From Candidatus Gastranaerophilales bacterium (GTDB lineage Bacteria; Cyanobacteriota; Vampirovibrionia; Gastranaerophilales; Gastranaerophilaceae): a DNA stretch of 59,808 bases. The notes beneath the pieces are model-generated. The model was not told where the DNA came from, searched no databases, and worked only from the letters and a program-made list of their open reading frames with translations. Every line of letters begins with the position of its first letter. The stretch's first letter is position 1. Positions 1-59,808 of the stretch are shown here, piece by piece. The stretch is taken from contig CALUTL010000012.1 of assembly GCA_944323655.1 (NCBI GenBank), forward strand, positions 1-59,808, in the 5' to 3' direction. The translations under genes and the position numbers were made by a program.

Positions 1-1
1 T

Positions 2-199
2 CGGTGGTACTGTTTCTTACTATTATTATACGCTATTTCTCGTCAAAAATCAACCATTTGTTGTGACAGAGCCAAATTTTTAAAAGGACCTTCAATATAT
101 GAGGATTTATTTGTAAAATCTTTAAACCGTGACTACCGTTCCATTTCTTTAGAGCTTAATAAAGCAGCAAAACAAGTCCGAAAAATGCTTCACAAATAA
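2..199 (+). CDS. 3' end of an unidentified gene (partial)
   Basis: An open frame enters from the window's left edge and stops at 197-199, giving about 65 residues. It ends four bases before the convergent gene at 203. The last 45 residues (ending AAKQVRKMLHK) are basic and probably helical. The first 25 codons are less certain, because the +3 frame is also open to about position 83 and reads like coding sequence, so the real gene may use that frame or carry a frameshift near position 50. I do not recognise the family. Confidence 0.35.
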   Translation, partial: RWYCFLLLLYAISRQKSTICCDRAKFLKGPSIYEDLFVKSLNRDYRSISLELNKAAKQVRKMLHK

Positions 200-202
200 G
201 AA

Positions 203-847
203 TTACAAACCGCCTTGCAAACGTGATAAGGGTTCTTTCCATTCCGGCGGAAGAAACATCAAATTTGGATTTCCCCACATTCTCAGAGGAGAATTGCCGG
301 AAAAAGTATTTTCTTCACGCATATGAATAACGTTTTTATAAAAAGGTTTAGATTCATTTTTGTAGATAAGTTTAATATTACCGAAGCATTCAGCTTCGTC
401 ACTACGTCTTTGAGCTATCTGCAAAAGTCTTGTGCCGATATCCTTATAATAAACAAGTTTTCTGTTATGGTAAGGAGTTCCGGGTGTTGAATAATTTCTC
501 AAATTATCAACAAACACGTGACTAGGGTTGGTTTTATGTTCGAAAGTGTCATAATTAACAATTTTTTTAATCTTAATCTGAGCTTCCCCAATCAAGTTAC
601 TGAAATCGTCCATAATTTTATATTCTTCACAATCACAGCCTTTACCTTTAAAAACATTTAAAAAAGCTTCGCCACCTTCAGCAAGTCTTACTCTGATTTT
701 GCCGATGTAACCGTCAGCACACATGCCGATATTAGTGTGAGTAAGAGTTTGGATTCCGCAAAAACTCGGATTTTGTTTTTTCGATTTGACATTTTGAATA
801 TTAAAATTATTTTTTACATAAGGGTTAAAAGTCAGATTATTTATCAT
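203..847 (-). CDS. Hypothetical protein with N-terminal PSFCG motif
   Basis: This 214-residue protein has no signal peptide or membrane segment that I can see. A short hydrophilic N-terminus contains N-P-S-F-C-G near residues 26-31. This resembles the S-F-x-[GS] element found near the N-terminus of several other unrelated hypothetical proteins in the window (5098, 26440, 33247). The rest is mixed alpha/beta, with two Cys in 'GKGCDCEEYK' and a Trp-rich C-terminus (RMWGNPNLMFLPPEW). The start is supported by an AAGGA-type ribosome site about 10 nt upstream. The gene stands alone. The function is unknown. Confidence 0.7.
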   Translation of the reverse strand: MINNLTFNPYVKNNFNIQNVKSKKQNPSFCGIQTLTHTNIGMCADGYIGKIRVRLAEGGEAFLNVFKGKGCDCEEYKIMDDFSNLIGEAQIKIKKIVNYDTFEHKTNPSHVFVDNLRNYSTPGTPYHNRKLVYYKDIGTRLLQIAQRRSDEAECFGNIKLIYKNESKPFYKNVIHMREENTFSGNSPLRMWGNPNLMFLPPEWKEPLSRLQGGL

Positions 848-936
848 AATTAAGAGTCCTTCCTGAATGTTTAAAGAGCAGAAATTTGAAATATTGCCAT
901 CTGAATAGAAAAAATTAACATTCCTTAAAAAAGTTG

Positions 937-965
937 TTGAACAGCGTTCAATTTAAGTGTATTAT
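937..965 (+). promoter_or_regulatory. Sigma-70-type promoter with a palindrome over the -35 box, upstream of the SLH gene
   Basis: TTGAAC at 937-942, a 17-bp spacer and TATTAT at 960-965 form a near-consensus promoter, 33 bp before the ATG at 999. The -35 box is the left arm of a perfect palindrome, TTGAAC-AGC-GTTCAA (937-951), a plausible operator. A good ribosome site (aggagaag) follows at about 988-995. Confidence 0.6.
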
Positions 966-998
966 GAAAGAGTAAAGGATTATTAATAGGAGAAGAGT

Positions 999-2141
999 AT
1001 GAAAAATATAATGCGTTTAATGTTATCATCTCTTGCTGTAATTATATCAGCAGGGTGTGCATTTGCATTTCCTGACGTAAGCTCAGACCATTGGGCAGCA
1101 AAACAGATTACAGAACTAAGCGAACGCGGAATTATCGTCGGCTACCCAAGCGGAGTATTTATGCCGGACGAAAACGTAACAAGAGCTGAATTTGCGAGTA
1201 TGGCAATAAAGGCTTTAGGACAAGAAGATATAAGTGTCGCACAACCTGTAAAATTTACTGATATAACTCCTGATTACTGGGGTTACGGCGCAATACAAAA
1301 AGCACTTTATTTTGACTTAATAAAATATGACGCAGCTTCCCAAACTTTCAGACCTGATGACAGCGTATCAAGAGCAGAATCTATAACAATGGCAGTTAAC
1401 GCTCTAACAACTCAAAATATTTCAGATGTTAAAGCCCTTGAGGTTTTAAAAGATTATAGTGATTTAAACCAGATCCCGACAAGCTTCATAATTCCTGCAG
1501 GTAAAGCTGAAATTTTGAATATGCTTGTCACAATCCCTTCTGAAAATTCAAAAAGAATTGAAGCAACACGCCCTGCAACAAGAGCAGAGGCAGCTGCAAT
1601 TTTATACAGAATGATAGAAGAAGCACGACTTAATCCGAATGCAAAACTTGCACAAGCGATGAGCAAAAAGAAAGGTGAAGGCTTTATAATAGAAGGTGCA
1701 ACAGTACAAGGTTCAATCGGAACAATTCCTGCAGGCGCAACTTTCCCTGTAAATCTTAAGCAAGCAGCAAGTTCACAGAAAAACGCTTCCGGTGACCTTT
1801 ATGAAGCCATTATCCCAGTAAACCTTGTAACAAAAGAAAATTACATACTTTTATACAAAGATTCAAATCTAAAAGGACAGCTTCTTGATGTAAGAAAAGG
1901 TAAATGGTTTGTAAGAAATGGTGTACTTGTTTTAGATAACAGCATTATCGTAACTCCAAACGATCAAACCGCAGGATTTAACGGCGTTGTAGACGTAAAA
2001 AAGAACAGAAACTGGTTTATGAAATTTGTAAGAGCTGTATTCAAAGGAGAAAAACTTGAAGCTTATCCATATCTGCCGGTTGAAATGAAGCTTCTAAAAC
2101 CGATTAAAATTGATCTTACTAACGGTTGGATTATCGAATAA
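999..2141 (+). CDS. S-layer homology (SLH) domain envelope protein
   Basis: The 380-residue exported protein begins with a signal peptide (about residues 1-23, hydrophobic LMLSSLAVIISAGCAFA). SAGC could be read as a weak lipobox, but cleavage after AFA fits better. Two clear SLH repeats follow: residues 24-72 (FPDVSSDHWA ... IIVGYPSGVF ... TRAEFASM) and about 86-136 (FTDITPDYWG ... FRPDD ... SRAES). A degenerate third ends in TRAEAAAILYRMI near residue 205. SLH repeats usually bind cell-wall polymers. In Cyanobacteria they often precede an OprB-type porin barrel, but the C-terminal 170 residues here do not look like a porin. A strong promoter and terminator indicate a single-gene unit. Confidence 0.85.
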   Translation: MKNIMRLMLSSLAVIISAGCAFAFPDVSSDHWAAKQITELSERGIIVGYPSGVFMPDENVTRAEFASMAIKALGQEDISVAQPVKFTDITPDYWGYGAIQKALYFDLIKYDAASQTFRPDDSVSRAESITMAVNALTTQNISDVKALEVLKDYSDLNQIPTSFIIPAGKAEILNMLVTIPSENSKRIEATRPATRAEAAAILYRMIEEARLNPNAKLAQAMSKKKGEGFIIEGATVQGSIGTIPAGATFPVNLKQAASSQKNASGDLYEAIIPVNLVTKENYILLYKDSNLKGQLLDVRKGKWFVRNGVLVLDNSIIVTPNDQTAGFNGVVDVKKNRNWFMKFVRAVFKGEKLEAYPYLPVEMKLLKPIKIDLTNGWIIE

Positions 2142-2161
2142 AAATCTTTAAATCTTGACTT

Positions 2162-2192
2162 AAAAAGCCTCCTTATATCCGGAGGCTTTTTA
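2162..2192. terminator. Bidirectional rho-independent terminator between the SLH gene and umuC
   Basis: The stem AAAAGCCTCC/GGAGGCTTTT with an 8-nt loop has T/A runs on both sides and lies between two converging genes. The umuC stop codon falls inside it. Confidence 0.85.
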
Positions 2193-3425
2193 GTTTTGTT
2201 TTTCCTTTATAAATCCTGTTTGTATAATATTTTTACCGAATTTACTTTCTAATTTATCAATGCTTTTTGCAAGCCTTTCGGATTTTTCAATACTTTCATT
2301 ATCCGCAAACAAAAACATCTGCTCTCCGTCAGATGACATAAAATCATCTAAAATAATCCCCGAACTTCTATAAACGATATTCGGATTGTAGATTTTTTCA
2401 AGAAGTTGAAATGCAATATCAGAAATTTCCCACTCATAGCAAGTCGAATGAGGGATCGTAATCTTTTCATAATAAACTTTAAATTCAACCTTTGTTCTAA
2501 GCATTACAGCAATCCCGGAGCACTTCAGGTTAAGTTTTCTCAATCTTTTACAAGCTGTATGAATATGATAATTAAGCTGATTTTTAATAAAATTCAAATC
2601 GGAAGTAAAAATTCCAAACGCACTTGTATTCTGAATTGACTTTGGCGGCTTGAAAGTATCATCAACCCTTGAAACAGTCTGACCTAAAAGCTCGTGCTTC
2701 ATCTCCAAGCCTCTTATTCCAATTTGTTTGTCAAGCCAAGCATCACTTTTCTGAACAAGTTCATATGCTGTTAAAACTCCGTTTTGCCTGAATAATCTGG
2801 AAAGATTTCTGCCGATTCCCCAAATTTCATCAATCGCCGTATTTTTCAAAAGATTTTCAATTTTAGATGCGCCCACAACAAAAATTCCGCCGTCTATATT
2901 TTTGGCTTTATCTGAAGCTAGTTTTGCAAGAGATTTTGAAGTGCTGACACCAATTGAAACAGGAATGTCAACTTTATCCAAAATTTCCTGCCGAATCATC
3001 TTGGCTATTTCAAAATAATTACGCTTATAAAGCCTCTGTAGCCCCGTTAATTCCACAAAAGCCTCATCAATTGAATACTCCTCAACTTTCGGGCTAAACG
3101 ATTTTAAAACAGACATAACCTGTTCCGAAATTTCTCCGTACAACCCGTGAGATGCCGTAATTAAAACAGATTTTTCCTTCATATCCTTGGTCATTTTAAA
3201 AGTCGGAATCCCCATCGGAATGCCAAGTTTTTTAGCCTCTCTTGACCTAGAAATTACACACTCACCGTGTCCAGACAAAACACATACAGCCTTCCCTTTA
3301 AGCTCAGGATTAACCTTCTGCTCGCAAGACACAAAAAACGAATCACAGTCAACTAATGCAATAACTGATTTTTTCATATCAATATCATCATCTGCATTTT
3401 TTAAAATTTCAAACCCGTTTTCCAT
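2190..3425 (-). CDS. umuC: Y-family translesion DNA polymerase, UmuC type
   Basis: The 411-residue protein carries the Y-family palm motifs: the metal-binding LVDCDSFFVSCE near residue 24 and YSIDEAFVEL near residue 118. These are followed by thumb (helix-hairpin-helix) and little-finger regions. The C-terminal segment with LFADNE (residues about 373-378) is typical of UmuC rather than DinB, as is the length (UmuC is about 420). It would copy damaged DNA after SOS induction. No umuD lies beside it. The first ATG (3425) is preferred over the internal MKKS start because a TATAAT box lies exactly 6 nt before it with no ribosome site, suggesting a leaderless message. DinB is the alternative assignment. 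Confidence 0.85.
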   Translation of the reverse strand: MENGFEILKNADDDIDMKKSVIALVDCDSFFVSCEQKVNPELKGKAVCVLSGHGECVISRSREAKKLGIPMGIPTFKMTKDMKEKSVLITASHGLYGEISEQVMSVLKSFSPKVEEYSIDEAFVELTGLQRLYKRNYFEIAKMIRQEILDKVDIPVSIGVSTSKSLAKLASDKAKNIDGGIFVVGASKIENLLKNTAIDEIWGIGRNLSRLFRQNGVLTAYELVQKSDAWLDKQIGIRGLEMKHELLGQTVSRVDDTFKPPKSIQNTSAFGIFTSDLNFIKNQLNYHIHTACKRLRKLNLKCSGIAVMLRTKVEFKVYYEKITIPHSTCYEWEISDIAFQLLEKIYNPNIVYRSSGIILDDFMSSDGEQMFLFADNESIEKSERLAKSIDKLESKFGKNIIQTGFIKEKQN

Positions 3426-3431
3426 AAAAAT

Positions 3432-3437
3432 ATTATA
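3432..3437 (-). promoter_or_regulatory. -10 box of umuC, leaderless arrangement
   Basis: TATAAT on the minus strand is followed by 6 nt and then the ATG at 3425. Initiation would therefore start at or next to the start codon. The -35 region is poor. Confidence 0.45.
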
Positions 3438-3550
3438 CGATAAGATTTTAAAAGACCGAAATTAACCCAAAACAAATATTACTAAAGTCGTAATATATAT
3501 TAATACAATATTTGATTTTAAAAATTTTTGGTTGTAAACTGTTTCTTAAT

Positions 3551-3682
3551 GGAACAGGCCGGGTCGGAATGAAAAAACTTACCGGCTGGTAAAACGGAGA
3601 AGTCAGTCTGAGAAATTTAACCCCGTTTTCTCGGATACAAATTCAGACTGGAAGAACCGGTAAAAATACAAATTAAGGAGAA
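3551..3682 (+). promoter_or_regulatory. Structured leader RNA upstream of metK, candidate riboswitch
   Basis: The 5' leader of metK contains several mutually consistent helices. An 8-bp stem pairs CAGTCTGA (3604-3611) with TCAGACTG (3643-3650). A closing helix pairs GCTGGT (3585-3590) with ACCGGT (3656-3661). AAAACGG (3591-3597) can pair perfectly with CCGTTTT (3623-3629) inside the 8-bp stem's loop, a 7-bp pseudoknot. An upstream hairpin GCCGG (3558-3562)/CCGGC (3582-3586) competes with the closing helix. The ribosome site (aaggag, 3675-3680) lies 14 nt after the closing helix. SAM synthetase genes are often controlled by SAM-sensing RNAs. This sequence does not match the SAM-I, SAM-II or SMK consensus that I know. 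Confidence 0.55.
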
Positions 3683-3688
3683 TTTGAA

Positions 3689-4963
3689 ATGACACCAAAA
3701 AACTTTTTATTTACTTCTGAATCAGTAACAGAAGGCCACCCCGACAAAGTATGCGATCAGATTTCTGATGCAATTCTGGATGAATTTTTAACAAAATACC
3801 CACAATCGAGAGTTGCTGCAGAAACAACGGTAACAACCGGTATGGCGCTTGTATGCGGTGAAATTACTGCAGACTGCTATGTTGATATCCCGTCAGTTGT
3901 AAGAAATACAATTAAGAATATCGGTTATGTAGGCAGAGAAGGCGGCGGATTTGATTACAAAACCTGCGCAGTATTAACAAGTATTGATGAACAGTCTTGT
4001 GATATTGCAGGAGGCGTAAACAAAGCGCTTGAATCTCGTTCAAACAACGCTGCAACTTCAATTTCTGAAACCGAAGACATCGGCGCAGGAGATCAAGGTA
4101 TAATGTTTGGGTATGCTTGCAACGAAACGCCTGAATTAATGCCTTTGCCAATCAGTTTAGCGCATAAATTATCATACAGATTAGCGCAGGTAAGAAAGCA
4201 AGGTATTTTAAATTATCTTAGACCTGACGGCAAATCACAGGTTACTGTTGAATACGTTGACGGCAAACCTTCAAGAATACATACAGTTTTAATTTCAACT
4301 CAACACGACCCTGAAATTAACGGAATTTCAGATAATGAAAAAGTTCAGGAAATCATAAAAAGAGATATTACAGCATTTGTAATTGACGAAGTTTTCGCAC
4401 ACGAAGAAATCAAACTTGACAGCGAAACCAAAATTCTTGTAAACCCGTCAGGAAGATTTGTAGTTGGCGGTCCTCAGGGAGATGCTGGTTTGACCGGACG
4501 TAAAATCATCGTCGACACATACGGCGGATATTCTCGCCACGGCGGCGGCGCTTTCTCCGGAAAAGATCCGACAAAAGTTGACAGATCTGCGGCTTACGCT
4601 GCAAGATACGTTGCGAAAAACGTTGTTGCATCAGGACTTGCTGAAAAATGCGAAATCGAACTTGCTTACGCAATCGGTGTTGCTGAACCTGTATCAATTA
4701 TGGTTGATACTTTCGGAACAGGCAAAATTTCTGATGATGAGATTTCTAAACTTGTTTCAAAACACTTTGATTTAAGACCGGCTGCAATTATTAAGAAATT
4801 CGATTTACGCGGACTTCCTGCCAAAAACGGCGGTAAATTCTACCAGTTATTAGCGGCTTACGGACATATGGGAAGAACAGACTTCTTTGTTCCGTGGGAG
4901 CAAACAGACAAGGCTGACGATTTAAAATCAGAAGTTTGCGCGTGCGGATGCGCGCTTAAATAA
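3689..4963 (+). CDS. metK: S-adenosylmethionine synthetase
   Basis: MetK makes SAM from methionine and ATP in the cytoplasm. Signature segments are [16 protein letters not shown] near residue 16, [15 protein letters not shown] near residue 132, [20 protein letters not shown] and [20 protein letters not shown] (P-loop-like). At 424 residues it is longer than the roughly 384-residue E. coli enzyme. The extra length lies before GAGDQG and near the C-terminus, as I recall for cyanobacterial MetK. The last residues are Cys-rich (VCACGCALK). It has a good ribosome site and its own terminator, and is preceded by a structured leader, so it is probably a single-gene unit controlled through the leader. 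Confidence 0.97.
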
Positions 4964-4983
4964 ATATCAACAAAAATCAAACT

Positions 4984-5016
4984 AAAAGGAGAATTTAATT
5001 AAAATTCTCCTTTTTT
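4984..5016 (+). terminator. Terminator of metK
   Basis: AAAAGGAGAATTT pairs with AAATTCTCCTTTT around a short AT loop and is followed by a T run, 20 bp after the metK stop. Confidence 0.85.
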
Positions 5017-5097
5017 ATTTCTTTATTTTAAATTGAATTAAAAAATCGGCAAAAAAAATTATTTACGAATTTTACAATACTCAAAAGGAGAAAATTT

Positions 5098-5469
5098 ATG
5101 ATAAATAAAATCGGCCCTTCATTTGGTTCAAAAGTTTATCTTGCAGACGACGATTACTGCGGAACTTACAGCTATAATATGGCATCAAACGAAAATGATT
5201 TTGATAAAAAAACTCTAAAACAAGCAATTAAAAAGCTTGAAAACAACGGAAATAATGATATAGTAACAATTAAAACACTTACCAAAGAACCTGATGACCA
5301 AGATGATTTGTTTTTAATTCAAGTAAAAGAAATGAGAGGGGATTCGGCATACGTTGGATTTGAAACATCTCAAAATTATTCAACAAAAGCAATCCTTGAC
5401 ACTTATAAAAAAGCAAAAGAAGATATGGTAGAAGCTGCAAAAGGTGAATTGGCAGATTACGTAATTTAA
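5098..5469 (+). CDS. Hypothetical small protein with N-terminal GPSFGSK motif
   Basis: This 123-residue acidic, soluble protein opens with MINKIGPSFGSKVYLADDDY. The PSFGSK element at residues 7-12 is the recurring N-terminal motif of this genome region. The rest is alternating helix and strand, with no membrane segment or recognisable catalytic residue. The start has a good ribosome site (aaaaggag, 8 nt). The next gene begins 8 bp after its stop, so the two are probably co-transcribed up to the terminator at 5941. The function is unknown. Confidence 0.75.
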   Translation: MINKIGPSFGSKVYLADDDYCGTYSYNMASNENDFDKKTLKQAIKKLENNGNNDIVTIKTLTKEPDDQDDLFLIQVKEMRGDSAYVGFETSQNYSTKAILDTYKKAKEDMVEAAKGELADYVI

Positions 5470-5477
5470 GGAAACAA

Positions 5478-5933
5478 ATGAAAATAATTACAAATTACAC
5501 TTTTGAAAAAAAACGAAAATATTCTGCCCCTGATTTTACCGCCAAAATACAATCGGGATATTTGTTAGATGCAATAATTCACAGTTCGATAGTTAATAAT
5601 GAAAATTACAATTCAATCAGATTATCGCAGCTGGCAGACGTAACGGATATTCCAGTGGCAAAAATGAAAAAAAAGTTAAAAAATCCTGAAAGTTTAAAAA
5701 TTTTTAATGATGTCTTTGGTGAAATAATAAAAAAGGAGTATCCTGATATCGCAAATGCTGCATTTCAATATGAAAAAGATTTAACAGAAATTTTTCATGA
5801 AAACAATCCCAAATTACTTTCTGATATTAATAAAGTCTTAAATAAATTCTACAAAAAATTAGGAGATGAAGTTGATATTAATTTAGATGACGGAATTAAA
5901 CGATTTTTTAATAAATATATTGATATGTTTTAA
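5478..5933 (+). CDS. Hypothetical protein, second gene of a two-gene unit
   Basis: The 151-residue protein is Lys/Asn-rich and mainly helical, with no signal peptide. Near the N-terminus, APDFTAK (about residues 16-22) loosely resembles the S-F-x-[GS] motif seen in its neighbour. A ribosome site (aagga) overlaps the 8-bp gap after the 5098 gene. I do not recognise the family. Co-expression with the upstream 123-residue protein is the only functional clue. Confidence 0.7.
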   Translation: MKIITNYTFEKKRKYSAPDFTAKIQSGYLLDAIIHSSIVNNENYNSIRLSQLADVTDIPVAKMKKKLKNPESLKIFNDVFGEIIKKEYPDIANAAFQYEKDLTEIFHENNPKLLSDINKVLNKFYKKLGDEVDINLDDGIKRFFNKYIDMF

Positions 5934-5940
5934 TTAAAAC

Positions 5941-5971
5941 AAAAACTCCCTTATAAAAGGGAGTTTTTATT
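5941..5971. terminator. Bidirectional terminator
   Basis: AAAACTCCC-TTATAAAA-GGGAGTTTT is flanked by A and T runs and lies between the gene ending at 5933 and aspS, which ends at 5990 on the other strand. Confidence 0.85.
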
Positions 5972-5989
5972 CTTAAAAGAATTTTAATT

Positions 5990-7768
5990 CTATGATTTAT
6001 GAGCAGTACTTTTCAAATGAAGTTCTCTTAACTGTTGCAGAGAAGCTTCACCCGGCGCATCGCTCATAAGGTCTTTAGCACCTGAGTTTTTCGGGAATGC
6101 GATAACATCACGAATACTTTCAGTTCTGCACAATAATGCAACAAGCCTGTCAAGACCGATTGCAAGACCGGCATGAGGAGGAGTTCCGTATTGAAGAGCA
6201 TTTACCATAAATCCGAATTTTTCAACAGCTTCTTCTTCAGTAAGTCCAAGAGCTTTAAAGATTTTCTTTTGAACTTCAGAAGAGTGGATTCTGACAGATC
6301 CGCCGCCAAGTTCTGTACCGTTATAAACGATATCGTAAGCAACAGATTTTACATTTCCCAAATCTCCGCTGTCTAATTTATCCAAATCTTCAAGACAAGG
6401 AGAAGTGAACGGGTGGTGCATTGCCATAAATCTGCCTTCTTCATCACTCCATTCAAACATCGGGAAATCTACAACCCAAAGAAGATTGTGTTTTGACTCA
6501 TCAATCAAATCAAGACGTTTTCCGAAGTACAGTCTTAATCTTCCCATAATATCGTAAACAAGTTTCGGCTTGTCAGCAACAAAGAAAATTATATCGCCAG
6601 CTTCAGCCTGCGCTCTTTCTTGAATTTGTTTTGCTTGATCTTCAGTTACGAATTTCAATACAGGAGATTTAGCAGTTCCGTCTTCGTTGTAAATGATATT
6701 AGCCAAAGCCTTAGCACCGAATGATACCGCAAGTTTTGTAATATCATCAATATCTTTTCTTGAGAATTTAGCGCCGCCCGGAATTCTTATACCTCTTACG
6801 ATACCGCCGTTTTGAAGAGTATTTTTAACAATTTCAAAATTAGATTCCAAAATGATATCACCGATATCAAAAAGTTCCAAACCGAAACGTGTATCAGGCT
6901 TATCTGAACCGTATCTGTCCATAGCTTCCTGCCAAGGCATTTGAATGAACGGAGGTTTAACTTCAACTCCAGCTGCTTTAAAAGTTTCAACAATCAAGCC
7001 TTCTACGCATTTGATAACATCCTGTTGTTCTACAAAAGACATTTCAAGGTCGATTTGAGTGAACTCAGGTTGTCTATCCGCACGCAAATCTTCATCTCTA
7101 AAGCATTTTGCAATCTGGTAATATCTTTCGATACCGCCAACCATTAACAACTGCTTAAAAATTTGCGGAGATTGAGGAAGTGCGTAGAATTTACCTTCCT
7201 GAACACGTGACGGCACAAGATAATCTCTGGCGCCTTCGGGTGTTGTTTTAATCAAAATCGGAGTTTCAACTTCCAAGAAATCTTCGCCGTTCAGGTAGCT
7301 TCTTGCAGCCTGGCAAATTTTATGACGCAAAGTCAAATTATGTAACATACTTTCGCGTCTGATGTCTAAATATCTGTATTTTAATCTTACGTCTTCTGAT
7401 ACATTTTCATCATCAAGAACAAAAGGTAATGTTTTAGCTTCAGAAAGAATTTCAACACTTTCAGGATACATTTCAACCTGTCCTGTTGCGTATTTTTCGT
7501 TATAAGTTTCTTCCGGTCTTCTTGTAACTTTACCTTTTACGCAGATTACATATTCTGATCTTAATTTTTCAAATACTTTGTGAACCTGAGGGTTAATTTG
7601 AGGGTTTGCAACAAGCTGGAAAAAACCAGTTCTGTCTCTCAATTCCACAAATAAAATTCCGCCCAAATCACGGATAGTTGATGCCCAGCCTGAGAGAGTA
7701 ACTTCTTCATTTAAGTTGTCTAAATTAAGCTCTCCGCAGTTGTGGTTTTTAAGTTTTGTTGTTATCAT
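5990..7768 (-). CDS. aspS: Aspartyl-tRNA synthetase
   Basis: This class II synthetase charges tRNA with aspartate. Its 592 residues match the long bacterial form. An N-terminal OB-fold anticodon domain (about 1-110, LSGWASTIRDLGGILFVELR) is followed by class II motif 2 (FRDEDLRADRQPEFTQIDLE) near residue 220, a bacterial insertion (GAD) domain of about 120 residues, and motif 3 (GLAIGLDRLVALL) near residue 535. A ribosome site (aagga) precedes the ATG. The gene stands alone between convergent and divergent neighbours. Whether it also charges tRNA-Asn cannot be judged here, since no gatCAB or asnS is in view. Confidence 0.96.
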   Translation of the reverse strand: MITTKLKNHNCGELNLDNLNEEVTLSGWASTIRDLGGILFVELRDRTGFFQLVANPQINPQVHKVFEKLRSEYVICVKGKVTRRPEETYNEKYATGQVEMYPESVEILSEAKTLPFVLDDENVSEDVRLKYRYLDIRRESMLHNLTLRHKICQAARSYLNGEDFLEVETPILIKTTPEGARDYLVPSRVQEGKFYALPQSPQIFKQLLMVGGIERYYQIAKCFRDEDLRADRQPEFTQIDLEMSFVEQQDVIKCVEGLIVETFKAAGVEVKPPFIQMPWQEAMDRYGSDKPDTRFGLELFDIGDIILESNFEIVKNTLQNGGIVRGIRIPGGAKFSRKDIDDITKLAVSFGAKALANIIYNEDGTAKSPVLKFVTEDQAKQIQERAQAEAGDIIFFVADKPKLVYDIMGRLRLYFGKRLDLIDESKHNLLWVVDFPMFEWSDEEGRFMAMHHPFTSPCLEDLDKLDSGDLGNVKSVAYDIVYNGTELGGGSVRIHSSEVQKKIFKALGLTEEEAVEKFGFMVNALQYGTPPHAGLAIGLDRLVALLCRTESIRDVIAFPKNSGAKDLMSDAPGEASLQQLRELHLKSTAHKS

Positions 7769-7901
7769 CTTAATTTCCTTACTTTGTTTAAACGTCTATT
7801 AATATCATAGCAAAAACATAAAAAAATGAACGAAAATTTTGAATTTTTATAACATTTTTGAGTAAAAAACGCAAAAATTTTTATTTATATGATTTAATGA
7901 T

Positions 7902-8273
7902 ATGACAGCTGTATTCAAAACTTTTTTAGATAAAAATAATTGTAAAGATATAAAAATGAACGGGCTTGAACTTTTGGAAAATGTTATTATGGGTGACAAT
8001 GCTTTTGATGTTTATTACGGTCTTGCAGATTTAGTAAAATTTGCCCAAAAACAAACCGATAACAAAAATATAACACTCTCCTTTGATAGAGATGGAGCTT
8101 TGTATGCAACTGTAAACTATAAAGGAAAAGAACTTGAAGAAAAAGATTTTTATAAAGCTGTTCCAAGCGCAAAAAGTTACGACGACCTTGATCCAATAAC
8201 AACAAATTCTGATGGTGAATATTCTTCAATAAGACTGCGATTAAAAACCCTTGATAGTTTTATGGTAATATAA
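7902..8273 (+). CDS. Hypothetical protein preceding rqcH
   Basis: This 123-residue soluble protein has no recognised domain. It has a helical N-terminal half followed by strands (ITLSFDRDGALYATVNYKGKEL). There is no clear ribosome site. A TATGAT hexamer lies 8 nt before the ATG, so translation may start on a leaderless message. The stop is 4 bp before rqcH, suggesting co-transcription and coupled translation. Nothing links it to ribosome rescue except position. Confidence 0.65.
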   Translation: MTAVFKTFLDKNNCKDIKMNGLELLENVIMGDNAFDVYYGLADLVKFAQKQTDNKNITLSFDRDGALYATVNYKGKELEEKDFYKAVPSAKSYDDLDPITTNSDGEYSSIRLRLKTLDSFMVI

Positions 8274-8277
8274 TCCT

Positions 8278-9867
8278 ATGATTACATTCGATAGTTTGAC
8301 CTTAAAAGCGTGGATTGAAGAAAATCGAGAATTTCTGACAGGTGCAAGAATCCAAAAAATTCAGCAGCCGACAAGAAAGGATTTTGTATTCACTATCCGC
8401 CAGAAAGGAGACAGCAGAAAACTTTATATAAATATCAATCCGCAATTTCATCACGTCTGCTTTATGAGCAAAGAAAACGAAGCAAAAAGGCTTATTGAAA
8501 TTCCGCAAAAGCCCCCGATGTTTTGCATGCTTCTTAGAAAATATTTTGAAAATGCCGTGATTGCCCAAGTTAACCAGCCGCCTTACGAAAGAATCTTGGA
8601 ATTTTACATCGAAACTTTTAATGAGCTTTCAGAGAAAATTTACCTTTGTCTTGCAATCGAACTGATGGGAAAACATTCAAACGTAATTTTGTACAACCAC
8701 GACACAAATATAATTCTTGGATGCGCGCATAATGTCGGTACAGAAAAAAGCAGAGAACGAGAAATGGCTGGAACCCTTCCGTATATTTATCCGCCAAAAC
8801 AATTCAAAAATGATATCTTAACCTACAACGGCGAAATTGATTATAAAACTTTATCAAAAGATTTTTTCTGGTTCTCAAAGGCTTTCTCCTCTCAAGTAAA
8901 AAATTGCACTTTAACAGAACTAAGAGATTTTGTACAGCTTAAAAACTTGTCGCCCGCAATCGGGAAAGATTACAGAGAATATTCGCTTTTTTCAAAACTT
9001 CTTCCGGAATTTATCCTGCAAAAATCTGTGAACGAAATGCTTGATAATTATTACTCTTTTTACCAAGCAGAAGATAAGTTTAAAAACTTGGAATCGCACC
9101 TTTTGTCACTTGCAGTTGCAAAACTTAAAAAACACAAAAACTCCATCGAAAAAATGCAAGCCCAGCTTTTGGAGATAGAAAACTCAAATCAATACAGGCT
9201 TTACGGCGATTTGATTATGGCAAATCTTTACAACCTTAAAGATTTTACCTCAACAATTGAAGTTTTTGACTACGAAAATAACCAAAACATAACTATTGAA
9301 CTTGACGATACAAAAACATTAAAAGATAATGCCAATAATTTCTACAAGCTTTACAACAAGTCAAAAACAAAAAAATCCAAGCTTTCCGAACTTATCGAAG
9401 AAGCCAGAAATAACATAAAATATTTAAACGAAGTAATTTACACAATTGAAAGCTCCGAAGAAATTGAAAATTTAATAGAAATAAAAGATGAGCTTGAACC
9501 GGAAAACACAGTAAAAGAAAAACACAAAAAAGCCATGTTACCGGAAGAAATTGAGCTTGAGGGGTTTAAAGTTTATATCGGCAAGAACAACCGCCAAAAC
9601 GATTACATTGTTTCAAAGCTCGCAAAAGATGAGGACTACTGGTTCCACACAAAAGACTGCGCAGGTTCTCATGTACTTTTAAAATGCCAATCGCCGACAG
9701 ACAAACTTTTACTTGAATGCGCAAAAATTGCAAAAAAATATTCTTCAGCCTCCGCCTCATCAAAAGTCGGAATCATTTACACCAAACGCAAAAATTTAAG
9801 GAAACCGCCTGCCGCAAATTTAGGCTACGTAACTTACAAAAACGAAAAAGAAATAATCATTGATTAA
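8278..9867 (+). CDS. rqcH: NFACT-family ribosome quality control protein (RqcH/FbpA/YloA)
   Basis: The 529-residue protein has an NFACT-N domain (about 1-260), a long coiled coil (about 270-430, LKKHKNSIEKMQAQLLEIE) and a C-terminal NFACT-R domain with the family hallmark DYWFHTKDCAGSHVLLK near residue 460. Family members bind stalled 50S subunits carrying peptidyl-tRNA and add alanine tails. In Gram-positives the same protein was named a fibronectin-binding protein. It is slightly shorter than B. subtilis RqcH (570). No strong ribosome site precedes the ATG. A TATAAT hexamer ends 3 nt upstream, and the stop of the upstream gene is 4 bp away, so coupling is likely. Confidence 0.9.
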   Translation: MITFDSLTLKAWIEENREFLTGARIQKIQQPTRKDFVFTIRQKGDSRKLYININPQFHHVCFMSKENEAKRLIEIPQKPPMFCMLLRKYFENAVIAQVNQPPYERILEFYIETFNELSEKIYLCLAIELMGKHSNVILYNHDTNIILGCAHNVGTEKSREREMAGTLPYIYPPKQFKNDILTYNGEIDYKTLSKDFFWFSKAFSSQVKNCTLTELRDFVQLKNLSPAIGKDYREYSLFSKLLPEFILQKSVNEMLDNYYSFYQAEDKFKNLESHLLSLAVAKLKKHKNSIEKMQAQLLEIENSNQYRLYGDLIMANLYNLKDFTSTIEVFDYENNQNITIELDDTKTLKDNANNFYKLYNKSKTKKSKLSELIEEARNNIKYLNEVIYTIESSEEIENLIEIKDELEPENTVKEKHKKAMLPEEIELEGFKVYIGKNNRQNDYIVSKLAKDEDYWFHTKDCAGSHVLLKCQSPTDKLLLECAKIAKKYSSASASSKVGIIYTKRKNLRKPPAANLGYVTYKNEKEIIID

Positions 9868-10019
9868 TCACAGTGATAAGAAACGCTTATTTCCAAAGAA
9901 TCTTCATTAACTTTCACAACCGCCCATCTTAAAGGTATAATACCTTTTGAACGAAGGATATTTATAATTTCATTGTTATCTGTAGTAAAAGGAATTTTTA
10001 TAATATCAGATTTAATCAT
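9864..10019 (-). CDS. Small protein, 51 residues
   Basis: A short minus-strand gene starts at ATG 10019 behind a clear ribosome site (aggaaaa) and ends inside the last codons of rqcH, a 4-bp convergent overlap. The product runs from MIKSDIIKIPFTTDNNEI to SVSYHCD and looks like a small alpha/beta fold with no signal peptide. A leucine-arginine-tryptophan patch (IIPLRWAVVKV) suggests a compact core. I do not recognise it. The good ribosome site and coding-like composition argue that it is real. Confidence 0.55.
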   Translation of the reverse strand: MIKSDIIKIPFTTDNNEIINILRSKGIIPLRWAVVKVNEDSLEISVSYHCD

Positions 10020-10110
10020 AATTTTCCTAATAATTATTCAACCCCAAATCGGTTAAAAACGTAACTTAAAAGCAAATTCAAAAAATGTGAGCAAAGTTTG
10101 ATCCCAAACT

Positions 10111-10378
10111 GGTACAAGTTCCAATCGGCTATAAGCCGATAAAGGGACTTTGCTTAGCCGTGGGTGAGGATGGGATATCCGAACCTTACGGATAAGTATG
10201 CCGCAGGCTAACCCTGTTTTTGCGAACAGGCATGAGCAAAAACTGGTACAAGTTCCAATCGGCTATAAGCCGATAAAGGGACTTTGCTTAGCCGTGGGTG
10301 AGGATGGGATATCCGAACCTTACGGATAAGTATGCCGCAGGCTAACCCTGTTTTTGCGAACAGGCATGAGCAAAAACT
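10111..10378. repeat. Two tandem 134-bp repeats carrying the 3' end of tRNA-Thr
   Basis: Units 10111-10244 and 10245-10378 are essentially identical. A third, partial copy starts at 10379 and runs into the tRNA-Thr gene. Each unit holds a 17-bp segment (10134-10150, 10268-10284) identical to the 3' end of the tRNA, from discriminator base to T arm (10402-10418), preceded by the same flank (ggtacaagttccaatcggc). Each also contains hairpins: ATCGGCT/AGCCGAT, TATCCG/CGGATA and CCTGTT/AACAGG, inside a longer TTAGCC/GGCTAA pairing. The region 10020-10401 has no credible gene. Confidence 0.85.
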
Positions 10379-10401
10379 GGTACAAGTTCCAATCGGCAAT
10401 C

Positions 10402-10474
10402 AGCCGATAAAGGGACTTGAACCCTTGACCTACTCATTACGAATGAGTTGCTCTACCAACTGAGCTATATCGGC
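10402..10474 (-). tRNA. tRNA-Thr (anticodon CGU)
   Basis: A complete cloverleaf can be drawn on the minus strand: acceptor GCCGATA/TATCGGC with discriminator T, a D arm with AGCTCAGTTGGTAGAGC, anticodon stem ACTCA/TGAGT with loop TTCGTAA (anticodon CGT) and T arm AAGGGTTCAAGTCCCTT. The length is 73 nt and CCA is not encoded. Just 3' of it the acceptor strand can also pair with a downstream GCCGAT, giving an alternative hairpin. The tandem repeats lie immediately downstream. Confidence 0.95.
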
Positions 10475-10535
10475 TTGCCTATTAAATTTTCAAATCTCAC
10501 AAAATCAGCCGCAAAAGCGACATGACATATTTATT

Positions 10536-12380
10536 CTACTCCACAGTAACCGATTTTGCAAGGTTTCTTGGCTGATCGACGTCTTTGCCTAAAAATTCCG
10601 CTATATAATAAGCCAAAAGCTGCAACGGAACAATTGCCACAAGCGGAGAAAATACTTCTTCGACATCCGGAACTCTTATTATATTTTCAAACAAATCATC
10701 AAGCTTTTCGTCTTTTGAATTTGTAAGTGCAATCATTCTGGCATTACGTGCTTTTGCTTCTTCACTGTTTGAAAGAAGTTTTTCAAAAACACAACCCTTC
10801 ATCAATATTGATAATACCGGCATGGTTTCATCCAACATCGCAATCGGCCCGTGCTTAAGTTCACCTGCTGGATATCCGGTTGCATTTATGTAGCTGATTT
10901 CTTTAAGCTTCAGGGCCCCTTCAAGTGCTGTCGGATAATTTATACCTCTTGCAACAAAAATAAAATCTTTAGTTGAGGAATAAACTTTTGCGCATTTTTG
11001 AATACTATCGGTATTGGCTAAAATCTGCTCAATTTTCTGCGGAAGAAACATCAATTCAGTTTTCAGTTCCGTTAATTCGGCTTTAGGAGTGCTTTCCTTA
11101 ATTTCAGCCATATAAAGCGCTAAAAGATAAAATGCCATCAATTGAGCAGTATAAGATTTAGTCGCCGCAACAGAAACTTCAATTCCGGCATTAACCGGCA
11201 CAAGACTGTCAGCCTCACGAGCCATAGCACTATCAGGACGGTTCGTAATTATAAGAATATGAGATCCCTTAGCTTTTGCCTGCTTAATCGCCGTTAAAGT
11301 GTCTGCGGTTTCGCCTGACTGTGAAACTCCGATTACAAGAGTATGTTCATCCGTTACGTTACGGCGGTAAATGTATTCACTTGAAGCCTCTACGTCAACC
11401 GCAATTCCGCAATAATTCTCTATCACATATTTACCAATCATCGCAGCATGAAGTGAAGTTCCGCAAGCAATAATCTGAATTCTGTTTAATTTTTTCAAAG
11501 TTTCTTTGGTCAGTTTAACTTCATTCAAAATAATATCTTCATCAGGCGCATGAAGCTTTCCGACAAGAATATTTCTTATAACATCCGGTTGTTCATGGAT
11601 TTCTTTTAGCATATAGTGCTTATAACCCATTTTGCTTAATGCAACAGGCTCCCAAGGAAGAAGCTCTATTTTAGGCTTAATTTCATGCCCGTCAATGTCT
11701 GTTAATACCATTTTTTCAGGAGTTAAAACAGCCACCTGATTGTCGCTTAAATACATTGCTTTTTTAGTATGCTTAATAATTGCAGGAACATCAGATGCCG
11801 CAAAAAATTCTCCATCTCCGATTCCGACAAGCAAAGGTGCATTACGTTTTGTAAGTACAAGAGTATTTTTGCAATCATTATGCATTACGCAAAGAGCATA
11901 AGCACCTTCAATTTCTTTTGTAGCTTCTCTGACCGCTTTTGCGAGATCCTTTGTTTGTGCGTATTTTTGAGCAACCAAGTGTGCCACAACTTCCGTATCG
12001 GTTTGAGAGCGAAATACACAGCCTTTTCTTGTCAAATCTTCTCTTAACTCTTTATAATTTTCTATAATTCCGTTATGTACAATAACAAGATTACCGCAAT
12101 TACAAGTGTGAGGATGTGCGTTAATAACAGTCGGCGCCCCGTGTGTCGCCCAGCGGATATGACCGATTCCCATTGTTGATTTTTCAAATTCGCCTCTATG
12201 ATGCTGAAGCTCATCTCTTAAATTATTCAACTTACCGATTGCTTTATATACATTGATTTTATCATCGCACATAACCGCAACGCCTGATGAATCGTAACCT
12301 CTGTACTCAAGCTGTTCCAACCCGTCAACAAGAATATCCATTACGGATTTATAACCTACATATCCTACTATTCCGCACAT
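10536..12380 (-). CDS. glmS: Glutamine-fructose-6-phosphate aminotransferase (isomerising)
   Basis: GlmS makes glucosamine-6-phosphate for peptidoglycan and lipopolysaccharide. An upstream in-frame ATG exists at 12395, but I chose 12380 because the mature enzyme must begin Met-Cys (MCGIVGYVGY, catalytic Cys1) and a GGAGAG ribosome site sits 7 nt before it. The 614 residues comprise an N-terminal glutamine amidohydrolase domain (GIGHIRWATHG, TDTEVVAHLV) and two SIS sugar-isomerase domains (SQSGETADTLTA; GELKHGPIAML), ending in KSVTVE. No glmS ribozyme core is visible upstream. The nanE and ROK kinase genes elsewhere in the window act in adjacent amino-sugar chemistry. Confidence 0.97.
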   Translation of the reverse strand: MCGIVGYVGYKSVMDILVDGLEQLEYRGYDSSGVAVMCDDKINVYKAIGKLNNLRDELQHHRGEFEKSTMGIGHIRWATHGAPTVINAHPHTCNCGNLVIVHNGIIENYKELREDLTRKGCVFRSQTDTEVVAHLVAQKYAQTKDLAKAVREATKEIEGAYALCVMHNDCKNTLVLTKRNAPLLVGIGDGEFFAASDVPAIIKHTKKAMYLSDNQVAVLTPEKMVLTDIDGHEIKPKIELLPWEPVALSKMGYKHYMLKEIHEQPDVIRNILVGKLHAPDEDIILNEVKLTKETLKKLNRIQIIACGTSLHAAMIGKYVIENYCGIAVDVEASSEYIYRRNVTDEHTLVIGVSQSGETADTLTAIKQAKAKGSHILIITNRPDSAMAREADSLVPVNAGIEVSVAATKSYTAQLMAFYLLALYMAEIKESTPKAELTELKTELMFLPQKIEQILANTDSIQKCAKVYSSTKDFIFVARGINYPTALEGALKLKEISYINATGYPAGELKHGPIAMLDETMPVLSILMKGCVFEKLLSNSEEAKARNARMIALTNSKDEKLDDLFENIIRVPDVEEVFSPLVAIVPLQLLAYYIAEFLGKDVDQPRNLAKSVTVE

Positions 12381-12498
12381 ATTTGTTCTCTCCAAAAAAA
12401 TATCGTCTGTAAAATTAATTATAACATCAAAATTATGTTTTTTAATTACGTTTATAAAAGTTTTACATCAAAATTTAACAGTAATGTAAAATAGAAAA

Positions 12499-13173
12499 TT
12501 AATGTAAACAAGCACTTATTTTATCAAAGAAAACTCTTGAAGCATCAAGTGCAACATTCATAGATTCTTGAGCCAACAGAGGCCATTTGGCTTTATTATT
12601 TTTTGTCGGAAATTCCGTGTTTTTCACATAATCAACAACACTCATAAAAATATCGTCAAAACTATCCGTTTTAAATTCTATCGGAGTTTTTTGTGCATTT
12701 TTAATAAAAGTATCCTGATTTTCAAAAACGTAATATTCAAACTGTTCATGCATTTTCTTATCACGCCATTTTTGGAGAATATTTCCTCTCTGCACGTGAA
12801 GCCCTACGCTCATATCATCAAGAAAATGCTTAGCACGACCTGCCTCATCCATCATTTCACTGTAACGGCAATATTTTTTTGCCTCCGCAAAATTACTCAT
12901 GTGTTCATTAAATTTAGACCTTGCATTATGCAAACCATCAAAATCAAAAAAGCTTTCTCTTACCCTTAACAATGTCCTGTCAGGATAGTAAAAATGCGTA
13001 TTACAATGAAACCCGCACTCCTCAAAATCAGGTTTTTCTACCGCATATTTTAAAATCGGGGTATATTTTTGAAGCTTGGGGTATTCTTCTTTTATAAGCT
13101 TTTCGGCTATTTTTCTATGGGTTTCCGCTTTCAATCCGAAATTTACACCGCTTTGAATTTTTGTTGTTCTCAT
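12499..13173 (-). CDS. Putative zinc-dependent phospholipase C-like protein
   Basis: The 224-residue protein contains the spaced His/Asp pattern of the zinc-dependent phospholipase C/alpha-toxin fold: ETHRKIAEKLI near residue 17, KPDFEECGFHCNTHFYYPD near residue 47 and AKHFLDDMSVGLHVQ near residue 113. There is no export signal. The N-terminus instead has SGVNFGLKAETH, reminiscent of the short S-F-x-[GS] element of other proteins here. The lipase assignment rests on the motif pattern only, and activity is unproven. A TAACAT hexamer lies 6 nt before the ATG with a TTGTGG box 17 bp further upstream and no ribosome site, so it is probably leaderless. Confidence 0.55.
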   Translation of the reverse strand: MRTTKIQSGVNFGLKAETHRKIAEKLIKEEYPKLQKYTPILKYAVEKPDFEECGFHCNTHFYYPDRTLLRVRESFFDFDGLHNARSKFNEHMSNFAEAKKYCRYSEMMDEAGRAKHFLDDMSVGLHVQRGNILQKWRDKKMHEQFEYYVFENQDTFIKNAQKTPIEFKTDSFDDIFMSVVDYVKNTEFPTKNNKAKWPLLAQESMNVALDASRVFFDKISACLH

Positions 13174-13235
13174 ACAACAATGTTACATCTGTTTTTAATA
13201 TTCCACAAATTGTTAATAAAATAACTTTACATATG

Positions 13236-13264
13236 AAAAAGCCCTCAATTAAGAGGGCCTTTTC
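13236..13264 (-). terminator. Terminator of clpB
   Basis: GCCCTC-AATTAA-GAGGGC has an A run on its left side (a T run on the minus strand) and lies just after the clpB stop. Confidence 0.85.
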
Positions 13265-13270
13265 ATTAAG

Positions 13271-15886
13271 TTAAACATTTTCAGCAGGCATTCGCTCAAA
13301 TTTAATCTCGTCATTTTCGACATCAATTTTTACTTTATCTCCGCTTAGGAAATTCTGCGAAAGAATCATTTTCGATAACGGGTTTTCAACCATCTGACGA
13401 ATTACACGTTTCAGCGGTCTTGCGCCGTATACAGGGTTGTAACCTCTTGTTGCAAGAAATTCTTTTGCATCATCCGTCACTTCAAGCTCTAATTCCTGAT
13501 CTTTCAAAAGTCTTCTTAAATAATCCATTTGAATATCGACAATTTTTGACAAATCCTGTAAAGTCAAAGCTTTAAAGAAAATCGTTTCATCAATTCTGTT
13601 TAAAAACTCAGGTTTAAACCGACTTCTTAATACATTCATGACTTTTTCTTTTGTTTCGTCAAATTCTGAAGGCGACATCATGTTATTTAAGGTATTTTCA
13701 AGGATTATATCGCTTCCTATGTTTGAGGTCATAATTATCAAGGTATTTTTAAAGTCGACCGTTCTTCCTTTTGAATCAGTTAAACGTCCATCATCAAAGA
13801 TTTGAAGCATTATGTTGAATACGTCAGGATGAGCCTTTTCAATTTCATCAAAGAGCACGACTGAATAAGGTTTTCTTCTGACAGCCTCTGTTAGTTGTCC
13901 GCCTTCTTCATAACCTACATATCCGGGAGGCGCACCAACAAGTCTTGCTACATTATGCTTTTCCATATACTCAGACATATCAATTCTAATCAAAGCATCT
14001 TCATCATTAAACATAAATTCGGCTAAAGACTTTGCAAGTTCGGTCTTACCTACCCCCGTCGGCCCTAAGAAAAGGAATGTACCTATCGGACGCTTCGGAT
14101 CTTTTAAGCCTGATCTTGCCCTGCGGATTGCATCTGAAACCGTTTCTACCGCTTCGTCTTGTCCTATCAGACGCTTGTGCAAAATGTCTTCCATATTTAC
14201 TAACTTCTGTTTTTCGCTTTCTACAAGTTTATTTACTGGAATTCCTGTCCATTTGCTTACGACATTTGCGATATCTTCTTCGTCTATTTCTTCTTTCAAA
14301 AGTTTGTTTTCTGTTTTTTCTTTTGACTGGCATGCTTTTAATTGTTTTTCAAGTTCCAGCAATTTGCCGTACTTCAATTCTGCTGCTGTCTGCAAGTCTG
14401 TGTTTCTTTCTGCTTCTTCTATTTTTTTCTTAACTTGATCTATTTCATCTTTTATTGCAGCCTCTCCTGTAATTGAAGCCTTCTCTTTTTCCCATTGAAC
14501 TTTAAGGGTATTAATTTTACCTTCTAAATTTTCAATCTGTTTTGAAATATCATCAACTTTTGCTTTCGCTTCGTCGGAAGTTTCTTTTTTCAAAGCTTCT
14601 CTTTCTATTTCAAGCTGAATTTTCTGACGCATCATCGCATCAATTTCTTCAGGCATGGAATCTATTTCTATACGTAAAGAGGATGCCGCTTCATCAATTA
14701 AGTCAATCGCTTTATCCGGTAAAAATCTGTCTGTTATATATCTATCGGACAATTTTGCAGCCTGAATAAGAGCACTATCTAATATACGAATTCCGTGGTG
14801 AACTTCGTATTTTTCTTTTAAACCTCTTAATATACTAATCGTATCTTCCACTGAAGGCTCGTCAACAAGTACGGGCTGAAATCTTCTTTCTAATGCAGGG
14901 TCTTTTTCAATATATTTTCTGTATTCGTTAATCGTAGTCGCTCCGATTGTTCTTAAAACACCTCTTGCAAGCATCGGTTTTAAGAGGTTTCCCGCATCCA
15001 TTGAACCTTCTGTGGCTCCTGCACCGACTACAGTGTGTAATTCATCAATAAACATAACAATCTCGCCGTTTGAGTCTTCGACCTCTTTTAATACGGCTTT
15101 CAAACGTTCTTCAAATTCACCTCTGAATTTTGCACCTGCAACCAAAGCACCCATATCAAGCGATACAAGTTTTACATCCTTCAAACTTTCAGGAACGTCC
15201 CCTCTTACAATTCTTTGTGCCAAACCTTCCACTATCGCAGTTTTACCAACACCAGGCTCACCTATTAAAACAGGGTTGTTTTTAGTTCTTCTGTTTAATA
15301 CCTGAATAATCCGTCTAACTTCTTCATCTCGGCCGATTACAGGATCTAATTTTCCTTTTCTTGCAAGCGCTGTCAAATCTGTTGAATATTTTTCCAACGC
15401 TTTCATATTTTCTTCTGCATTTTTATTATCCACTTTTTTATTTCCTCTTATTTTCTTCATCGCACCCAAAACTTTGTTTGTGTCAACACCAAAACTTTTT
15501 AAAATACTTTGAATATTGCTGTTATCAAGTTTTGTCATCGCAAGCAGAATTGATTCTATGCTTACGAACTCGTCCTTCATTTCTGCCGACTGCTGCTCTG
15601 CTATATCCAAAAGCCTGTAAGTCTGGTTTGAAAGAAACATCTGCTGAGCGTTAACGGGCCCTGAAATTTTCGGAAATGAGTTTACAGCCCCAACAATTTT
15701 GTCGATGAAAGATTGATTTAAAAGCTTTAATTCTGTCAGGTAATCTTTTATAATCCCGTTATCCTTAATCATTGCAAGCATAATATGCTCCGGCTGAAGC
15801 TCTGAATTGCTGTGAGAATTCATAATCGCACTTGCAGATGACAAAATCTCCTGAGAATAATTGGTAAATTTATTAATATCTGCCAT
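13271..15886 (-). CDS. clpB: ClpB disaggregase (Hsp100 AAA+ chaperone)
   Basis: ClpB pulls proteins out of aggregates together with DnaK. At 871 residues it has the full ClpB layout: a double Clp-N repeat (1-150), AAA-1 with Walker [14 protein letters not shown] near residue 206 and Walker B VMFIDELH, a long coiled-coil middle domain (about 400-530, which separates ClpB from ClpC/ClpA), AAA-2 with [19 protein letters not shown] near residue 605, and a D2-small domain. A ribosome site (aaggag) precedes the ATG. A perfect 7-bp-arm palindrome lies 29 bp upstream and may be the stress operator. It is transcribed alone and ends at a strong terminator. Confidence 0.97.
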
Positions 15887-15914
15887 AAAATCAACTCCTT
15901 TTTACGAAAAATTC

Positions 15915-15932
15915 TATAGGTGCTAACCTATA
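15915..15932 (-). promoter_or_regulatory. Palindrome upstream of clpB, candidate operator
   Basis: TATAGGT-GCTA-ACCTATA is a perfect inverted repeat with 7-bp arms, 29 bp before the clpB start. It is neither CIRCE (TTAGCACTC arms) nor a CtsR or HspR box as I know them. Confidence 0.4.
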
Positions 15933-16005
15933 TTCTTATTTTAACGTTGATTTTTAAAAAGTCATTGAAATTAATCTTTAATTAATTATTTAATTTGTAA
16001 AAAAT

Positions 16006-16034
16006 TTGCCATTGGTTAAGATTAATGCTACAAA
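16006..16034 (+). promoter_or_regulatory. Promoter of the GH38 gene, leaderless arrangement
   Basis: TTGCCA (16006-16011), a 17-bp spacer and TACAAA (16029-16034) are followed by only 6 nt before the ATG at 16041. No ribosome site is present. The -10 box is weak at its last base. Confidence 0.35.
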
Positions 16035-16040
16035 TTAATT

Positions 16041-18044
16041 ATGAAAAAGACGGTTATTGCATATTTACACACCCATTGGGACAGAGAATGGTACAGAGAA
16101 TTTGAAGTATTCAGACTCAGGCTTTTAAGGGTTTTTGATAATGTGCTTGAGATGCTTGAGAATAACAAAATCCCGTCATTCTATTTTGACGGACAAGTTG
16201 CGGCACTTTTAGACTACCTTGAAATTCGTCCTGAAAAAGAATACCTAGTAAGAAAACTCATTAAAGAAAAGAAACTTTTCATAGGGCCGTTTTACTGCCT
16301 TATTGACGAATATTTAACCGACCGCACTGTCTTTGAAAAAAATATTGAAATAGGGTTGAAAATTGCAAAAGACTTCGGCTGCGAAGACTTTATCGGATAT
16401 TTTGCAGACACCTTCGGACATAGCAAAAATATTCCGCCGATTGTTAAAGAATACGGAATTGATAAAATTATGGTCTGGCGAGGAGTTCCTGACTTGCCCT
16501 CTGAATTTATCTTCAATGGCGTAAATACCGTAAACCTTGTAAGAGGTTACTTTATGGACATTTTTTCAAGCTCCAAAACTATTGAAGAAAAAGCAGAATT
16601 TTTAAAAGACAATTTAGATAAAATTGCCCAAAAATCAGGCGATTACCTACTTTTACCAATTGGCGCAGATCATCTTGGTGTAGAACCTGATATAACGGAA
16701 CAAATTTCTGCCGTAAATAATCTGCTCCAAGATTACGAGATTAAATTATCCAATCCTTTTGAGTATTTTGATTTGGTATTTTCAGACTTATACAAAAGCG
16801 AAGAAGGTAAAACCGTTCGTGCGCTTGACGGAGCTGAAATTCCCGAATGGAATGATGAATTAAGAGATAATTCCAAAACTTTTATTCTCCCGGGCTGCTA
16901 CTCTGCAAGAATAAGACTAAAGCAATACCGTGCAGAAGCCTCTTACAGACTACAACAAGCAGACAAACTTCAAAAATACTTAAACGCAAATTACAACTCA
17001 ATAATTGAATACGCTTACAAACTTCTAATTCAAAATCAGGCACACGACAGCATTTGCGGATGCTCTACGGATGATGTTCACCTTGAAAACATTACAAGAT
17101 ATGAAAAAATTATCCAAATAGCAAACACAATTATTGAAGAATTGCGTCTTAATTATCCGCAAGCTGAAGATTTAATTAAAAACAGCGGTTTTGGCTTCCG
17201 CGCAACAGAACCTGAAAACGGATTTGACGTAATTTCAACCTATAAAAGTTTTGACAGCAAAATTCTATATGATACTCAAAAAATCCCTGTCACCGAAGAC
17301 TTACAAGACATATACACACTTAGAAAACACCCCTCAACAGTGCCGGAAGCAGAAATTAATATTTCAGCTGACACCATTAATATAAACGGCATTCAAATAA
17401 GTTTTCACAGATGCCGTGACTTTGGAGATACTTACAATTTCGGCCCCTTAAGAGATGACAGCGGAGAAGCGGCTGTTTTTACAGAAATCGCCAGAATTAA
17501 AGAACACGACGCTTTTCTTATTAAGTCAAACTTTTTTAACATAGTTTTAACAAGAACCGCAAGCCTTATAAACTTTAGAATTGAATGGGTAAACCAATTT
17601 ACAAACATGCTTTGGCAGGCAAAGATTAAGCTTCCGAATCCCGTAACAAAAACTTACTCTGAAGATATGGATTCAATAATAGAAAGAACTTTCGATCCGT
17701 ATTATGATATCCGCCAGCATTTTCCAACTACAAAAGGAATCGAAACCAAAACAAACTTTGCACCAATGCAAAGATACGTAGGCGCACAAAGAGTGGGGAT
17801 TATTACCAAAGGCTTAACCGAATATGAAGTAAAAGATAACTCAATATTAATAACTCTTTTAAGAAGTGTCGGAATAATTTCAAACCCAAAGAACACAACC
17901 CGCTCAACCCCTGCCGGCCCGCCAATAGAAGTACCCGGAGCACAACAACTCGGACTTAACATAGTAGAATTTGCCGTCGGAACCTTTGAACCTAATGAAT
18001 ATTTGGACAAAGTACACGAAATTTATCCGCAAATAGTTAAATAA
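16041..18044 (+). CDS. Glycoside hydrolase family 38 alpha-mannosidase
   Basis: The 667-residue protein has the GH38 catalytic signature. HTHWDREWYREF (His10, His12 and Asp14 region) and the nucleophile Asp123 in YFADTFGHS mark the zinc active site, and NQAHDSICGCSTDDVH near residue 333 adds the remaining histidine ligand. There is no signal peptide, so it would act on mannosides in the cytoplasm. It is clearly shorter than MngB-type enzymes (about 870), with a reduced C-terminal beta region. A promoter-like pair with no ribosome site precedes it. Immediately after its stop comes a dispersed repeat element and then the tail of a second GH38 gene, implying a former tandem pair. Confidence 0.88.
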   Translation: MKKTVIAYLHTHWDREWYREFEVFRLRLLRVFDNVLEMLENNKIPSFYFDGQVAALLDYLEIRPEKEYLVRKLIKEKKLFIGPFYCLIDEYLTDRTVFEKNIEIGLKIAKDFGCEDFIGYFADTFGHSKNIPPIVKEYGIDKIMVWRGVPDLPSEFIFNGVNTVNLVRGYFMDIFSSSKTIEEKAEFLKDNLDKIAQKSGDYLLLPIGADHLGVEPDITEQISAVNNLLQDYEIKLSNPFEYFDLVFSDLYKSEEGKTVRALDGAEIPEWNDELRDNSKTFILPGCYSARIRLKQYRAEASYRLQQADKLQKYLNANYNSIIEYAYKLLIQNQAHDSICGCSTDDVHLENITRYEKIIQIANTIIEELRLNYPQAEDLIKNSGFGFRATEPENGFDVISTYKSFDSKILYDTQKIPVTEDLQDIYTLRKHPSTVPEAEINISADTININGIQISFHRCRDFGDTYNFGPLRDDSGEAAVFTEIARIKEHDAFLIKSNFFNIVLTRTASLINFRIEWVNQFTNMLWQAKIKLPNPVTKTYSEDMDSIIERTFDPYYDIRQHFPTTKGIETKTNFAPMQRYVGAQRVGIITKGLTEYEVKDNSILITLLRSVGIISNPKNTTRSTPAGPPIEVPGAQQLGLNIVEFAVGTFEPNEYLDKVHEIYPQIVK

Positions 18045-18046
18045 GA

Positions 18047-18529
18047 GGTGCGTCGTTCCGACGCACCGGAAATAATAATATATAAAAAAGTCCTCTGGAC
18101 AGGGCACTTTTTATGGAAAAAGTGCCTCAAAACCATCGACACGCTTCCGTTCGCTAATAATTAGCTAAGCTCAAGATTAAAGCCTTCTAACTCGCTTCGC
18201 TCAAACAAAGACGGCTTTGTTGTCCTTTCGCTTGCTATTATTGCTCACTCCGCTATCGTCGCAAATTTTCATTTTAAAGAATTTTATTTGAATAACCGCC
18301 CTTCATGGAGTGAGCAAGCATTGTTTTGTTTCACAACTTCAAAAGCAAGCTTTGTCTGAGCGAAGCGAGTTTGCTTGCTTTAGGTGAAACAATTACAGAT
18401 GATTAGCGAACGTAGTGCAGGGCGCGGTTTGCGTCGCTTTTCCGCAAAAGCGACCGACCTTCTAGCACAAGACCCGCCGGAGACTTAAATTAATTAATAT
18501 TATAAATTCGGTGCGTCTTTCCGACGCAC
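18047..18529 (+). repeat. Dispersed non-coding element, copy A (about 483 bp)
   Basis: The segment starts two bases after the mannosidase stop and is bounded at both ends by the same hairpin: GGTGCGTCG/CGACGCACC at 18047-18067 and GTGCGTC/GACGCAC at 18511-18529. Inside are many short inverted repeats (GCACTTTTTA/TAAAAAGTGC-like, GTCGCTTTT/AAAAGCGAC) and repeated CTCGCTTCGCTC motifs, but no credible gene. A diverged copy in opposite orientation lies at 29257-29796. It has the look of a MITE or a large REP-type element, with no transposase in the window. Confidence 0.75.
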
Positions 18530-18532
18530 TCT

Positions 18533-18601
18533 ACTGCTTTTGAACCAGACGAGTCTTTAAGCAAACTTCACGAGCCTTATCCGCAAATTATCCAAGAATA
18601 A
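18533..18601 (+). pseudogene. C-terminal remnant of a second GH38 mannosidase
   Basis: The 22 codons ending at the TAA of 18599-18601 read TAFEPDESLSKLHEPYPQII followed by QE. This aligns with the extreme C-terminus of the mannosidase ending at 18044 (TFEPNEYLDKVHEIYPQI followed by VK). Sequence identity is moderate at DNA level, so it is not a fresh duplication. It is best read as the tail of a diverged tandem paralogue whose body was lost when element A inserted or recombined. Confidence 0.7.
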
Positions 18602-18617
18602 ATTTCGGGCAAAAAAA

Positions 18618-18652
18618 AACTCTATCTGAAGATAGAGTTCGGAATTCTTTTT
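18618..18652. terminator. Terminator hairpin after the GH38 remnant
   Basis: AACTCTATC-TGAA-GATAGAGTT is a perfect 9-bp stem with a tetraloop. It has an A9 tract on the left (strong for minus-strand transcripts) and a T5 tract about 8 nt to the right. Confidence 0.65.
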
Positions 18653-19084
18653 AGTAATTCCTCGTGTGTAGAAGGTTAGTGTGTAGTAGGTAGTGTAAAT
18701 AGTAAGTGTGTGTTTGTATATATCTCGTGTTTATTTAAGTCTTTTTATTGCTTATCGCTTACATATTAATAAAGTATTTTTAGAGTATATAATTGCTATA
18801 TCCAATTATTTTTGTTACATAAATTAATATTTCATTTACCAAAAGGCAGGAAAGCGCGAGGTTGCCTGTTTTTACAGAAAAACTCCGGTCATTCCTTTCC
18901 GCATAAAAAAATCACGCTTTTAAACCCTGCCCTGTTATAATAATTCCCATTATTATAAAAAAAATCACACTTTTAAAATAATTTCTTTCCCCCTATCTTT
19001 ACTTAATCTTAATATGAAAAAGCTTGACCTTTTAAAAAAAAAGTATTCTAATAAAAAAGTAATTTTTAAATTTGGAGGACAGTT
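18651..19084 (+). other. Long regulatory-looking region upstream of glnA
   Basis: No gene is visible in these 430 bp. It contains a GT-rich stretch of four iteron-like repeats (18664-18718), an imperfect hairpin AGGCA...TGCCT followed by a T run (about 18844-18872), and a 19-20-bp direct repeat (aaaaaatcac[g/a]cttttaaa) at about 18906-18924 and 18959-18978. The glnA ribosome site ggagga lies at 19074-19079. I found no GTA-N8-TAC NtcA site and no match to the cyanobacterial glutamine riboswitch core. Confidence 0.5.
18664..18718 (+). repeat. Four iteron-like GTGT repeats
   Basis: Four units of 13-15 bp start at 18664, 18679, 18693 and 18706. Each begins GTGT, and the first two share GTGTGTAG-n-AGGT-. 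The spacing is close to 1.3 helical turns. They could bind a regulator acting on glnA, or may be simple sequence drift. Confidence 0.4.
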
Positions 19085-20449
19085 ATGAAAGAATTCAGCC
19101 ACACACGTTTAGACGGCAAACAATTTACAACGGAAGAAATCAAAAAGTTAATCAAAGAGTACAACATCAAATTTATCAAATTGCAGTTTGTTGACATAAA
19201 CGGACAAGTAAAGAATATGACAGTCCCCTCGCAGCACATAGAAAAGGTGCTTAATAATGAAATAATGCTTGACGGGTCGTCGATAAAAGGATTCAGGAAC
19301 ATAGAAACTTCAGATATGTTTTTCTATCCTGACAAAAATTCGTTCCAGATATTACCTTGGAGAGGGGATGCAGGTGCAAATTCAGCACGCCTAATATGCG
19401 ACATATACAATTCAGACGGAACACCGTTTGAGGGATGCCCGCGATGCAACTTAAAAAGAGTAATGGCAGAAGCTGAGAAGATGGGATTTTCAATGAATAT
19501 AGGCCCTGAAGCTGAATTCTTTTTATTTGCACGAGATAAAGACGGCAAAGTTACAACAACCACGCAGGATAAGGCAGGATATTATGATGTAGGACCGGAA
19601 GATTTAGGAGAAGATGTCAGATCTGACATTGTACTAACTCTTCAGGAAATGGGGTTTGATATAGAAGCCTCCCACCACGAAGTTGCGGACGGCCAGCACG
19701 AAGTTGATTTCAGATATGCAGATATTCTAACCGCAGCAGATAATGTAGCAACCTTCAAAATTGCAGTAAGAGCGATTGCGGCAAAACACAATCTTCATGC
19801 TACGTTTATGCCAAAACCGATTTACGGAATTAACGGTTCGGGAATGCATTGCAACATTTCGCTTTTTAAAAACGGAAAGAACGCATTTTATGATGAAAAG
19901 GCAGAATATCAACTGTCAGATATCGCAAAATACTCAATAGGCGGCTTATTAAAACACGTAAAAGGAATAACCGCAGCATTAAATCCGACTGTTAACAGCT
20001 TTAAAAGGCTTGTTCCGGGATATGAAGCGCCGGTATATCTTGCATGGTCACTTGCAAACAGAAGTGCGCTTTTAAGAGTTCCCGCAAAACGAGGTAACGC
20101 AACTCGTGTTGAATTAAGATCACCTGATCCTGCGTGCAACCCGTATATCGCATTTGCAGCAATTCTCCAGGCTTGCCTTGACGGCGTAAAAAACAAAATC
20201 GACCCGCCGGCACCTGTCGAAAGCAATATCTATAAACTTACAACTAAAGAACGCAAAAAACAAAGGATTGAATCACTTCCGGGAAGCCTTGCGGAAGCTC
20301 TTGAAAACTTGGACAAATCACTTGTAGCAAGAGCCGCTATGGGGGATCATATATTCAATGAATTTGTATCAGCTAAACAAAAAGAATGGGATTCGTTTAG
20401 AACTTACGTTTCTCAATGGGAAATAGACAAATATCTTGAAAGATACTAA
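19085..20449 (+). CDS. glnA: Glutamine synthetase, type I (alpha subgroup)
   Basis: GlnA condenses glutamate and ammonia into glutamine. The 454-residue protein begins with the beta-grasp domain (VDINGQVKNMTVPSQHIEKV, DGSSIKGF). The catalytic barrel follows, with GPEAEFFLF, the HHEVADGQHEVDF glutamate/metal motif and NSFKRLVPGYEAPVYLAWS. The position of the E. coli adenylylation tyrosine is replaced by NIYKLTTKERKKQ, so control by adenylylation is unlikely, as in the GSI-alpha (Bacillus-like) group. That differs from most Cyanobacteria. A strong ribosome site and long upstream region suggest transcriptional control. It ends in its own terminator. Confidence 0.96.
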   Translation: MKEFSHTRLDGKQFTTEEIKKLIKEYNIKFIKLQFVDINGQVKNMTVPSQHIEKVLNNEIMLDGSSIKGFRNIETSDMFFYPDKNSFQILPWRGDAGANSARLICDIYNSDGTPFEGCPRCNLKRVMAEAEKMGFSMNIGPEAEFFLFARDKDGKVTTTTQDKAGYYDVGPEDLGEDVRSDIVLTLQEMGFDIEASHHEVADGQHEVDFRYADILTAADNVATFKIAVRAIAAKHNLHATFMPKPIYGINGSGMHCNISLFKNGKNAFYDEKAEYQLSDIAKYSIGGLLKHVKGITAALNPTVNSFKRLVPGYEAPVYLAWSLANRSALLRVPAKRGNATRVELRSPDPACNPYIAFAAILQACLDGVKNKIDPPAPVESNIYKLTTKERKKQRIESLPGSLAEALENLDKSLVARAAMGDHIFNEFVSAKQKEWDSFRTYVSQWEIDKYLERY

Positions 20450-20482
20450 AAAAAAGACCACCTTATAAAGGTGGACTTTTTA
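20450..20482 (+). terminator. Terminator of glnA
   Basis: CCACC-TTATAAA-GGTGG, extended by A and T runs, begins at the glnA stop codon. Confidence 0.85.
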
Positions 20483-20504
20483 TATTAAGTCTTTTTATAT
20501 TAAA

Positions 20505-21131
20505 CTACCAACCGCTTTTCAGTAAAGCCTTTGCTTTTGAAATTGCAGCCGACGATGATGGCGCAACAACAACAAATTCACTCTTTGCAGGGTTTATAAT
20601 ACATATTTTCTTGTCACACTGTTCGCAAAGAAAAGCAAAAGAATCTGACTGCGCACATTCATCTTTCTTTGTCTTTGCTGAATACAAGAAACTTTGACTT
20701 CTGTATTCTTTTCTTAAGTCATGCTCTTGTATAGCAGCATCAATTTCTTCTGCAATTTTTTCGCTAGCCGGAGATTTAGCAGCAACCAAATAGATTGTTT
20801 TAGAAATAGACCTGAATGCATAATAGTTTGGATCCTGTTGATTAGCTGCTTTTATTGCATATCTTGGGACTGTATATGATCCCTTTATTGAACCTTCTTT
20901 AATTTCATTCGGATCTTCTTTTGGTTCAGGTGGAGCTTCAGGAGCCTTTACAACCTCTTCGGTTTCAACCTTTTTCACACCGCCGTTTTGCAAATCCTGA
21001 AACAATTTACCTTGCTGCCAATATTCAGGATTTGCTTTATATGCAAGAAATGCAATTATTACAATTACCAAAAACGGTAAAATATTACCTTTCTTTTTTT
21101 TATTACCGTCACTACTCTTACTTTTAGCCAT
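20505..21131 (-). CDS. Single-pass membrane protein of unknown function
   Basis: The 208-residue protein has a short Lys-rich N-terminus, one transmembrane helix (about residues 17-37, ILPFLVIVIIAFLAYKA), a Pro/Glu-rich linker (APEAPPEPKEDP) and a roughly 110-residue C-terminal domain outside the membrane. That domain alternates helix and strand and has three Cys (DECAQSD, LCEQCDK). A thioredoxin-like fold is possible, but the Cys spacing is not the usual CxxC active site, so I leave it unassigned. It has a perfect ribosome site (ggaggt). It lies 43 bp downstream of the radical SAM gene on the same strand and is probably in the padR operon. Confidence 0.75.
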   Translation of the reverse strand: MAKSKSSDGNKKKKGNILPFLVIVIIAFLAYKANPEYWQQGKLFQDLQNGGVKKVETEEVVKAPEAPPEPKEDPNEIKEGSIKGSYTVPRYAIKAANQQDPNYYAFRSISKTIYLVAAKSPASEKIAEEIDAAIQEHDLRKEYRSQSFLYSAKTKKDECAQSDSFAFLCEQCDKKICIINPAKSEFVVVAPSSSAAISKAKALLKSGW

Positions 21132-21174
21132 AATACCTCCGTTTTTTTGTAAATATTATTATTAATTTATATAA

Positions 21175-22455
21175 CTAAATTTTATATAATTTGTCAATAA
21201 ACTCTTTAATTGAATAATTATCCTTAAGTACAACAAATGATTTACCTGTTTTTTGTTTAACATAATCAAGATTATTACCGTCGAGAAAATCTTCACTGTA
21301 AGGACGGAGCATAACTGACGGCATAACAACAGTTTGCGCATCTTTATCCTTAACCGCATCAATCAAATCGTCTGAAGTAATTAACCCCGCAACTGTAATA
21401 TTTCGTCCCCAGTAGTTTGATTTAACAGGCGCAAGCTCTATTTCCAAATTTTTAACCTTTTTATTTAAGTCATCAGCTATAAATTTAAAAGCCTCAAAAG
21501 CCGCATAAGAAACCGCAAAAACAAACTTTGCTGGTTTTGCTATCTTTAAAGGTAGCTCTCTTGATTTATAATCATCTAACAACAGTCTGATTGCGCCGAC
21601 CCCGTCTTCCAGCTGGGCAAAATTTCCGTAATATTTAGCAGGCGGAATTCTTTCACCCGCAAGCAGGAAAAACTCATCCGAAAGACATACCCGCTTAAAT
21701 TTTTTAGCTATTTTTATTGCCTCTTTTGCAATTTTTTCATCAACCTGCTTTAAATTCTCTTTTCTGAATTGTGTAACCCCGACAGGGACAATTGCTGTCG
21801 ATAAAACGGTGTTTTTTAAAGAAGCCAAATCCGTTAAAGTTCTCTCCAACTCCTCTCCGTCGTTAAATCCGGGACAAAGCACTATTTGAGCATGAAAGGG
21901 AATTTTATTTTTTCTGAACCATTTTAAATTATCCATAATCCTTGCCGCCGCAGGATTTCTAAGCATTTTTACCCTCAAATCAGGATTTGTGGTATGCACA
22001 GAAACGTAAAAAGGCCCTAAGTGCATTTTTTTAATTCGTTCCCTGTCTTTATCCGTCAAATTCGTAAGCGTAATATAAGTTCCCTGAAGATATGAAAGCC
22101 TGTAATCATCATCCTTTATGTAGAGAGTATCCCTTAAACCTTTCGGCTGCTGGTCTACAAAACAAAAAATACACTTGTTTAAACAAGGTTTAACTCTGTC
22201 AAAAACCGCACTTTCAAAAACAATTCCAAGCTCATCTTCGAAATCTTTTTCAAGCTCAATTTCTTCAATTTCACCGCTTGTCTTTTTAACTTCAAGAGTA
22301 AGAAAATCTGACTTGCACAAAAAATTATAGTCAATCATATCAAGCATTTTTGTGCCGTCAATCGAAAGGATTTCATCACCTTTTTTTATTTCAAGTTCTT
22401 CCGCAATCGAACCTTTTAAAACATCACTTACCAGCGCCGGCATTGTCTTTTTCAA
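21175..22455 (-). CDS. PDZ-radical SAM-DUF512 protein
   Basis: The 426-residue protein starts with a PDZ-like segment (about 1-65, SIAEELEIKKGDEILSIDG), followed by a radical SAM-type Fe-S motif CLNKCIFCFVDQ near residue 91 and a C-terminal DUF512 region (LLLAGERIPPAKYYGNFAQL, then MPSVMLRPYSEDFLDG). This architecture defines a family I know mainly from Cyanobacteria and Clostridia, with no established reaction. Its start overlaps the padR gene upstream by 32 bp, implying translational coupling. The substrate is unknown. The cyanobacterial flavour is one of the clues to the organism. Confidence 0.88.
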   Translation of the reverse strand: MKKTMPALVSDVLKGSIAEELEIKKGDEILSIDGTKMLDMIDYNFLCKSDFLTLEVKKTSGEIEEIELEKDFEDELGIVFESAVFDRVKPCLNKCIFCFVDQQPKGLRDTLYIKDDDYRLSYLQGTYITLTNLTDKDRERIKKMHLGPFYVSVHTTNPDLRVKMLRNPAAARIMDNLKWFRKNKIPFHAQIVLCPGFNDGEELERTLTDLASLKNTVLSTAIVPVGVTQFRKENLKQVDEKIAKEAIKIAKKFKRVCLSDEFFLLAGERIPPAKYYGNFAQLEDGVGAIRLLLDDYKSRELPLKIAKPAKFVFAVSYAAFEAFKFIADDLNKKVKNLEIELAPVKSNYWGRNITVAGLITSDDLIDAVKDKDAQTVVMPSVMLRPYSEDFLDGNNLDYVKQKTGKSFVVLKDNYSIKEFIDKLYKI

Positions 22456-22951
22456 ACCCTTCTATCATGTTAACCAAATTCGTATACTCACAAACAGTAT
22501 TGTCAAGAACAATTTTTTGATAAAACGAAAGTTTTATATATTCATCATTAAGAATATTCTCCGCCTCTGAACGAAACTTTAACGCCAAAGTTTTCAAATG
22601 CAGAAACATTTCTTCTTTTTCCTCGCCCTCAAGAAATTCTGCAAGAGAAAGCTTAATTCTGGAATTTGACAGAAATTGAAGCGGATTTTCACTCAAATCC
22701 TCAAGCAAAAGTTCTTTTAAAAGTTTTCTTCCCTCTTTTGTCAAAGAATAAAATACCGAAAGTTTTCCACCATCTGACATCATTTTTCTTGATGTTATCG
22801 CGCCATTAGCTTCCAATCTTCTTAAAGCGGGCTTCAAAGCCCCAAAACTTGGTGAAGTATACGGTGCAAATTCACTCTCAATTTCTTTGTTTATACCGTA
22901 CATTGTAACTTCACGCTTTGTTAAAACATACAAAATCAATAATTCAATCAT
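22424..22951 (-). CDS. PadR-family transcriptional regulator
   Basis: The 175-residue protein has the PadR winged helix-turn-helix (residues 1-85: LLILYVLTKREVTMYGINKEI, YTSPSFGALKPALRRLEANG, YSLTKEGRKLLKEL) and a C-terminal Vir-like dimerisation helix region of the long PadR subgroup. It heads the minus-strand group padR-radical SAM-orf208 and faces mlaE divergently. A 5-bp-arm inverted repeat lies 10 bp before its start and is a natural candidate for autoregulation. The signal sensed is unknown. Confidence 0.85.
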   Translation of the reverse strand: MIELLILYVLTKREVTMYGINKEIESEFAPYTSPSFGALKPALRRLEANGAITSRKMMSDGGKLSVFYSLTKEGRKLLKELLLEDLSENPLQFLSNSRIKLSLAEFLEGEEKEEMFLHLKTLALKFRSEAENILNDEYIKLSFYQKIVLDNTVCEYTNLVNMIEGFEKDNAGAGK

Positions 22952-22960
22952 AATTTCAGG

Positions 22961-22977
22961 ATATCACAAAACGATAT
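22961..22977 (-). promoter_or_regulatory. Candidate PadR operator
   Basis: ATATC-ACAAAAC-GATAT, an inverted repeat with 5-bp arms and 7-nt centre, lies 10-26 bp upstream of the padR start, over its presumed promoter, in the padR-mlaE divergent region. Confidence 0.4.
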
Positions 22978-23042
22978 AAAATGGAACGTTTTTTCAATTA
23001 TATTTAAAACAAGATTAATTATTTGATAATCTGCCAAAGCAA

Positions 23043-23072
23043 TTGACTTCAAAAGCCAAATTCAATTATAAT
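23043..23072 (+). promoter_or_regulatory. Strong promoter of mlaE, leaderless
   Basis: TTGACT (23043-23048), an 18-bp spacer and a perfect TATAAT (23067-23072) are followed by 7 nt and the ATG at 23080. Transcription would begin at the start codon. There is no ribosome site. Confidence 0.65.
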
Positions 23073-23079
23073 AAAGACG

Positions 23080-23889
23080 ATGAGGGCATTACAAAAATAT
23101 TACAAGCAGTCGGCAACTTATAAAATTTTCAGCGGCATATTTGCTTTACTGGAGGATTTTTTAACGACTTTAGGGCAAATCACGATTAAAGGTGCCCAGT
23201 TCCTTAAATCACTGTTAACGGCAAAGATAGATAAACAAGAGCTAGCTTTTCAATGCGAACGTTTCGGGATAAGTTCTCTGCCGATAACTCTTTCAATAGT
23301 AGGTATGACTTCGATTATTGTATCTTCTCAAGTGGCAAATGAAATGGTTAAACAAGGCGGAGGGCATTTTGTCGGGCTATTGATGACAATGCTTATTGTA
23401 AGAGAAGTCGGCTCAATTATGTCAGGATTTGCAATAATTTCAATGATAGGTTCATCAATGGCTTCTGAACTTGCGACAATGAGAGTTACAGAACAAATTG
23501 ATGCTATAAAAGTTTTAAAAGTAAATCCTGTTGAATATCTTTTTGTACCGAGGGTTTTATCAGGAATACTAATGATGCCCGTAATTGTTATATTAGCTTC
23601 AGTTGTGGGTGTTCTTGCAGGAGCTGTTGCAACCGCAATGACAACAGATTTAAGCTTTAGAGCATACTTTGACTCTGCATGGCTTGGTGTTTATATGAAA
23701 GACCTTAGCGTAAGCCTTCTAAAAGCCGTAACTTTCGGAGGAACAATATCTCTTATCAGCTGTACCTGCGGTTATTACGCTTCTGGCGGAGCCAAGGGAG
23801 TCGGACTTGCGACAACAAAAGCCGTTGTTTGGTCTTTTGTTGCAATTGTTATATGGGATATGATTTTCTCAATTATATTTTTCTTTTAA
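23080..23889 (+). CDS. mlaE: MlaE-type ABC transporter permease (lipid asymmetry)
   Basis: The 269-residue inner-membrane permease has the MlaE/YrbE family fold: five or six hydrophobic segments, the cytoplasmic loop with SMASELATMRVTEQIDAI near residue 130 and the following NPVEYLFVPRVLSG. Family members move phospholipids or sterol-like lipids between membranes of diderm bacteria and plastids. The ATPase mlaF begins 24 bp downstream. No MlaD (MCE-domain) gene is adjacent, so the substrate-binding partner must lie elsewhere. The strong upstream promoter lies 7 nt from the ATG. Confidence 0.92.
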   Translation: MRALQKYYKQSATYKIFSGIFALLEDFLTTLGQITIKGAQFLKSLLTAKIDKQELAFQCERFGISSLPITLSIVGMTSIIVSSQVANEMVKQGGGHFVGLLMTMLIVREVGSIMSGFAIISMIGSSMASELATMRVTEQIDAIKVLKVNPVEYLFVPRVLSGILMMPVIVILASVVGVLAGAVATAMTTDLSFRAYFDSAWLGVYMKDLSVSLLKAVTFGGTISLISCTCGYYASGGAKGVGLATTKAVVWSFVAIVIWDMIFSIIFFF

Positions 23890-23913
23890 TAAAATAAATA
23901 AGGATAATTTAAA

Positions 23914-24633
23914 ATGAGTATTGAAGTTAAAAATCTTGTAAAAATATTTGACGAAAAAAGAGTAATTGACGATATTTCGTTTACGGTACACGACAGTGAA
24001 ACGCTTGCAATAGTCGGGTTCAGCGGATCTGGGAAAAGCACGATTTTAAAACTTATTTGCGGGCTTTTACAACCCGACAGCGGAGAAATTATAACCTCCG
24101 ATGGCGACACTGCAATGGTTTTCCAATACTCGGCCTTGTTTGATTCCTTAAATGTAGCTGATAATATTTCTTTTGCACTTAGAGAGAGAAAAGATTTAAG
24201 AAAAAAATACAAAGAAAAAGATTTAAAGGAAATTGTAGCGCAAAAGCTTGAACTTGTAGGATTAAAGGGAATAGAGAACAAGTTTCCGGCAGAACTTTCA
24301 GGCGGTATGCAAAAAAGAGTAAGCTTTGCCCGTGCGATTGTGACAGAACCCAATTCAATCCTATATGATGAACCGACCTCAGGGCTTGATCCGATATCAT
24401 CAACCCTGATTGAAGATTATATTGTAAGACTTAAAGAAGAAACCAAAGCCGCATCAATCGTCGTAACTCATCAAATGTCAACGATTACAAGAACAGCAGA
24501 CAGAGTGATTATGCTTTATGACGGCAAAATTGTATTTGAAGGAACGCCGGAAGAACTGTTAAGACAGGATAATCCTTACACAAAACAGTTTGTAACGGCA
24601 TCTTTGGAAGGCCCGATGAAAATGATTGCGTAA
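23914..24633 (+). CDS. mlaF: MlaF-type ABC transporter ATPase
   Basis: The 239-residue ATP-binding subunit powers the adjacent MlaE permease. Walker A is GFSGSGKST (about residues 36-44), the Q-loop MVFQYSALFDSL, the signature LSGGMQKRVSFARAI and Walker B ILYDEPTSGLDP. The H-loop is VVTHQM. The LSGGMQKR form of the signature is typical of MlaF/Ttg2A-type ATPases. Translation probably starts at ATG 23914, with a weak aagga upstream. The gene pair forms a two-gene operon. There is no terminator before the next gene, so read-through into the aminotransferase is possible. Confidence 0.93.
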   Translation: MSIEVKNLVKIFDEKRVIDDISFTVHDSETLAIVGFSGSGKSTILKLICGLLQPDSGEIITSDGDTAMVFQYSALFDSLNVADNISFALRERKDLRKKYKEKDLKEIVAQKLELVGLKGIENKFPAELSGGMQKRVSFARAIVTEPNSILYDEPTSGLDPISSTLIEDYIVRLKEETKAASIVVTHQMSTITRTADRVIMLYDGKIVFEGTPEELLRQDNPYTKQFVTASLEGPMKMIA

Positions 24634-24685
24634 AAAAGTTAATTATGATATACTGGCGAACGTATTAGCTTAATGAGGATATGTG

Positions 24686-25945
24686 ATGAGTAGATTGGAA
24701 GAAAAATTGTTTAATGAGCATGTTATGACATTAGACACTTATATAATGTTTAAAATTAAAGAAAAACAAACCAAATTAACACCGGAATTAACGGCAAAAA
24801 ACAGAGCGCCGATTTCACTTTCGATGGGTGCGCCGACAGCAGACCCGCCGGAATTTGTAATAAATAAACTCAAAGAATGCCTGAATGAAGACGGGATTCA
24901 TACTTATTCCGTACCCAAAGGCGAAGATTATTTAAGAAAAGCTATCGCAGAAAGGATGAAAACAAGATTTGGAGTTGAGATGGATCCGAATAAGGAGATT
25001 TTCTCACTTATCGGCTCGAAAGAAGGTATCGCTAATATGATGCGCGCCTTAATCAACCCTAAACACGAAGAAAAAGAGAAAGATATCATAATGGTTCCGG
25101 ATCCGGGATATGCCTCATACTCACAATTTATCAAATGCTCCGGCGGATACGCTTATCCTGTACCTTTAAAGGCTGATAATCATTATATGCCTGATATGGA
25201 AGAAGTTCTTGCTGAACTTAAACAAGAAGGACTTGACGAAAAGAAAGTAAAAGCACTTATCGTAAACTATCCGAACAATCCGCTTGGAGTTACTGCAACA
25301 AAAGAATATCTCCAATCAGTTATCGAATTTTGCACAAAGCACGAAATTCTGTTAATATCAGATGCGGCATATTCTGACTTGTACTACGGCTCAGAAGCGG
25401 AAAAACCTTTCAGTATCTTTGAGCTTAACGGTGCAAAAGATATAGCCGTTGAATTCTTCTCATTCTCAAAACCCTATGCTATGACAGGCTGGAGATTGGG
25501 TTGGATTTGCGGAAATGCTGATATTGTACAGCGATTCGGAAAAGTCAAATCCTCAATAGATAACGGGATTTATAAACCTCTGCAAAAAGCCGCAGCGGCT
25601 GTTCTTAATTCTAAAGAAGGCGACGAATACATTGTAAAAATGAACAAAGGCTTTAAACATAAACAGGAAATTATGGTAAAAGGCCTAAAAGAACTTGGCT
25701 GGCCGATAGATGAAGCAACCGTACCGCATACGACCTTCTACCTGTGGCTTCCGATACCTGCAAGATACAATTCTTCCGTCGATTTTTGCGAAGAACTTCT
25801 TGAAAAATCAGGTATAGTCGTTGTTCCGGGTAATGCTTTCGGAAAATACGGCGAAGGTTTCTTCAGAATTTCGTTCGTTTGCAGCGATGAAAAACTTCAG
25901 GAAGTAATCGACAGAATGAAAGCTGACGGTTTTACCTTTAATTAA
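24686..25945 (+). CDS. Class I/II PLP aminotransferase, LL-diaminopimelate aminotransferase-like
   Basis: The 419-residue fold-type I aminotransferase has the PLP lysine in FSFSKPYAMTGWRLGWICGN near residue 255, an N-P-L-G cofactor segment (NYPNNPLGVTA), SDAAYSDLYY with the PLP-binding Asp and Tyr, and RISFVC with the substrate Arg. The closest family I recall is DapL, which makes LL-diaminopimelate for lysine and peptidoglycan in Cyanobacteria, chlamydiae and plants. An alanine- or aspartate-type enzyme is equally possible. I chose ATG 24686 over the GTG just before it because GAGG sits 7 nt upstream. lysA is present at 38885. Confidence 0.85.
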   Translation: MSRLEEKLFNEHVMTLDTYIMFKIKEKQTKLTPELTAKNRAPISLSMGAPTADPPEFVINKLKECLNEDGIHTYSVPKGEDYLRKAIAERMKTRFGVEMDPNKEIFSLIGSKEGIANMMRALINPKHEEKEKDIIMVPDPGYASYSQFIKCSGGYAYPVPLKADNHYMPDMEEVLAELKQEGLDEKKVKALIVNYPNNPLGVTATKEYLQSVIEFCTKHEILLISDAAYSDLYYGSEAEKPFSIFELNGAKDIAVEFFSFSKPYAMTGWRLGWICGNADIVQRFGKVKSSIDNGIYKPLQKAAAAVLNSKEGDEYIVKMNKGFKHKQEIMVKGLKELGWPIDEATVPHTTFYLWLPIPARYNSSVDFCEELLEKSGIVVVPGNAFGKYGEGFFRISFVCSDEKLQEVIDRMKADGFTFN

Positions 25946-25981
25946 GCCTAAAACTTGTAGTTTATAACAACTTTGCAATAA

Positions 25982-26010
25982 AAAAGAGCCTTTAAATAAG
26001 GCTCTTTTAT
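25982..26010 (+). terminator. Terminator after the aminotransferase gene
   Basis: AAAAGAGCC-TTTAAATAA-GGCTCTTTT is a perfect stem, about 37 bp after the stop. Confidence 0.85.
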
Positions 26011-26055
26011 TATCTATATATGAAATCGGCAAATTTATATTTTTCCCAAAATGTT

Positions 26056-26427
26056 CTATGAAAGTGCCATTAATGCTTTGATAGAACGGGCGTTATCTCT
26101 AACTTCGTCATCAGAATTGTTTTCTACAGTGTCTTCAAGAATTCTGATAGCTTCTGTTTTGTCTTCAAGTGATAACAATTCGTTAATTGTGCACATTGCA
26201 ACACCTGTTGACATGTCATTAATACCTTTACCTTTGTTTGTAATGACAACTTTTAATGATTCCGGCAAGTTTTTCTGCACTAGCGCTTTTGCAGTCATTT
26301 CTCTTATTTCATCGACCGGTGAATTTGTCCCTATATCTTCCAATATAGCAACTGATTCTGGATTTTGATGCATAGCCAACCCATCAATAATATTTTTTAC
26401 GTTTTTTACAATCTTCTTATCTACCAT
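26056..26427 (-). CDS. HEAT-like repeat hypothetical protein
   Basis: The 123-residue all-helical protein is built from about three helical hairpins (AILEDIGTNSPVDEIREMTAKAL; AIRILEDTVENNSDDEVRDNA), the pattern of HEAT or armadillo-like repeats. A ribosome site (ggagggg) precedes the ATG. It follows the 173-residue gene by 12 bp, so the two form an operon. Such repeats usually mediate protein contacts, and the upstream protein is the obvious candidate partner. No catalytic residues are visible. Confidence 0.75.
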   Translation of the reverse strand: MVDKKIVKNVKNIIDGLAMHQNPESVAILEDIGTNSPVDEIREMTAKALVQKNLPESLKVVITNKGKGINDMSTGVAMCTINELLSLEDKTEAIRILEDTVENNSDDEVRDNARSIKALMALS

Positions 26428-26439
26428 TACAAACCCCTC

Positions 26440-26961
26440 CTACGCTGTTCTCAAACCTGCTTGAATAGCCCAGGTTTCAGCATTATCCATAAATAACTGT
26501 TTTGCAACGGATAAATCTTCCATTTTCGCAATTTGATTTTTGGAGATTCCGGGGTCAAACATTGAATGAAGTGCATCCGTCATTCTTTCATTAGCTCTTG
26601 AAATTGCTTGTTTTGCAGGTTCAAAAGTAATTTCAGTGTTGTTTAATTTATTCCAGTAATTTACAACATTGTCTTTGATTTTGTTTGCAAATGCTGCAAC
26701 TGATTCAATACCTGCTTTAATCTTGTTACCGATTCCAGCAATTGAACCAACTAAAGCACTTGCTTTAAGTTTGCCTGTAAAACTTACATTTTGTTTTTCG
26801 TCTTTGTTCTGATTTTCGCTTACAAAAACATCTGCGGTCAGAACATTGCCCTTGAATGATGTTTGTGCGAACGGATTTGATGATCTCGCTACTGATTTTT
26901 CGTGTTTAGTAGGATTAAAAATACGTTCGCGGATGCTTGAGATAGATAATAAATCTGCCAT
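26440..26961 (-). CDS. Hypothetical protein with two S-F-x-G-[NK] motifs
   Basis: The 173-residue protein has TSFKGNVLTADVF near residue 33 and VSFTGKLKASALV near residue 59, two copies of the short motif seen once near the N-terminus of other hypothetical proteins here. A helical domain follows (about 65-173), with one mildly hydrophobic stretch (ASALVGSIAGIGNKI). There is no classical signal peptide. It has a good ribosome site (aaagga) and leads the two-gene operon with the HEAT-like gene. The function is unknown. The motif duplication makes this the clearest representative of the family. Confidence 0.75.
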   Translation of the reverse strand: MADLLSISSIRERIFNPTKHEKSVARSSNPFAQTSFKGNVLTADVFVSENQNKDEKQNVSFTGKLKASALVGSIAGIGNKIKAGIESVAAFANKIKDNVVNYWNKLNNTEITFEPAKQAISRANERMTDALHSMFDPGISKNQIAKMEDLSVAKQLFMDNAETWAIQAGLRTA

Positions 26962-27108
26962 ATGTAGTAATCCTTTCTTTTAGTAAACTTTTCTACACTA
27001 TTAGGATACCATAGCATTTTATAATGTTATCAACCTTTTGGTGTATTATTGAAGCTTAAATTTTATACAAAAGTTGTAAAAATATTCATACATACCATGA
27101 TTTGTTTG

Positions 27109-27117
27109 TGGTAATAT
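27109..27117 (+). promoter_or_regulatory. Extended -10 promoter of mazG, leaderless
   Basis: TG-N-TAATAT (27109-27117) is an extended -10 element followed by only 6 nt before ATG 27124. There is no ribosome site. Confidence 0.5.
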
Positions 27118-27123
27118 ACAGCT

Positions 27124-27903
27124 ATGGGATATTTGGATAAACTTGTTGACCTTATAGGAGTACTCCGTTCGGAGAATGGATGTCCGTGGGACAGAGAGCA
27201 GACTCATTCGACTTTAAGACCTAATATGGTTGAAGAAGCTTATGAGGCAATTGATGCAATAAACGATAATGACATGAAGCATTTACAAGAAGAACTTGGT
27301 GATGTTTTATTGCAAGTCATCCTGCATTCACAAATCGCAAAAGAAGAAGGGGCTTTTGACATTGAAGATGTTGCAAAAGGTCTTCATGACAAAATAATCC
27401 ACCGACACCCGCATGTTTTCGGAGATGTAAAAGTCAATTCGCCGGAAGAAGCTCTTTTAAGCTGGGACAAGATTAAAAAAGAAGAAAAATCTCACAGAAA
27501 ATCCGCAATGGACGGGGTTTCTAAAGCACAATCAGCATTAATGAGCGCTCAAAAAATCAGCAAGAAGGCCGTTAAATGCGGTTTTGAATGGCCAGATGAA
27601 AATTCCCTTTACGATTGCATAAAAAGTGAATTTAAGGAGTTTAAAGAGGCGTCAGAGGCAGACGACAGAACAAATATGGAAGAAGAGATGGGCGACATTT
27701 TGTTTGCCGTCGTAAACCTTGCCAGATGGAACAAAATCGACGCTGAGCAAGCCTTAATCAAAGCAAACCAAAAATTCATGACACGTTTTCGCAAGATGGA
27801 AGAATTAGCGACTAAACCGCTTGAAGAATATAGTTTTGAAGAATACGACACACTTTGGAAATCCGCAAAACAAGCATTACAAAAGCAAAGCACCAATTGT
27901 TAA
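27124..27903 (+). CDS. mazG: Nucleoside triphosphate pyrophosphohydrolase
   Basis: MazG hydrolyses NTPs to NMP and pyrophosphate, clearing damaged or signalling nucleotides. The 259-residue protein has the duplicated MazG architecture of the E. coli type. The N-terminal copy carries CPWDREQTHSTLRPNMVEEA and the metal motif EExxE...ELGDVL near residue 57; the C-terminal copy carries EFKEASEADDRTNMEEEMGD near residue 175. It has the usual length. The gene stands alone with a leaderless-type promoter. Confidence 0.95.
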   Translation: MGYLDKLVDLIGVLRSENGCPWDREQTHSTLRPNMVEEAYEAIDAINDNDMKHLQEELGDVLLQVILHSQIAKEEGAFDIEDVAKGLHDKIIHRHPHVFGDVKVNSPEEALLSWDKIKKEEKSHRKSAMDGVSKAQSALMSAQKISKKAVKCGFEWPDENSLYDCIKSEFKEFKEASEADDRTNMEEEMGDILFAVVNLARWNKIDAEQALIKANQKFMTRFRKMEELATKPLEEYSFEEYDTLWKSAKQALQKQSTNC

Positions 27904-27988
27904 TTATTGTAAACACAATTCACACTAAAAAAGCAATTAATTCCCCAAAAAATTTTTTATATAAATATACGGAAAGAGGTTTTGAATT

Positions 27989-28192
27989 ATGAAAGAACAA
28001 GAATTAAACACATTGATGTCAGTAGTTTCAGATCCAATCAAAAATGTATATAAAATTGAATCAAGAAAAGATTTAGAAGAAATTCAGCGAATTATTCGAA
28101 TATTTAATATTGCAGATGAACAGCACAACAAACACACAATGCTGTCAATCAAAAATCTTGCGACATTCAAGCTCGTATTGAGCAACAACTAA
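27989..28192 (+). CDS. Small hypothetical protein, 67 residues
   Basis: This short helical, charged protein (MKEQELNTLMSVVSDPIKN to KLVLSNN) has a ribosome site (agagg) 12 nt before the ATG and its own strong terminator. No domain is recognised. The free-standing unit with clear signals supports a real gene. A DNA- or protein-binding helical bundle would fit, but that is a guess. Confidence 0.6.
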   Translation: MKEQELNTLMSVVSDPIKNVYKIESRKDLEEIQRIIRIFNIADEQHNKHTMLSIKNLATFKLVLSNN

Positions 28193-28218
28193 TAATTCAA
28201 AAACAAACCTTTCTGCAT

Positions 28219-28256
28219 AAAAAAGCACCGCAAATAAAAACGGTGCTTTTTATTTA
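28219..28256 (+). terminator. Terminator after the 67-residue gene
   Basis: AAAAAGCACCG-CAAATAAAAA-CGGTGCTTTTT is a perfect 11-bp stem followed by a T run. Confidence 0.9.
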
Positions 28257-28299
28257 ATTTTAAGACTTCGACCTGACTTACGTACCTTTTATTATAAGA

Positions 28300-29130
28300 T
28301 TATTTTCTTGAATATATATTTTCTATCATTTTTTGAGTTGAAACTCCGCCTTTTTCTACAGCATGACAACCACCACCAGATAATTTTAACGGTTTAAAAT
28401 TATTTGACTTTATTAGAAATGTAAATAAATCATATCCCCATTTATTAGGTCCCTTTTTGCCGTTTATATCTACTAAAAATATAGATGCTCCATTAGAGTA
28501 AGGAATTAATATTATTCCATTTTTAAAGACATAAGCAGTTCTATCATTTAGTATTGCATCTTTTCTAAAATTTCTACATCCTGCAGTTGCTGCATAAGCT
28601 TCATCATCGGTCATATCAGGATCATATACCTGTTGAACTGTATCAATCCCCTCATATTCTGGTATACAACCTTTTTCAAAAGCTTTATTTTCGCATTTTG
28701 CTATTACCTGCACATTTGATAATACATTATCCAGCAGCACCTTACATTCACTCATATTACCATTATAATTTGATGGCAAAGGACTTCCATCAGCTAGTTC
28801 ATATCTTTTACATCCACCCCTAGCATCATATTCTGCACAAACATCAGCTCCATAAGGATTTACATCCCAATAATAACACTCAGCTTTTCCGCCTAAATCA
28901 ACCTCTGATTTTAGCAATAACTGAGAAAGCATTGAATAGGCGACTTTAAACTGTTCCTGTAAAACCTTCTTTTGATAATATCCGATTATTGACGGGAAAG
29001 TCAGTGCAGCGACAATTCCAATAATCCCAATCGTTATTAAGACTTCTGCTAATGTAAATCCGGTTTCTTTCCCTTTTAAGGAGCTATTCTTGGGTGCCCC
29101 CCCCCCCTGTAATTCAATCATACTCTGCAT
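28300..29130 (-). CDS. Type IV pilin-like protein (prepilin N-terminus), with G11 tract in the coding sequence
   Basis: The 276-residue protein has a class III (type IV) prepilin signal: KGKETG|FTLAEVLITIGIIG, cleaved by the prepilin peptidase before Phe, followed by the hydrophobic spine helix (residues about 25-48). The globular part is Cys-rich (at least nine Cys) and ends GGGCHAVEKGG. It is a pseudopilin or minor pilin, exported and assembled in a pilus or secretion fibre. The start is well supported by aaggag 7 nt before ATG 29130. A run of eleven G (29097-29107) lies in codons 8-12, before the cleavage site, so one-base slippage would switch the gene off. Confidence 0.88.
   Translation of the reverse strand: MQSMIELQGGGAPKNSSLKGKETGFTLAEVLITIGIIGIVAALTFPSIIGYYQKKVLQEQFKVAYSMLSQLLLKSEVDLGGKAECYYWDVNPYGADVCAEYDARGGCKRYELADGSPLPSNYNGNMSECKVLLDNVLSNVQVIAKCENKAFEKGCIPEYEGIDTVQQVYDPDMTDDEAYAATAGCRNFRKDAILNDRTAYVFKNGIILIPYSNGASIFLVDINGKKGPNKWGYDLFTFLIKSNNFKPLKLSGGGCHAVEKGGVSTQKMIENIYSRK
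29097..29107 (-). repeat. Homopolymer tract G11 (coding strand)
   Basis: Eleven consecutive C on the plus strand, read as G in codons 8-12 of the pilin-like gene (Gln-Gly-Gly-Gly-Ala). It is the longest GC homopolymer I noticed in an otherwise AT-rich window. Confidence 0.9.
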
Positions 29131-29256
29131 TTCCAGCTCCTTATACTTTTTATGCTACTCTTTTATTATATCAATCCTTTTTATTTTTGACAAGTATTTA
29201 GATTTTATGCGCCTGTTCAGCGCGGCAAATTATTTTTTGCATCGAAACTATCATTC

Positions 29257-29796
29257 GGTGCGTCGGAACGACGCACTAAATTTATTATATAAATTTTATT
29301 TGAAGCCTCCGGCGGGTCTTACGCAGACAGCGGTCGCTTTTGTGGAAAAGCGACGCAAACCACGCCCTGAACTCCGTTCGCTAAGCATTTGTTATTGTTT
29401 CACCTTAAGCAAGCAAACTCGCTTCGCTCAAACAATGCTTGCTTTTAATGTCGTGAAACAAAACAATGCTTGCTCTCTTCGTAAAGGGCGGTTATTCAAA
29501 TAAAATTCTTTAAACTAAAAATTTGCGACGATAGCGAAGTGAGCAATAATTGCAAGCGAAAGAACAACAAAGCCGTCGTTGTCTGAGCGGAGCGAGTTTG
29601 ACGGCTTCAATCTTGAGCTTTGCAAATTATTAGCGAACGTAAGCGTGTCGATGGTTTTGAGGCACTTTTTCCATAAAAAGTGCCCCCGTCCGGAGGACTT
29701 TTTTAATATATTACTCTTTTTGCGAAAAAACAACCGCCGTCTGCACAAGACCTGCCAGAGGCTTTATAAAATTTCGGTGCGTCGGAACGACGCACC
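29257..29796 (-). repeat. Dispersed non-coding element, copy B (about 540 bp, inverted relative to copy A)
   Basis: This copy is bounded by GGTGCGTCG/CGACGCAC at 29257-29275 and GGTGCGTCG/CGACGCACC at 29776-29796. Read on the minus strand it follows copy A in order: the AAAAAGTCCTCC-like block, the GCACTTTTT hairpin, AAAACCATCGACACGCTT, the CGCTTCGCTC motifs, GATAGCGTCG-like blocks, ATTTGAATAACCGCCC, AAGCGACC and CCGCCGGAG. It has about 70 extra bp near its right end. Open frames inside it are incidental. The non-coding stretch 29131-29811 is otherwise empty. Confidence 0.75.
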
Positions 29797-29811
29797 CTAC
29801 AATTTTAAAAT

Positions 29812-30186
29812 TTAAAAAAGTGCATACAGTTCCGAACCGAACATAATAAGCCCGATTGCAACAGCGATAAAAGTTGCGAACATAACAGCACCTGCCGAAA
29901 TATCCTTAGCCATTCCGACAAGTCTTGAATACTTGTTATGAAACATTGCATCAAGTGTAAATTCAATGGCCGAATTAAGCATTTCCGCAACCACAACAAG
30001 CCCGATTGCAAGCAGAAGAATACAAAGTTTTGCAACACTCAAATCTAAAACTATACCCAAAACAATTACAAAAATAGCGACGAAAAAGTGTACTCTGATA
30101 TTATGTTCACTTTTAAAAACTATTCTTATTCCTTTTCCGGCATTTTTAAAGGTGTTGCTAACCCCTTGCGCTTTAAATCTGCTCAT
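29812..30186 (-). CDS. dgkA: Diacylglycerol/undecaprenol kinase (DgkA family)
   Basis: The 124-residue integral membrane kinase has three transmembrane helices and the family motif VVAEMLNSAIEFTLD near residue 65. The preceding N-terminal amphipathic segment (SNTFKNAGKGIRIVFKSEHN) is also typical. Gram-positive and cyanobacterial members usually phosphorylate undecaprenol, recycling the lipid carrier for wall synthesis. E. coli DgkA uses diacylglycerol. It overlaps ybeY by 14 bp, in the conserved order pgpH-ybeY-dgkA. Confidence 0.93.
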   Translation of the reverse strand: MSRFKAQGVSNTFKNAGKGIRIVFKSEHNIRVHFFVAIFVIVLGIVLDLSVAKLCILLLAIGLVVVAEMLNSAIEFTLDAMFHNKYSRLVGMAKDISAGAVMFATFIAVAIGLIMFGSELYALF

Positions 30187-30688
30187 ACTTTATCCCTATA
30201 CTTTGCAAAGCTTCAATTTGCAATGCGACAACAAAATTATAATCCTCTTCGGTCTGATGGTCAAATCCTAAAAGATGCAAAATTCCATGACTTATTAAAA
30301 ACGCAAGTTCTTCCTCATCCTGCACGCCTTTTTTAAGTGCTTCTTCCTTAATTTTATCTAAAGCTATCAATATTTCACCGAGGTTAATTTCGCCATCAAA
30401 GACGAACTTTTCATCACTGTCGGCAAAAATCGCAAATGTTATTATGTCCGCCGGATAATCCTTATGACGATATTCTCTGTTAATTTCATGAGTCTTTAAG
30501 CTGTCACAATACAAAATATCAAACGAAATTGTACCGTAATTCTGTTCAAATAGCGTAGATTTCTCATAAACCTCAGGCTTAGACAAATAATATTTCAGAA
30601 TTTTTTTTGCTAACTGGATGAATTTTTTCTCATCAAGTTCCCAATCAGGATAAATATTCTCGCTAAAAATATGAAACTTAGTTGCCAT
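30173..30688 (-). CDS. ybeY: YbeY endoribonuclease (16S rRNA maturation)
   Basis: YbeY is a zinc RNase in 16S rRNA 3'-end processing and ribosome quality control. The zinc signature HGILHLLGFDH (H-x3-H-x5-H) lies near residue 130, preceded by the strand motif NREYRHKDYPADIITFAI. I place the start at ATG 30688, since AAGGA lies 5-9 nt upstream. ATGs at 30694, 30706 and 30709 are possible but add only a basic tail. The start overlaps the end of pgpH by 11 bp. The product is 171 residues, normal for the family. Confidence 0.93.
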   Translation of the reverse strand: MATKFHIFSENIYPDWELDEKKFIQLAKKILKYYLSKPEVYEKSTLFEQNYGTISFDILYCDSLKTHEINREYRHKDYPADIITFAIFADSDEKFVFDGEINLGEILIALDKIKEEALKKGVQDEEELAFLISHGILHLLGFDHQTEEDYNFVVALQIEALQSIGIKYEQI

Positions 30689-32885
30689 TTTCATCCTTTT
30701 TATCATCATCCGAATGTTGTTCTTCTAATTTTGCGATTTTATTTTCAAGATCCTCATCCAAAGATTTAGCGGGCATTTTAATCTTATTCTTACTGAATTC
30801 CTCGACAATATTTTCCTGATACTTAATCCTGTTATGTTGCATACCTCTTAAAATTCTGCTGAATGTTGCAGCTATAACTTTTATATCATGCAGAGTTAAA
30901 GGGCTGTCCGCAAGCTGAGTATCATTAAGTCTTTCAACAATAATTTTATCTATTATATCATCAATTTCTTCGGGCGTCGGATTTTTGAGAGATCTGACCG
31001 CGGACTCAACAGCATCGGCAATCATCAAAATTGCAGTTTCTTTCATGTTAGGCTTTGGCCCGGTATAGCGGAACTGATCTTCCTTAACATTTTCAATCCC
31101 TTCTTCCTGCACCGCTTGATTGTAAAAATACTTTGCAAGCCCTTCACCATGGTGCTGCAAAATGAAATTATTTATAATTGAAGGCAGATGATATTCTTTA
31201 GCAAGCTCAACCCCGTCTTTCGGGTGTGCGGTAATAACCATTTTACTTAATCTCGGATTCAATTTTGAATGCGGGTTTTCAATTCCAAAATAAGACTGAT
31301 TCTCCACAAAAAACAGAGGACGCTTAAGTTTTCCGATATCATGATAGAAAGCGCCGACTCTTGCCAAAATCGGATTTGCCCCGATTGCCTCCGCCGCAGA
31401 TTCACATAAATTTGACACCATTAGACTGTGATGATAAGTTCCCGGAGCTTCTATTTGCAGACGTTTTAATAAAGGCTGGTTGTGATCGGCCAGTTCAGCC
31501 AGTCCGTACGGCGTAATTATCTGGAACACACTTTCAAACAAAGGCAAAGTTCCTAACACTATCATTGAGCTTATAATACCGTTTAGCAATATAAAAGAAC
31601 TGTTCTTAACTATTAAAACATTACTTACATCAATCAAACATTTTTCAAGCATGTAAATACTAAAAACAATAATCAAACCGCTTAAAGAAATTACAAACCC
31701 CGCTTTAATAAGATCAAACCTTCTGGAATAACGGATTCTGGAAATAGTAATCATTGAAATAAGCCCTAAAAGCAAGAATGTAATCAAGAACTGTGTATCA
31801 TACTGTACGCCAACAGTTAAGACCGTAAGTAAAACAGTTGAAGCCACAAAAGCGATTCTTGGATTTGTAAATATTGCAAGCAGCAAAATATAAGCAGGAA
31901 TCGGAAGCACATACGGTGAAAAACCTGTCGGCAAAACAACTGCAATCATCGCAAGCATTAGCGACAGAACAGAAGAAATCGCCATATATCTCGGCTCCAA
32001 AAAGGCTTTTTCAAAGAATTTCATATAACTCAAGAAAATCAAAGTACTTATAAACACAAGCACATAAATAGCAAGAAGCCCCTGCCAGTTAAGTTCATAA
32101 ACATTATACCCTGCCTGTCTTAAAGCATCTCTCTTAAGGCGGGTAACAGGCTCACCTTCAAATACGATTTTATCGCCTTTATGAATTGTAATTTCGTAAG
32201 GTTTTACGGAATTTTCGGCATTTTTACGCGCAATTTCAGTTGCAAACTCGTCCACCACAAGGTTCGGAACAATAACCTGCTCCAAGATTCCTTTTATAAC
32301 TGATACCTGACGTTTTGAAACATTTGAAACAATATTATTAGTAACTATTTGATCAATATTATTGCGCTCGTAATCCTTCTCCGTAATTCCGACACGCAAA
32401 ATATTCGCCAGCGTAAGATTTGCTTTGTCATACACCTCTCTTAACGCCGTATCATCGGATTTCAACAGAAAATCTATAACAAAATCTTTTCTATCCTTAT
32501 TTGAGATATCCAAAAGTATTGATAATTCATCTTTTTTTACACTTTCTTCAACCTCTTTTTTGCGAATTTGAAGAATAGAATTTTCTAACGTTTCGAGGTT
32601 GGTGCGGATAAAATCATCCTCCGCCGGAGTCAACACATAATCAACCTTTTGCGCAACTTCTTTTTTATGCTGTTCAGTTCTTTTTACATCAATTACAGTG
32701 AAAGTCTTTTGCGCTATAATATCTTTTTTGCTTATCCCGTTTTCTATAATACTTTGAAAAAAGTAATTTTGAGATGAGATAATCGCAGTCATCAAAATGG
32801 TAAACCCAAGAAAAGCTAAAACTTTCAGAGTTACCGACGCCGTGAAAAACTCTTTTACTCTTTCCAAAAAACCGTTATTTTGCAT
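30678..32885 (-). CDS. pgpH: 7TM-HD family phosphohydrolase (PgpH-type c-di-AMP phosphodiesterase)
   Basis: The 735-residue protein has an N-terminal helix (residues 18-40), an extracytoplasmic 7TMR-HDED sensor region (about 45-260), seven transmembrane helices (about 265-465) and a cytoplasmic HD domain. HD metal ligands lie in PGTYHHSLMVSNLCESAAEAI and FYHDIGKLKRP, with HPKDGVELA and LQHHGEGL further on. PgpH of Listeria cleaves c-di-AMP to pApA. A c-di-AMP cyclase gene (cdaA) lies at 37985, so synthesis and turnover are in the same neighbourhood. It heads the operon pgpH-ybeY-dgkA. Confidence 0.9.
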   Translation of the reverse strand: MQNNGFLERVKEFFTASVTLKVLAFLGFTILMTAIISSQNYFFQSIIENGISKKDIIAQKTFTVIDVKRTEQHKKEVAQKVDYVLTPAEDDFIRTNLETLENSILQIRKKEVEESVKKDELSILLDISNKDRKDFVIDFLLKSDDTALREVYDKANLTLANILRVGITEKDYERNNIDQIVTNNIVSNVSKRQVSVIKGILEQVIVPNLVVDEFATEIARKNAENSVKPYEITIHKGDKIVFEGEPVTRLKRDALRQAGYNVYELNWQGLLAIYVLVFISTLIFLSYMKFFEKAFLEPRYMAISSVLSLMLAMIAVVLPTGFSPYVLPIPAYILLLAIFTNPRIAFVASTVLLTVLTVGVQYDTQFLITFLLLGLISMITISRIRYSRRFDLIKAGFVISLSGLIIVFSIYMLEKCLIDVSNVLIVKNSSFILLNGIISSMIVLGTLPLFESVFQIITPYGLAELADHNQPLLKRLQIEAPGTYHHSLMVSNLCESAAEAIGANPILARVGAFYHDIGKLKRPLFFVENQSYFGIENPHSKLNPRLSKMVITAHPKDGVELAKEYHLPSIINNFILQHHGEGLAKYFYNQAVQEEGIENVKEDQFRYTGPKPNMKETAILMIADAVESAVRSLKNPTPEEIDDIIDKIIVERLNDTQLADSPLTLHDIKVIAATFSRILRGMQHNRIKYQENIVEEFSKNKIKMPAKSLDEDLENKIAKLEEQHSDDDKKDENGN

Positions 32886-33246
32886 TTGTTTTCAAACCTC
32901 ATCTAAATAAATTCAATCTATTGTGTATTATTTTGCAAACTTTTGCAAGTATATAAATCAGAAAATATTTTTATTATATAATTAAACCATAAAAATGACA
33001 ATTTTAATAGAAATTGCGTTATTAAACGGCAACTTTGAGACGGGATATAAAAAGCACCCTAACCTCCTGATTTTTTTATAAAACGTTTCCCGCCCTTTTA
33101 ATTAAGTGTCTAAAACACAACAATGGAGTGAAAGACAGGCTTGTTCAGTTTATCTTCACAAATCTTAATAAACGCATAAAAAATAGCAATTTTTATTATT
33201 TTTGAAACTATATATATATGGAAGGTTTCATCGTTGGTGAAGTGGC
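32886..33246. other. Intergenic region between pgpH and the membrane protein pair
   Basis: These 361 bp separate divergent genes. I see an imperfect inverted repeat TATAAAAA ... TTTTTATA around 33046-33082 flanked by GGGA/TCCC. There is no credible gene, tRNA or terminator. No convincing ribosome site precedes ATG 33247. Confidence 0.5.
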
Positions 33247-34671
33247 ATGAAAGTAGAACCGATAAAACATAATATGCAAAATGTGTCTGCAAAAGGACTG
33301 CAAAGATCAGCAAAACCGAGCTTTACATCAGGATCTGCTTCTAAAATTTATAATGCAGCATCAGACATAAATATGGCAGAAGAAATAAAAGAATTTATGC
33401 CTTCCGCAGTCAAGGGGATGAAAAGACTAAGCGACAACATGGGCGAAGTCCAGAACATTATCATAAATGCATTAGGCACAGGGTTAGTCGCACCTATCTT
33501 TATAAAATGGAACCCGCTTTCAAAAACAGATGAAGACACAAGAACATATTCAGCTTGGAGGCAGCCTGTATCCGCATTTTTGGCTGTTGCAACCCAAGTC
33601 GGGGTTACAATTCCATTCAACAAAATGATTGAACACCGCGCAAATATCGGATTTTACGACGAACAATATAATAAAACACTTTTCCAGGACGAAAAATTCA
33701 TTGCGAAACGCCTGAAAAAGCTCTATCCTTACGCAACGAAAAAGCAGATTGCCGAAATGACACAGGAAAAAATGGCTGAACAAAGACAAAATCTTATCAA
33801 AATGATTCAAGACAACAATGTCGTAATGAGCAAATCAGACGGAACACCTGTACCGCTTGCGCAAAAGAAATATAAAGAACTTGCGGAAAGTGTTTTACAG
33901 AAAAAAATAGATTTTGAACAAAGCGAACTTAACAAATGCAATAATGTTACAATCCCGAAGAAAATCAAACGAGGTGAATATTACAGAACTCACGCAGATG
34001 AAGCTACAAAAATATTTACCGAATTAAACAATAAACTTAAAAATACAAATGATCCGAATGTTATAAGAAAACAAGTTAAACAACTAATAAAACAACACAA
34101 AAACGGGGATAAAGAATTACTGACAATATTTGACGAAATTTTACAAAGACGAGGCAATAAAGATTCTGAACTTAAAGTTGCAATACAGGCAAAATTGGAA
34201 GATGTCCTAAGAGATATTGAATTCCACACAAAATTCAAATCCGCAGAAGAACTAAAACAAGGGGTAATTGATTTTGAAACAAAATCCCGCATCAACCCGC
34301 TAAACGAATCTTTAAATGCACTTAAAGAAATGAAAAAAATGATTTCCGAAAACAAAACCGTCGGAGAAATAGAAGCTTATCTTGCAAAGGCAATAAACGG
34401 CAAAGAAGAACACCGATTATTCAAATTTAAATTATCAAAAGACATCGCTAAAAAAATGGGAGACATCGTAAAGAATAACCTTAAAGCACACAAGCAGATA
34501 ACAGGTTTGATTGTATCATTCCTAATGCTTCCGATATCCTGCTCACTTTTGAACTGGTGTTACCCGAGGTTTATGGACGCAGTATTCCCGAATCTGTCAA
34601 GCAAAAAGCATCCTAAAGAAATTAAAGACCTTGTAAATAAAGCCAACAACAAGCAGGAGGTGAAATCATGA
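33247..34671 (+). CDS. Membrane-associated hypothetical protein with N-terminal PSFTSG motif
   Basis: The 474-residue protein has KPSFTSGSASK near residue 23, matching the recurring short motif. A hydrophobic region near residues 72-130 follows (GTGLVAPIFIKWNP; RQPVSAFLAVATQVGVTI), then a long charged helical middle (140-415) and a final transmembrane helix (about 420-440, GLIVSFLMLPISCSLLNW). There is no signal peptide. It overlaps the next gene by 4 bp (ATGA), so the two are translationally coupled. Segment order suggests the two proteins are distant paralogues. The function is unknown; a membrane-anchored scaffold is a guess. Confidence 0.75.
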   Translation: MKVEPIKHNMQNVSAKGLQRSAKPSFTSGSASKIYNAASDINMAEEIKEFMPSAVKGMKRLSDNMGEVQNIIINALGTGLVAPIFIKWNPLSKTDEDTRTYSAWRQPVSAFLAVATQVGVTIPFNKMIEHRANIGFYDEQYNKTLFQDEKFIAKRLKKLYPYATKKQIAEMTQEKMAEQRQNLIKMIQDNNVVMSKSDGTPVPLAQKKYKELAESVLQKKIDFEQSELNKCNNVTIPKKIKRGEYYRTHADEATKIFTELNNKLKNTNDPNVIRKQVKQLIKQHKNGDKELLTIFDEILQRRGNKDSELKVAIQAKLEDVLRDIEFHTKFKSAEELKQGVIDFETKSRINPLNESLNALKEMKKMISENKTVGEIEAYLAKAINGKEEHRLFKFKLSKDIAKKMGDIVKNNLKAHKQITGLIVSFLMLPISCSLLNWCYPRFMDAVFPNLSSKKHPKEIKDLVNKANNKQEVKS

Positions 34672-35531
34672 GTTTTATTTCGCCAATAACAAATAGAATA
34701 AGCTCAGGACTCAGAACCTGCTATGATTATTGTTTTAAAAAACCTGACTTGATGCTTTCAAGAACACAAATTCTTGATAAAGCCTGCAAAAAATTTCAGG
34801 ATCCGAAAACCAACGCTGCTTGGATTGCAGGATTAGGAGTATTTTCAGTAATATTAAAAGACGGTTTTGGCTGTTACCTATACGTAACACAGAGTTTGAA
34901 CAACAAAAAAATTCCGGAAGACAAACGAAAATTCGTAGCCGCACTTGACCTTGCAAACGGCGGCTTAATGATATTATTGCAAATCCTTATGACATATACG
35001 ATTTCCAAAAAAGCATTCCAGGAGAAGATGTTCAACAAACTGTTCGGCAAAATGTTCAACAGACAAACCTCAAAGAGCATTCAGGCTGTAATGGAACAAA
35101 AAGACCACTTAAAAGGTAAAGTCAAAGGTAATCAAGACTTCCACAGAGCTTTTGAAAGCTATAAAGATGCATCAATTGCAGCATTTGGTTCATTAACGGC
35201 ACTAATCGCCGCAACGACAATCGGCAAACGTATAATCACACCGTTCATAGCAACCCCGCTTGCTGATAAAACAAAAGAATGGATGTGCAGAAACGACAAG
35301 CCCGCTAAAGTCCATAAAGATACTAAAAACACTTATGATACTTCAATTTCGGCAAACGAAAAGGCTGAAAATCAAAAATTACAAAAACAAAAAACAAAAC
35401 TTCAATCAGCAAATCTGCTTAACCAAGCAATAATAAATGCCGCAAACAAAAAGCCGCAAATCGCCCAAAAGCTATCAGGAAACCTTATAAATCAAACAAT
35501 AATCAATGCTCAAAACGAAAAGATGGCATAA
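34668..35531 (+). CDS. Membrane hypothetical protein, distant paralogue of the upstream gene product
   Basis: The 287-residue protein has hydrophobic segments near residues 45-70, 92-112 and 165-188, and a Lys/Gln-rich tail with two short repeats (NLLNQAIINAANKK and NLINQTIINAQNEK). Its start overlaps the preceding stop as ATGA, behind a perfect ribosome site (caggaggtg) that lies in the upstream gene. Layout (N-terminal hydrophobic pair, charged middle, C-terminal helix) mirrors the upstream 474-residue protein. No family is recognised. Confidence 0.75.
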   Translation: MSFISPITNRISSGLRTCYDYCFKKPDLMLSRTQILDKACKKFQDPKTNAAWIAGLGVFSVILKDGFGCYLYVTQSLNNKKIPEDKRKFVAALDLANGGLMILLQILMTYTISKKAFQEKMFNKLFGKMFNRQTSKSIQAVMEQKDHLKGKVKGNQDFHRAFESYKDASIAAFGSLTALIAATTIGKRIITPFIATPLADKTKEWMCRNDKPAKVHKDTKNTYDTSISANEKAENQKLQKQKTKLQSANLLNQAIINAANKKPQIAQKLSGNLINQTIINAQNEKMA

Positions 35532-35585
35532 ATTCGATTTTACATTTATCTGATTATAAATTTACAACAGTTTTACAAAAGCAAA

Positions 35586-35616
35586 CAAAAAAAGCCGGAT
35601 CAATAAATTCACCGGC
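35586..35616 (-). terminator. Terminator of the serA-like gene
   Basis: GCCGG ... CCGGC with a 13-nt loop is followed on the minus strand by an eight-base T run, 27 bp after the serA-like stop. Confidence 0.7.
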
Positions 35617-35642
35617 AAATATTACTTAATATTAAATAAAGC

Positions 35643-36593
35643 TTATATTTTATTAACAGGAGTTTTAGGCTGTTTACCGGCTAAAACATCTGCGACCTGA
35701 AGACTGACATCATCAGCGACTTTAATCTGCGCTTCAATAGTGCTTGCCCCGAGGTGCGGAACTATAATCAAATTCGGGCAGCAATTATACAGAACAGAAT
35801 TCTTAATATCCGGTTCTGCCTCAAAAACATCTAACGCAGCGCCCGCAATATGCCCGTCATTTAGAGCTTTTACAAGAGCTTTTTCGTTAATAATCCCGCC
35901 TCTTGCGCAATTTATCAGGCGTGCGCCCTTTTTAATTTTATAAATATTATCGGAATTAATCAAATCAATTGTTTCTTTATTTTTAGGCACATGAACAGTT
36001 ATAAAATCACAAAGAGGCAAAAGTTCGTCAATATTTTCGACTTTTTTACCGCCCGCCTTTTGAACCTTTTCTTCGGTAGAATACGGATCATATACAACTA
36101 TTTCCATACCTAAAACACGCGCAATTTCAGCTACACGAGAACCGATTTTGCCAAAACCTGCAATACCTAAAGTTTTGCCTAAAAGTTCCACCCCGACAAA
36201 TTTAGAGCGTTCAAACCTGCCCTCTCTTATGTTATCGAAACCCTGCGGAATATTTCTTGCAACAGAAAGCATCATTGCGATAGTATGCTCAGCAGTCGCT
36301 TCTGTATTTCCGTTAGGAGAATTTATTACCCAAATTCCTTTTTTTGTTGCATCATCTACATCAATATTATCAACACCAACACCAGCTCTTGCAATAACCT
36401 TTAATTTATCGGCTTCTTCAATAACCTTACGGGTAATTTTGGTTGTATTCCTCAAAATAACCGCACTGTAATTATTGATAATCTTGCACAACTCATCTTC
36501 GGATTGAGATTTCATAACATCAAATTCAATTCCTGCATTTTTTAAATTATTTTCAGCAACTGCATTAACATTATCTAATATTAGAACTCTCAT
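35643..36593 (-). CDS. serA: D-3-phosphoglycerate dehydrogenase-like 2-hydroxyacid dehydrogenase
   Basis: The 316-residue protein has the full catalytic and NAD-binding core of D-2-hydroxyacid dehydrogenases: GFGKIGSRVAEIARVLG (Rossmann, near residue 147), NCARGGIINEKAL (catalytic Arg near 230), the active-site Glu in FEAEPD, and PHLGAST (catalytic His near 281). SerA oxidises 3-phosphoglycerate in serine synthesis. It lacks the C-terminal ASB and ACT domains of long SerA (about 525 residues in Cyanobacteria), so serine feedback through ACT would be absent. Another hydroxyacid dehydrogenase specificity cannot be excluded. It is a single gene between two terminators. Confidence 0.82.
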   Translation of the reverse strand: MRVLILDNVNAVAENNLKNAGIEFDVMKSQSEDELCKIINNYSAVILRNTTKITRKVIEEADKLKVIARAGVGVDNIDVDDATKKGIWVINSPNGNTEATAEHTIAMMLSVARNIPQGFDNIREGRFERSKFVGVELLGKTLGIAGFGKIGSRVAEIARVLGMEIVVYDPYSTEEKVQKAGGKKVENIDELLPLCDFITVHVPKNKETIDLINSDNIYKIKKGARLINCARGGIINEKALVKALNDGHIAGAALDVFEAEPDIKNSVLYNCCPNLIIVPHLGASTIEAQIKVADDVSLQVADVLAGKQPKTPVNKI

Positions 36594-36621
36594 AACCCTT
36601 ACTCCTTACCAAATAACTACT

Positions 36622-36646
36622 AAAAAACGGTGCCCCAGCACCGCCT
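36622..36646 (-). terminator. Terminator ending the lysA-cdaA-yitT-orf115 operon
   Basis: GGCGGTGC-TGGG-GCACCGTTTTTT on the minus strand, 11 bp after the stop of the 115-residue gene. Confidence 0.85.
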
Positions 36647-36656
36647 TTAAAACTAC

Positions 36657-37004
36657 TTAAAACGGTTTTGTCTGATTAAGTTTTATTCTCAAATCTCTAA
36701 AACGCGCAATATCTTCCTGGGTTTTGCCGGAATCCTTAAACACAGCCTGAGTTGACGGATGAACCATTAAAACATAATCCATGTGAATTTCTAAAAAATT
36801 ATATTTTCTTGGTGATTGTCCGGCATTACGTGGGTAAATTTCTGCATTTGTTACGGCAAGAAAGCGTCTTTCTTTATCGTTAAGCAAATCTGTCAATTCA
36901 CGGTTTGTATTTGTATATTTCGAAACATAAACAACACCCTTAATGTCATGATCTGCTGTTAAAATGCTGACTTCTATAGGAACCATATCTAAATTTTTAG
37001 CCAT
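36657..37004 (-). CDS. Conserved hypothetical protein, 115 residues
   Basis: This small soluble protein starts MAKNLDMVPIEVSILTADHDIKG, with VSKYTNTNRELTDLLNDKERRFLAV and a strand-rich C-terminal half. The pattern of a beta start, 'R-x-L-x-D-x-L-N' and 'F-L-x-V-x-x-A' resembles small cyanobacterial and Gram-positive DUF proteins (possibly DUF6812), but I cannot assign it firmly. It is the last gene of the operon lysA-cdaA-yitT, just before a terminator. Context offers no clear role. Confidence 0.75.
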   Translation of the reverse strand: MAKNLDMVPIEVSILTADHDIKGVVYVSKYTNTNRELTDLLNDKERRFLAVTNAEIYPRNAGQSPRKYNFLEIHMDYVLMVHPSTQAVFKDSGKTQEDIARFRDLRIKLNQTKPF

Positions 37005-37090
37005 TTTCTTTAATCCTTCCGAACTTTCCGTAAGCTCTTCTGTAATTTAACTTTTACATTATATTATATTTAATCTGTTCTGTCTATATG

Positions 37091-37963
37091 TTAAATTTTG
37101 TCAATGTATTTACCCATTCTAGAACCGTAGGTTTCATGGATATCTCCGATTGACATAAATGCTTTCGTATCAAATTCCTTTACGACTTCTTTAACTTTCG
37201 TAAGCTCAAGTCTTGATACAACGCAATAGATTAAGACTTTTTCCTGCTTTGAATACCCGCCTACACCTTTCAGGTAAGTAACACTGATTTCAAACTTGTC
37301 AATAAGCTCCTGCCCTATTTCATAAGCCTTGTCACTGATAATTCTGACTGATTTTGAAGAATTTAAACCTTCCAGAACGATATCAATAACCCTATAAGCG
37401 ATAAAATAAGTCAAAACCGAATACATAGCCTTGTTCCAGCCGAAAACAAGCCCCGCACCGAAATATATAAAGACATTAAATGCCATAATAATTTCGCCGA
37501 CAGACAACCCAAACTTCTTTGACAAAACCAAAGACATAATCTCAGTACCGTCAAGAGAGCCTTCATTTTTCAAAACAATACCGACTCCGGTTCCGAGAAT
37601 TATCCCCCCGAACACTGTTGCAAGTAAAAGGTCATCAGTTATATGATAGGGCTGAAAAAGGTTAACTCCGACCGCAAGCATTGTTACGGCATACAAAGTC
37701 TGAAACACAAAATATTTGCCCATCTTTGTAAAAGCAAAACATAAAAACGGTATATTCAACACAACAACCAAAAGTCCTAAATTTAACTTTGTCAAATAAC
37801 TTGTTATCATTGAAATACCAACAACACCGCCGTCAATTATGTTATTAGGAACCAAGAAACATTCCAGTGCAAAAGCTGCAATAAAAGCACCAAACGCTAA
37901 AAAAAACATTTTGTTTATTATAAGTGCAACTCTTTCTTTTGTAGTTATTTTTCTTTCGGGCAT
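37091..37963 (-). CDS. yitT: YitT-family membrane protein (DUF161/DUF2179)
   Basis: The 290-residue protein has five or six transmembrane helices in the first 200 residues (FFLAFGAFIAAFALECFLVP; VVGISMITSYL; GGIILGTGVGIVLKNEGSLDGTEI) and a cytoplasmic DUF2179 domain (YCVVSRLELTKVKEVVKEFD) at the C-terminus. YitT proteins are widespread in Gram-positives and Cyanobacteria, with no settled function (proposed transporters). It lies 21 bp after cdaA on the same strand, so it is probably co-transcribed with it. Confidence 0.88.
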   Translation of the reverse strand: MPERKITTKERVALIINKMFFLAFGAFIAAFALECFLVPNNIIDGGVVGISMITSYLTKLNLGLLVVVLNIPFLCFAFTKMGKYFVFQTLYAVTMLAVGVNLFQPYHITDDLLLATVFGGIILGTGVGIVLKNEGSLDGTEIMSLVLSKKFGLSVGEIIMAFNVFIYFGAGLVFGWNKAMYSVLTYFIAYRVIDIVLEGLNSSKSVRIISDKAYEIGQELIDKFEISVTYLKGVGGYSKQEKVLIYCVVSRLELTKVKEVVKEFDTKAFMSIGDIHETYGSRMGKYIDKI

Positions 37964-37984
37964 AAATCTTACTACTTTCTTTTA

Positions 37985-38884
37985 TTAACTTTTTGTATCC
38001 GTTTTTCTAATAGCCAGAAGGTTGTTAATTTTGAATATTGTTCTCTTATCATCGGTTTCTTCTGAATTTTTATATCCTAAGATTTTCTCAAGATCCTGTT
38101 TTAAAGAAACGATATCCTCATATTTTTTCAAAGTTCCGTCAAGCGCCACTGAAACATCTCCTGTTTCTTCAGAAACAACAAGACACGCAGCATTACTTGT
38201 TTCGGTCATTCCAATAGCCGCTCTGTGTCGTGTTCCGTATTTCCAGCTTAATTTAGGATCTTCCGTCAACGGCAGTAAAACCCCTGCCGAAATAATCTTG
38301 CTTCCGTTAATAACAACAGCCCCGTCATGAAGAGGTGTGTTCGGATGAAAAATAGTAAGCAGAAGTTCTGTTGAAACATCCGCATTCAATTTTGTTCCGA
38401 CATCATAATAAGTATTGCTCAAATCGCTTTGAAATACTATTAATGCGCCGGTATGAGATTTTGAAAGAAATTTTACGGCCTCAATAAGCTCTTTAATTAC
38501 ATCAATTTTCTCATCTTTGTGCTTATTTCCACCGCCGAAAACTTTAGAAATCAAATCCGCCTGTCCGAGATATCCTAAAAATCTTCTGAGTTCAGGCTGG
38601 AATATAACGATTAAACTCAATGAAACAAGAGTTACGATTGATTTTAAAAATACCCCTAAAATTTTAAGGTCAAATCTGATTAAAATCTCTGAGAAAACCC
38701 ATAGGAAAACAAGAACAAATGCACCTTTTACAAACTTTTCAGACTGCGTATTTTTGATAAACTTTTTATAAAAAACGAACAGAACAACTGCAATAATAAA
38801 TATTTCAACGAAATTAGTTCCGCTGAAAGACAAATCAAGCATTCCTATTTGCATTTGCAGATATTTAAAAAGTTCGTCGAGCAT
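37985..38884 (-). CDS. cdaA: Diadenylate cyclase CdaA (c-di-AMP synthase)
   Basis: The 299-residue protein has three N-terminal transmembrane helices (about 23-95) and a DAC (DisA_N) domain with both catalytic motifs, LHDGAVVI near residue 184 and GTRHRAAIG near residue 218. It makes c-di-AMP from two ATP at the inner face of the membrane. The C-terminal 60 residues form a short coiled coil. It starts directly after the lysA stop and precedes yitT. It shares the window with the likely hydrolase pgpH. No CdaR or glmM gene is beside it, unlike Firmicutes. Confidence 0.94.
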   Translation of the reverse strand: MLDELFKYLQMQIGMLDLSFSGTNFVEIFIIAVVLFVFYKKFIKNTQSEKFVKGAFVLVFLWVFSEILIRFDLKILGVFLKSIVTLVSLSLIVIFQPELRRFLGYLGQADLISKVFGGGNKHKDEKIDVIKELIEAVKFLSKSHTGALIVFQSDLSNTYYDVGTKLNADVSTELLLTIFHPNTPLHDGAVVINGSKIISAGVLLPLTEDPKLSWKYGTRHRAAIGMTETSNAACLVVSEETGDVSVALDGTLKKYEDIVSLKQDLEKILGYKNSEETDDKRTIFKINNLLAIRKTDTKS

Positions 38885-40210
38885 TTACTTTAACCTATCC
38901 GGAATAACATCATGAGAAATTAAATCTTCTAACGTCTCTCTATTTACTATAATATCAGATTTTGAATTATTTACAATAACCATTTGAGATTTTTGTACTC
39001 TATTATAATTTGAAGCCATTGAATAGTTGTATGCACCGGTATTAAATACGCACAAAACATCCCCCTCAAAGAGTTCGGGAAGCGAAATATCCTTAATTAA
39101 AATATCTCCGCTTTCGCAAAATCTTCCGGCAATTGTAACGGTTTGTAAAGGCAAATCCTCTTTAAAATTTGCAGCCTCGGCAAAATATTTTGCCTGATAC
39201 ATTGAAGGTCTGGGGTTATCCGCCATTCCGCCGTCAACTGCTACGTATTTTTTGCCTTTCGGAACCTGTTTTGAACTTCCGACGGTATATAAAGTTACGC
39301 CTGATGTTGAAATCACGCTTCTGCCCGGCTCTATGTATAATACAGGAGGCTCAATTTTATATTTTTCTATATTTCTGTTTAAACTTTCGGTTATTACATC
39401 AGCGATTTTGTAGGTTGACGGAGGAACGTCTTCTTCTGTATATTTTACCCCCAAACCGCCGCCTGCATTAATTTCTGTTAGTTTAATTCCGAATTTTTCA
39501 TCCAATCGGGCAATTTCTCTTATCAAAATTTCAATTTCATCGGAATAAACCTGCGTTTCAAAAATCTGCGAACCGATATGAGCGTGAAGTCCACGTAAAT
39601 TCAGATGTTTGTAACTCGTCAAAATAAGTTCAACCGCATCATCAATCTGGATTAAGTCAAACCCGAATTTAGAATCCAAATGCCCCGTCTGAATGTATTC
39701 ATGAGTATGACATTCTATTCCGGGGGTAATTCTTAGCAGAATATCAACAGCCTTATTTTTAGATTTAGCAATTTCATTCAGCAAATCAAGTTCCAAAAAA
39801 TTATCTACGGAAATTCTACCCACCCCAAGTTCAAGCGCCAAATCTAATTCGTCAAAAGACTTGTTATTACCGTTAAACAAGACTTTAGACATATCAACAC
39901 CTGCTTTATAAACCGTATAAATTTCGCCCGCTGACACAACATCAAATCCAAAACCTTCCTGAGAAAGAATTTTAGAAGTTGCCATAGTGCATAAAGCTTT
40001 TGAAGCAAACATCATATTAACTTTCTTATATTTTGAAAAAGCCTGCTTATAATCCTTGCAAATACTTCTTAAAGTCGCTTCATCAACAACATATAAAGGA
40101 GTTCCGTATTTTTCTGCAAGCTCAACAAGGTCGCACCCGCCGAGCTCAAGATTCCCTGACTCATTCCTTTTTGTTGTAATCGGTTTTAAAAATTGATTTG
40201 TACTCTCCAT
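38885..40210 (-). CDS. lysA: Diaminopimelate decarboxylase
   Basis: LysA decarboxylates meso-diaminopimelate to lysine. The 441-residue fold-type III PLP enzyme shows the PLP lysine in MMFASKALC near residue 67, HIGSQIFE near residue 213, the glycine loop INAGGGLGVKY, EPGRSV and the second active-site segment CESGDIL. It has the usual length. It heads an operon with cdaA (no gap), yitT and orf115. An aminotransferase that could make LL-DAP is encoded at 24686. Confidence 0.95.
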   Translation of the reverse strand: MESTNQFLKPITTKRNESGNLELGGCDLVELAEKYGTPLYVVDEATLRSICKDYKQAFSKYKKVNMMFASKALCTMATSKILSQEGFGFDVVSAGEIYTVYKAGVDMSKVLFNGNNKSFDELDLALELGVGRISVDNFLELDLLNEIAKSKNKAVDILLRITPGIECHTHEYIQTGHLDSKFGFDLIQIDDAVELILTSYKHLNLRGLHAHIGSQIFETQVYSDEIEILIREIARLDEKFGIKLTEINAGGGLGVKYTEEDVPPSTYKIADVITESLNRNIEKYKIEPPVLYIEPGRSVISTSGVTLYTVGSSKQVPKGKKYVAVDGGMADNPRPSMYQAKYFAEAANFKEDLPLQTVTIAGRFCESGDILIKDISLPELFEGDVLCVFNTGAYNYSMASNYNRVQKSQMVIVNNSKSDIIVNRETLEDLISHDVIPDRLK

Positions 40211-40279
40211 TATCAGCCCTCAAATTAAATTTCTATAAGATGAGAATAACACAGAGATATTTTTTTTTGAAGAAAAATT

Positions 40280-41224
40280 TTAAATAGCAATTGATTGTAC
40301 TGAAAAATAATCCTTCAACAAATAAACAAACAATCCCAAAGAAATCAAAAATGTAAAAAGAGCCATAACTTTAGCGGAACCTTTTAAGACGGAAAGATAA
40401 GATTTATCTCTTGCATAATTTTCAGGGGAAGAATAAGCGCAAACGGACTTATAAAGGATGCTTAAAACAGGTAAAGTCAAAAAAGCCGCAAAACAAAAAT
40501 ATCTTTTTTCGACAACTGCAAAAATCAACAAAAATAAATACCCCAACCCGTACACAAACCAAAAGAATTTCAGCGCAAAATCTTTATTATTGAACCTTAA
40601 AGCCAACGTTTTTTTTGCTGACACTCTGTCGCTTTCGTAATCAAGCAGAGTATGCACATACATAACCCCAACCGTAAACATAACAACCGAAAGACTGAGA
40701 AGCAAAACGCCCCACGAAAAGCCGCCCGTCATCACATAATACATACCCTCAAACAAAAGAGGGCCAAACGCAAGCCCGACTGCAATTTCGCTTAAACCGA
40801 TTCTGGAAAAAAGAGGATAACTTAAGACAACACCTCCACCCAAAAGTACAAGTAATAAAACAAATTCACCTGCTCTAAAAAATAAAATTATTCCGGTCAA
40901 AACCGCAATTAAGCAATACAAAACAATTACCACCATCAAATCTTTTGTACTGCTGATATTTTTTCTCAAATAATCGCACTTAACATCCGGAACAAACTCA
41001 ATTGCTCTTGGATTTTCAAATAAAACTTTGTAATCGGAATAATCATCATACAAATTAGTTGCCATATGCGCAAACAGGATTCCGACAAAAGCAATAATAC
41101 CATTCAAAACATTACCGTTCTGGCCTAAGGCATAGAGAAAACACGCCAAGCATGAAAACACCGTCATATCGGCAGAATACCAGCGTGAATTTTTTATAAC
41201 AGTCAAAATTCCACGCAGATTCAT
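40280..41224 (-). CDS. UbiA-family prenyltransferase
   Basis: The 314-residue membrane protein has about eight helices and both Asp-rich motifs of the family: NLYDDYSDYK near residue 60 and LLDYESDRVSAKKTLALRF near residue 190. Family members join a prenyl chain to an aromatic or similar acceptor (MenA, UbiA, chlorophyll and heme O synthases). The NDxxD-like pattern is closest to MenA-type enzymes, but the acceptor cannot be determined. I place the start at ATG 41224, which overlaps the stop of the 83-residue gene (TGATG). No menaquinone genes are adjacent. Confidence 0.85.
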   Translation of the reverse strand: MNLRGILTVIKNSRWYSADMTVFSCLACFLYALGQNGNVLNGIIAFVGILFAHMATNLYDDYSDYKVLFENPRAIEFVPDVKCDYLRKNISSTKDLMVVIVLYCLIAVLTGIILFFRAGEFVLLLVLLGGGVVLSYPLFSRIGLSEIAVGLAFGPLLFEGMYYVMTGGFSWGVLLLSLSVVMFTVGVMYVHTLLDYESDRVSAKKTLALRFNNKDFALKFFWFVYGLGYLFLLIFAVVEKRYFCFAAFLTLPVLSILYKSVCAYSSPENYARDKSYLSVLKGSAKVMALFTFLISLGLFVYLLKDYFSVQSIAI

Positions 41225-41475
41225 CAACTAAGCAATCCTCCAAGCCCTTTTACGGCCTCATAACTTGCACCGCCTTCAAGAAGTTCTTCCGCCGTAATTC
41301 CGAACAAAGTCACAAGCCCGTAAACATCACTATCGTTTTTTTTAAGCATATCAACAACCTGCCCGACAGCTTCATCTCTGCTAAGCTTACTAAAACGATC
41401 GTGTATCCCTAAATGTAAACTTCTTTTTTTAGCTTTGCCCATATCAGGTATTCCTTTTGCGTTAATTTCCGACAC
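41224..41475 (-). CDS. Small conserved hypothetical protein, 83 residues
   Basis: This short basic-then-helical protein (MSEINAKGIPDMGKAKKRSL ... KGLGGLLS) starts inside the end of the ROK kinase gene (14-bp overlap), and its stop overlaps the ubiA start. Such tight packing supports a real, translationally coupled gene. No domain is recognised. The ALLEGG-like 'ITAEELLEGGASYEAVKGL' segment looks like a small helical bundle. Confidence 0.65.
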   Translation of the reverse strand: MSEINAKGIPDMGKAKKRSLHLGIHDRFSKLSRDEAVGQVVDMLKKNDSDVYGLVTLFGITAEELLEGGASYEAVKGLGGLLS

Positions 41476-42400
41476 CGAGAGCCAAAAGTGCCGCCCCTAT
41501 CATTCCGGAATAATTTCCTGCACTTGCTTGCCTGATTTTTGTGTAAGTTGTCACAATCTCTTTATTAAGCTCCTTTTCTATATAATCAACATCCACAAAC
41601 TCTGCCATTGAACCCGACAAAACAATTACATCAGGATCGAAAAGGTCAGCAAGTCCGATACAGCCGATTAAAATATCGTCCTGCCATCTTAAAAAAGCCT
41701 CTACATACTTTGACGAAATACCTTTTTGTAATCTTTCCGTTTTTGTATGCGTATCTTCTAAAGCTTTCGTCTGATCCAAAACAGCGTTAACCTCTGCAAT
41801 AACATCATAAGTCGTAACATTTGGAACATTTGTAATTTCAGCAGCGGTTGTTCTTAAGCCGGTACCTGATGCGTAAGCTTCAAAACAATCATAAGCTCCG
41901 CAAGTACATTTGCGTCTTTTATCCCGATACAATTTAAAGTGCATCTCGCCGGCAGCCCCGCTTTTACCTTTCAAAAGCTTGTTATCAACAATAATCCCGC
42001 CGCCGACACCGGTTCCTAAAGTAAGCATTACACTGTGCGCGCAACCTTTTGAAGCACCCAAAACATGCTCTGCCCAAGCCGCCGCATTAGCATCATTCTC
42101 TACAAAAACTCTTTTTGTGCTTAAATTCACAAAATCCATCTTCGGATACCCGTCAGCAATGTTTCCTGTCGAACCTAAAACTCCTGTGTTTTCGTTATTA
42201 ACCGCACCCGCCGTTGCAAATGCTATTACGTCAACATCATTTTCGTATTTTTGCACTATTTCTTTTAATACAGCACGAATTTCCTCAAATGTTTTTGGCG
42301 TTGCTCGCTTTTCAACTTCTGCAACAATATTACCCAACTCATCAACTATAGTATTATAAATCTTAGTCCCGCCAACATCTATTGCTAAAGCTTTTTTCAT
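41462..42400 (-). CDS. ROK-family sugar kinase
   Basis: The 312-residue protein has the ROK ATP-binding start (LAIDVGGTKIYNT), GVGGGIIVDNKL, the catalytic region VENDANAAAWAEH and the ROK zinc motif KCTCGAYDCFEAYASGTGL near residue 170. ROK kinases phosphorylate glucose, N-acetylmannosamine or N-acetylglucosamine, or act as repressors; no DNA-binding domain is present here. Proximity to nanE suggests an N-acetylmannosamine kinase, but glucokinase is equally plausible from sequence alone. It is the third gene of the nanE operon. Confidence 0.88.
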   Translation of the reverse strand: MKKALAIDVGGTKIYNTIVDELGNIVAEVEKRATPKTFEEIRAVLKEIVQKYENDVDVIAFATAGAVNNENTGVLGSTGNIADGYPKMDFVNLSTKRVFVENDANAAAWAEHVLGASKGCAHSVMLTLGTGVGGGIIVDNKLLKGKSGAAGEMHFKLYRDKRRKCTCGAYDCFEAYASGTGLRTTAAEITNVPNVTTYDVIAEVNAVLDQTKALEDTHTKTERLQKGISSKYVEAFLRWQDDILIGCIGLADLFDPDVIVLSGSMAEFVDVDYIEKELNKEIVTTYTKIRQASAGNYSGMIGAALLALGVGN

Positions 42401-42580
42401 CTACTTACCAACCTTTTCTGAATTTTTAACAAAAGCATCTGATACATCTTTGGTAACTTTCAAGGCTTTACCTGAAAAACCTTCAAATACCGATTGTTTT
42501 TTCGCAAACTCCGCAGACTCATTAATTATATGCATCAAATTCTTTGCAATATCGTAATTTGACAGAATTCTAATTTTCAT
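42401..42580 (-). CDS. Small hypothetical protein, 59 residues
   Basis: A short gene lies between nanE and the ROK kinase, with ATG 42580 behind a weak aaggga ribosome site and a stop immediately before the ROK ATG. The product (MKIRILSNYDIAKNLMHIIN ... NSEKVGK) is helical and basic, with an internal VFEGFSGKAL that echoes the S-F-x-G-K element. The close packing (12 bp after nanE, 0 bp before ROK) supports a real gene. The function is unknown. Confidence 0.6.
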   Translation of the reverse strand: MKIRILSNYDIAKNLMHIINESAEFAKKQSVFEGFSGKALKVTKDVSDAFVKNSEKVGK

Positions 42581-42592
42581 AACACAAATCCC

Positions 42593-43273
42593 TTATTTAT
42601 TTCTACAAACAAAACGCTTTGTAATCAGCTGCGGTCTGGTAATAGCCGAACCTATAACTACACAATGCGCCCCGAGTTCAAAAGCCCTGTCGACTTCCTC
42701 AGGCTCCCAAATTCTGCCTTCTAATACAACAGGTATATCAACTTTTTTTACAAGTTCTTCTAACAGTTCAAAATCAGGCCCGTCGTTTTTTAAAGGCGAT
42801 TCAAGCGTGTATCCGGAAAGCGTCGTTGATAAAACATCCGCTCCCGCTTCTGCCGCTTTTATACCTTCTTCTACGGTCGAAATATCCGCCATTGAAACTC
42901 TTTTGTTAATCTTTATATACTTTATAATTTCCTCCAAAGTCGCTCCGTTCGGACGCTTTCTTTGGGTTCCGTCAAATGCAATAATGTCTGCTCCCGCTTC
43001 AACAAGTGATATTACATCCTTCAACTCAGGCGTAATATAAACTATTTCCTGCCAATTCGGCGGAATAACTTCAGGCTTAGTAATCCCGATAATAGGTATG
43101 TCAAAAAGATTTTTGGCATTTTTAACATCCCTCACTCCTGCAACCCTTAATCCGCCTGCTCCGCCTTTTACTACAGACTTCATCATTGCAACCATGCATT
43201 TTTCTAAATACAAAGGCTCAGAAGGCATTGCCTGAACTGAAACCACAACCTTATTCTTCAAACGATTAATCAT
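42593..43273 (-). CDS. nanE: N-acetylmannosamine-6-phosphate 2-epimerase
   Basis: The 226-residue TIM barrel interconverts ManNAc-6-P and GlcNAc-6-P. Family segments include VVSVQAMPSEPLY near residue 10, GLRVAGVRDVKN, IIAFDGTQRKRPNG, MADISTVEEGIKAAEAGAD and the phosphate-binding VVIGSAITRPQ near the C-terminus. It has the usual length. It heads the operon nanE-orf59-ROK-orf83-ubiA. No sialic acid lyase (nanA) is adjacent, so it may serve ManNAc recycling instead of sialate catabolism. A TATCAT hexamer lies 6 nt before the ATG with no ribosome site, so the message may be leaderless. Confidence 0.92.
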   Translation of the reverse strand: MINRLKNKVVVSVQAMPSEPLYLEKCMVAMMKSVVKGGAGGLRVAGVRDVKNAKNLFDIPIIGITKPEVIPPNWQEIVYITPELKDVISLVEAGADIIAFDGTQRKRPNGATLEEIIKYIKINKRVSMADISTVEEGIKAAEAGADVLSTTLSGYTLESPLKNDGPDFELLEELVKKVDIPVVLEGRIWEPEEVDRAFELGAHCVVIGSAITRPQLITKRFVCRNK

Positions 43274-43361
43274 ATCGTCATGATACTACAAAAATAATTT
43301 TTTATTGTATAATTAAATTGAAAATTTAATTATTCTCATTATCAAATCAGGAGAAAGTTTT

Positions 43362-44690
43362 ATGAAAAAATCAACCGTTAATTATCCGTATCTGACAAAA
43401 GAAGTAGAAATTTATGAAAGAGAAAACGGACACAAAATTGTACTTGCTCATAAAGAAGGTGAACTTGTTAATATAAGTTCCTGGGTTAAGACAGGCTCAA
43501 TAAACGAAGATGACAGAATTAACGGAATTTCTCACTTTCTTGAACATTTGATGTTTAAAGGAACACATAAGCATAAAGCCGGTGAATTTGACAAAATATT
43601 AGAGGCAAAAGGCGCAATCGTTAACGCTGCCACTTGGAAAGATTATACTTTTTATTACGTAACACTTCCAAAAGGCGACAATAACGAAAACCTTAATCTT
43701 GCTCTTGAACTTCACGCCGATATGATGCTTGATCCTGTTTTACCGGAAGATGAAATCGGGCCGGCATTCGACTTAAATTCTAATGAAGTTAAAGACAAAC
43801 GTGAGCGCCACGTTGTAATTGAAGAAATAAGAATGCGCAAAGATCAGCCTTGGACAAAAGTTTATAATACTTGTAACTTCAATATGTACACAACTCATCC
43901 TTACAAGCGCGATGTAATCGGAACTCCACAAATTATCTCTCAGGTTACAAGAGATGATATTATGAATTATTATCAAACTTTCTATTCTCCGGAAAACATC
44001 ACAACCATTATAGTCGGAGATTTTGACAGTGAAGAAGTTTTGAAGAAAATTGAAAAAGAATTTGACTTTAAAGGCAGACCTAACGCACCTAAAAAAGAAA
44101 ATCCGATTGATAAGCCGACTAAAAAAACAAAATATTTTGAAGAAACAGGACAGGTTAACACTTCTTACGCAATTTTTGGCTGGTTAGGACCTAAAGCCTG
44201 TGATATTAAAACCTCAATCGAACTTGATTTAATCAGTATAATCCTTGGTGACAGCACCAGTTCCAGAATGTACCAAAACTTAATTGAAAAAAGAGATGAT
44301 GCTTTATTTAATATGGTAAATTCCGAACATTATCAGTTTAAAGACGGTGATAATTTCTTTATTCAGGCAAACTTTAAACCTGAGGGAAAAGAGCTTGCTC
44401 TTGATTTGATACAAGAAGAGCTTAAAAAGCTTACAGACAAAAGAATTACGGAAAAAGAGCTTAAAAAAGCTAAAATGAGAATAAAAACGCGTTTTGCATA
44501 TTCTGCCGAAACAGTTTCCGAAATCGGAGAAACAATCGGTTATTATATGACGGTTTGCGAAGATTTAAAACTTGTAGAGCAATATTTGGCAGACCTTGAC
44601 AGTGTGACGATTGATGATTTAAACAAAACAATTAAAAAATATCTTGATATTAACAATTGTGTTATTTCGGTTTTAATCCCCAAAAAATAG
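43362..44690 (+). CDS. M16 family zinc metalloprotease (processing-peptidase type)
   Basis: The 442-residue protein has the inverted zinc motif HFLEHLMFKGTHKH (HxxEH near residue 57) and the distal Glu in the NEVKDKRERHVVIEEIRM region near residue 150. Other conserved blocks are FYSPENITTIIVGDF and an Arg/Tyr substrate site. The N-terminus is soluble, with no signal peptide, so it would act in the cytoplasm. M16 enzymes degrade or trim small peptides. A strong ribosome site (aggaga) precedes the ATG. The UDG gene begins 26 bp after the stop, so co-transcription is likely. Confidence 0.93.
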   Translation: MKKSTVNYPYLTKEVEIYERENGHKIVLAHKEGELVNISSWVKTGSINEDDRINGISHFLEHLMFKGTHKHKAGEFDKILEAKGAIVNAATWKDYTFYYVTLPKGDNNENLNLALELHADMMLDPVLPEDEIGPAFDLNSNEVKDKRERHVVIEEIRMRKDQPWTKVYNTCNFNMYTTHPYKRDVIGTPQIISQVTRDDIMNYYQTFYSPENITTIIVGDFDSEEVLKKIEKEFDFKGRPNAPKKENPIDKPTKKTKYFEETGQVNTSYAIFGWLGPKACDIKTSIELDLISIILGDSTSSRMYQNLIEKRDDALFNMVNSEHYQFKDGDNFFIQANFKPEGKELALDLIQEELKKLTDKRITEKELKKAKMRIKTRFAYSAETVSEIGETIGYYMTVCEDLKLVEQYLADLDSVTIDDLNKTIKKYLDINNCVISVLIPKK

Positions 44691-44715
44691 CCGCCCAAAA
44701 CACAAAAGGACAGAG

Positions 44716-45315
44716 ATGACATTATTATCGGAAAAAGAACAAGCTGAACTTGAACAAACAAAATACAAATGTTTACACTGCACAAAATGTCCGCTTTCAA
44801 AGACCCGCACAAATGTCGTTTTTTCAGGCGGAGTTCCGAATCATAAAATGATGCTGATAGGTGAAGCCCCCGGTTTTTATGAAGATCAAAAGGGAGAACC
44901 TTTTGTAGGTAAAGCAGGACAACTGCTTGATAAAATTTTAGCTTCAGTCGGATTTTCAAGGAAGGAACATCTTTATATCTGTAATACCCTAAAATGCCGG
45001 CCGCCTGAAAACAGAGATCCTCTGCCCGAAGAAGAAACCGCTTGCAGAGAGTACTTAAATGCCCAGATTGAAATTCTAAAACCCAAAATAATTCTGCTCT
45101 GCGGAAGAATTGCAGCGCACGCTATGCTCGGCACAACACAAGGTATTACAAGAATTCGCGGCAAATGGTACGAAGGTCCGAATTTCTCTAAAATGATGCC
45201 GATTTATCATCCGTCTTACCTTCTAAGAAATGATTCCCGCGAAAAAGGCAGCCCAAAATGGCAAATGTGGCAGGATATTCAAGAAATTCGACGCGTATAT
45301 GATCAAATGGATTAA
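44716..45315 (+). CDS. Type-4 (Fe-S) uracil-DNA glycosylase
   Basis: The 199-residue protein is a family 4 UDG, removing uracil from DNA. It shows the N-terminal Cys pair CLHCTKCPLS near residue 18, the catalytic loop GEAPGFYEDQKGEPFVGKAG near residue 52, NTLKCRPPENRDPLPEE and a further Cys that complete the 4Fe-4S ligands, and HPSYLLRN near residue 170. It follows the M16 protease in one unit. Its 3' end overlaps convergent ilvB by 4 bp. Confidence 0.92.
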   Translation: MTLLSEKEQAELEQTKYKCLHCTKCPLSKTRTNVVFSGGVPNHKMMLIGEAPGFYEDQKGEPFVGKAGQLLDKILASVGFSRKEHLYICNTLKCRPPENRDPLPEEETACREYLNAQIEILKPKIILLCGRIAAHAMLGTTQGITRIRGKWYEGPNFSKMMPIYHPSYLLRNDSREKGSPKWQMWQDIQEIRRVYDQMD

Positions 45316-46925
45316 ACGATTTCACTTTCCGAAACAATAAAATCAATCAAATACGGTTCGTTTTCACTAAAAGCACGTTCTATCGAAGCAGGTATCTCGG
45401 AATAATTTTCAACCCTCTCCGAATTAATACCGTAACTTCCGGCAAGCAAAGCAAAATCAGGATTGCAAAGTGAAATCTCCGGATGCCTGCCGTCAAATAA
45501 TTTATCTTGAAGTTGACGGACAAGTCCTAATTCACCGTTATTAATAACAAAAATTTTAACAGGAATCCCGTAACGCTTACATACTGCAAGTTCCGACAAA
45601 CTCATTTGAAAAGATCCGTCTCCGGTAAAAAGCACCACTGGCTTTTTGCCCATAACAATTGAAGCCCCGATTGCAGCACCAAAACCAAATCCCATAGTTC
45701 CTAACCCCCCTGAGGTTAGTAATTGACCCGGAAAATCAAATTTGCAATATTTTATAACTGAAATTTGATGCTGCCCCACATCCGTCGCTATTACACAACC
45801 TTTAAGCATATCACCGACTGCACTTGCTATGGTTTTAGATGTAATTTTACAACTTTCATCTTCTTCAAAAAATCTCAAATTCTCGTCATATTCATAAACA
45901 AAATCACTTAAAGCCTCCAATCGGATTTTTGCAAGCAGCATATTTAAAAACATTTTTATATCGGCATTTACTGCCAAATCCGACGACAAATTCCTGATAA
46001 GTTCTTTTGAATTTATATCTACCTGTATTATTGTTTTGCTGTTCAAATTTTCAAGCTCTGAAGGCAAGATAACCCTATCATTAAATCTTGCACCCAGAAC
46101 CAAAAGTGTATCGGCATTTTTCAACAATCTGTTCGCTGTTTTGTGCCCGAAAACACCTATCATGCCTGCACATAAAGGATTTTCACCAGAAAAAGCACTC
46201 ACACCCATCATTGTCGTAACTACCGGAATATTTAAGTATTCCGACAATTTTTCCAATTCTCTTGACGCTTTTGAATGAGAAACCCCGCCGCCGCAAATAA
46301 TTAAAGGCGACTTTGCGTTCTTTAGAATTTCCACTGCTCTTATTACATCAATATCTGAAACAGTTTCAACTTTATCCGGCGGCAAGCCTAAATCTTTATA
46401 CTCTGTTTTCTGCGTAAAAATATCGGAAGGAATATCAATTACAACAGGACCTTTTTTACCGCTCATTGCTATCAGATATGCCTGTATTACCGTGCTTTCT
46501 AACTCTTCTACATCTGATATTTTAACTACATATTTAACACACGGCTTTACAATTTCAGGAAAATTAACCTCCTGAAAAGCGTCCTTTCCAGTAAGCGAAG
46601 ATTTTATATCCCCCGCTATTAAAAGCATAGGAAAACCGTCAAGATATGCATTTGCAAGTCCTGTTACCGTATTCAATGCACCCGGACCTGCTGTTACAAC
46701 TCCAACTCCGCATCTTTCGCTCACTCGAGAATAACCTTCGGCTGCATGAACTACACTTTGCTCACACTGCATTAAATAATGTTTTATTGATGAATGCTGA
46801 ATTTCATCATACAAATCTACTACCGAACTTCCCGGATAACCAAATACATCCTGAACCCCAAGTTTTTCAAAGGTCTTTATTAGAATTTGTGATGCGGTTA
46901 AAATTTTGTTTTCTGTTTTTTGCAT
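45312..46925 (-). CDS. ilvB: Acetolactate synthase large subunit-like TPP enzyme
   Basis: The 537-residue protein has an N-terminal TPP-binding domain (FGYPGSSVVDLYDEI, catalytic Glu in AEGYSRVSERCGV), a central domain and the C-terminal TPP site (GDGSFQMSLSELAVCKRYG with NNGELGLV). Acetolactate synthase makes acetolactate or acetohydroxybutyrate for valine, leucine and isoleucine. No ilvN regulatory subunit or ilvC is adjacent. The enzyme could instead be the catabolic (AlsS-like) form, which needs no regulatory subunit. The gene stands alone. Confidence 0.85.
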   Translation of the reverse strand: MQKTENKILTASQILIKTFEKLGVQDVFGYPGSSVVDLYDEIQHSSIKHYLMQCEQSVVHAAEGYSRVSERCGVGVVTAGPGALNTVTGLANAYLDGFPMLLIAGDIKSSLTGKDAFQEVNFPEIVKPCVKYVVKISDVEELESTVIQAYLIAMSGKKGPVVIDIPSDIFTQKTEYKDLGLPPDKVETVSDIDVIRAVEILKNAKSPLIICGGGVSHSKASRELEKLSEYLNIPVVTTMMGVSAFSGENPLCAGMIGVFGHKTANRLLKNADTLLVLGARFNDRVILPSELENLNSKTIIQVDINSKELIRNLSSDLAVNADIKMFLNMLLAKIRLEALSDFVYEYDENLRFFEEDESCKITSKTIASAVGDMLKGCVIATDVGQHQISVIKYCKFDFPGQLLTSGGLGTMGFGFGAAIGASIVMGKKPVVLFTGDGSFQMSLSELAVCKRYGIPVKIFVINNGELGLVRQLQDKLFDGRHPEISLCNPDFALLAGSYGINSERVENYSEIPASIERAFSENEPYLIDFIVSESEIV

Positions 46926-46978
46926 TTTTTATTTTCCTACGACGATTATAGCACACTTTTATTCCGTTTTCCACTAAT

Positions 46979-47008
46979 GAAAAAGAGAACCAGCTTTTAC
47001 TGATTCTC
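46979..47008 (-). terminator. Terminator after the secreted coiled-coil genes
   Basis: On the minus strand, GAGAATCAG/CTGGTTCTC (one G-U pair) is followed by TTTTTC. It lies 23 bp after the stop at 47031. Confidence 0.75.
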
Positions 47009-47030
47009 TTCTTCTTTTAATCAGTTCAAT

Positions 47031-47327
47031 TTAATCGAAAGTGAAGAGATCTTTCCATTGTTTTTTCTTCGTTTCTACTTTCTTTTTACGTTCTGCTTGT
47101 TTTTGTTCTGCTTTTTTCTTTGCTTCAGCTTGTTTCTGCTTTTGTTTTTGGATTTTCTCCTGACGCTTTTTCTCTTTTTCTGCTGCCTTTTGAGAAGCTG
47201 ATTTTTCCTTTTCAGTTATTTTTGAAGTCTTGCTGTTAATCCAATCTGAAATCGGTGTATCTGACGCATAAACCGCTGTTGAACTCAACATAATTAAAGC
47301 TAATAATGCTACGATTCCTTTTTTCAT
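47031..47327 (-). CDS. Secreted Lys/Gln-rich coiled-coil peptide
   Basis: The 98-residue precursor has a clear signal peptide (MKKGIVALLALIMLSSTAVYA, cleaved near residue 21), a short spacer (SDTPISDWINSKTSK), then a highly charged helix of Lys, Gln, Glu and Ala (KQKQKQAEAKKKAEQKQAER) ending WKDLFTFD. It is very basic. The C-terminal aromatic tail might anchor it. It lies 18 bp after the 226-residue coiled-coil gene, so the two are an operon of exported helical proteins. The function is unknown. A periplasmic spacer or cell-wall-binding peptide is possible. Confidence 0.75.
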   Translation of the reverse strand: MKKGIVALLALIMLSSTAVYASDTPISDWINSKTSKITEKEKSASQKAAEKEKKRQEKIQKQKQKQAEAKKKAEQKQAERKKKVETKKKQWKDLFTFD

Positions 47328-47345
47328 TTTTCCTTCCTTTCTTTC

Positions 47346-48026
47346 CTACTCGGAAATTAACTGATTAAATAACTGTTTTTTATTTTCTAGTTTTTGCTGT
47401 CTGCTTTTTGTTGCTTCCTGGCCTTTTTGTTTCGCATTTTCTATCGCTTTATCTATTTCGTCTAACTTTTTATTAAACTCTTGTTTTTGAGCTTCCTGTT
47501 CTTGTTGAAATGCTTCTATCTGCTTTGCCCTTTCTGCATCTTGCTGCTCTTTTTTAGTCTGAAGTTCTTCAAGCTTTTTTTCTATTAATTGATTTTGTTC
47601 TTCTTTTTTTTGGTCTATCGCTTTCTGACTTTCTTCTATTTTTTGCTTGATTGCTTCGCTCTGTTCTTCTTTTTGCTGCTGAAGCTGATTTAATTTAGTT
47701 TCTATTGCTTCACTTTGCTCCTGACGCTTTTCTTCTATGGATTTTTGGGCATCTTCTATTTTCTGCTGAATTTGTTCTTTTTGTTCTTCTTTTTGGGTTT
47801 GAATTTCTTCAAGTTGTTTACCTACTGCTTCGTTTCTTTCTTGATGCTGGTTTTCTATCTCTGCCTGAGCTTCATCCATTTCTTGATTTAGCTTTTGTTC
47901 CGTTTCCGTTATCCTTTTGGTATGCTGCTCTAAAAGCTGATCCATATATGTATCGTTTTCATCTGCCAATACACTTGTCCCTGCACACATAACCATAACC
48001 ATTGACAGGATTAAAAGTTTCTTCAT
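47346..48026 (-). CDS. Secreted coiled-coil protein with three roughly 40-residue repeats
   Basis: The 226-residue precursor starts with a signal peptide (MKKLLILSMVMVMCAGTSVLA). I chose ATG 48026 over 48032 because the aaggag site is 9 nt upstream of the former and only 3 nt from the latter. The mature part is almost wholly Glu, Gln, Lys and Ala in one continuous coiled coil. From about residue 71 it holds three tandem repeats of about 40 residues with the pattern LxxLQxxKEEQ...QKIE..QKxI..K (second copy begins LNQLQQQKEEQS). It has a strong ribosome site. The basic 98-residue partner follows; an envelope spacer role is only inferred. Confidence 0.78.
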   Translation of the reverse strand: MKKLLILSMVMVMCAGTSVLADENDTYMDQLLEQHTKRITETEQKLNQEMDEAQAEIENQHQERNEAVGKQLEEIQTQKEEQKEQIQQKIEDAQKSIEEKRQEQSEAIETKLNQLQQQKEEQSEAIKQKIEESQKAIDQKKEEQNQLIEKKLEELQTKKEQQDAERAKQIEAFQQEQEAQKQEFNKKLDEIDKAIENAKQKGQEATKSRQQKLENKKQLFNQLISE

Positions 48027-48060
48027 AAACATATTCTCCTTTCGCTATTTCAACATTATA

Positions 48061-48762
48061 CTAAATTGAATCATATTTCGCAATAATTTTTTCAATTCCA
48101 GACTTTGCAATACTAAATATATTCATCAACATATATTCAGGATAAGGATCACCTTCTGCTGTTGTCTGAAATTCTATTATTTTTCCGCTCTTTGTCAGAA
48201 CTACATTTGAGTCAACTTGAGCATGAGAATCTTCTTCATATTCTAAATCAAGTAACAATTCGCCATTCACAATTCCCGCTGAAATTGCAGCAACAGGCTC
48301 AATTATCGGATTTTCTTTTATCGTTCCGTCTTGCAAAAGCTTTTCTACTGCATCTTTAAGTGCTAAATACCCCCCGCAAATACTTGCCGTTCTTGTGCCT
48401 CCGTCTGCCTGAATTACATCGGCATCTATCGTTATGGTTAAATCAGGTATCTTTTCTAAGTCAATACATGCTCTTAAGCTTCTACCGATTAGCCTTTGAA
48501 TCTCCTGTGTACGACCGGATATTTTCATTCTTTCTCTCTGGCATCTTGTATTGGTTGATGCGGGAAGCAAAGAATATTCCGCCGTAAGCCACCCTCTTTG
48601 CTCCTCTTTATCCATCCATTTGGGTTTGCCCTGTTCTACTGATGCCGTTACTATAACCTTTGTATCACCAAATTCAGTTAACACACTTCCCATTGCATGT
48701 TTGGTATAGTTTCTAGTAAATTTAATCTCTCTTAATTCGTTATTTTTTCTGCTTGTTCTCAT
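48061..48762 (-). CDS. rph: Ribonuclease PH
   Basis: RNase PH is a phosphorolytic 3'-exonuclease that trims tRNA and rRNA ends. The 233-residue protein has the PH-fold core: FGDTKVIVTASVEQG, LLPASTNTRCQRE, IQRLIGRSLRACIDLEKIP and the active-site region TITIDADVIQADGGTRTAS. The length is normal for the family. It has a ribosome site (gagga) before the ATG. The Zn-ribbon gene lies 9 bp upstream, so the pair is probably co-transcribed from the 49004 gene direction. Confidence 0.95.
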   Translation of the reverse strand: MRTSRKNNELREIKFTRNYTKHAMGSVLTEFGDTKVIVTASVEQGKPKWMDKEEQRGWLTAEYSLLPASTNTRCQRERMKISGRTQEIQRLIGRSLRACIDLEKIPDLTITIDADVIQADGGTRTASICGGYLALKDAVEKLLQDGTIKENPIIEPVAAISAGIVNGELLLDLEYEEDSHAQVDSNVVLTKSGKIIEFQTTAEGDPYPEYMLMNIFSIAKSGIEKIIAKYDSI

Positions 48763-48771
48763 TTTTTATCC

Positions 48772-48987
48772 TCACTCATAATCCCACATATATATCTGAC
48801 CGCAATAACGGCATACAGCATGTTCGTTCATAAACCTTAAATCAGGTATAAATGTGTATCCGTCTACCGATATTTCTATTTCACCCTTTTCATTGTATTT
48901 TTGCGCAAACCGTCTTTCACCTTTATAATCCGGCGAAAACATCAATTCAAATTTATCAATTGATTTACAGTTTTTGCATATAAACAT
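48772..48987 (-). CDS. Small zinc-ribbon-like protein, 71 residues
   Basis: The protein has two Cys pairs, CKNC near residue 4 and CRYCGQIYMWDYE near the C-terminus, spaced like a zinc ribbon, with a beta-rich centre (KGEIEISVDGYTFIPDLRF). It sits between rph (9 bp) and a membrane protein gene (16 bp upstream) on the same strand. It may bind zinc and nucleic acid or protein. The partner is unknown. Confidence 0.7.
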   Translation of the reverse strand: MFICKNCKSIDKFELMFSPDYKGERRFAQKYNEKGEIEISVDGYTFIPDLRFMNEHAVCRYCGQIYMWDYE

Positions 48988-49003
48988 TTAATTTTTAACC
49001 TTT

Positions 49004-49975
49004 TTATTCGTCTTTTTCTTTAGCCCGTTTTATAATTTCCGGATCCAATTTCTTTGAAGTTTTATGCGAAACTTTTGACGGAACTCCGTCTTTTTCTCCC
49101 AAAACTTTATACCACAATGTCCAGACTATACTCCTTAAAGGTAAAGTAAACCCGACTACCAAAAAGAAAATAATCTGCTGTACAATCGACTTTGAAATAT
49201 CAAGCGGTGTAATTTGAACAGAACCGCCCATTGCTAATATTGAATTTATACTGTCTAAAGGTATTGTAGAAGCCCACCCCTCTAAAATTCCATAAAAGAA
49301 ATCGGAAATTTTTAAGGCATCAAAAATTACAGAAACTCCAATCTCTAAAAAATAATACGTTACTGCAAATAAAACTACCATTATCGCAAGAGTTCTTGCA
49401 AAATTTCCTTTTATTAGCATTAAACTTCTTTTAAAACATCCGGATGGCGAAACGTCCTCTTCAAATGTAAAAACTTGAAATATTAAAACAAAATAAACAA
49501 AAAATATCAGCCCGATTACCCAGAAAAACGGGATTACCGAAACAAGAGAGAACAAGCTGAACAAAAGCCATATCCCGATAAAACTTGCCGCCCTTCTTGT
49601 CACAACAGCGTTATATGCAGGAAAATCATAAATTTTTCCGGTCGACATCGCAGCCTCAGTCATTGAATTCAACGCCCCGTAAGCTACCAAATAATCCCAA
49701 AATGCTTTCATCCACAAGATTAACCCCGGAAGCGTGATTAGCATTAAACATACCATTACTGTTCCAAAGCTGTCCAGTGCCGGAATTTCTCTTGCTAAAT
49801 AATCCAAGTTTTGACTGAAAAGCCAGCTTGTTCCAAACACCCAAAATAACCCTGCAAACTGCCCCAGCACCGGGAATAACATATATTGCGAATACTTTTT
49901 AAAATGCACACAATACAGTTTAATTCCTTCTCCTAAAACTCCCCAGATACTGTCACTCAACTTATTTTTCGCCAT
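49004..49975 (-). CDS. Polytopic membrane protein of unknown function
   Basis: The 323-residue protein has about six transmembrane helices (for example YMLFPVLGQFAGLFWVFGTSW, IGIWLLFSLFSLVSVIPFFW and IIFFLVVGFTLPLRSIVW) and a charged C-terminal tail. The cytoplasmic segment FEEDVSPSGCFKRSLMLIKGNFART resembles membrane-domain (DUF4013/GlpQ-like) proteins. I set the start at ATG 49975, just after the ribosome site AAAGGAG (5-nt spacing); an upstream in-frame extension overlaps the divergent gene. It has no recognised active-site residues. A similar-sized membrane protein is at 51880. Confidence 0.75.
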   Translation of the reverse strand: MAKNKLSDSIWGVLGEGIKLYCVHFKKYSQYMLFPVLGQFAGLFWVFGTSWLFSQNLDYLAREIPALDSFGTVMVCLMLITLPGLILWMKAFWDYLVAYGALNSMTEAAMSTGKIYDFPAYNAVVTRRAASFIGIWLLFSLFSLVSVIPFFWVIGLIFFVYFVLIFQVFTFEEDVSPSGCFKRSLMLIKGNFARTLAIMVVLFAVTYYFLEIGVSVIFDALKISDFFYGILEGWASTIPLDSINSILAMGGSVQITPLDISKSIVQQIIFFLVVGFTLPLRSIVWTLWYKVLGEKDGVPSKVSHKTSKKLDPEIIKRAKEKDE

Positions 49976-50027
49976 ACACACTCCTTTGTTGTATAATAAT
50001 CTTATTACAAATATATTTACAAAAACA

Positions 50028-50669
50028 ATGGAAAATTTCAAAGATTTAATTAAAAATTTAACCGAAGAAGATTTCAATAAAAATCGTGTTAACCTTCACA
50101 TTCACTCAACTTTCTCTGACGGGAAAGGTGATTTTTCAAAACTGGTCGAAGAAGCTGAAAACCTTGGGTTTAAATACATTTCAATTACCGACCACAATAC
50201 AATGAATGGTTACGATAAATCTCCAAAAGCATCTTCACCGATTTTAATTCCGGGAGCAGAATTTGATGTCTGGTGCGGGTATGTGTTTATGCATCTTCTC
50301 TCATACGGAGCGGACAGAAATCACCCTGAATTTAAGACGTTTTTTTCGCCCGACTCAAATAAAGAATCTGAGATTGCAAGACTTTTTTCAAAAAGAAATC
50401 TAAAAAAATTAATCAACAGTATTCATAAGGCAGGCGGAATCGCCGTTCTTGCACATCCTGCTTGCTGCTGGTGTCTGTCGCCTGAAAGATTTGTAAAAAA
50501 ACTTGTGAATCTCGGGCTTGACGGTATCGAAATTTACTACCCTTACCCAAGACTTAGAGGTATTTTGAAATTCCACAATGAAGATGCCTTCAAAAAAGCT
50601 GCCGATAAATACAATCTTATTAAAACCGGCGGAACAGACTGCCACGAAGTTTCACTTAAACTCAATTAA
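50028..50669 (+). CDS. PHP-domain metal-dependent phosphoesterase
   Basis: The 213-residue protein has the PHP metal motifs: [13 protein letters not shown] near residue 24, ITDHNTMNG near residue 56, the HP pair in VLAHPAC near residue 143, and GTDCH at the C-terminus. Such stand-alone PHP proteins are phosphatases or 3'-5' exonucleases acting on nucleotides. I chose ATG 50028; an upstream TTG would add only an unlikely 14 residues. No ribosome site is obvious. It converges with prfB and overlaps it by 4 bp at the 3' ends. Confidence 0.85.
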
Positions 50670-51767
50670 GCTTTGTTTGAAGAAGCTTGACTTTTCAGGT
50701 AACTGTCTACAAAAACATCAATATCTCCGTCCATTACGGCATCAACATTACCTACTTCACAGCCGGTTCTGTGATCTTTTACCATTTTATAAGGATGAAA
50801 TACATACGAACGAATTTGAGAGCCAAAGTTTATATCAACATTTTCACCCTTTAATTCCGCAAGCTTTTTCTCATGCTCCGCCTGTCTTATCGCCAGAAGT
50901 TTTGATGCCAAAATCTGCATTGCATTTTCTTTATTCTGCAACTGTGAGCGCTCCTGCTGACATTTTACGACTATTCCTGTGGGTTTATGCAAAATTCTTA
51001 CCGCTGTTTCTACTTTATTAACATTCTGCCCGCCGGCGCCTCCTGAACGCATCGTATCTATTTCTAACTCCTCCGGCGGAATATTTATCGTTTTTTCAAA
51101 ATCTTCTATTATCGGAGAAACTTCTAACGATGCAAAACTTGTCTGACGCTTCCCGTTTGCATTAAACGGAGAAATCCTCACTAAGCGGTGTACTCCTTTT
51201 TCAGCTTTTGCATAACCGAAAGCGTATTTCCCTGAAATTTTTATTGTGGCTGACTTTATTCCGGCTTCTTCACCATCTAATTTATCCCAAAGTTCTACCT
51301 TCCACCCGCGATTCTCTGCCCAGCGAATATACATCCTCAAAAGCATACTCGCCCAATCCTGTGCATCAGTTCCGCCGGCTCCTGCGTTTATCGTTAATAT
51401 CGCATCTGCCTCATCATACTCACCGCTTAACATTAAACGAATTTCAAAACTGTCAATCTCTTTTTCTAATTTCTTTATACTTTCAAAACTCTCAGCAATA
51501 AGCTCCACATCTCCAACTTCAAGCGAAACTTCCGCATCTTCTATTACCCCTTGCCAAGAAGAAAGCCGCTCTAAATTTTCTTTTACTTCCCTTATCCTTG
51601 CCCCTAATTTTGAAACTTGAACCTTATCTGACCAAATATCAGGACGCTGCATATCTGCCTCTAATACGGATAACTCTTTATCTAAACCGCACGGGTCAAA
51701 GACACTCCTTTATCTTTTCATATCGGGGCTTCAATATTGTAATTATCTGCTTTAATTCTGTTTCCAT
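50666..51767 (-). CDS. prfB: Peptide chain release factor 2, with programmed +1 frameshift
   Basis: RF2 terminates translation at UGA and UAA. The gene begins at ATG 51767 ([18 protein letters not shown]...), reaches CTT TGA C at 51701-51695 and continues in the +1 frame as [20 protein letters not shown]. The joined product is 366 residues, close to E. coli RF2 (365). The main frame has the SPF-like stop recognition motif ([11 protein letters not shown]) and GGQ ([13 protein letters not shown]). The upstream AAGGAG three bases before CTT matches the known frameshift stimulator. An annotator using the main frame alone would miss the first 38 residues or so. Confidence 0.95.
51695..51710 (-). 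promoter_or_regulatory. prfB programmed frameshift site
   Basis: AAGGAG-TGT-CTTTGAC, read on the minus strand. The internal Shine-Dalgarno, slippery CTT and UGA stop have the classic autoregulatory geometry of E. coli prfB. Confidence 0.93.
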
Positions 51768-51879
51768 AACCCGAATAATAGCACAAAAAACATACTTTAA
51801 ACAGAGTATGAAAAATTTATATAAAATTGATACAATTTCTTGTGGTTATTTTGTTAGCTTATGCCTGAAAGGAGGTTTT

Positions 51880-52734
51880 ATGTCAGGCGGAATTATTGAA
51901 GGAATTAAGAAATGCTATACAGGTAATAATGTTATAACAAAGCATATTTTCTTGTTTATTATTTCTCTTTTAGTTTCTATTCCAAGTGTTATAGCAGCTA
52001 TGAATACTAATGGAAATGACAGCGAACTCTATCGCTATATATACGTTCAGTATCCGTTACTTGGAATTGTATCTTTTATCGGAAGCGTTATGCTGGGTTT
52101 ATACATGATACACTTTCTGCGTAATACGCTTAAATTTTGTATTTGGAAAGATAAACAAACTGACAAAGAAAAAATTAACGCCCTGCAAATTATGCCGGAA
52201 ATCGATAAATATCTGTTTTTTAAATTTGGAAATATTATAATATATTGGGTTATTTGGCTTGTAATGCTTATTGCTATTGTTATTTGCACCGCTATTCTTT
52301 GTATTATTCCGAATGGCGGCTTTATTGCTATTCCACTATTTTTGATTTTCATTTTGGCTTTCGCTCTGGCTATGCCGTTAATTCTTTGCGGATTCGTCAA
52401 AGACTTCTCTATCAAACAAAATATTAACCCTTTATTGATTTTTAAATATTTGGCTAAAACTCTTTTACCAATTACAATACTTGATTTAAAATTCTTCGGT
52501 ATTTCTATCTTATTCGGAATATTAGGATTTATCGTAATCGGTATTGCGACAGCAATTATTATAATCTGCGGAATTTTAAAACCTGAAACAATTGCTAATA
52601 ATCCGGTGTATCTGACCGCTTTTTGCACGCTGTATGTTTATATATCAATTATCTTAAGCCTTGGTTATTATTATGGCGTTGGACATATATACTACAATAA
52701 AATTGAAAAACAGAATAATACGCAAACAGTTTAA
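51880..52734 (+). CDS. Polytopic membrane protein (DUF4013-like)
   Basis: The 284-residue protein has about six hydrophobic helices (HIFLFIISLLVSIPSVIAAM; LGIVSFIGSVMLGLYMIHFL; IIYWVIWLVMLIAIVICTAI; IPLFLIFILAFALAMPLIL; ILFGILGFIVIGIATAI). Residues 1-12 and the MP(E/L)IDKY segment recall DUF4013 proteins, whose role is unknown. ATG 51880 is chosen over the longer open frame because GGAGG lies 5-9 nt before it. It ends in a terminator shared with the convergent 5'-nucleotidase gene. Confidence 0.75.
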   Translation: MSGGIIEGIKKCYTGNNVITKHIFLFIISLLVSIPSVIAAMNTNGNDSELYRYIYVQYPLLGIVSFIGSVMLGLYMIHFLRNTLKFCIWKDKQTDKEKINALQIMPEIDKYLFFKFGNIIIYWVIWLVMLIAIVICTAILCIIPNGGFIAIPLFLIFILAFALAMPLILCGFVKDFSIKQNINPLLIFKYLAKTLLPITILDLKFFGISILFGILGFIVIGIATAIIIICGILKPETIANNPVYLTAFCTLYVYISIILSLGYYYGVGHIYYNKIEKQNNTQTV

Positions 52735-52755
52735 CTAAAATATTTTTCAAATTTT

Positions 52756-52790
52756 AAAACGGCTTCTTTAATTAAGAGGCCGTTTTATTT
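52756..52790. terminator. Bidirectional terminator
   Basis: AAAACGGCTTCTT/AAGAGGCCGTTTT (with G-U) and flanking T/A runs lie between the genes ending at 52734 and 52772. Confidence 0.8.
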
Positions 52791-54343
52791 TTGGAATTTG
52801 AATTTAATATCTTTATTCTTCCATCGTCTTTTATTACTACCGGAGTTTTGTCTTTCCTGAAATGTTCTTTTACACACTTTGTAAAATCAAAATCATAAAT
52901 CTTTTCAGCCCAATCTATTTTATCCAGCATTGAAAGATTATCCTTACCCATAGCATAATAATCGTTCACAACAGTTCTGTAAATTTTGTCTTCTCGCGGA
53001 TTATTTATATCAATTTTAGTTTCTTTTCCGCTCTTATCAACAAAATAAAGGTCTGAAATATCGCCGTTGCTGTCTATATTGTACCTTAATCCTGATGTAT
53101 GAAGGATTCCCGGCTTGTTATTCAGGTTTGTAACAGATTTTGCGGTTGCTTTTATCGCCTCTACTATTTCTTTTTCCGTATAAGGAATTATCGTAAGATT
53201 ATTTTTAAACGGAGACATATCTTCTAACACCCTTGTATCTAAATTCCCGCTTTCAAAATAGCCTCTAATGTTTGCGGCACTTAGCAAAGCAATATCTCCA
53301 CCCAGTTCCTCTCTCATACAATCTACTATAAACTGAGCGTGAGGATTGGGTTCTGTCAAATCATTTTGAATCGGAGGTGCTGCATATTTAACAACTCCTA
53401 CAATTTCAGGTTTTCCTAAAATCTTTTCAAATACATATCTTAACGGCGCATTACGCTTAAAGCCTCTTGTCGGAGTTACGTTGTTTTGAACTTTTGTTAT
53501 AACACCTTTATCATCAAACTCAAGATTTAATACTCCAAAATATTTTCCGTCACGACCGGCCTGCGTGATAATTACCGGTTCACCCGACTTGTTATAAAGG
53601 AGATTTTCACCCTCTTGCGCGCCTAACACCAGATTATGCGAATGTCCGCCTAAAATTACATCTATTCCGTCGGTTTCCTGAGCAACCTTCCTGTCATATC
53701 CGTAACCTAAATGCGAAAGCAGTATAATTTTATCAACCCCTTGAGCTTTTAATTTGTCAGCTTCTTTTTGAATATCTTTTATTGTTTCATTAATTTCATG
53801 AATTTCATGCTCGTTAAATAGAACACTATATTTAAGACGTGAAATTAAATCCGTCGGGGAAGTTCCGATTACACCGTATCTGTGACCATTCATTTCCTGA
53901 ATGTAAGACTTTTGAACCTTCTTTGACAATGGATATTCCGGTCTTATATCTATATTGCAGGCTAATAGGTTATATTTCATATCCGGAATTAATTTGCCGA
54001 TACTTTTTGGCATGTCGTATTCGTGGTTTCCGACTGCTGATGCCATTATTCCAAGAGCATTTTCACCCGCTACTGCCGCTTTATTTACCTTTTCTATCTC
54101 TCCAAGTAATATATCACCTGATGAAAACTTTAATTTATCAGTCGGGGCGGACGGTTTAAAATTATCAAAAGCATTCGATGCTGTCATCGTCCTTTCTAAG
54201 TTTATTGATTTGCCATGAAAATCGTTTATGTAAAAAATACTTGTCCTTACGGGCTGCTTTTGTGTTTCCCTTTTCTCCGGCGGCTTTGTAAGGAGCGCTC
54301 GCTGTATTAAGTTTGTACTTGTCGAATTTATGGGCGTTATCAT
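52772..54343 (-). CDS. 5'-nucleotidase/UshA-family metallophosphoesterase without signal peptide
   Basis: The 523-residue protein has the calcineurin-like metal sites INDFHGKSINLE near residue 39, GDILLGEI, GNHEYDMPKS near residue 108, LSHLGYGYDR and GGHSHNLV, followed by a C-terminal 5'-nucleotidase domain (about residues 300-500) with NIRGYFESG and a substrate Phe/Tyr stack. UshA enzymes hydrolyse nucleotides or UDP-sugars, usually in the periplasm. Here no N-terminal export signal is visible (MITPINSTSTNLIQRALLTK), so location is uncertain. The strongest ribosome site is 30 nt upstream and may serve a tiny leader ORF. Alternative: 2',3'-cyclic phosphodiesterase. Confidence 0.85.
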   Translation of the reverse strand: MITPINSTSTNLIQRALLTKPPEKRETQKQPVRTSIFYINDFHGKSINLERTMTASNAFDNFKPSAPTDKLKFSSGDILLGEIEKVNKAAVAGENALGIMASAVGNHEYDMPKSIGKLIPDMKYNLLACNIDIRPEYPLSKKVQKSYIQEMNGHRYGVIGTSPTDLISRLKYSVLFNEHEIHEINETIKDIQKEADKLKAQGVDKIILLSHLGYGYDRKVAQETDGIDVILGGHSHNLVLGAQEGENLLYNKSGEPVIITQAGRDGKYFGVLNLEFDDKGVITKVQNNVTPTRGFKRNAPLRYVFEKILGKPEIVGVVKYAAPPIQNDLTEPNPHAQFIVDCMREELGGDIALLSAANIRGYFESGNLDTRVLEDMSPFKNNLTIIPYTEKEIVEAIKATAKSVTNLNNKPGILHTSGLRYNIDSNGDISDLYFVDKSGKETKIDINNPREDKIYRTVVNDYYAMGKDNLSMLDKIDWAEKIYDFDFTKCVKEHFRKDKTPVVIKDDGRIKILNSNSKNKTAS

Positions 54344-54429
54344 TTTTTCTGTCCCAACAAGTAGAAACCTCCTGAATATTTTTTTTTGTCAGTTTTTTAT
54401 CCGATTTTTACAAATCTTAAAACGTTATT

Positions 54430-54663
54430 TTAAAATTTCATTGTCTGAACTTCCCAATGCTTTTTAAGCTCAGCTGTAAGCTCTTTTCCTTCTCCTGCTA
54501 CTTCAAGAAGAATTACACCGTTATTTGAACAAACTTCCTTTTCAGAAGAATGCAAACCTATTCTTGTTCTTATTTCGCAGCCGTATTTAGTTATTATTTT
54601 TTGAAATTCTATTGCTGATTCAATTCTGTTTTCGATATTAACCCCTATAATCGTCATTGTCAT
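54430..54663 (-). CDS. Small ACT-like protein, TM1266 family
   Basis: The 77-residue protein matches the layout of the TM1266/iron-only hydrogenase regulator family: a beta-alpha-beta start IIGVNIENRIESAIEFQKII, R-x-G-L in RIGLHSSEKEV, and a second half VILLEVAGEGKELTAELKKHW. The fold is ACT-like, often ligand-binding. No hydrogenase genes are in the window, so the target is unknown. It has a ribosome site (aaggag). It lies between two orphan genes. A NikR-C-like fold is the alternative description. Confidence 0.55.
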   Translation of the reverse strand: MTMTIIGVNIENRIESAIEFQKIITKYGCEIRTRIGLHSSEKEVCSNNGVILLEVAGEGKELTAELKKHWEVQTMKF

Positions 54664-54708
54664 AATTTTTAAACTCCTTTTTATAAATGATAAACCCTCT
54701 TTAAATTA

Positions 54709-54736
54709 AATAATACCCCGATAAGGGGGTATTATT
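54709..54736 (-). terminator. Hairpin between orf105 and the TM1266-like gene
   Basis: AATAATACCCC pairs with GGGGTATTATT (11 bp, 6-nt loop), followed by an AT-rich stretch on the minus strand. It could terminate orf105; the T tract is weak. Confidence 0.5.
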
Positions 54737-54792
54737 GATTAATTTTCGGCGACAAAAAGGCCGAGTGATAACATTATTTATATATTTTTCGC

Positions 54793-55110
54793 TTACGAAA
54801 AATCAATGTTATCGGTGGCTTGAAGCTGTTTTTTCTTTAAATTATGCATCACTGCATCGACTAGTAACTCATAAGATTTCATATTCTCAATATTTGGGAA
54901 TTCTTCCTTGAGCTGTTCTCTGACCATTGCTTCCAACCTCATTTCGTCAGACTTTGATTCCAATTCGCCTCCGACTCCGGTTATCATCTTTATGTATTCG
55001 GAAGACGCTTTGTCTTTATTCGCATCGGTAAACATCAACCATCTTAGTTTTGGTGACAGTTCGTTCTTTAATTTTCTTACTATTTTAAGATTTCCAAACT
55101 TGTTGAGCAT
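54793..55110 (-). CDS. Hypothetical helical protein, 105 residues
   Basis: The 105-residue protein is rich in charged residues (KKQLQATDNIDFS tail, NELSPKLRWLMFTDANKDK) and predicted helical, with no signal or membrane segment. GAGG lies about 7 nt before the ATG. It ends before a hairpin at 54709-54736. No family is recognised and neighbours give no clue. Confidence 0.65.
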   Translation of the reverse strand: MLNKFGNLKIVRKLKNELSPKLRWLMFTDANKDKASSEYIKMITGVGGELESKSDEMRLEAMVREQLKEEFPNIENMKSYELLVDAVMHNLKKKQLQATDNIDFS

Positions 55111-55212
55111 GACGCTACCTCTACGTTTTATTTTTTCCTTTACCTTATTGTACTATAATAAAATGTCCTGAAAAAAATAATTTACCTTTTTTATACGTTT
55201 ATTTACAAATCT

Positions 55213-57270
55213 TTATATTTTGCTGAAATCGCAGATATAATCATACTTTTGCTTCAATTTATTCAAAAGCGCAAGCCTGTTTTGTTTAACTTTTTCATCC
55301 TTATCCATTACAAGAACATCGTTGAAGAATTTTTCAACCGAAGGATTAATCTCAACAAGCTGTTTTAAATATTCACCGTAATCCGAAGCATTAACAGTTT
55401 CAATTTGTTCTAAGAGCATTGCTTCTGCCGGAAGATTAAACAATTCCTTCTTCACTTGAGCATTTACAGGCTCCTTCAAAAGTCTTGCGACTCTGTTTGC
55501 GCTCTCCAAAACTTCCGCTGAATTAAATTCAGCCATAACCTTTACTCTTTGAATGTAATCCGCCAAATCACACAACGGATTTTTGTTTGAAGCACATGCC
55601 TCAAGTACATTCTTCGAATACTTGTCGCTTAAATATATTATCAACCTTTGAACGATAAATTCATTAATTTCTTCGGTAACCTTGCCCGAAACTCTGCCGA
55701 CACAATCGCCTGCGGCTTTTTTAAACTTGTCGACGATATTTCCGCCCTCAAACTGTACAGGAAGATTTAAAAGCGTTTCGTCAATTAATTTCGTCAAATC
55801 TATCTTCAAATTATTAGCAAGGATTGTTCTGATTATACCTAAAGCGGCACGTCTTACCCCAAGAGGATCGGAAGAACCTGTCGGCTTTTTGCCTTCCGCA
55901 AAAACTGCTGCGATAGTATCAATTTTATCTGCAATTCCGACGACCTGACCTTCTATTGTTTTTGCGGTTTCGCCTTCTGCATTAAGCGGGAAGTAATGCT
56001 CTTTGATACCTTCTGCAACAGAATCCAGCTCTCCTGATACTCTTGCATAATCTGCTCCGATATATCCTTGAAGTTCCGTAAACTCAAATACAAGGTTTGT
56101 CGCTAAATCGGCTTTACATAGAAGTGCTGTTCTTTCAACAGTTCTCGAATCCTTAACACCGATTTGACTGCAAATTGTGCGGGAAAGCGAAGATAATCTT
56201 AAGGCTTTATCATACATTGAGCCCATGCCCTTTTGGAAAGTAATGCCTTTCAAATCTTCAACATAACTTTCAAGAGGCTTTTTGGTATCTTCGTTAAAGA
56301 AAAATACCGCATCATCAAGTCTTGCCTTAATTACTCTGACATTACCCGCTTTAATATTTTCAAAATCATCGCCGAGGTAATTTGTCATAGTAATGAATTT
56401 GTTAATCAACTTGCCATCCTTATAAAGCGCAAAGTATCTTTGATGAACCGCCATAACAGTTACAACAAGTTCTTCGGGCAATTTAAGATATTCTTCTGAA
56501 AAATCGCAAACCGCAGGAACAGGATATTCCGTAATAAATGTAACTTCGTCAAGCAAATCATCCGTATAATAAGGTTCTGCGCCAAATTTTGCGGCTTCCT
56601 CGTGCGCCTTGTCGATAATTCTCCGGCGTCTTTCGTCCTGATCGACGATTACACAGCAATTGCGCATCAATTCAACGTAATCATCAGGGCTTCCGACAAT
56701 TACGGATTGCTGAGCAAACCTGTGACCGCGTGAAACATTTGAGCTTTCCTTATCAATAATTTTGATTTTAACTTCGTCTTTATCGAGCATGGAAACAATC
56801 CATCTGATAGGACGTGAAAATTTCTGTTCATTATCAGCCCAACGCATAAAATGAGAGCCTTGAAGCTTCAATACAAGCGATGGAACATTTTGTTGCAAAA
56901 GTTCTACAACTGATTTACCTCTAATAAGGACTTTAGCGTGGATATAATCGTCTTCTATATACAAATCTTCAGGCGCGACACCGTTTTTATTGGCAAAACC
57001 GAGAGCAGCTTTTGTTAAATTACCGTTTTCGTCATAAGCGACTTTTTTAACAGGGCCTTTCACAACTTTAACTTCATCAGGGCTTGACTTTTCCAACCCG
57101 TCAACAATAACCGCTAAACGCCTTGGTGTTGCATAAACCTTAATATCGCTAAAGCCGACTTTATTATCATTCAAAAAATCTTCAAAAAGTTTTTTAAGCT
57201 GATTAATAGCTGATGGTATAAACCTATAAGGTAACTCTTCCGTTCCGATTTCCAATAAATATTTACTCAT
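55213..57270 (-). CDS. glyS: Glycyl-tRNA synthetase beta subunit
   Basis: The 685-residue protein is the large beta subunit of the heterotetrameric bacterial GlyRS. Conserved segments are LLEIGTEELPYRFIPSA at the N-terminus, TPRRLAVIVDGL, KVVKGPVKKVAYDENG, HFMRWADNEQKFSRPIRWIV near residue 140, and an HD-like region with the C-terminal DALR anticodon domain. Length is typical (about 690). The alpha subunit (glyQ) is not adjacent, which is unusual because the pair is often an operon. The gene stands alone. Confidence 0.95.
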   Translation of the reverse strand: MSKYLLEIGTEELPYRFIPSAINQLKKLFEDFLNDNKVGFSDIKVYATPRRLAVIVDGLEKSSPDEVKVVKGPVKKVAYDENGNLTKAALGFANKNGVAPEDLYIEDDYIHAKVLIRGKSVVELLQQNVPSLVLKLQGSHFMRWADNEQKFSRPIRWIVSMLDKDEVKIKIIDKESSNVSRGHRFAQQSVIVGSPDDYVELMRNCCVIVDQDERRRRIIDKAHEEAAKFGAEPYYTDDLLDEVTFITEYPVPAVCDFSEEYLKLPEELVVTVMAVHQRYFALYKDGKLINKFITMTNYLGDDFENIKAGNVRVIKARLDDAVFFFNEDTKKPLESYVEDLKGITFQKGMGSMYDKALRLSSLSRTICSQIGVKDSRTVERTALLCKADLATNLVFEFTELQGYIGADYARVSGELDSVAEGIKEHYFPLNAEGETAKTIEGQVVGIADKIDTIAAVFAEGKKPTGSSDPLGVRRAALGIIRTILANNLKIDLTKLIDETLLNLPVQFEGGNIVDKFKKAAGDCVGRVSGKVTEEINEFIVQRLIIYLSDKYSKNVLEACASNKNPLCDLADYIQRVKVMAEFNSAEVLESANRVARLLKEPVNAQVKKELFNLPAEAMLLEQIETVNASDYGEYLKQLVEINPSVEKFFNDVLVMDKDEKVKQNRLALLNKLKQKYDYICDFSKI

Positions 57271-57374
57271 ATCCTGCCTTTATGATTAACTTTCCAACGC
57301 CTTTCGGGCAAACATAACTTCAAAAACATTATACCCGCTGAAAAATTAAAGTAAAGCAAGAGAAATGAAGTTAA

Positions 57375-57406
57375 AAAAAGACGCCATTATAAAGGCATCT
57401 TTTTTA
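57375..57406 (-). terminator. Second terminator after the surface-protein gene
   Basis: AAAAAAGATGCC/GGCGTCTTTTTT on the minus strand, closing with a G-U pair and a long T run. Confidence 0.75.
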
Positions 57407-57425
57407 ATATCAAGTTTATATACAA

Positions 57426-57451
57426 AAGGTGCGGCGTTGCCACCGCACCTT
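57426..57451 (-). terminator. First terminator after the surface-protein gene
   Basis: AAGGTGCGG/CCGCACCTT forms a perfect 9-bp, GC-rich stem with an 8-nt loop and a short T run on the minus strand, 29 bp after the stop. Confidence 0.7.
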
Positions 57452-57479
57452 GTTTCACTGATTATATTAGCTCAGATCC

Positions 57480-59808
57480 TTAATCGCCGTCATCTTGAGA
57501 AGTATTATCTTCCTCGAAATCAACAGTGATTTCTTTTACATCTGGTGCACCTGTAGCTGAAGTAGGACTTACGCTTGCCTTATCTCCGTTGTATGTAGAG
57601 AAGTAATACGACAAACCACAATTTACGTCAATTGTCTTTTCCTCACCTGAACAGATATCTGTTCCTATATTGACCTTGGCTGCTCCAACAACTGATGCAC
57701 ATTTTCCTTTTGCACCTGTACCTATGAATTTAAAGCTGCAAGTATCTGACTGTCTTGTTACATTTACATTTAAAATTTCAGTACGAGGTGTTCCTGTAAA
57801 AGTTACTGTTGAAGATGGTGTAATTGATGTCGTAAACTTAGCTGCACTATTATTTACATCCTTAACAGATTTTACGCTAACTGTATAGGATTTATCACAT
57901 TTAAGATCATCCCATCTTGCTTCATAAGAGTTTGCACTTGATAATGTTGCATTTTTATATACCCAATTGCCAACATCTGTTTGCATATCAACTTGGACAC
58001 CATTGCCAACATCACCTTTTCCTACCATGATTATTGTGCATAGGCCGCCTCCGCTACCACAAACATTCCATGTTGGTGTTAGTGTCTTAGACTCTCCTGC
58101 ATTTAATGTTATCGTTGATGGGATTGATCCTGATTGTAATTCTATGTCTGATGATGAAGGCGCATCTCCAAATATGGTCAATGTTGCGGTTACTTTGTAA
58201 GGACCAGGAGGCAGTTGATAACCGAAATCCGGCAACTGACATTTGCCTTGACAACTTCCTGATTCTAAATAATATTCTTGATGTGTAATAGTATTTTCAA
58301 AAGTAACTCTTACACTTGGCCTCCAAGAATGATCCATATATTCACTGTGATTTGAACATACATTTCCATATCTTATCGTTGTATTTACATTTACTGAGGA
58401 ATCAGGACCATATACCTTCTCAAAATTAACATCAACATCCTGAGTTCCTGAAAGTGATGCTATGCTTGCAGGAGATGGTGTCAATTTGTATGTTGCTCCG
58501 GTTGCGGTTCCGCTACAACCGAACGAATAGCCAATACCACAAGTTAAGTTTGACAAGGTGTATGTATAATTATTTCCTTTATTTAATGTTATAGTTCTTG
58601 GTCCATTATTGACGCTTTGTACTGTACATTGGCCTTCAGCGGCTCCTCCTGTAGATCCGCTGCCTGTAAATTTAATGGCACAATTGTTTATTTTAGGTGT
58701 TTCATAATATAAATTTAATATTAATGGTGCTGTGACATTTGGTACGCTTACTGATGTAGTGCTGCCGCTTCCACCAGATTTGGTTCCAACAATAGCAGTC
58801 CACGCTTTAAATGTACCCTTATCGTATTTGGCATCAGCCGTATATTTATAAGTTTCTCCATTTTTAACTCCAGAAGAATCCGAAACTGTTTTCTTATGAA
58901 CGCGATCAAGATAGGTTTTAATTGTTACATCATGATAAATTTCACTTGTTGATCTCATTCCGTACTCAATCACTATATTTTGGTCTTCACATACAGTTGT
59001 GCTATATGATACCGTTGGCTTTTCAATATTATTTACAGTTACTTTCTTTACATAAGCTTCATTTGCAGAATCTCCAACTGTAGGCTTATTAAAAGTTATA
59101 CTAAAGGTTGATCCACCTTTTACACTTCCGGTACCTTCCCTTGTTAACGATGGATTTGATGTATACCATGGTCCACCTCCTGCTATTGATGAATTTGGAT
59201 CGCTTATTGCTTCAAAATATTTATCAACAGTAGCATCCTGCTTTTCTGTTACTTTTATATTATATGTATTAGATGAAGAACAAGAACCATTACCACCACC
59301 TGGAGGTCCGGCTGACACTATTGGCGGACCAGTATATATTATTGTGTATTTAACATCATTTACTGTTGCTGTTTTTGCATCACAAGCAACTTTTGTTCCG
59401 TTTATATTTAAATCACAAGTTACAGGGTAATAACCATAATAACCCTTTTCATCCATCGTTAGAGTATTCGTAACCTCGGCATAATAAGTTATATATTTTG
59501 CAGAAGGTTTCCCTATTGAGAATTTAACCTTTATTGGATCTGTAGGTCTATCATACCCTGTTCCGCTTGGAGGATCATGAAATTCATTTTTGGGTATAGT
59601 CATCTCTCCAGAAACAGATGCATCATTAGTTACTGTAACGCTAGTAATTGCACTCACAGTTTGTATTGCACCGTTAGCTGAAGAGCTCTTAAACTCTTCA
59701 GTATCTATAACAATTGTAGCTTCTTTGTCAGATGAAGACTTACACAAGTTTGTAAAATCCGGAGTTGCATTTGCACTGCCCAACTTTACTGTATAAGTGC
59801 TCTTCTCG
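57480..59808 (-). CDS. Large Ser/Thr/Gly-rich surface protein, 5' end beyond the window
   Basis: The frame stays open through the window edge, so at least 775 residues are seen and the N-terminus (with any signal peptide) is missing; an internal TTG at 59783 is unlikely to be the start. The visible part is a beta-rich extracellular protein with many Cys, Ser, Thr and Gly and no recognised anchor at its end (EEDNTSQDDGD). Three Cys-containing modules recur in the last 400 residues: CAIKFTGSGSTGGAAEGQC, CTIIMVGKGDVGNGVQVD and CSFKFIGTGAKGKCASV, each followed by a C-x-x-(G/K)-x-(S/G)-Y core. One N-terminal part (VHKKTVSDSSGVKNGETYKY) recalls bacterial Ig-like adhesin repeats. It may be an adhesin or pilus-associated protein. 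Confidence 0.75.
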   Translation of the reverse strand, partial: EKSTYTVKLGSANATPDFTNLCKSSSDKEATIVIDTEEFKSSSANGAIQTVSAITSVTVTNDASVSGEMTIPKNEFHDPPSGTGYDRPTDPIKVKFSIGKPSAKYITYYAEVTNTLTMDEKGYYGYYPVTCDLNINGTKVACDAKTATVNDVKYTIIYTGPPIVSAGPPGGGNGSCSSSNTYNIKVTEKQDATVDKYFEAISDPNSSIAGGGPWYTSNPSLTREGTGSVKGGSTFSITFNKPTVGDSANEAYVKKVTVNNIEKPTVSYSTTVCEDQNIVIEYGMRSTSEIYHDVTIKTYLDRVHKKTVSDSSGVKNGETYKYTADAKYDKGTFKAWTAIVGTKSGGSGSTTSVSVPNVTAPLILNLYYETPKINNCAIKFTGSGSTGGAAEGQCTVQSVNNGPRTITLNKGNNYTYTLSNLTCGIGYSFGCSGTATGATYKLTPSPASIASLSGTQDVDVNFEKVYGPDSSVNVNTTIRYGNVCSNHSEYMDHSWRPSVRVTFENTITHQEYYLESGSCQGKCQLPDFGYQLPPGPYKVTATLTIFGDAPSSSDIELQSGSIPSTITLNAGESKTLTPTWNVCGSGGGLCTIIMVGKGDVGNGVQVDMQTDVGNWVYKNATLSSANSYEARWDDLKCDKSYTVSVKSVKDVNNSAAKFTTSITPSSTVTFTGTPRTEILNVNVTRQSDTCSFKFIGTGAKGKCASVVGAAKVNIGTDICSGEEKTIDVNCGLSYYFSTYNGDKASVSPTSATGAPDVKEITVDFEEDNTSQDDGD

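Follow-up and report, generated by a model that had tools for sequence, protein, structure and literature searches.

A conserved leader element predicted to form a pseudoknot with the Shine-Dalgarno sequence of metK in Gastranaerophilales: a candidate SAM riboswitch

The window considered here, a 59,808-nt stretch of a Candidatus Gastranaerophilales genome of 1.95 Mb (G000), carries metK, the gene for S-adenosylmethionine (SAM) synthetase, behind a leader that raises the question of whether the RNA itself senses SAM and, if so, which part of it does so. The gene is as originally predicted: translation starts at the ATG at 3689, and all three SAM synthetase Pfam domains are present in its product. 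The original prediction also placed the core of a possible riboswitch in an 8-bp hairpin, with a pseudoknot formed by its loop and a closing helix around it. These pairings can all be read from the sequence: CAGTCTGA at 3604-3611 pairs with TCAGACTG at 3643-3650, CCGTTTT at 3623-3629 is the reverse complement of AAAACGG at 3591-3597, and GCTGGT at 3585-3590 can pair with ACCGGT at 3656-3661 (6 bp, including two G-U), with the ribosome site AAGGAG (3675-3680) lying 14 nt past 3661. The leader as a whole has an unexceptional fold (-32.8 kcal/mol, z of -1.49, with 12 of 200 shuffled sequences equally good). (The minimum-energy fold contains a pairing of CUUAAU at 3545-3550 with AUUAAG near the Shine-Dalgarno sequence; it varies in relatives and was set aside.) Since the single-sequence fold is unremarkable, a comparison across relatives was needed to decide which pairings matter.

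A DNA search of 99 related genomes yielded two conserved islands, one at query positions 19-47 (window 3558-3586) and the other in the region of the Shine-Dalgarno sequence and start codon, between which the sequence varies freely. Unlike the fold energy, the conservation of these two islands clearly exceeds what chance would give. In order, the extracted leaders have a GCCGG-GUYGGAAUnAAAAnMCUUA-CCGGC block, a linker, AAAUUAAGGAG, and the metK start. The features of the window, all on the + strand, are as follows.

3512..3540, + strand: predicted promoter TTGATT-N17-TAAACT, from a scripted search in motif-bearing leaders
3558..3562, + strand: 5' strand of helix P1, GCCGG, in which pairs 1-3 covary with 3582-3586
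3563..3576, + strand: loop 1, GUYGGAAUnAAAAn, the likely ligand pocket, from alignments and short-loop variants
3577..3581, + strand: 5' strand of the predicted pseudoknot helix, MCUUA (ACUUA in the window, CCUUA in most relatives)
3582..3586, + strand: 3' strand of P1, CCGGC, covarying with 3558-3562
3587..3673, + strand: loop 3 (the linker), 87 nt in the window, containing the hairpin 3604-3611/3643-3650
3674..3678, + strand: Shine-Dalgarno strand of the predicted pseudoknot, UAAG(G), from the conservation of UUAAGGAG in motif-bearing metK leaders
3689..4963, + strand: metK, SAM synthetase (424 aa; Pfam S-AdoMet_synt_N, _M and _C), the controlled gene

Helix P1 encloses a 19-nt loop, GUYGGAAUnAAAAnMCUUA, and the evidence that this helix is maintained as RNA structure comes from covariation. 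Pair 1 is found as GC, AU, UA, or CG, pair 2 as CG, UA, or GC, and pair 3 as CG or UA. Within an alignment of 66 distinct rows, which include a single false match, 31 cells are compensatory, compared with 6.8 in shuffled alignments, and none of 500 shuffles reaches the observed value; 96.3% of P1 cells are paired, against 11-56% when the register is slid. On a tree of the MetK proteins, pair 1 changes 19 times, pair 2 changes 6 times, and pair 3 changes once, and so the substitutions represent repeated events; the presence of the motif itself changes just 3 times. Within the loop, the GUYGGA portion is nearly invariant, and relatives may do without the A-rich middle, as the short-loop variants L002, L143, and L147 do. 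The most divergent metK leader, L147 (1452-1489), has P1 as GCGG/CCGC together with its shorter loop. In this same leader, the G/A opposition that closes the loop is reversed to A/G, a swap hinting that a conserved non-canonical pair may sit atop P1.

The same comparison bears on the pairings between P1 and the ribosome site. The length of loop 3 is bimodal: most species have 8-16 nt, the others 40-87 nt. Every long linker folds into a single hairpin, in most cases with greater stability than shuffled sequences, but the sequences of these hairpins are unrelated. Among the leaders read, the 8-bp hairpin of the window recurs only in the nearest relative (G001/L082), and the CCGTTTT pseudoknot and the closing helix occupy a region that is just 8-16 nt long in most relatives, so that none of the three belongs to the anatomy of the element. 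The upstream hairpin (3558-3562/3582-3586), which had been cast as a competitor of the closing helix, does pair; it is the conserved, covarying P1. Thus the covariation expected of a riboswitch is found in the upstream hairpin, whereas the 8-bp hairpin and closing helix are not conserved. The model in which the linker hairpin and CCGTTTT pseudoknot form the aptamer, with the upstream hairpin as an alternative state, can point to pairings that exist in the window and mostly in G001 as well, and to a z of -2.04 for the linker folded alone; nevertheless, almost every relative lacks this region or has other sequence in its place, whereas the upstream hairpin is retained and covaries, and the model is, on these alignments, largely refuted and has very little probability left. 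Because the linker is variable and its hairpin confined to the nearest relative, the 8-bp hairpin is best regarded as a lineage-specific insertion in loop 3 and not as an aptamer; loop 3 may tolerate such a hairpin without disturbance to the remainder of the element.

What had been overlooked is a second conserved pairing. The end of the P1 loop, (C)CUUA, can base-pair with UAAG(G), the Shine-Dalgarno sequence at 3674-3678; in the window the partners are CUUA at 3578-3581 and UAAG at 3674-3677. Such a pairing would generate an H-type pseudoknot that masks the ribosome-binding site. The sequence UUAAGGAG is present in 95 of 95 distinct metK leaders that have the motif, whereas all 23 of the family's metK leaders without the motif lack it (raw counts that ignore kinship), and among the 50 called genes of the window it precedes one, metK itself. 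The CUUA-UAAG pairs are kept in all 65 distinct rows that have letters there. The first pair of the helix is C-G in 47 of 65 rows, and most of the remaining 18 have A opposite G; the window itself has A opposite G, which leaves 4 bp, as do about one quarter of the variants. This helix is unable to covary because its 3' strand is an invariant Shine-Dalgarno site, and the sole change seen within it, A-U to G-U in L147, keeps the helix. As an isolated duplex, it is weak (-3.0 kcal/mol for CCUUA and -1.3 kcal/mol for ACUUA), which would fit a helix that closes solely upon stabilization by a ligand.

A further signal links the pseudoknot strand to loop 1. Ranked by corrected mutual information, the top four column pairs comprise the three variable pairs of P1 and the combination of column 8 (Y of loop 1) with column 20 (M, the first pseudoknot position), the last ranking next after P1 pairs 1 and 2. 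The combinations seen are C..C or U..A, and the two columns co-change on the metK tree, although with few pairs the sign test is non-significant. A loop 1 base that touches the pseudoknot pair would account for this coupling; in the SAM/SAH riboswitch, G16 contacts C21-G47 (PMC7367207). At the level of sequence, then, the alignments establish P1, the conservation of its loop, the loop/Shine-Dalgarno complementarity, the co-occurrence of that complementarity with the motif, and the gene context, and we hold the structure of the element drawn from them with high confidence.

It could be asked whether the conserved block acts as DNA. Its palindromic arms (an inverted repeat, CCGG-N19-CCGG) lie close to the promoter, as would be expected of an operator or promoter feature with no role in RNA. 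A site comparable to TTGATT-N17-TAAACT is found in 79 of 97 motif-bearing leaders, at a median of 16 nt from the end of the -10 to P1, and the transcription start is predicted to fall about 10 nt before P1. (In a generic promoter scan, the 3512..3540 site scored under the cut-off.) The element follows the predicted -10 box, and in those metK leaders that were read it is on the transcribed strand; furthermore, the 19-nt loop is asymmetric yet nearly invariant, and it is matched by the Shine-Dalgarno sequence over a linker of 8-87 nt. On these grounds a DNA operator is highly improbable.

The reading that we prefer is a translational switch, which is favored because a terminator scan of the metK leader found none. 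The transcript would begin just upstream of P1, and P1 would close the 19-nt loop, whose (C)CUUA would pair with UAAG(G) to form the H-type pseudoknot. Loop 1 (GUYGGA...A) would lie against the pseudoknot helix, making it the most likely candidate for the SAM binding site. When SAM is abundant, its binding would stabilize the weak 4-5 bp pseudoknot and mask the ribosome-binding site, so that less MetK is made; when SAM is scarce, the pseudoknot would open and metK would be translated. The whole element would be compact, about 40-50 nt plus the optional hairpin, and because the aptamer is only about 50 nt, a test of binding would be cheap.

The element was compared with known RNA families. With Rfam 15, a search of the whole window at the gathering threshold returned tRNA only, and a search of the leader and of a short relative (L107) at E values up to 10 listed no SAM family; the best scores were 18.4 and 18.3 bits against thresholds of 65 and 35.7 (leader region and L107). 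Thus no family fits, the SAM classes included. The description of the leader as structured, pseudoknot-capable, and riboswitch-like is supported, and relatives show covariation. (Resemblances to L31-Coriobacteria and to the hairpin ribozyme were dismissed as far under the Rfam threshold.) Searches of the literature found no work on riboswitches in Gastranaerophilales, only unrelated work for Melainabacteria, and no paper on a 'metK motif'; SAM-VII or SAM-VIII riboswitches were not named in the literature searched. No published description of the element was found in the literature covered, outside of which lies Weinberg 2017 (224 candidates).

The same fold might instead be a translational operator for a protein, either MetK or another RNA-binding protein, with no metabolite involved. 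A conserved hairpin with a Shine-Dalgarno pseudoknot before a single gene resembles autoregulatory protein leaders, and the weak, sub-threshold Rfam resemblances were to ribosomal-protein leaders, but these scores are far under threshold, and homologous metK genes in other families of the class carry SAM-I. MetK is not known to act as a repressor that binds RNA. A protein operator is therefore unlikely, and a metabolite-binding RNA is the better reading.

SAM is sensed by eight described riboswitch classes (PMC13314739), and one of the closest likenesses is to the SAM/SAH riboswitch of Rhodobacterales, an H-type pseudoknot with a P1 hairpin and a loop/Shine-Dalgarno helix that is almost always found at metK and is proposed to be a translational OFF switch (PMC7367207). 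Judged on complementarity and conservation only, the present element likewise has an H-type pseudoknot that includes the Shine-Dalgarno sequence upstream of metK. In the SAM/SAH riboswitch, however, U23 and then G24-C26, which extend P1, lie between the pseudoknot strand (G17-C22) and the P1 3' strand (PMC7367207), whereas here MCUUA abuts the P1 3' strand directly in all aligned metK leaders. The SAM/SAH pocket (the P1 extension pairs and the ligand-pairing U23) is not found in these leaders; in addition, the loops here are GUYGGA-N-A-MCUUA, the bacterial group is another one, and the Rfam model is unmatched. Because the arrangement of pseudoknot strand and P1 is absent, the element should not be filed as SAM/SAH. 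SAM-V and SAM-II are also H-type pseudoknots with a loop lining the pseudoknot helix (PMC6061858). SAM-V, described from marine alphaproteobacteria and Bacteroidetes, blocks the Shine-Dalgarno sequence and differs from SAM-II in possessing an additional helix, P3 (PMC6061858), with which the loop 3 hairpins of the present element can perhaps be compared. The SAM-V ligand is held in a triple helix of the major groove, and the Shine-Dalgarno sequence is covered by another, short helix, P2a (PMC6061858), while here the main pseudoknot helix would itself take that sequence in. Neither SAM-V nor SAM-II gave a sequence or model match. SAM-I (the S box), with a model of 108 positions and a four-way junction, has a fold unrelated to the element. 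SAM-VI and SMK (SAM-III) are compact RNAs that sense SAM and regulate metK or SAM synthetase. Neither gave a model match here; SAM-VI has its own distinct fold (PMC6914780), and SAM-III is a three-way junction (PMC6061858).

Which ligand the element would sense is suggested by the rest of the class. RF00162 (SAM-I) passes the cut-off immediately before metK in L171, L173, L179, and L181, and also in G091; four families of the class besides this one have SAM-I in front of metK, and thus the class regulates metK by SAM and SAM is indicated as the ligand. RF00162 gave no match in the window, this locus included, and SAM-I was not found at metK in this Gastranaerophilales family, within which it remains in just a few genomes. 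(The single SAM-I of the window's genome is on another contig, L254 1230-1313, G000:C6:103729-103812, and not at metK; it precedes a 140-aa open reading frame that has no Pfam match, and the open reading frame upstream of it is recombinase-like by eye, also with no Pfam match.) As the motif is restricted to one family and almost to one gene, its neighbors give no independent confirmation of SAM. Another ligand of the cycle might be sensed instead: SAH, both SAM and SAH, methionine, or MTA. SAM/SAH riboswitches are nearly all before metK and do not discriminate SAM from SAH (PMC7367207), and their architecture of P1 plus Shine-Dalgarno pseudoknot is identical. Yet for metK alone, product feedback by SAM would be the simplest logic, and a SAM sensor, SAM-I, holds the same place in other families, which makes another ligand quite unlikely.

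We infer that the pseudoknot forms in the cell, that the ligand sensed is SAM as opposed to SAH, methionine, or a protein, and that its binding represses metK. In kind, the element is a conserved structured leader with predicted sequestration of the ribosome site before a SAM-cycle gene, and we put the probability that the metK leader contains a new class of translational, SAM-responsive pseudoknot riboswitch at roughly 0.72. Taken on their own, SAM as the ligand and switching as the function are likely. It is also reasonably probable that this is a further natural SAM riboswitch class, with its own loop 1 pocket (GUYGGA...A) built on a Shine-Dalgarno pseudoknot, and that it took the place of SAM-I at metK in a single family of these gut bacteria, which are non-photosynthetic relatives of Cyanobacteria. 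If so, it would be another unrelated RNA answer, and among the smallest, in a convergence of RNAs toward one ligand at one gene. Gastranaerophilales, a group of gut bacteria, would have in it a regulator shared across the family, and SAM-I would apparently have been exchanged for another SAM riboswitch at this gene.

Searched with a covariance model, 247 of the 363 genomes sampled from this Gastranaerophilales family, representing 28 of 41 genera, contain the motif, and as a rule a genome has a single match. Among the matches listed in class-wide and phylum-wide searches with the model, all are in this family, and an exact-pattern scan of phage sequences in IMG/VR found none. With few exceptions, the matches followed up sit before metK, and several second matches proved to be metK leaders split across contig ends. 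In the family members L146, L148, L152, and L153, which do not have the motif, a common ATTAAGCTATGTAA(A/C)G lies upstream of metK and is possibly another element or a conserved neighboring sequence. Another of the second matches, in L244 (1501-1542), has the core motif with no Shine-Dalgarno match and no obvious gene downstream, and is probably a decayed duplicate of a metK leader. Finally, a divergent motif in L247 (659-702, minus strand), also a second match, has a fully compensated P1 (CGUGG/CCACG) and the loop GUUGGAAUUAAGAAACUUA, ending in GUAAGGAAUG; it lies upstream of a 75-aa HTH_17-like open reading frame that would encode a small HTH protein, which suggests that the element may be able to serve another gene.
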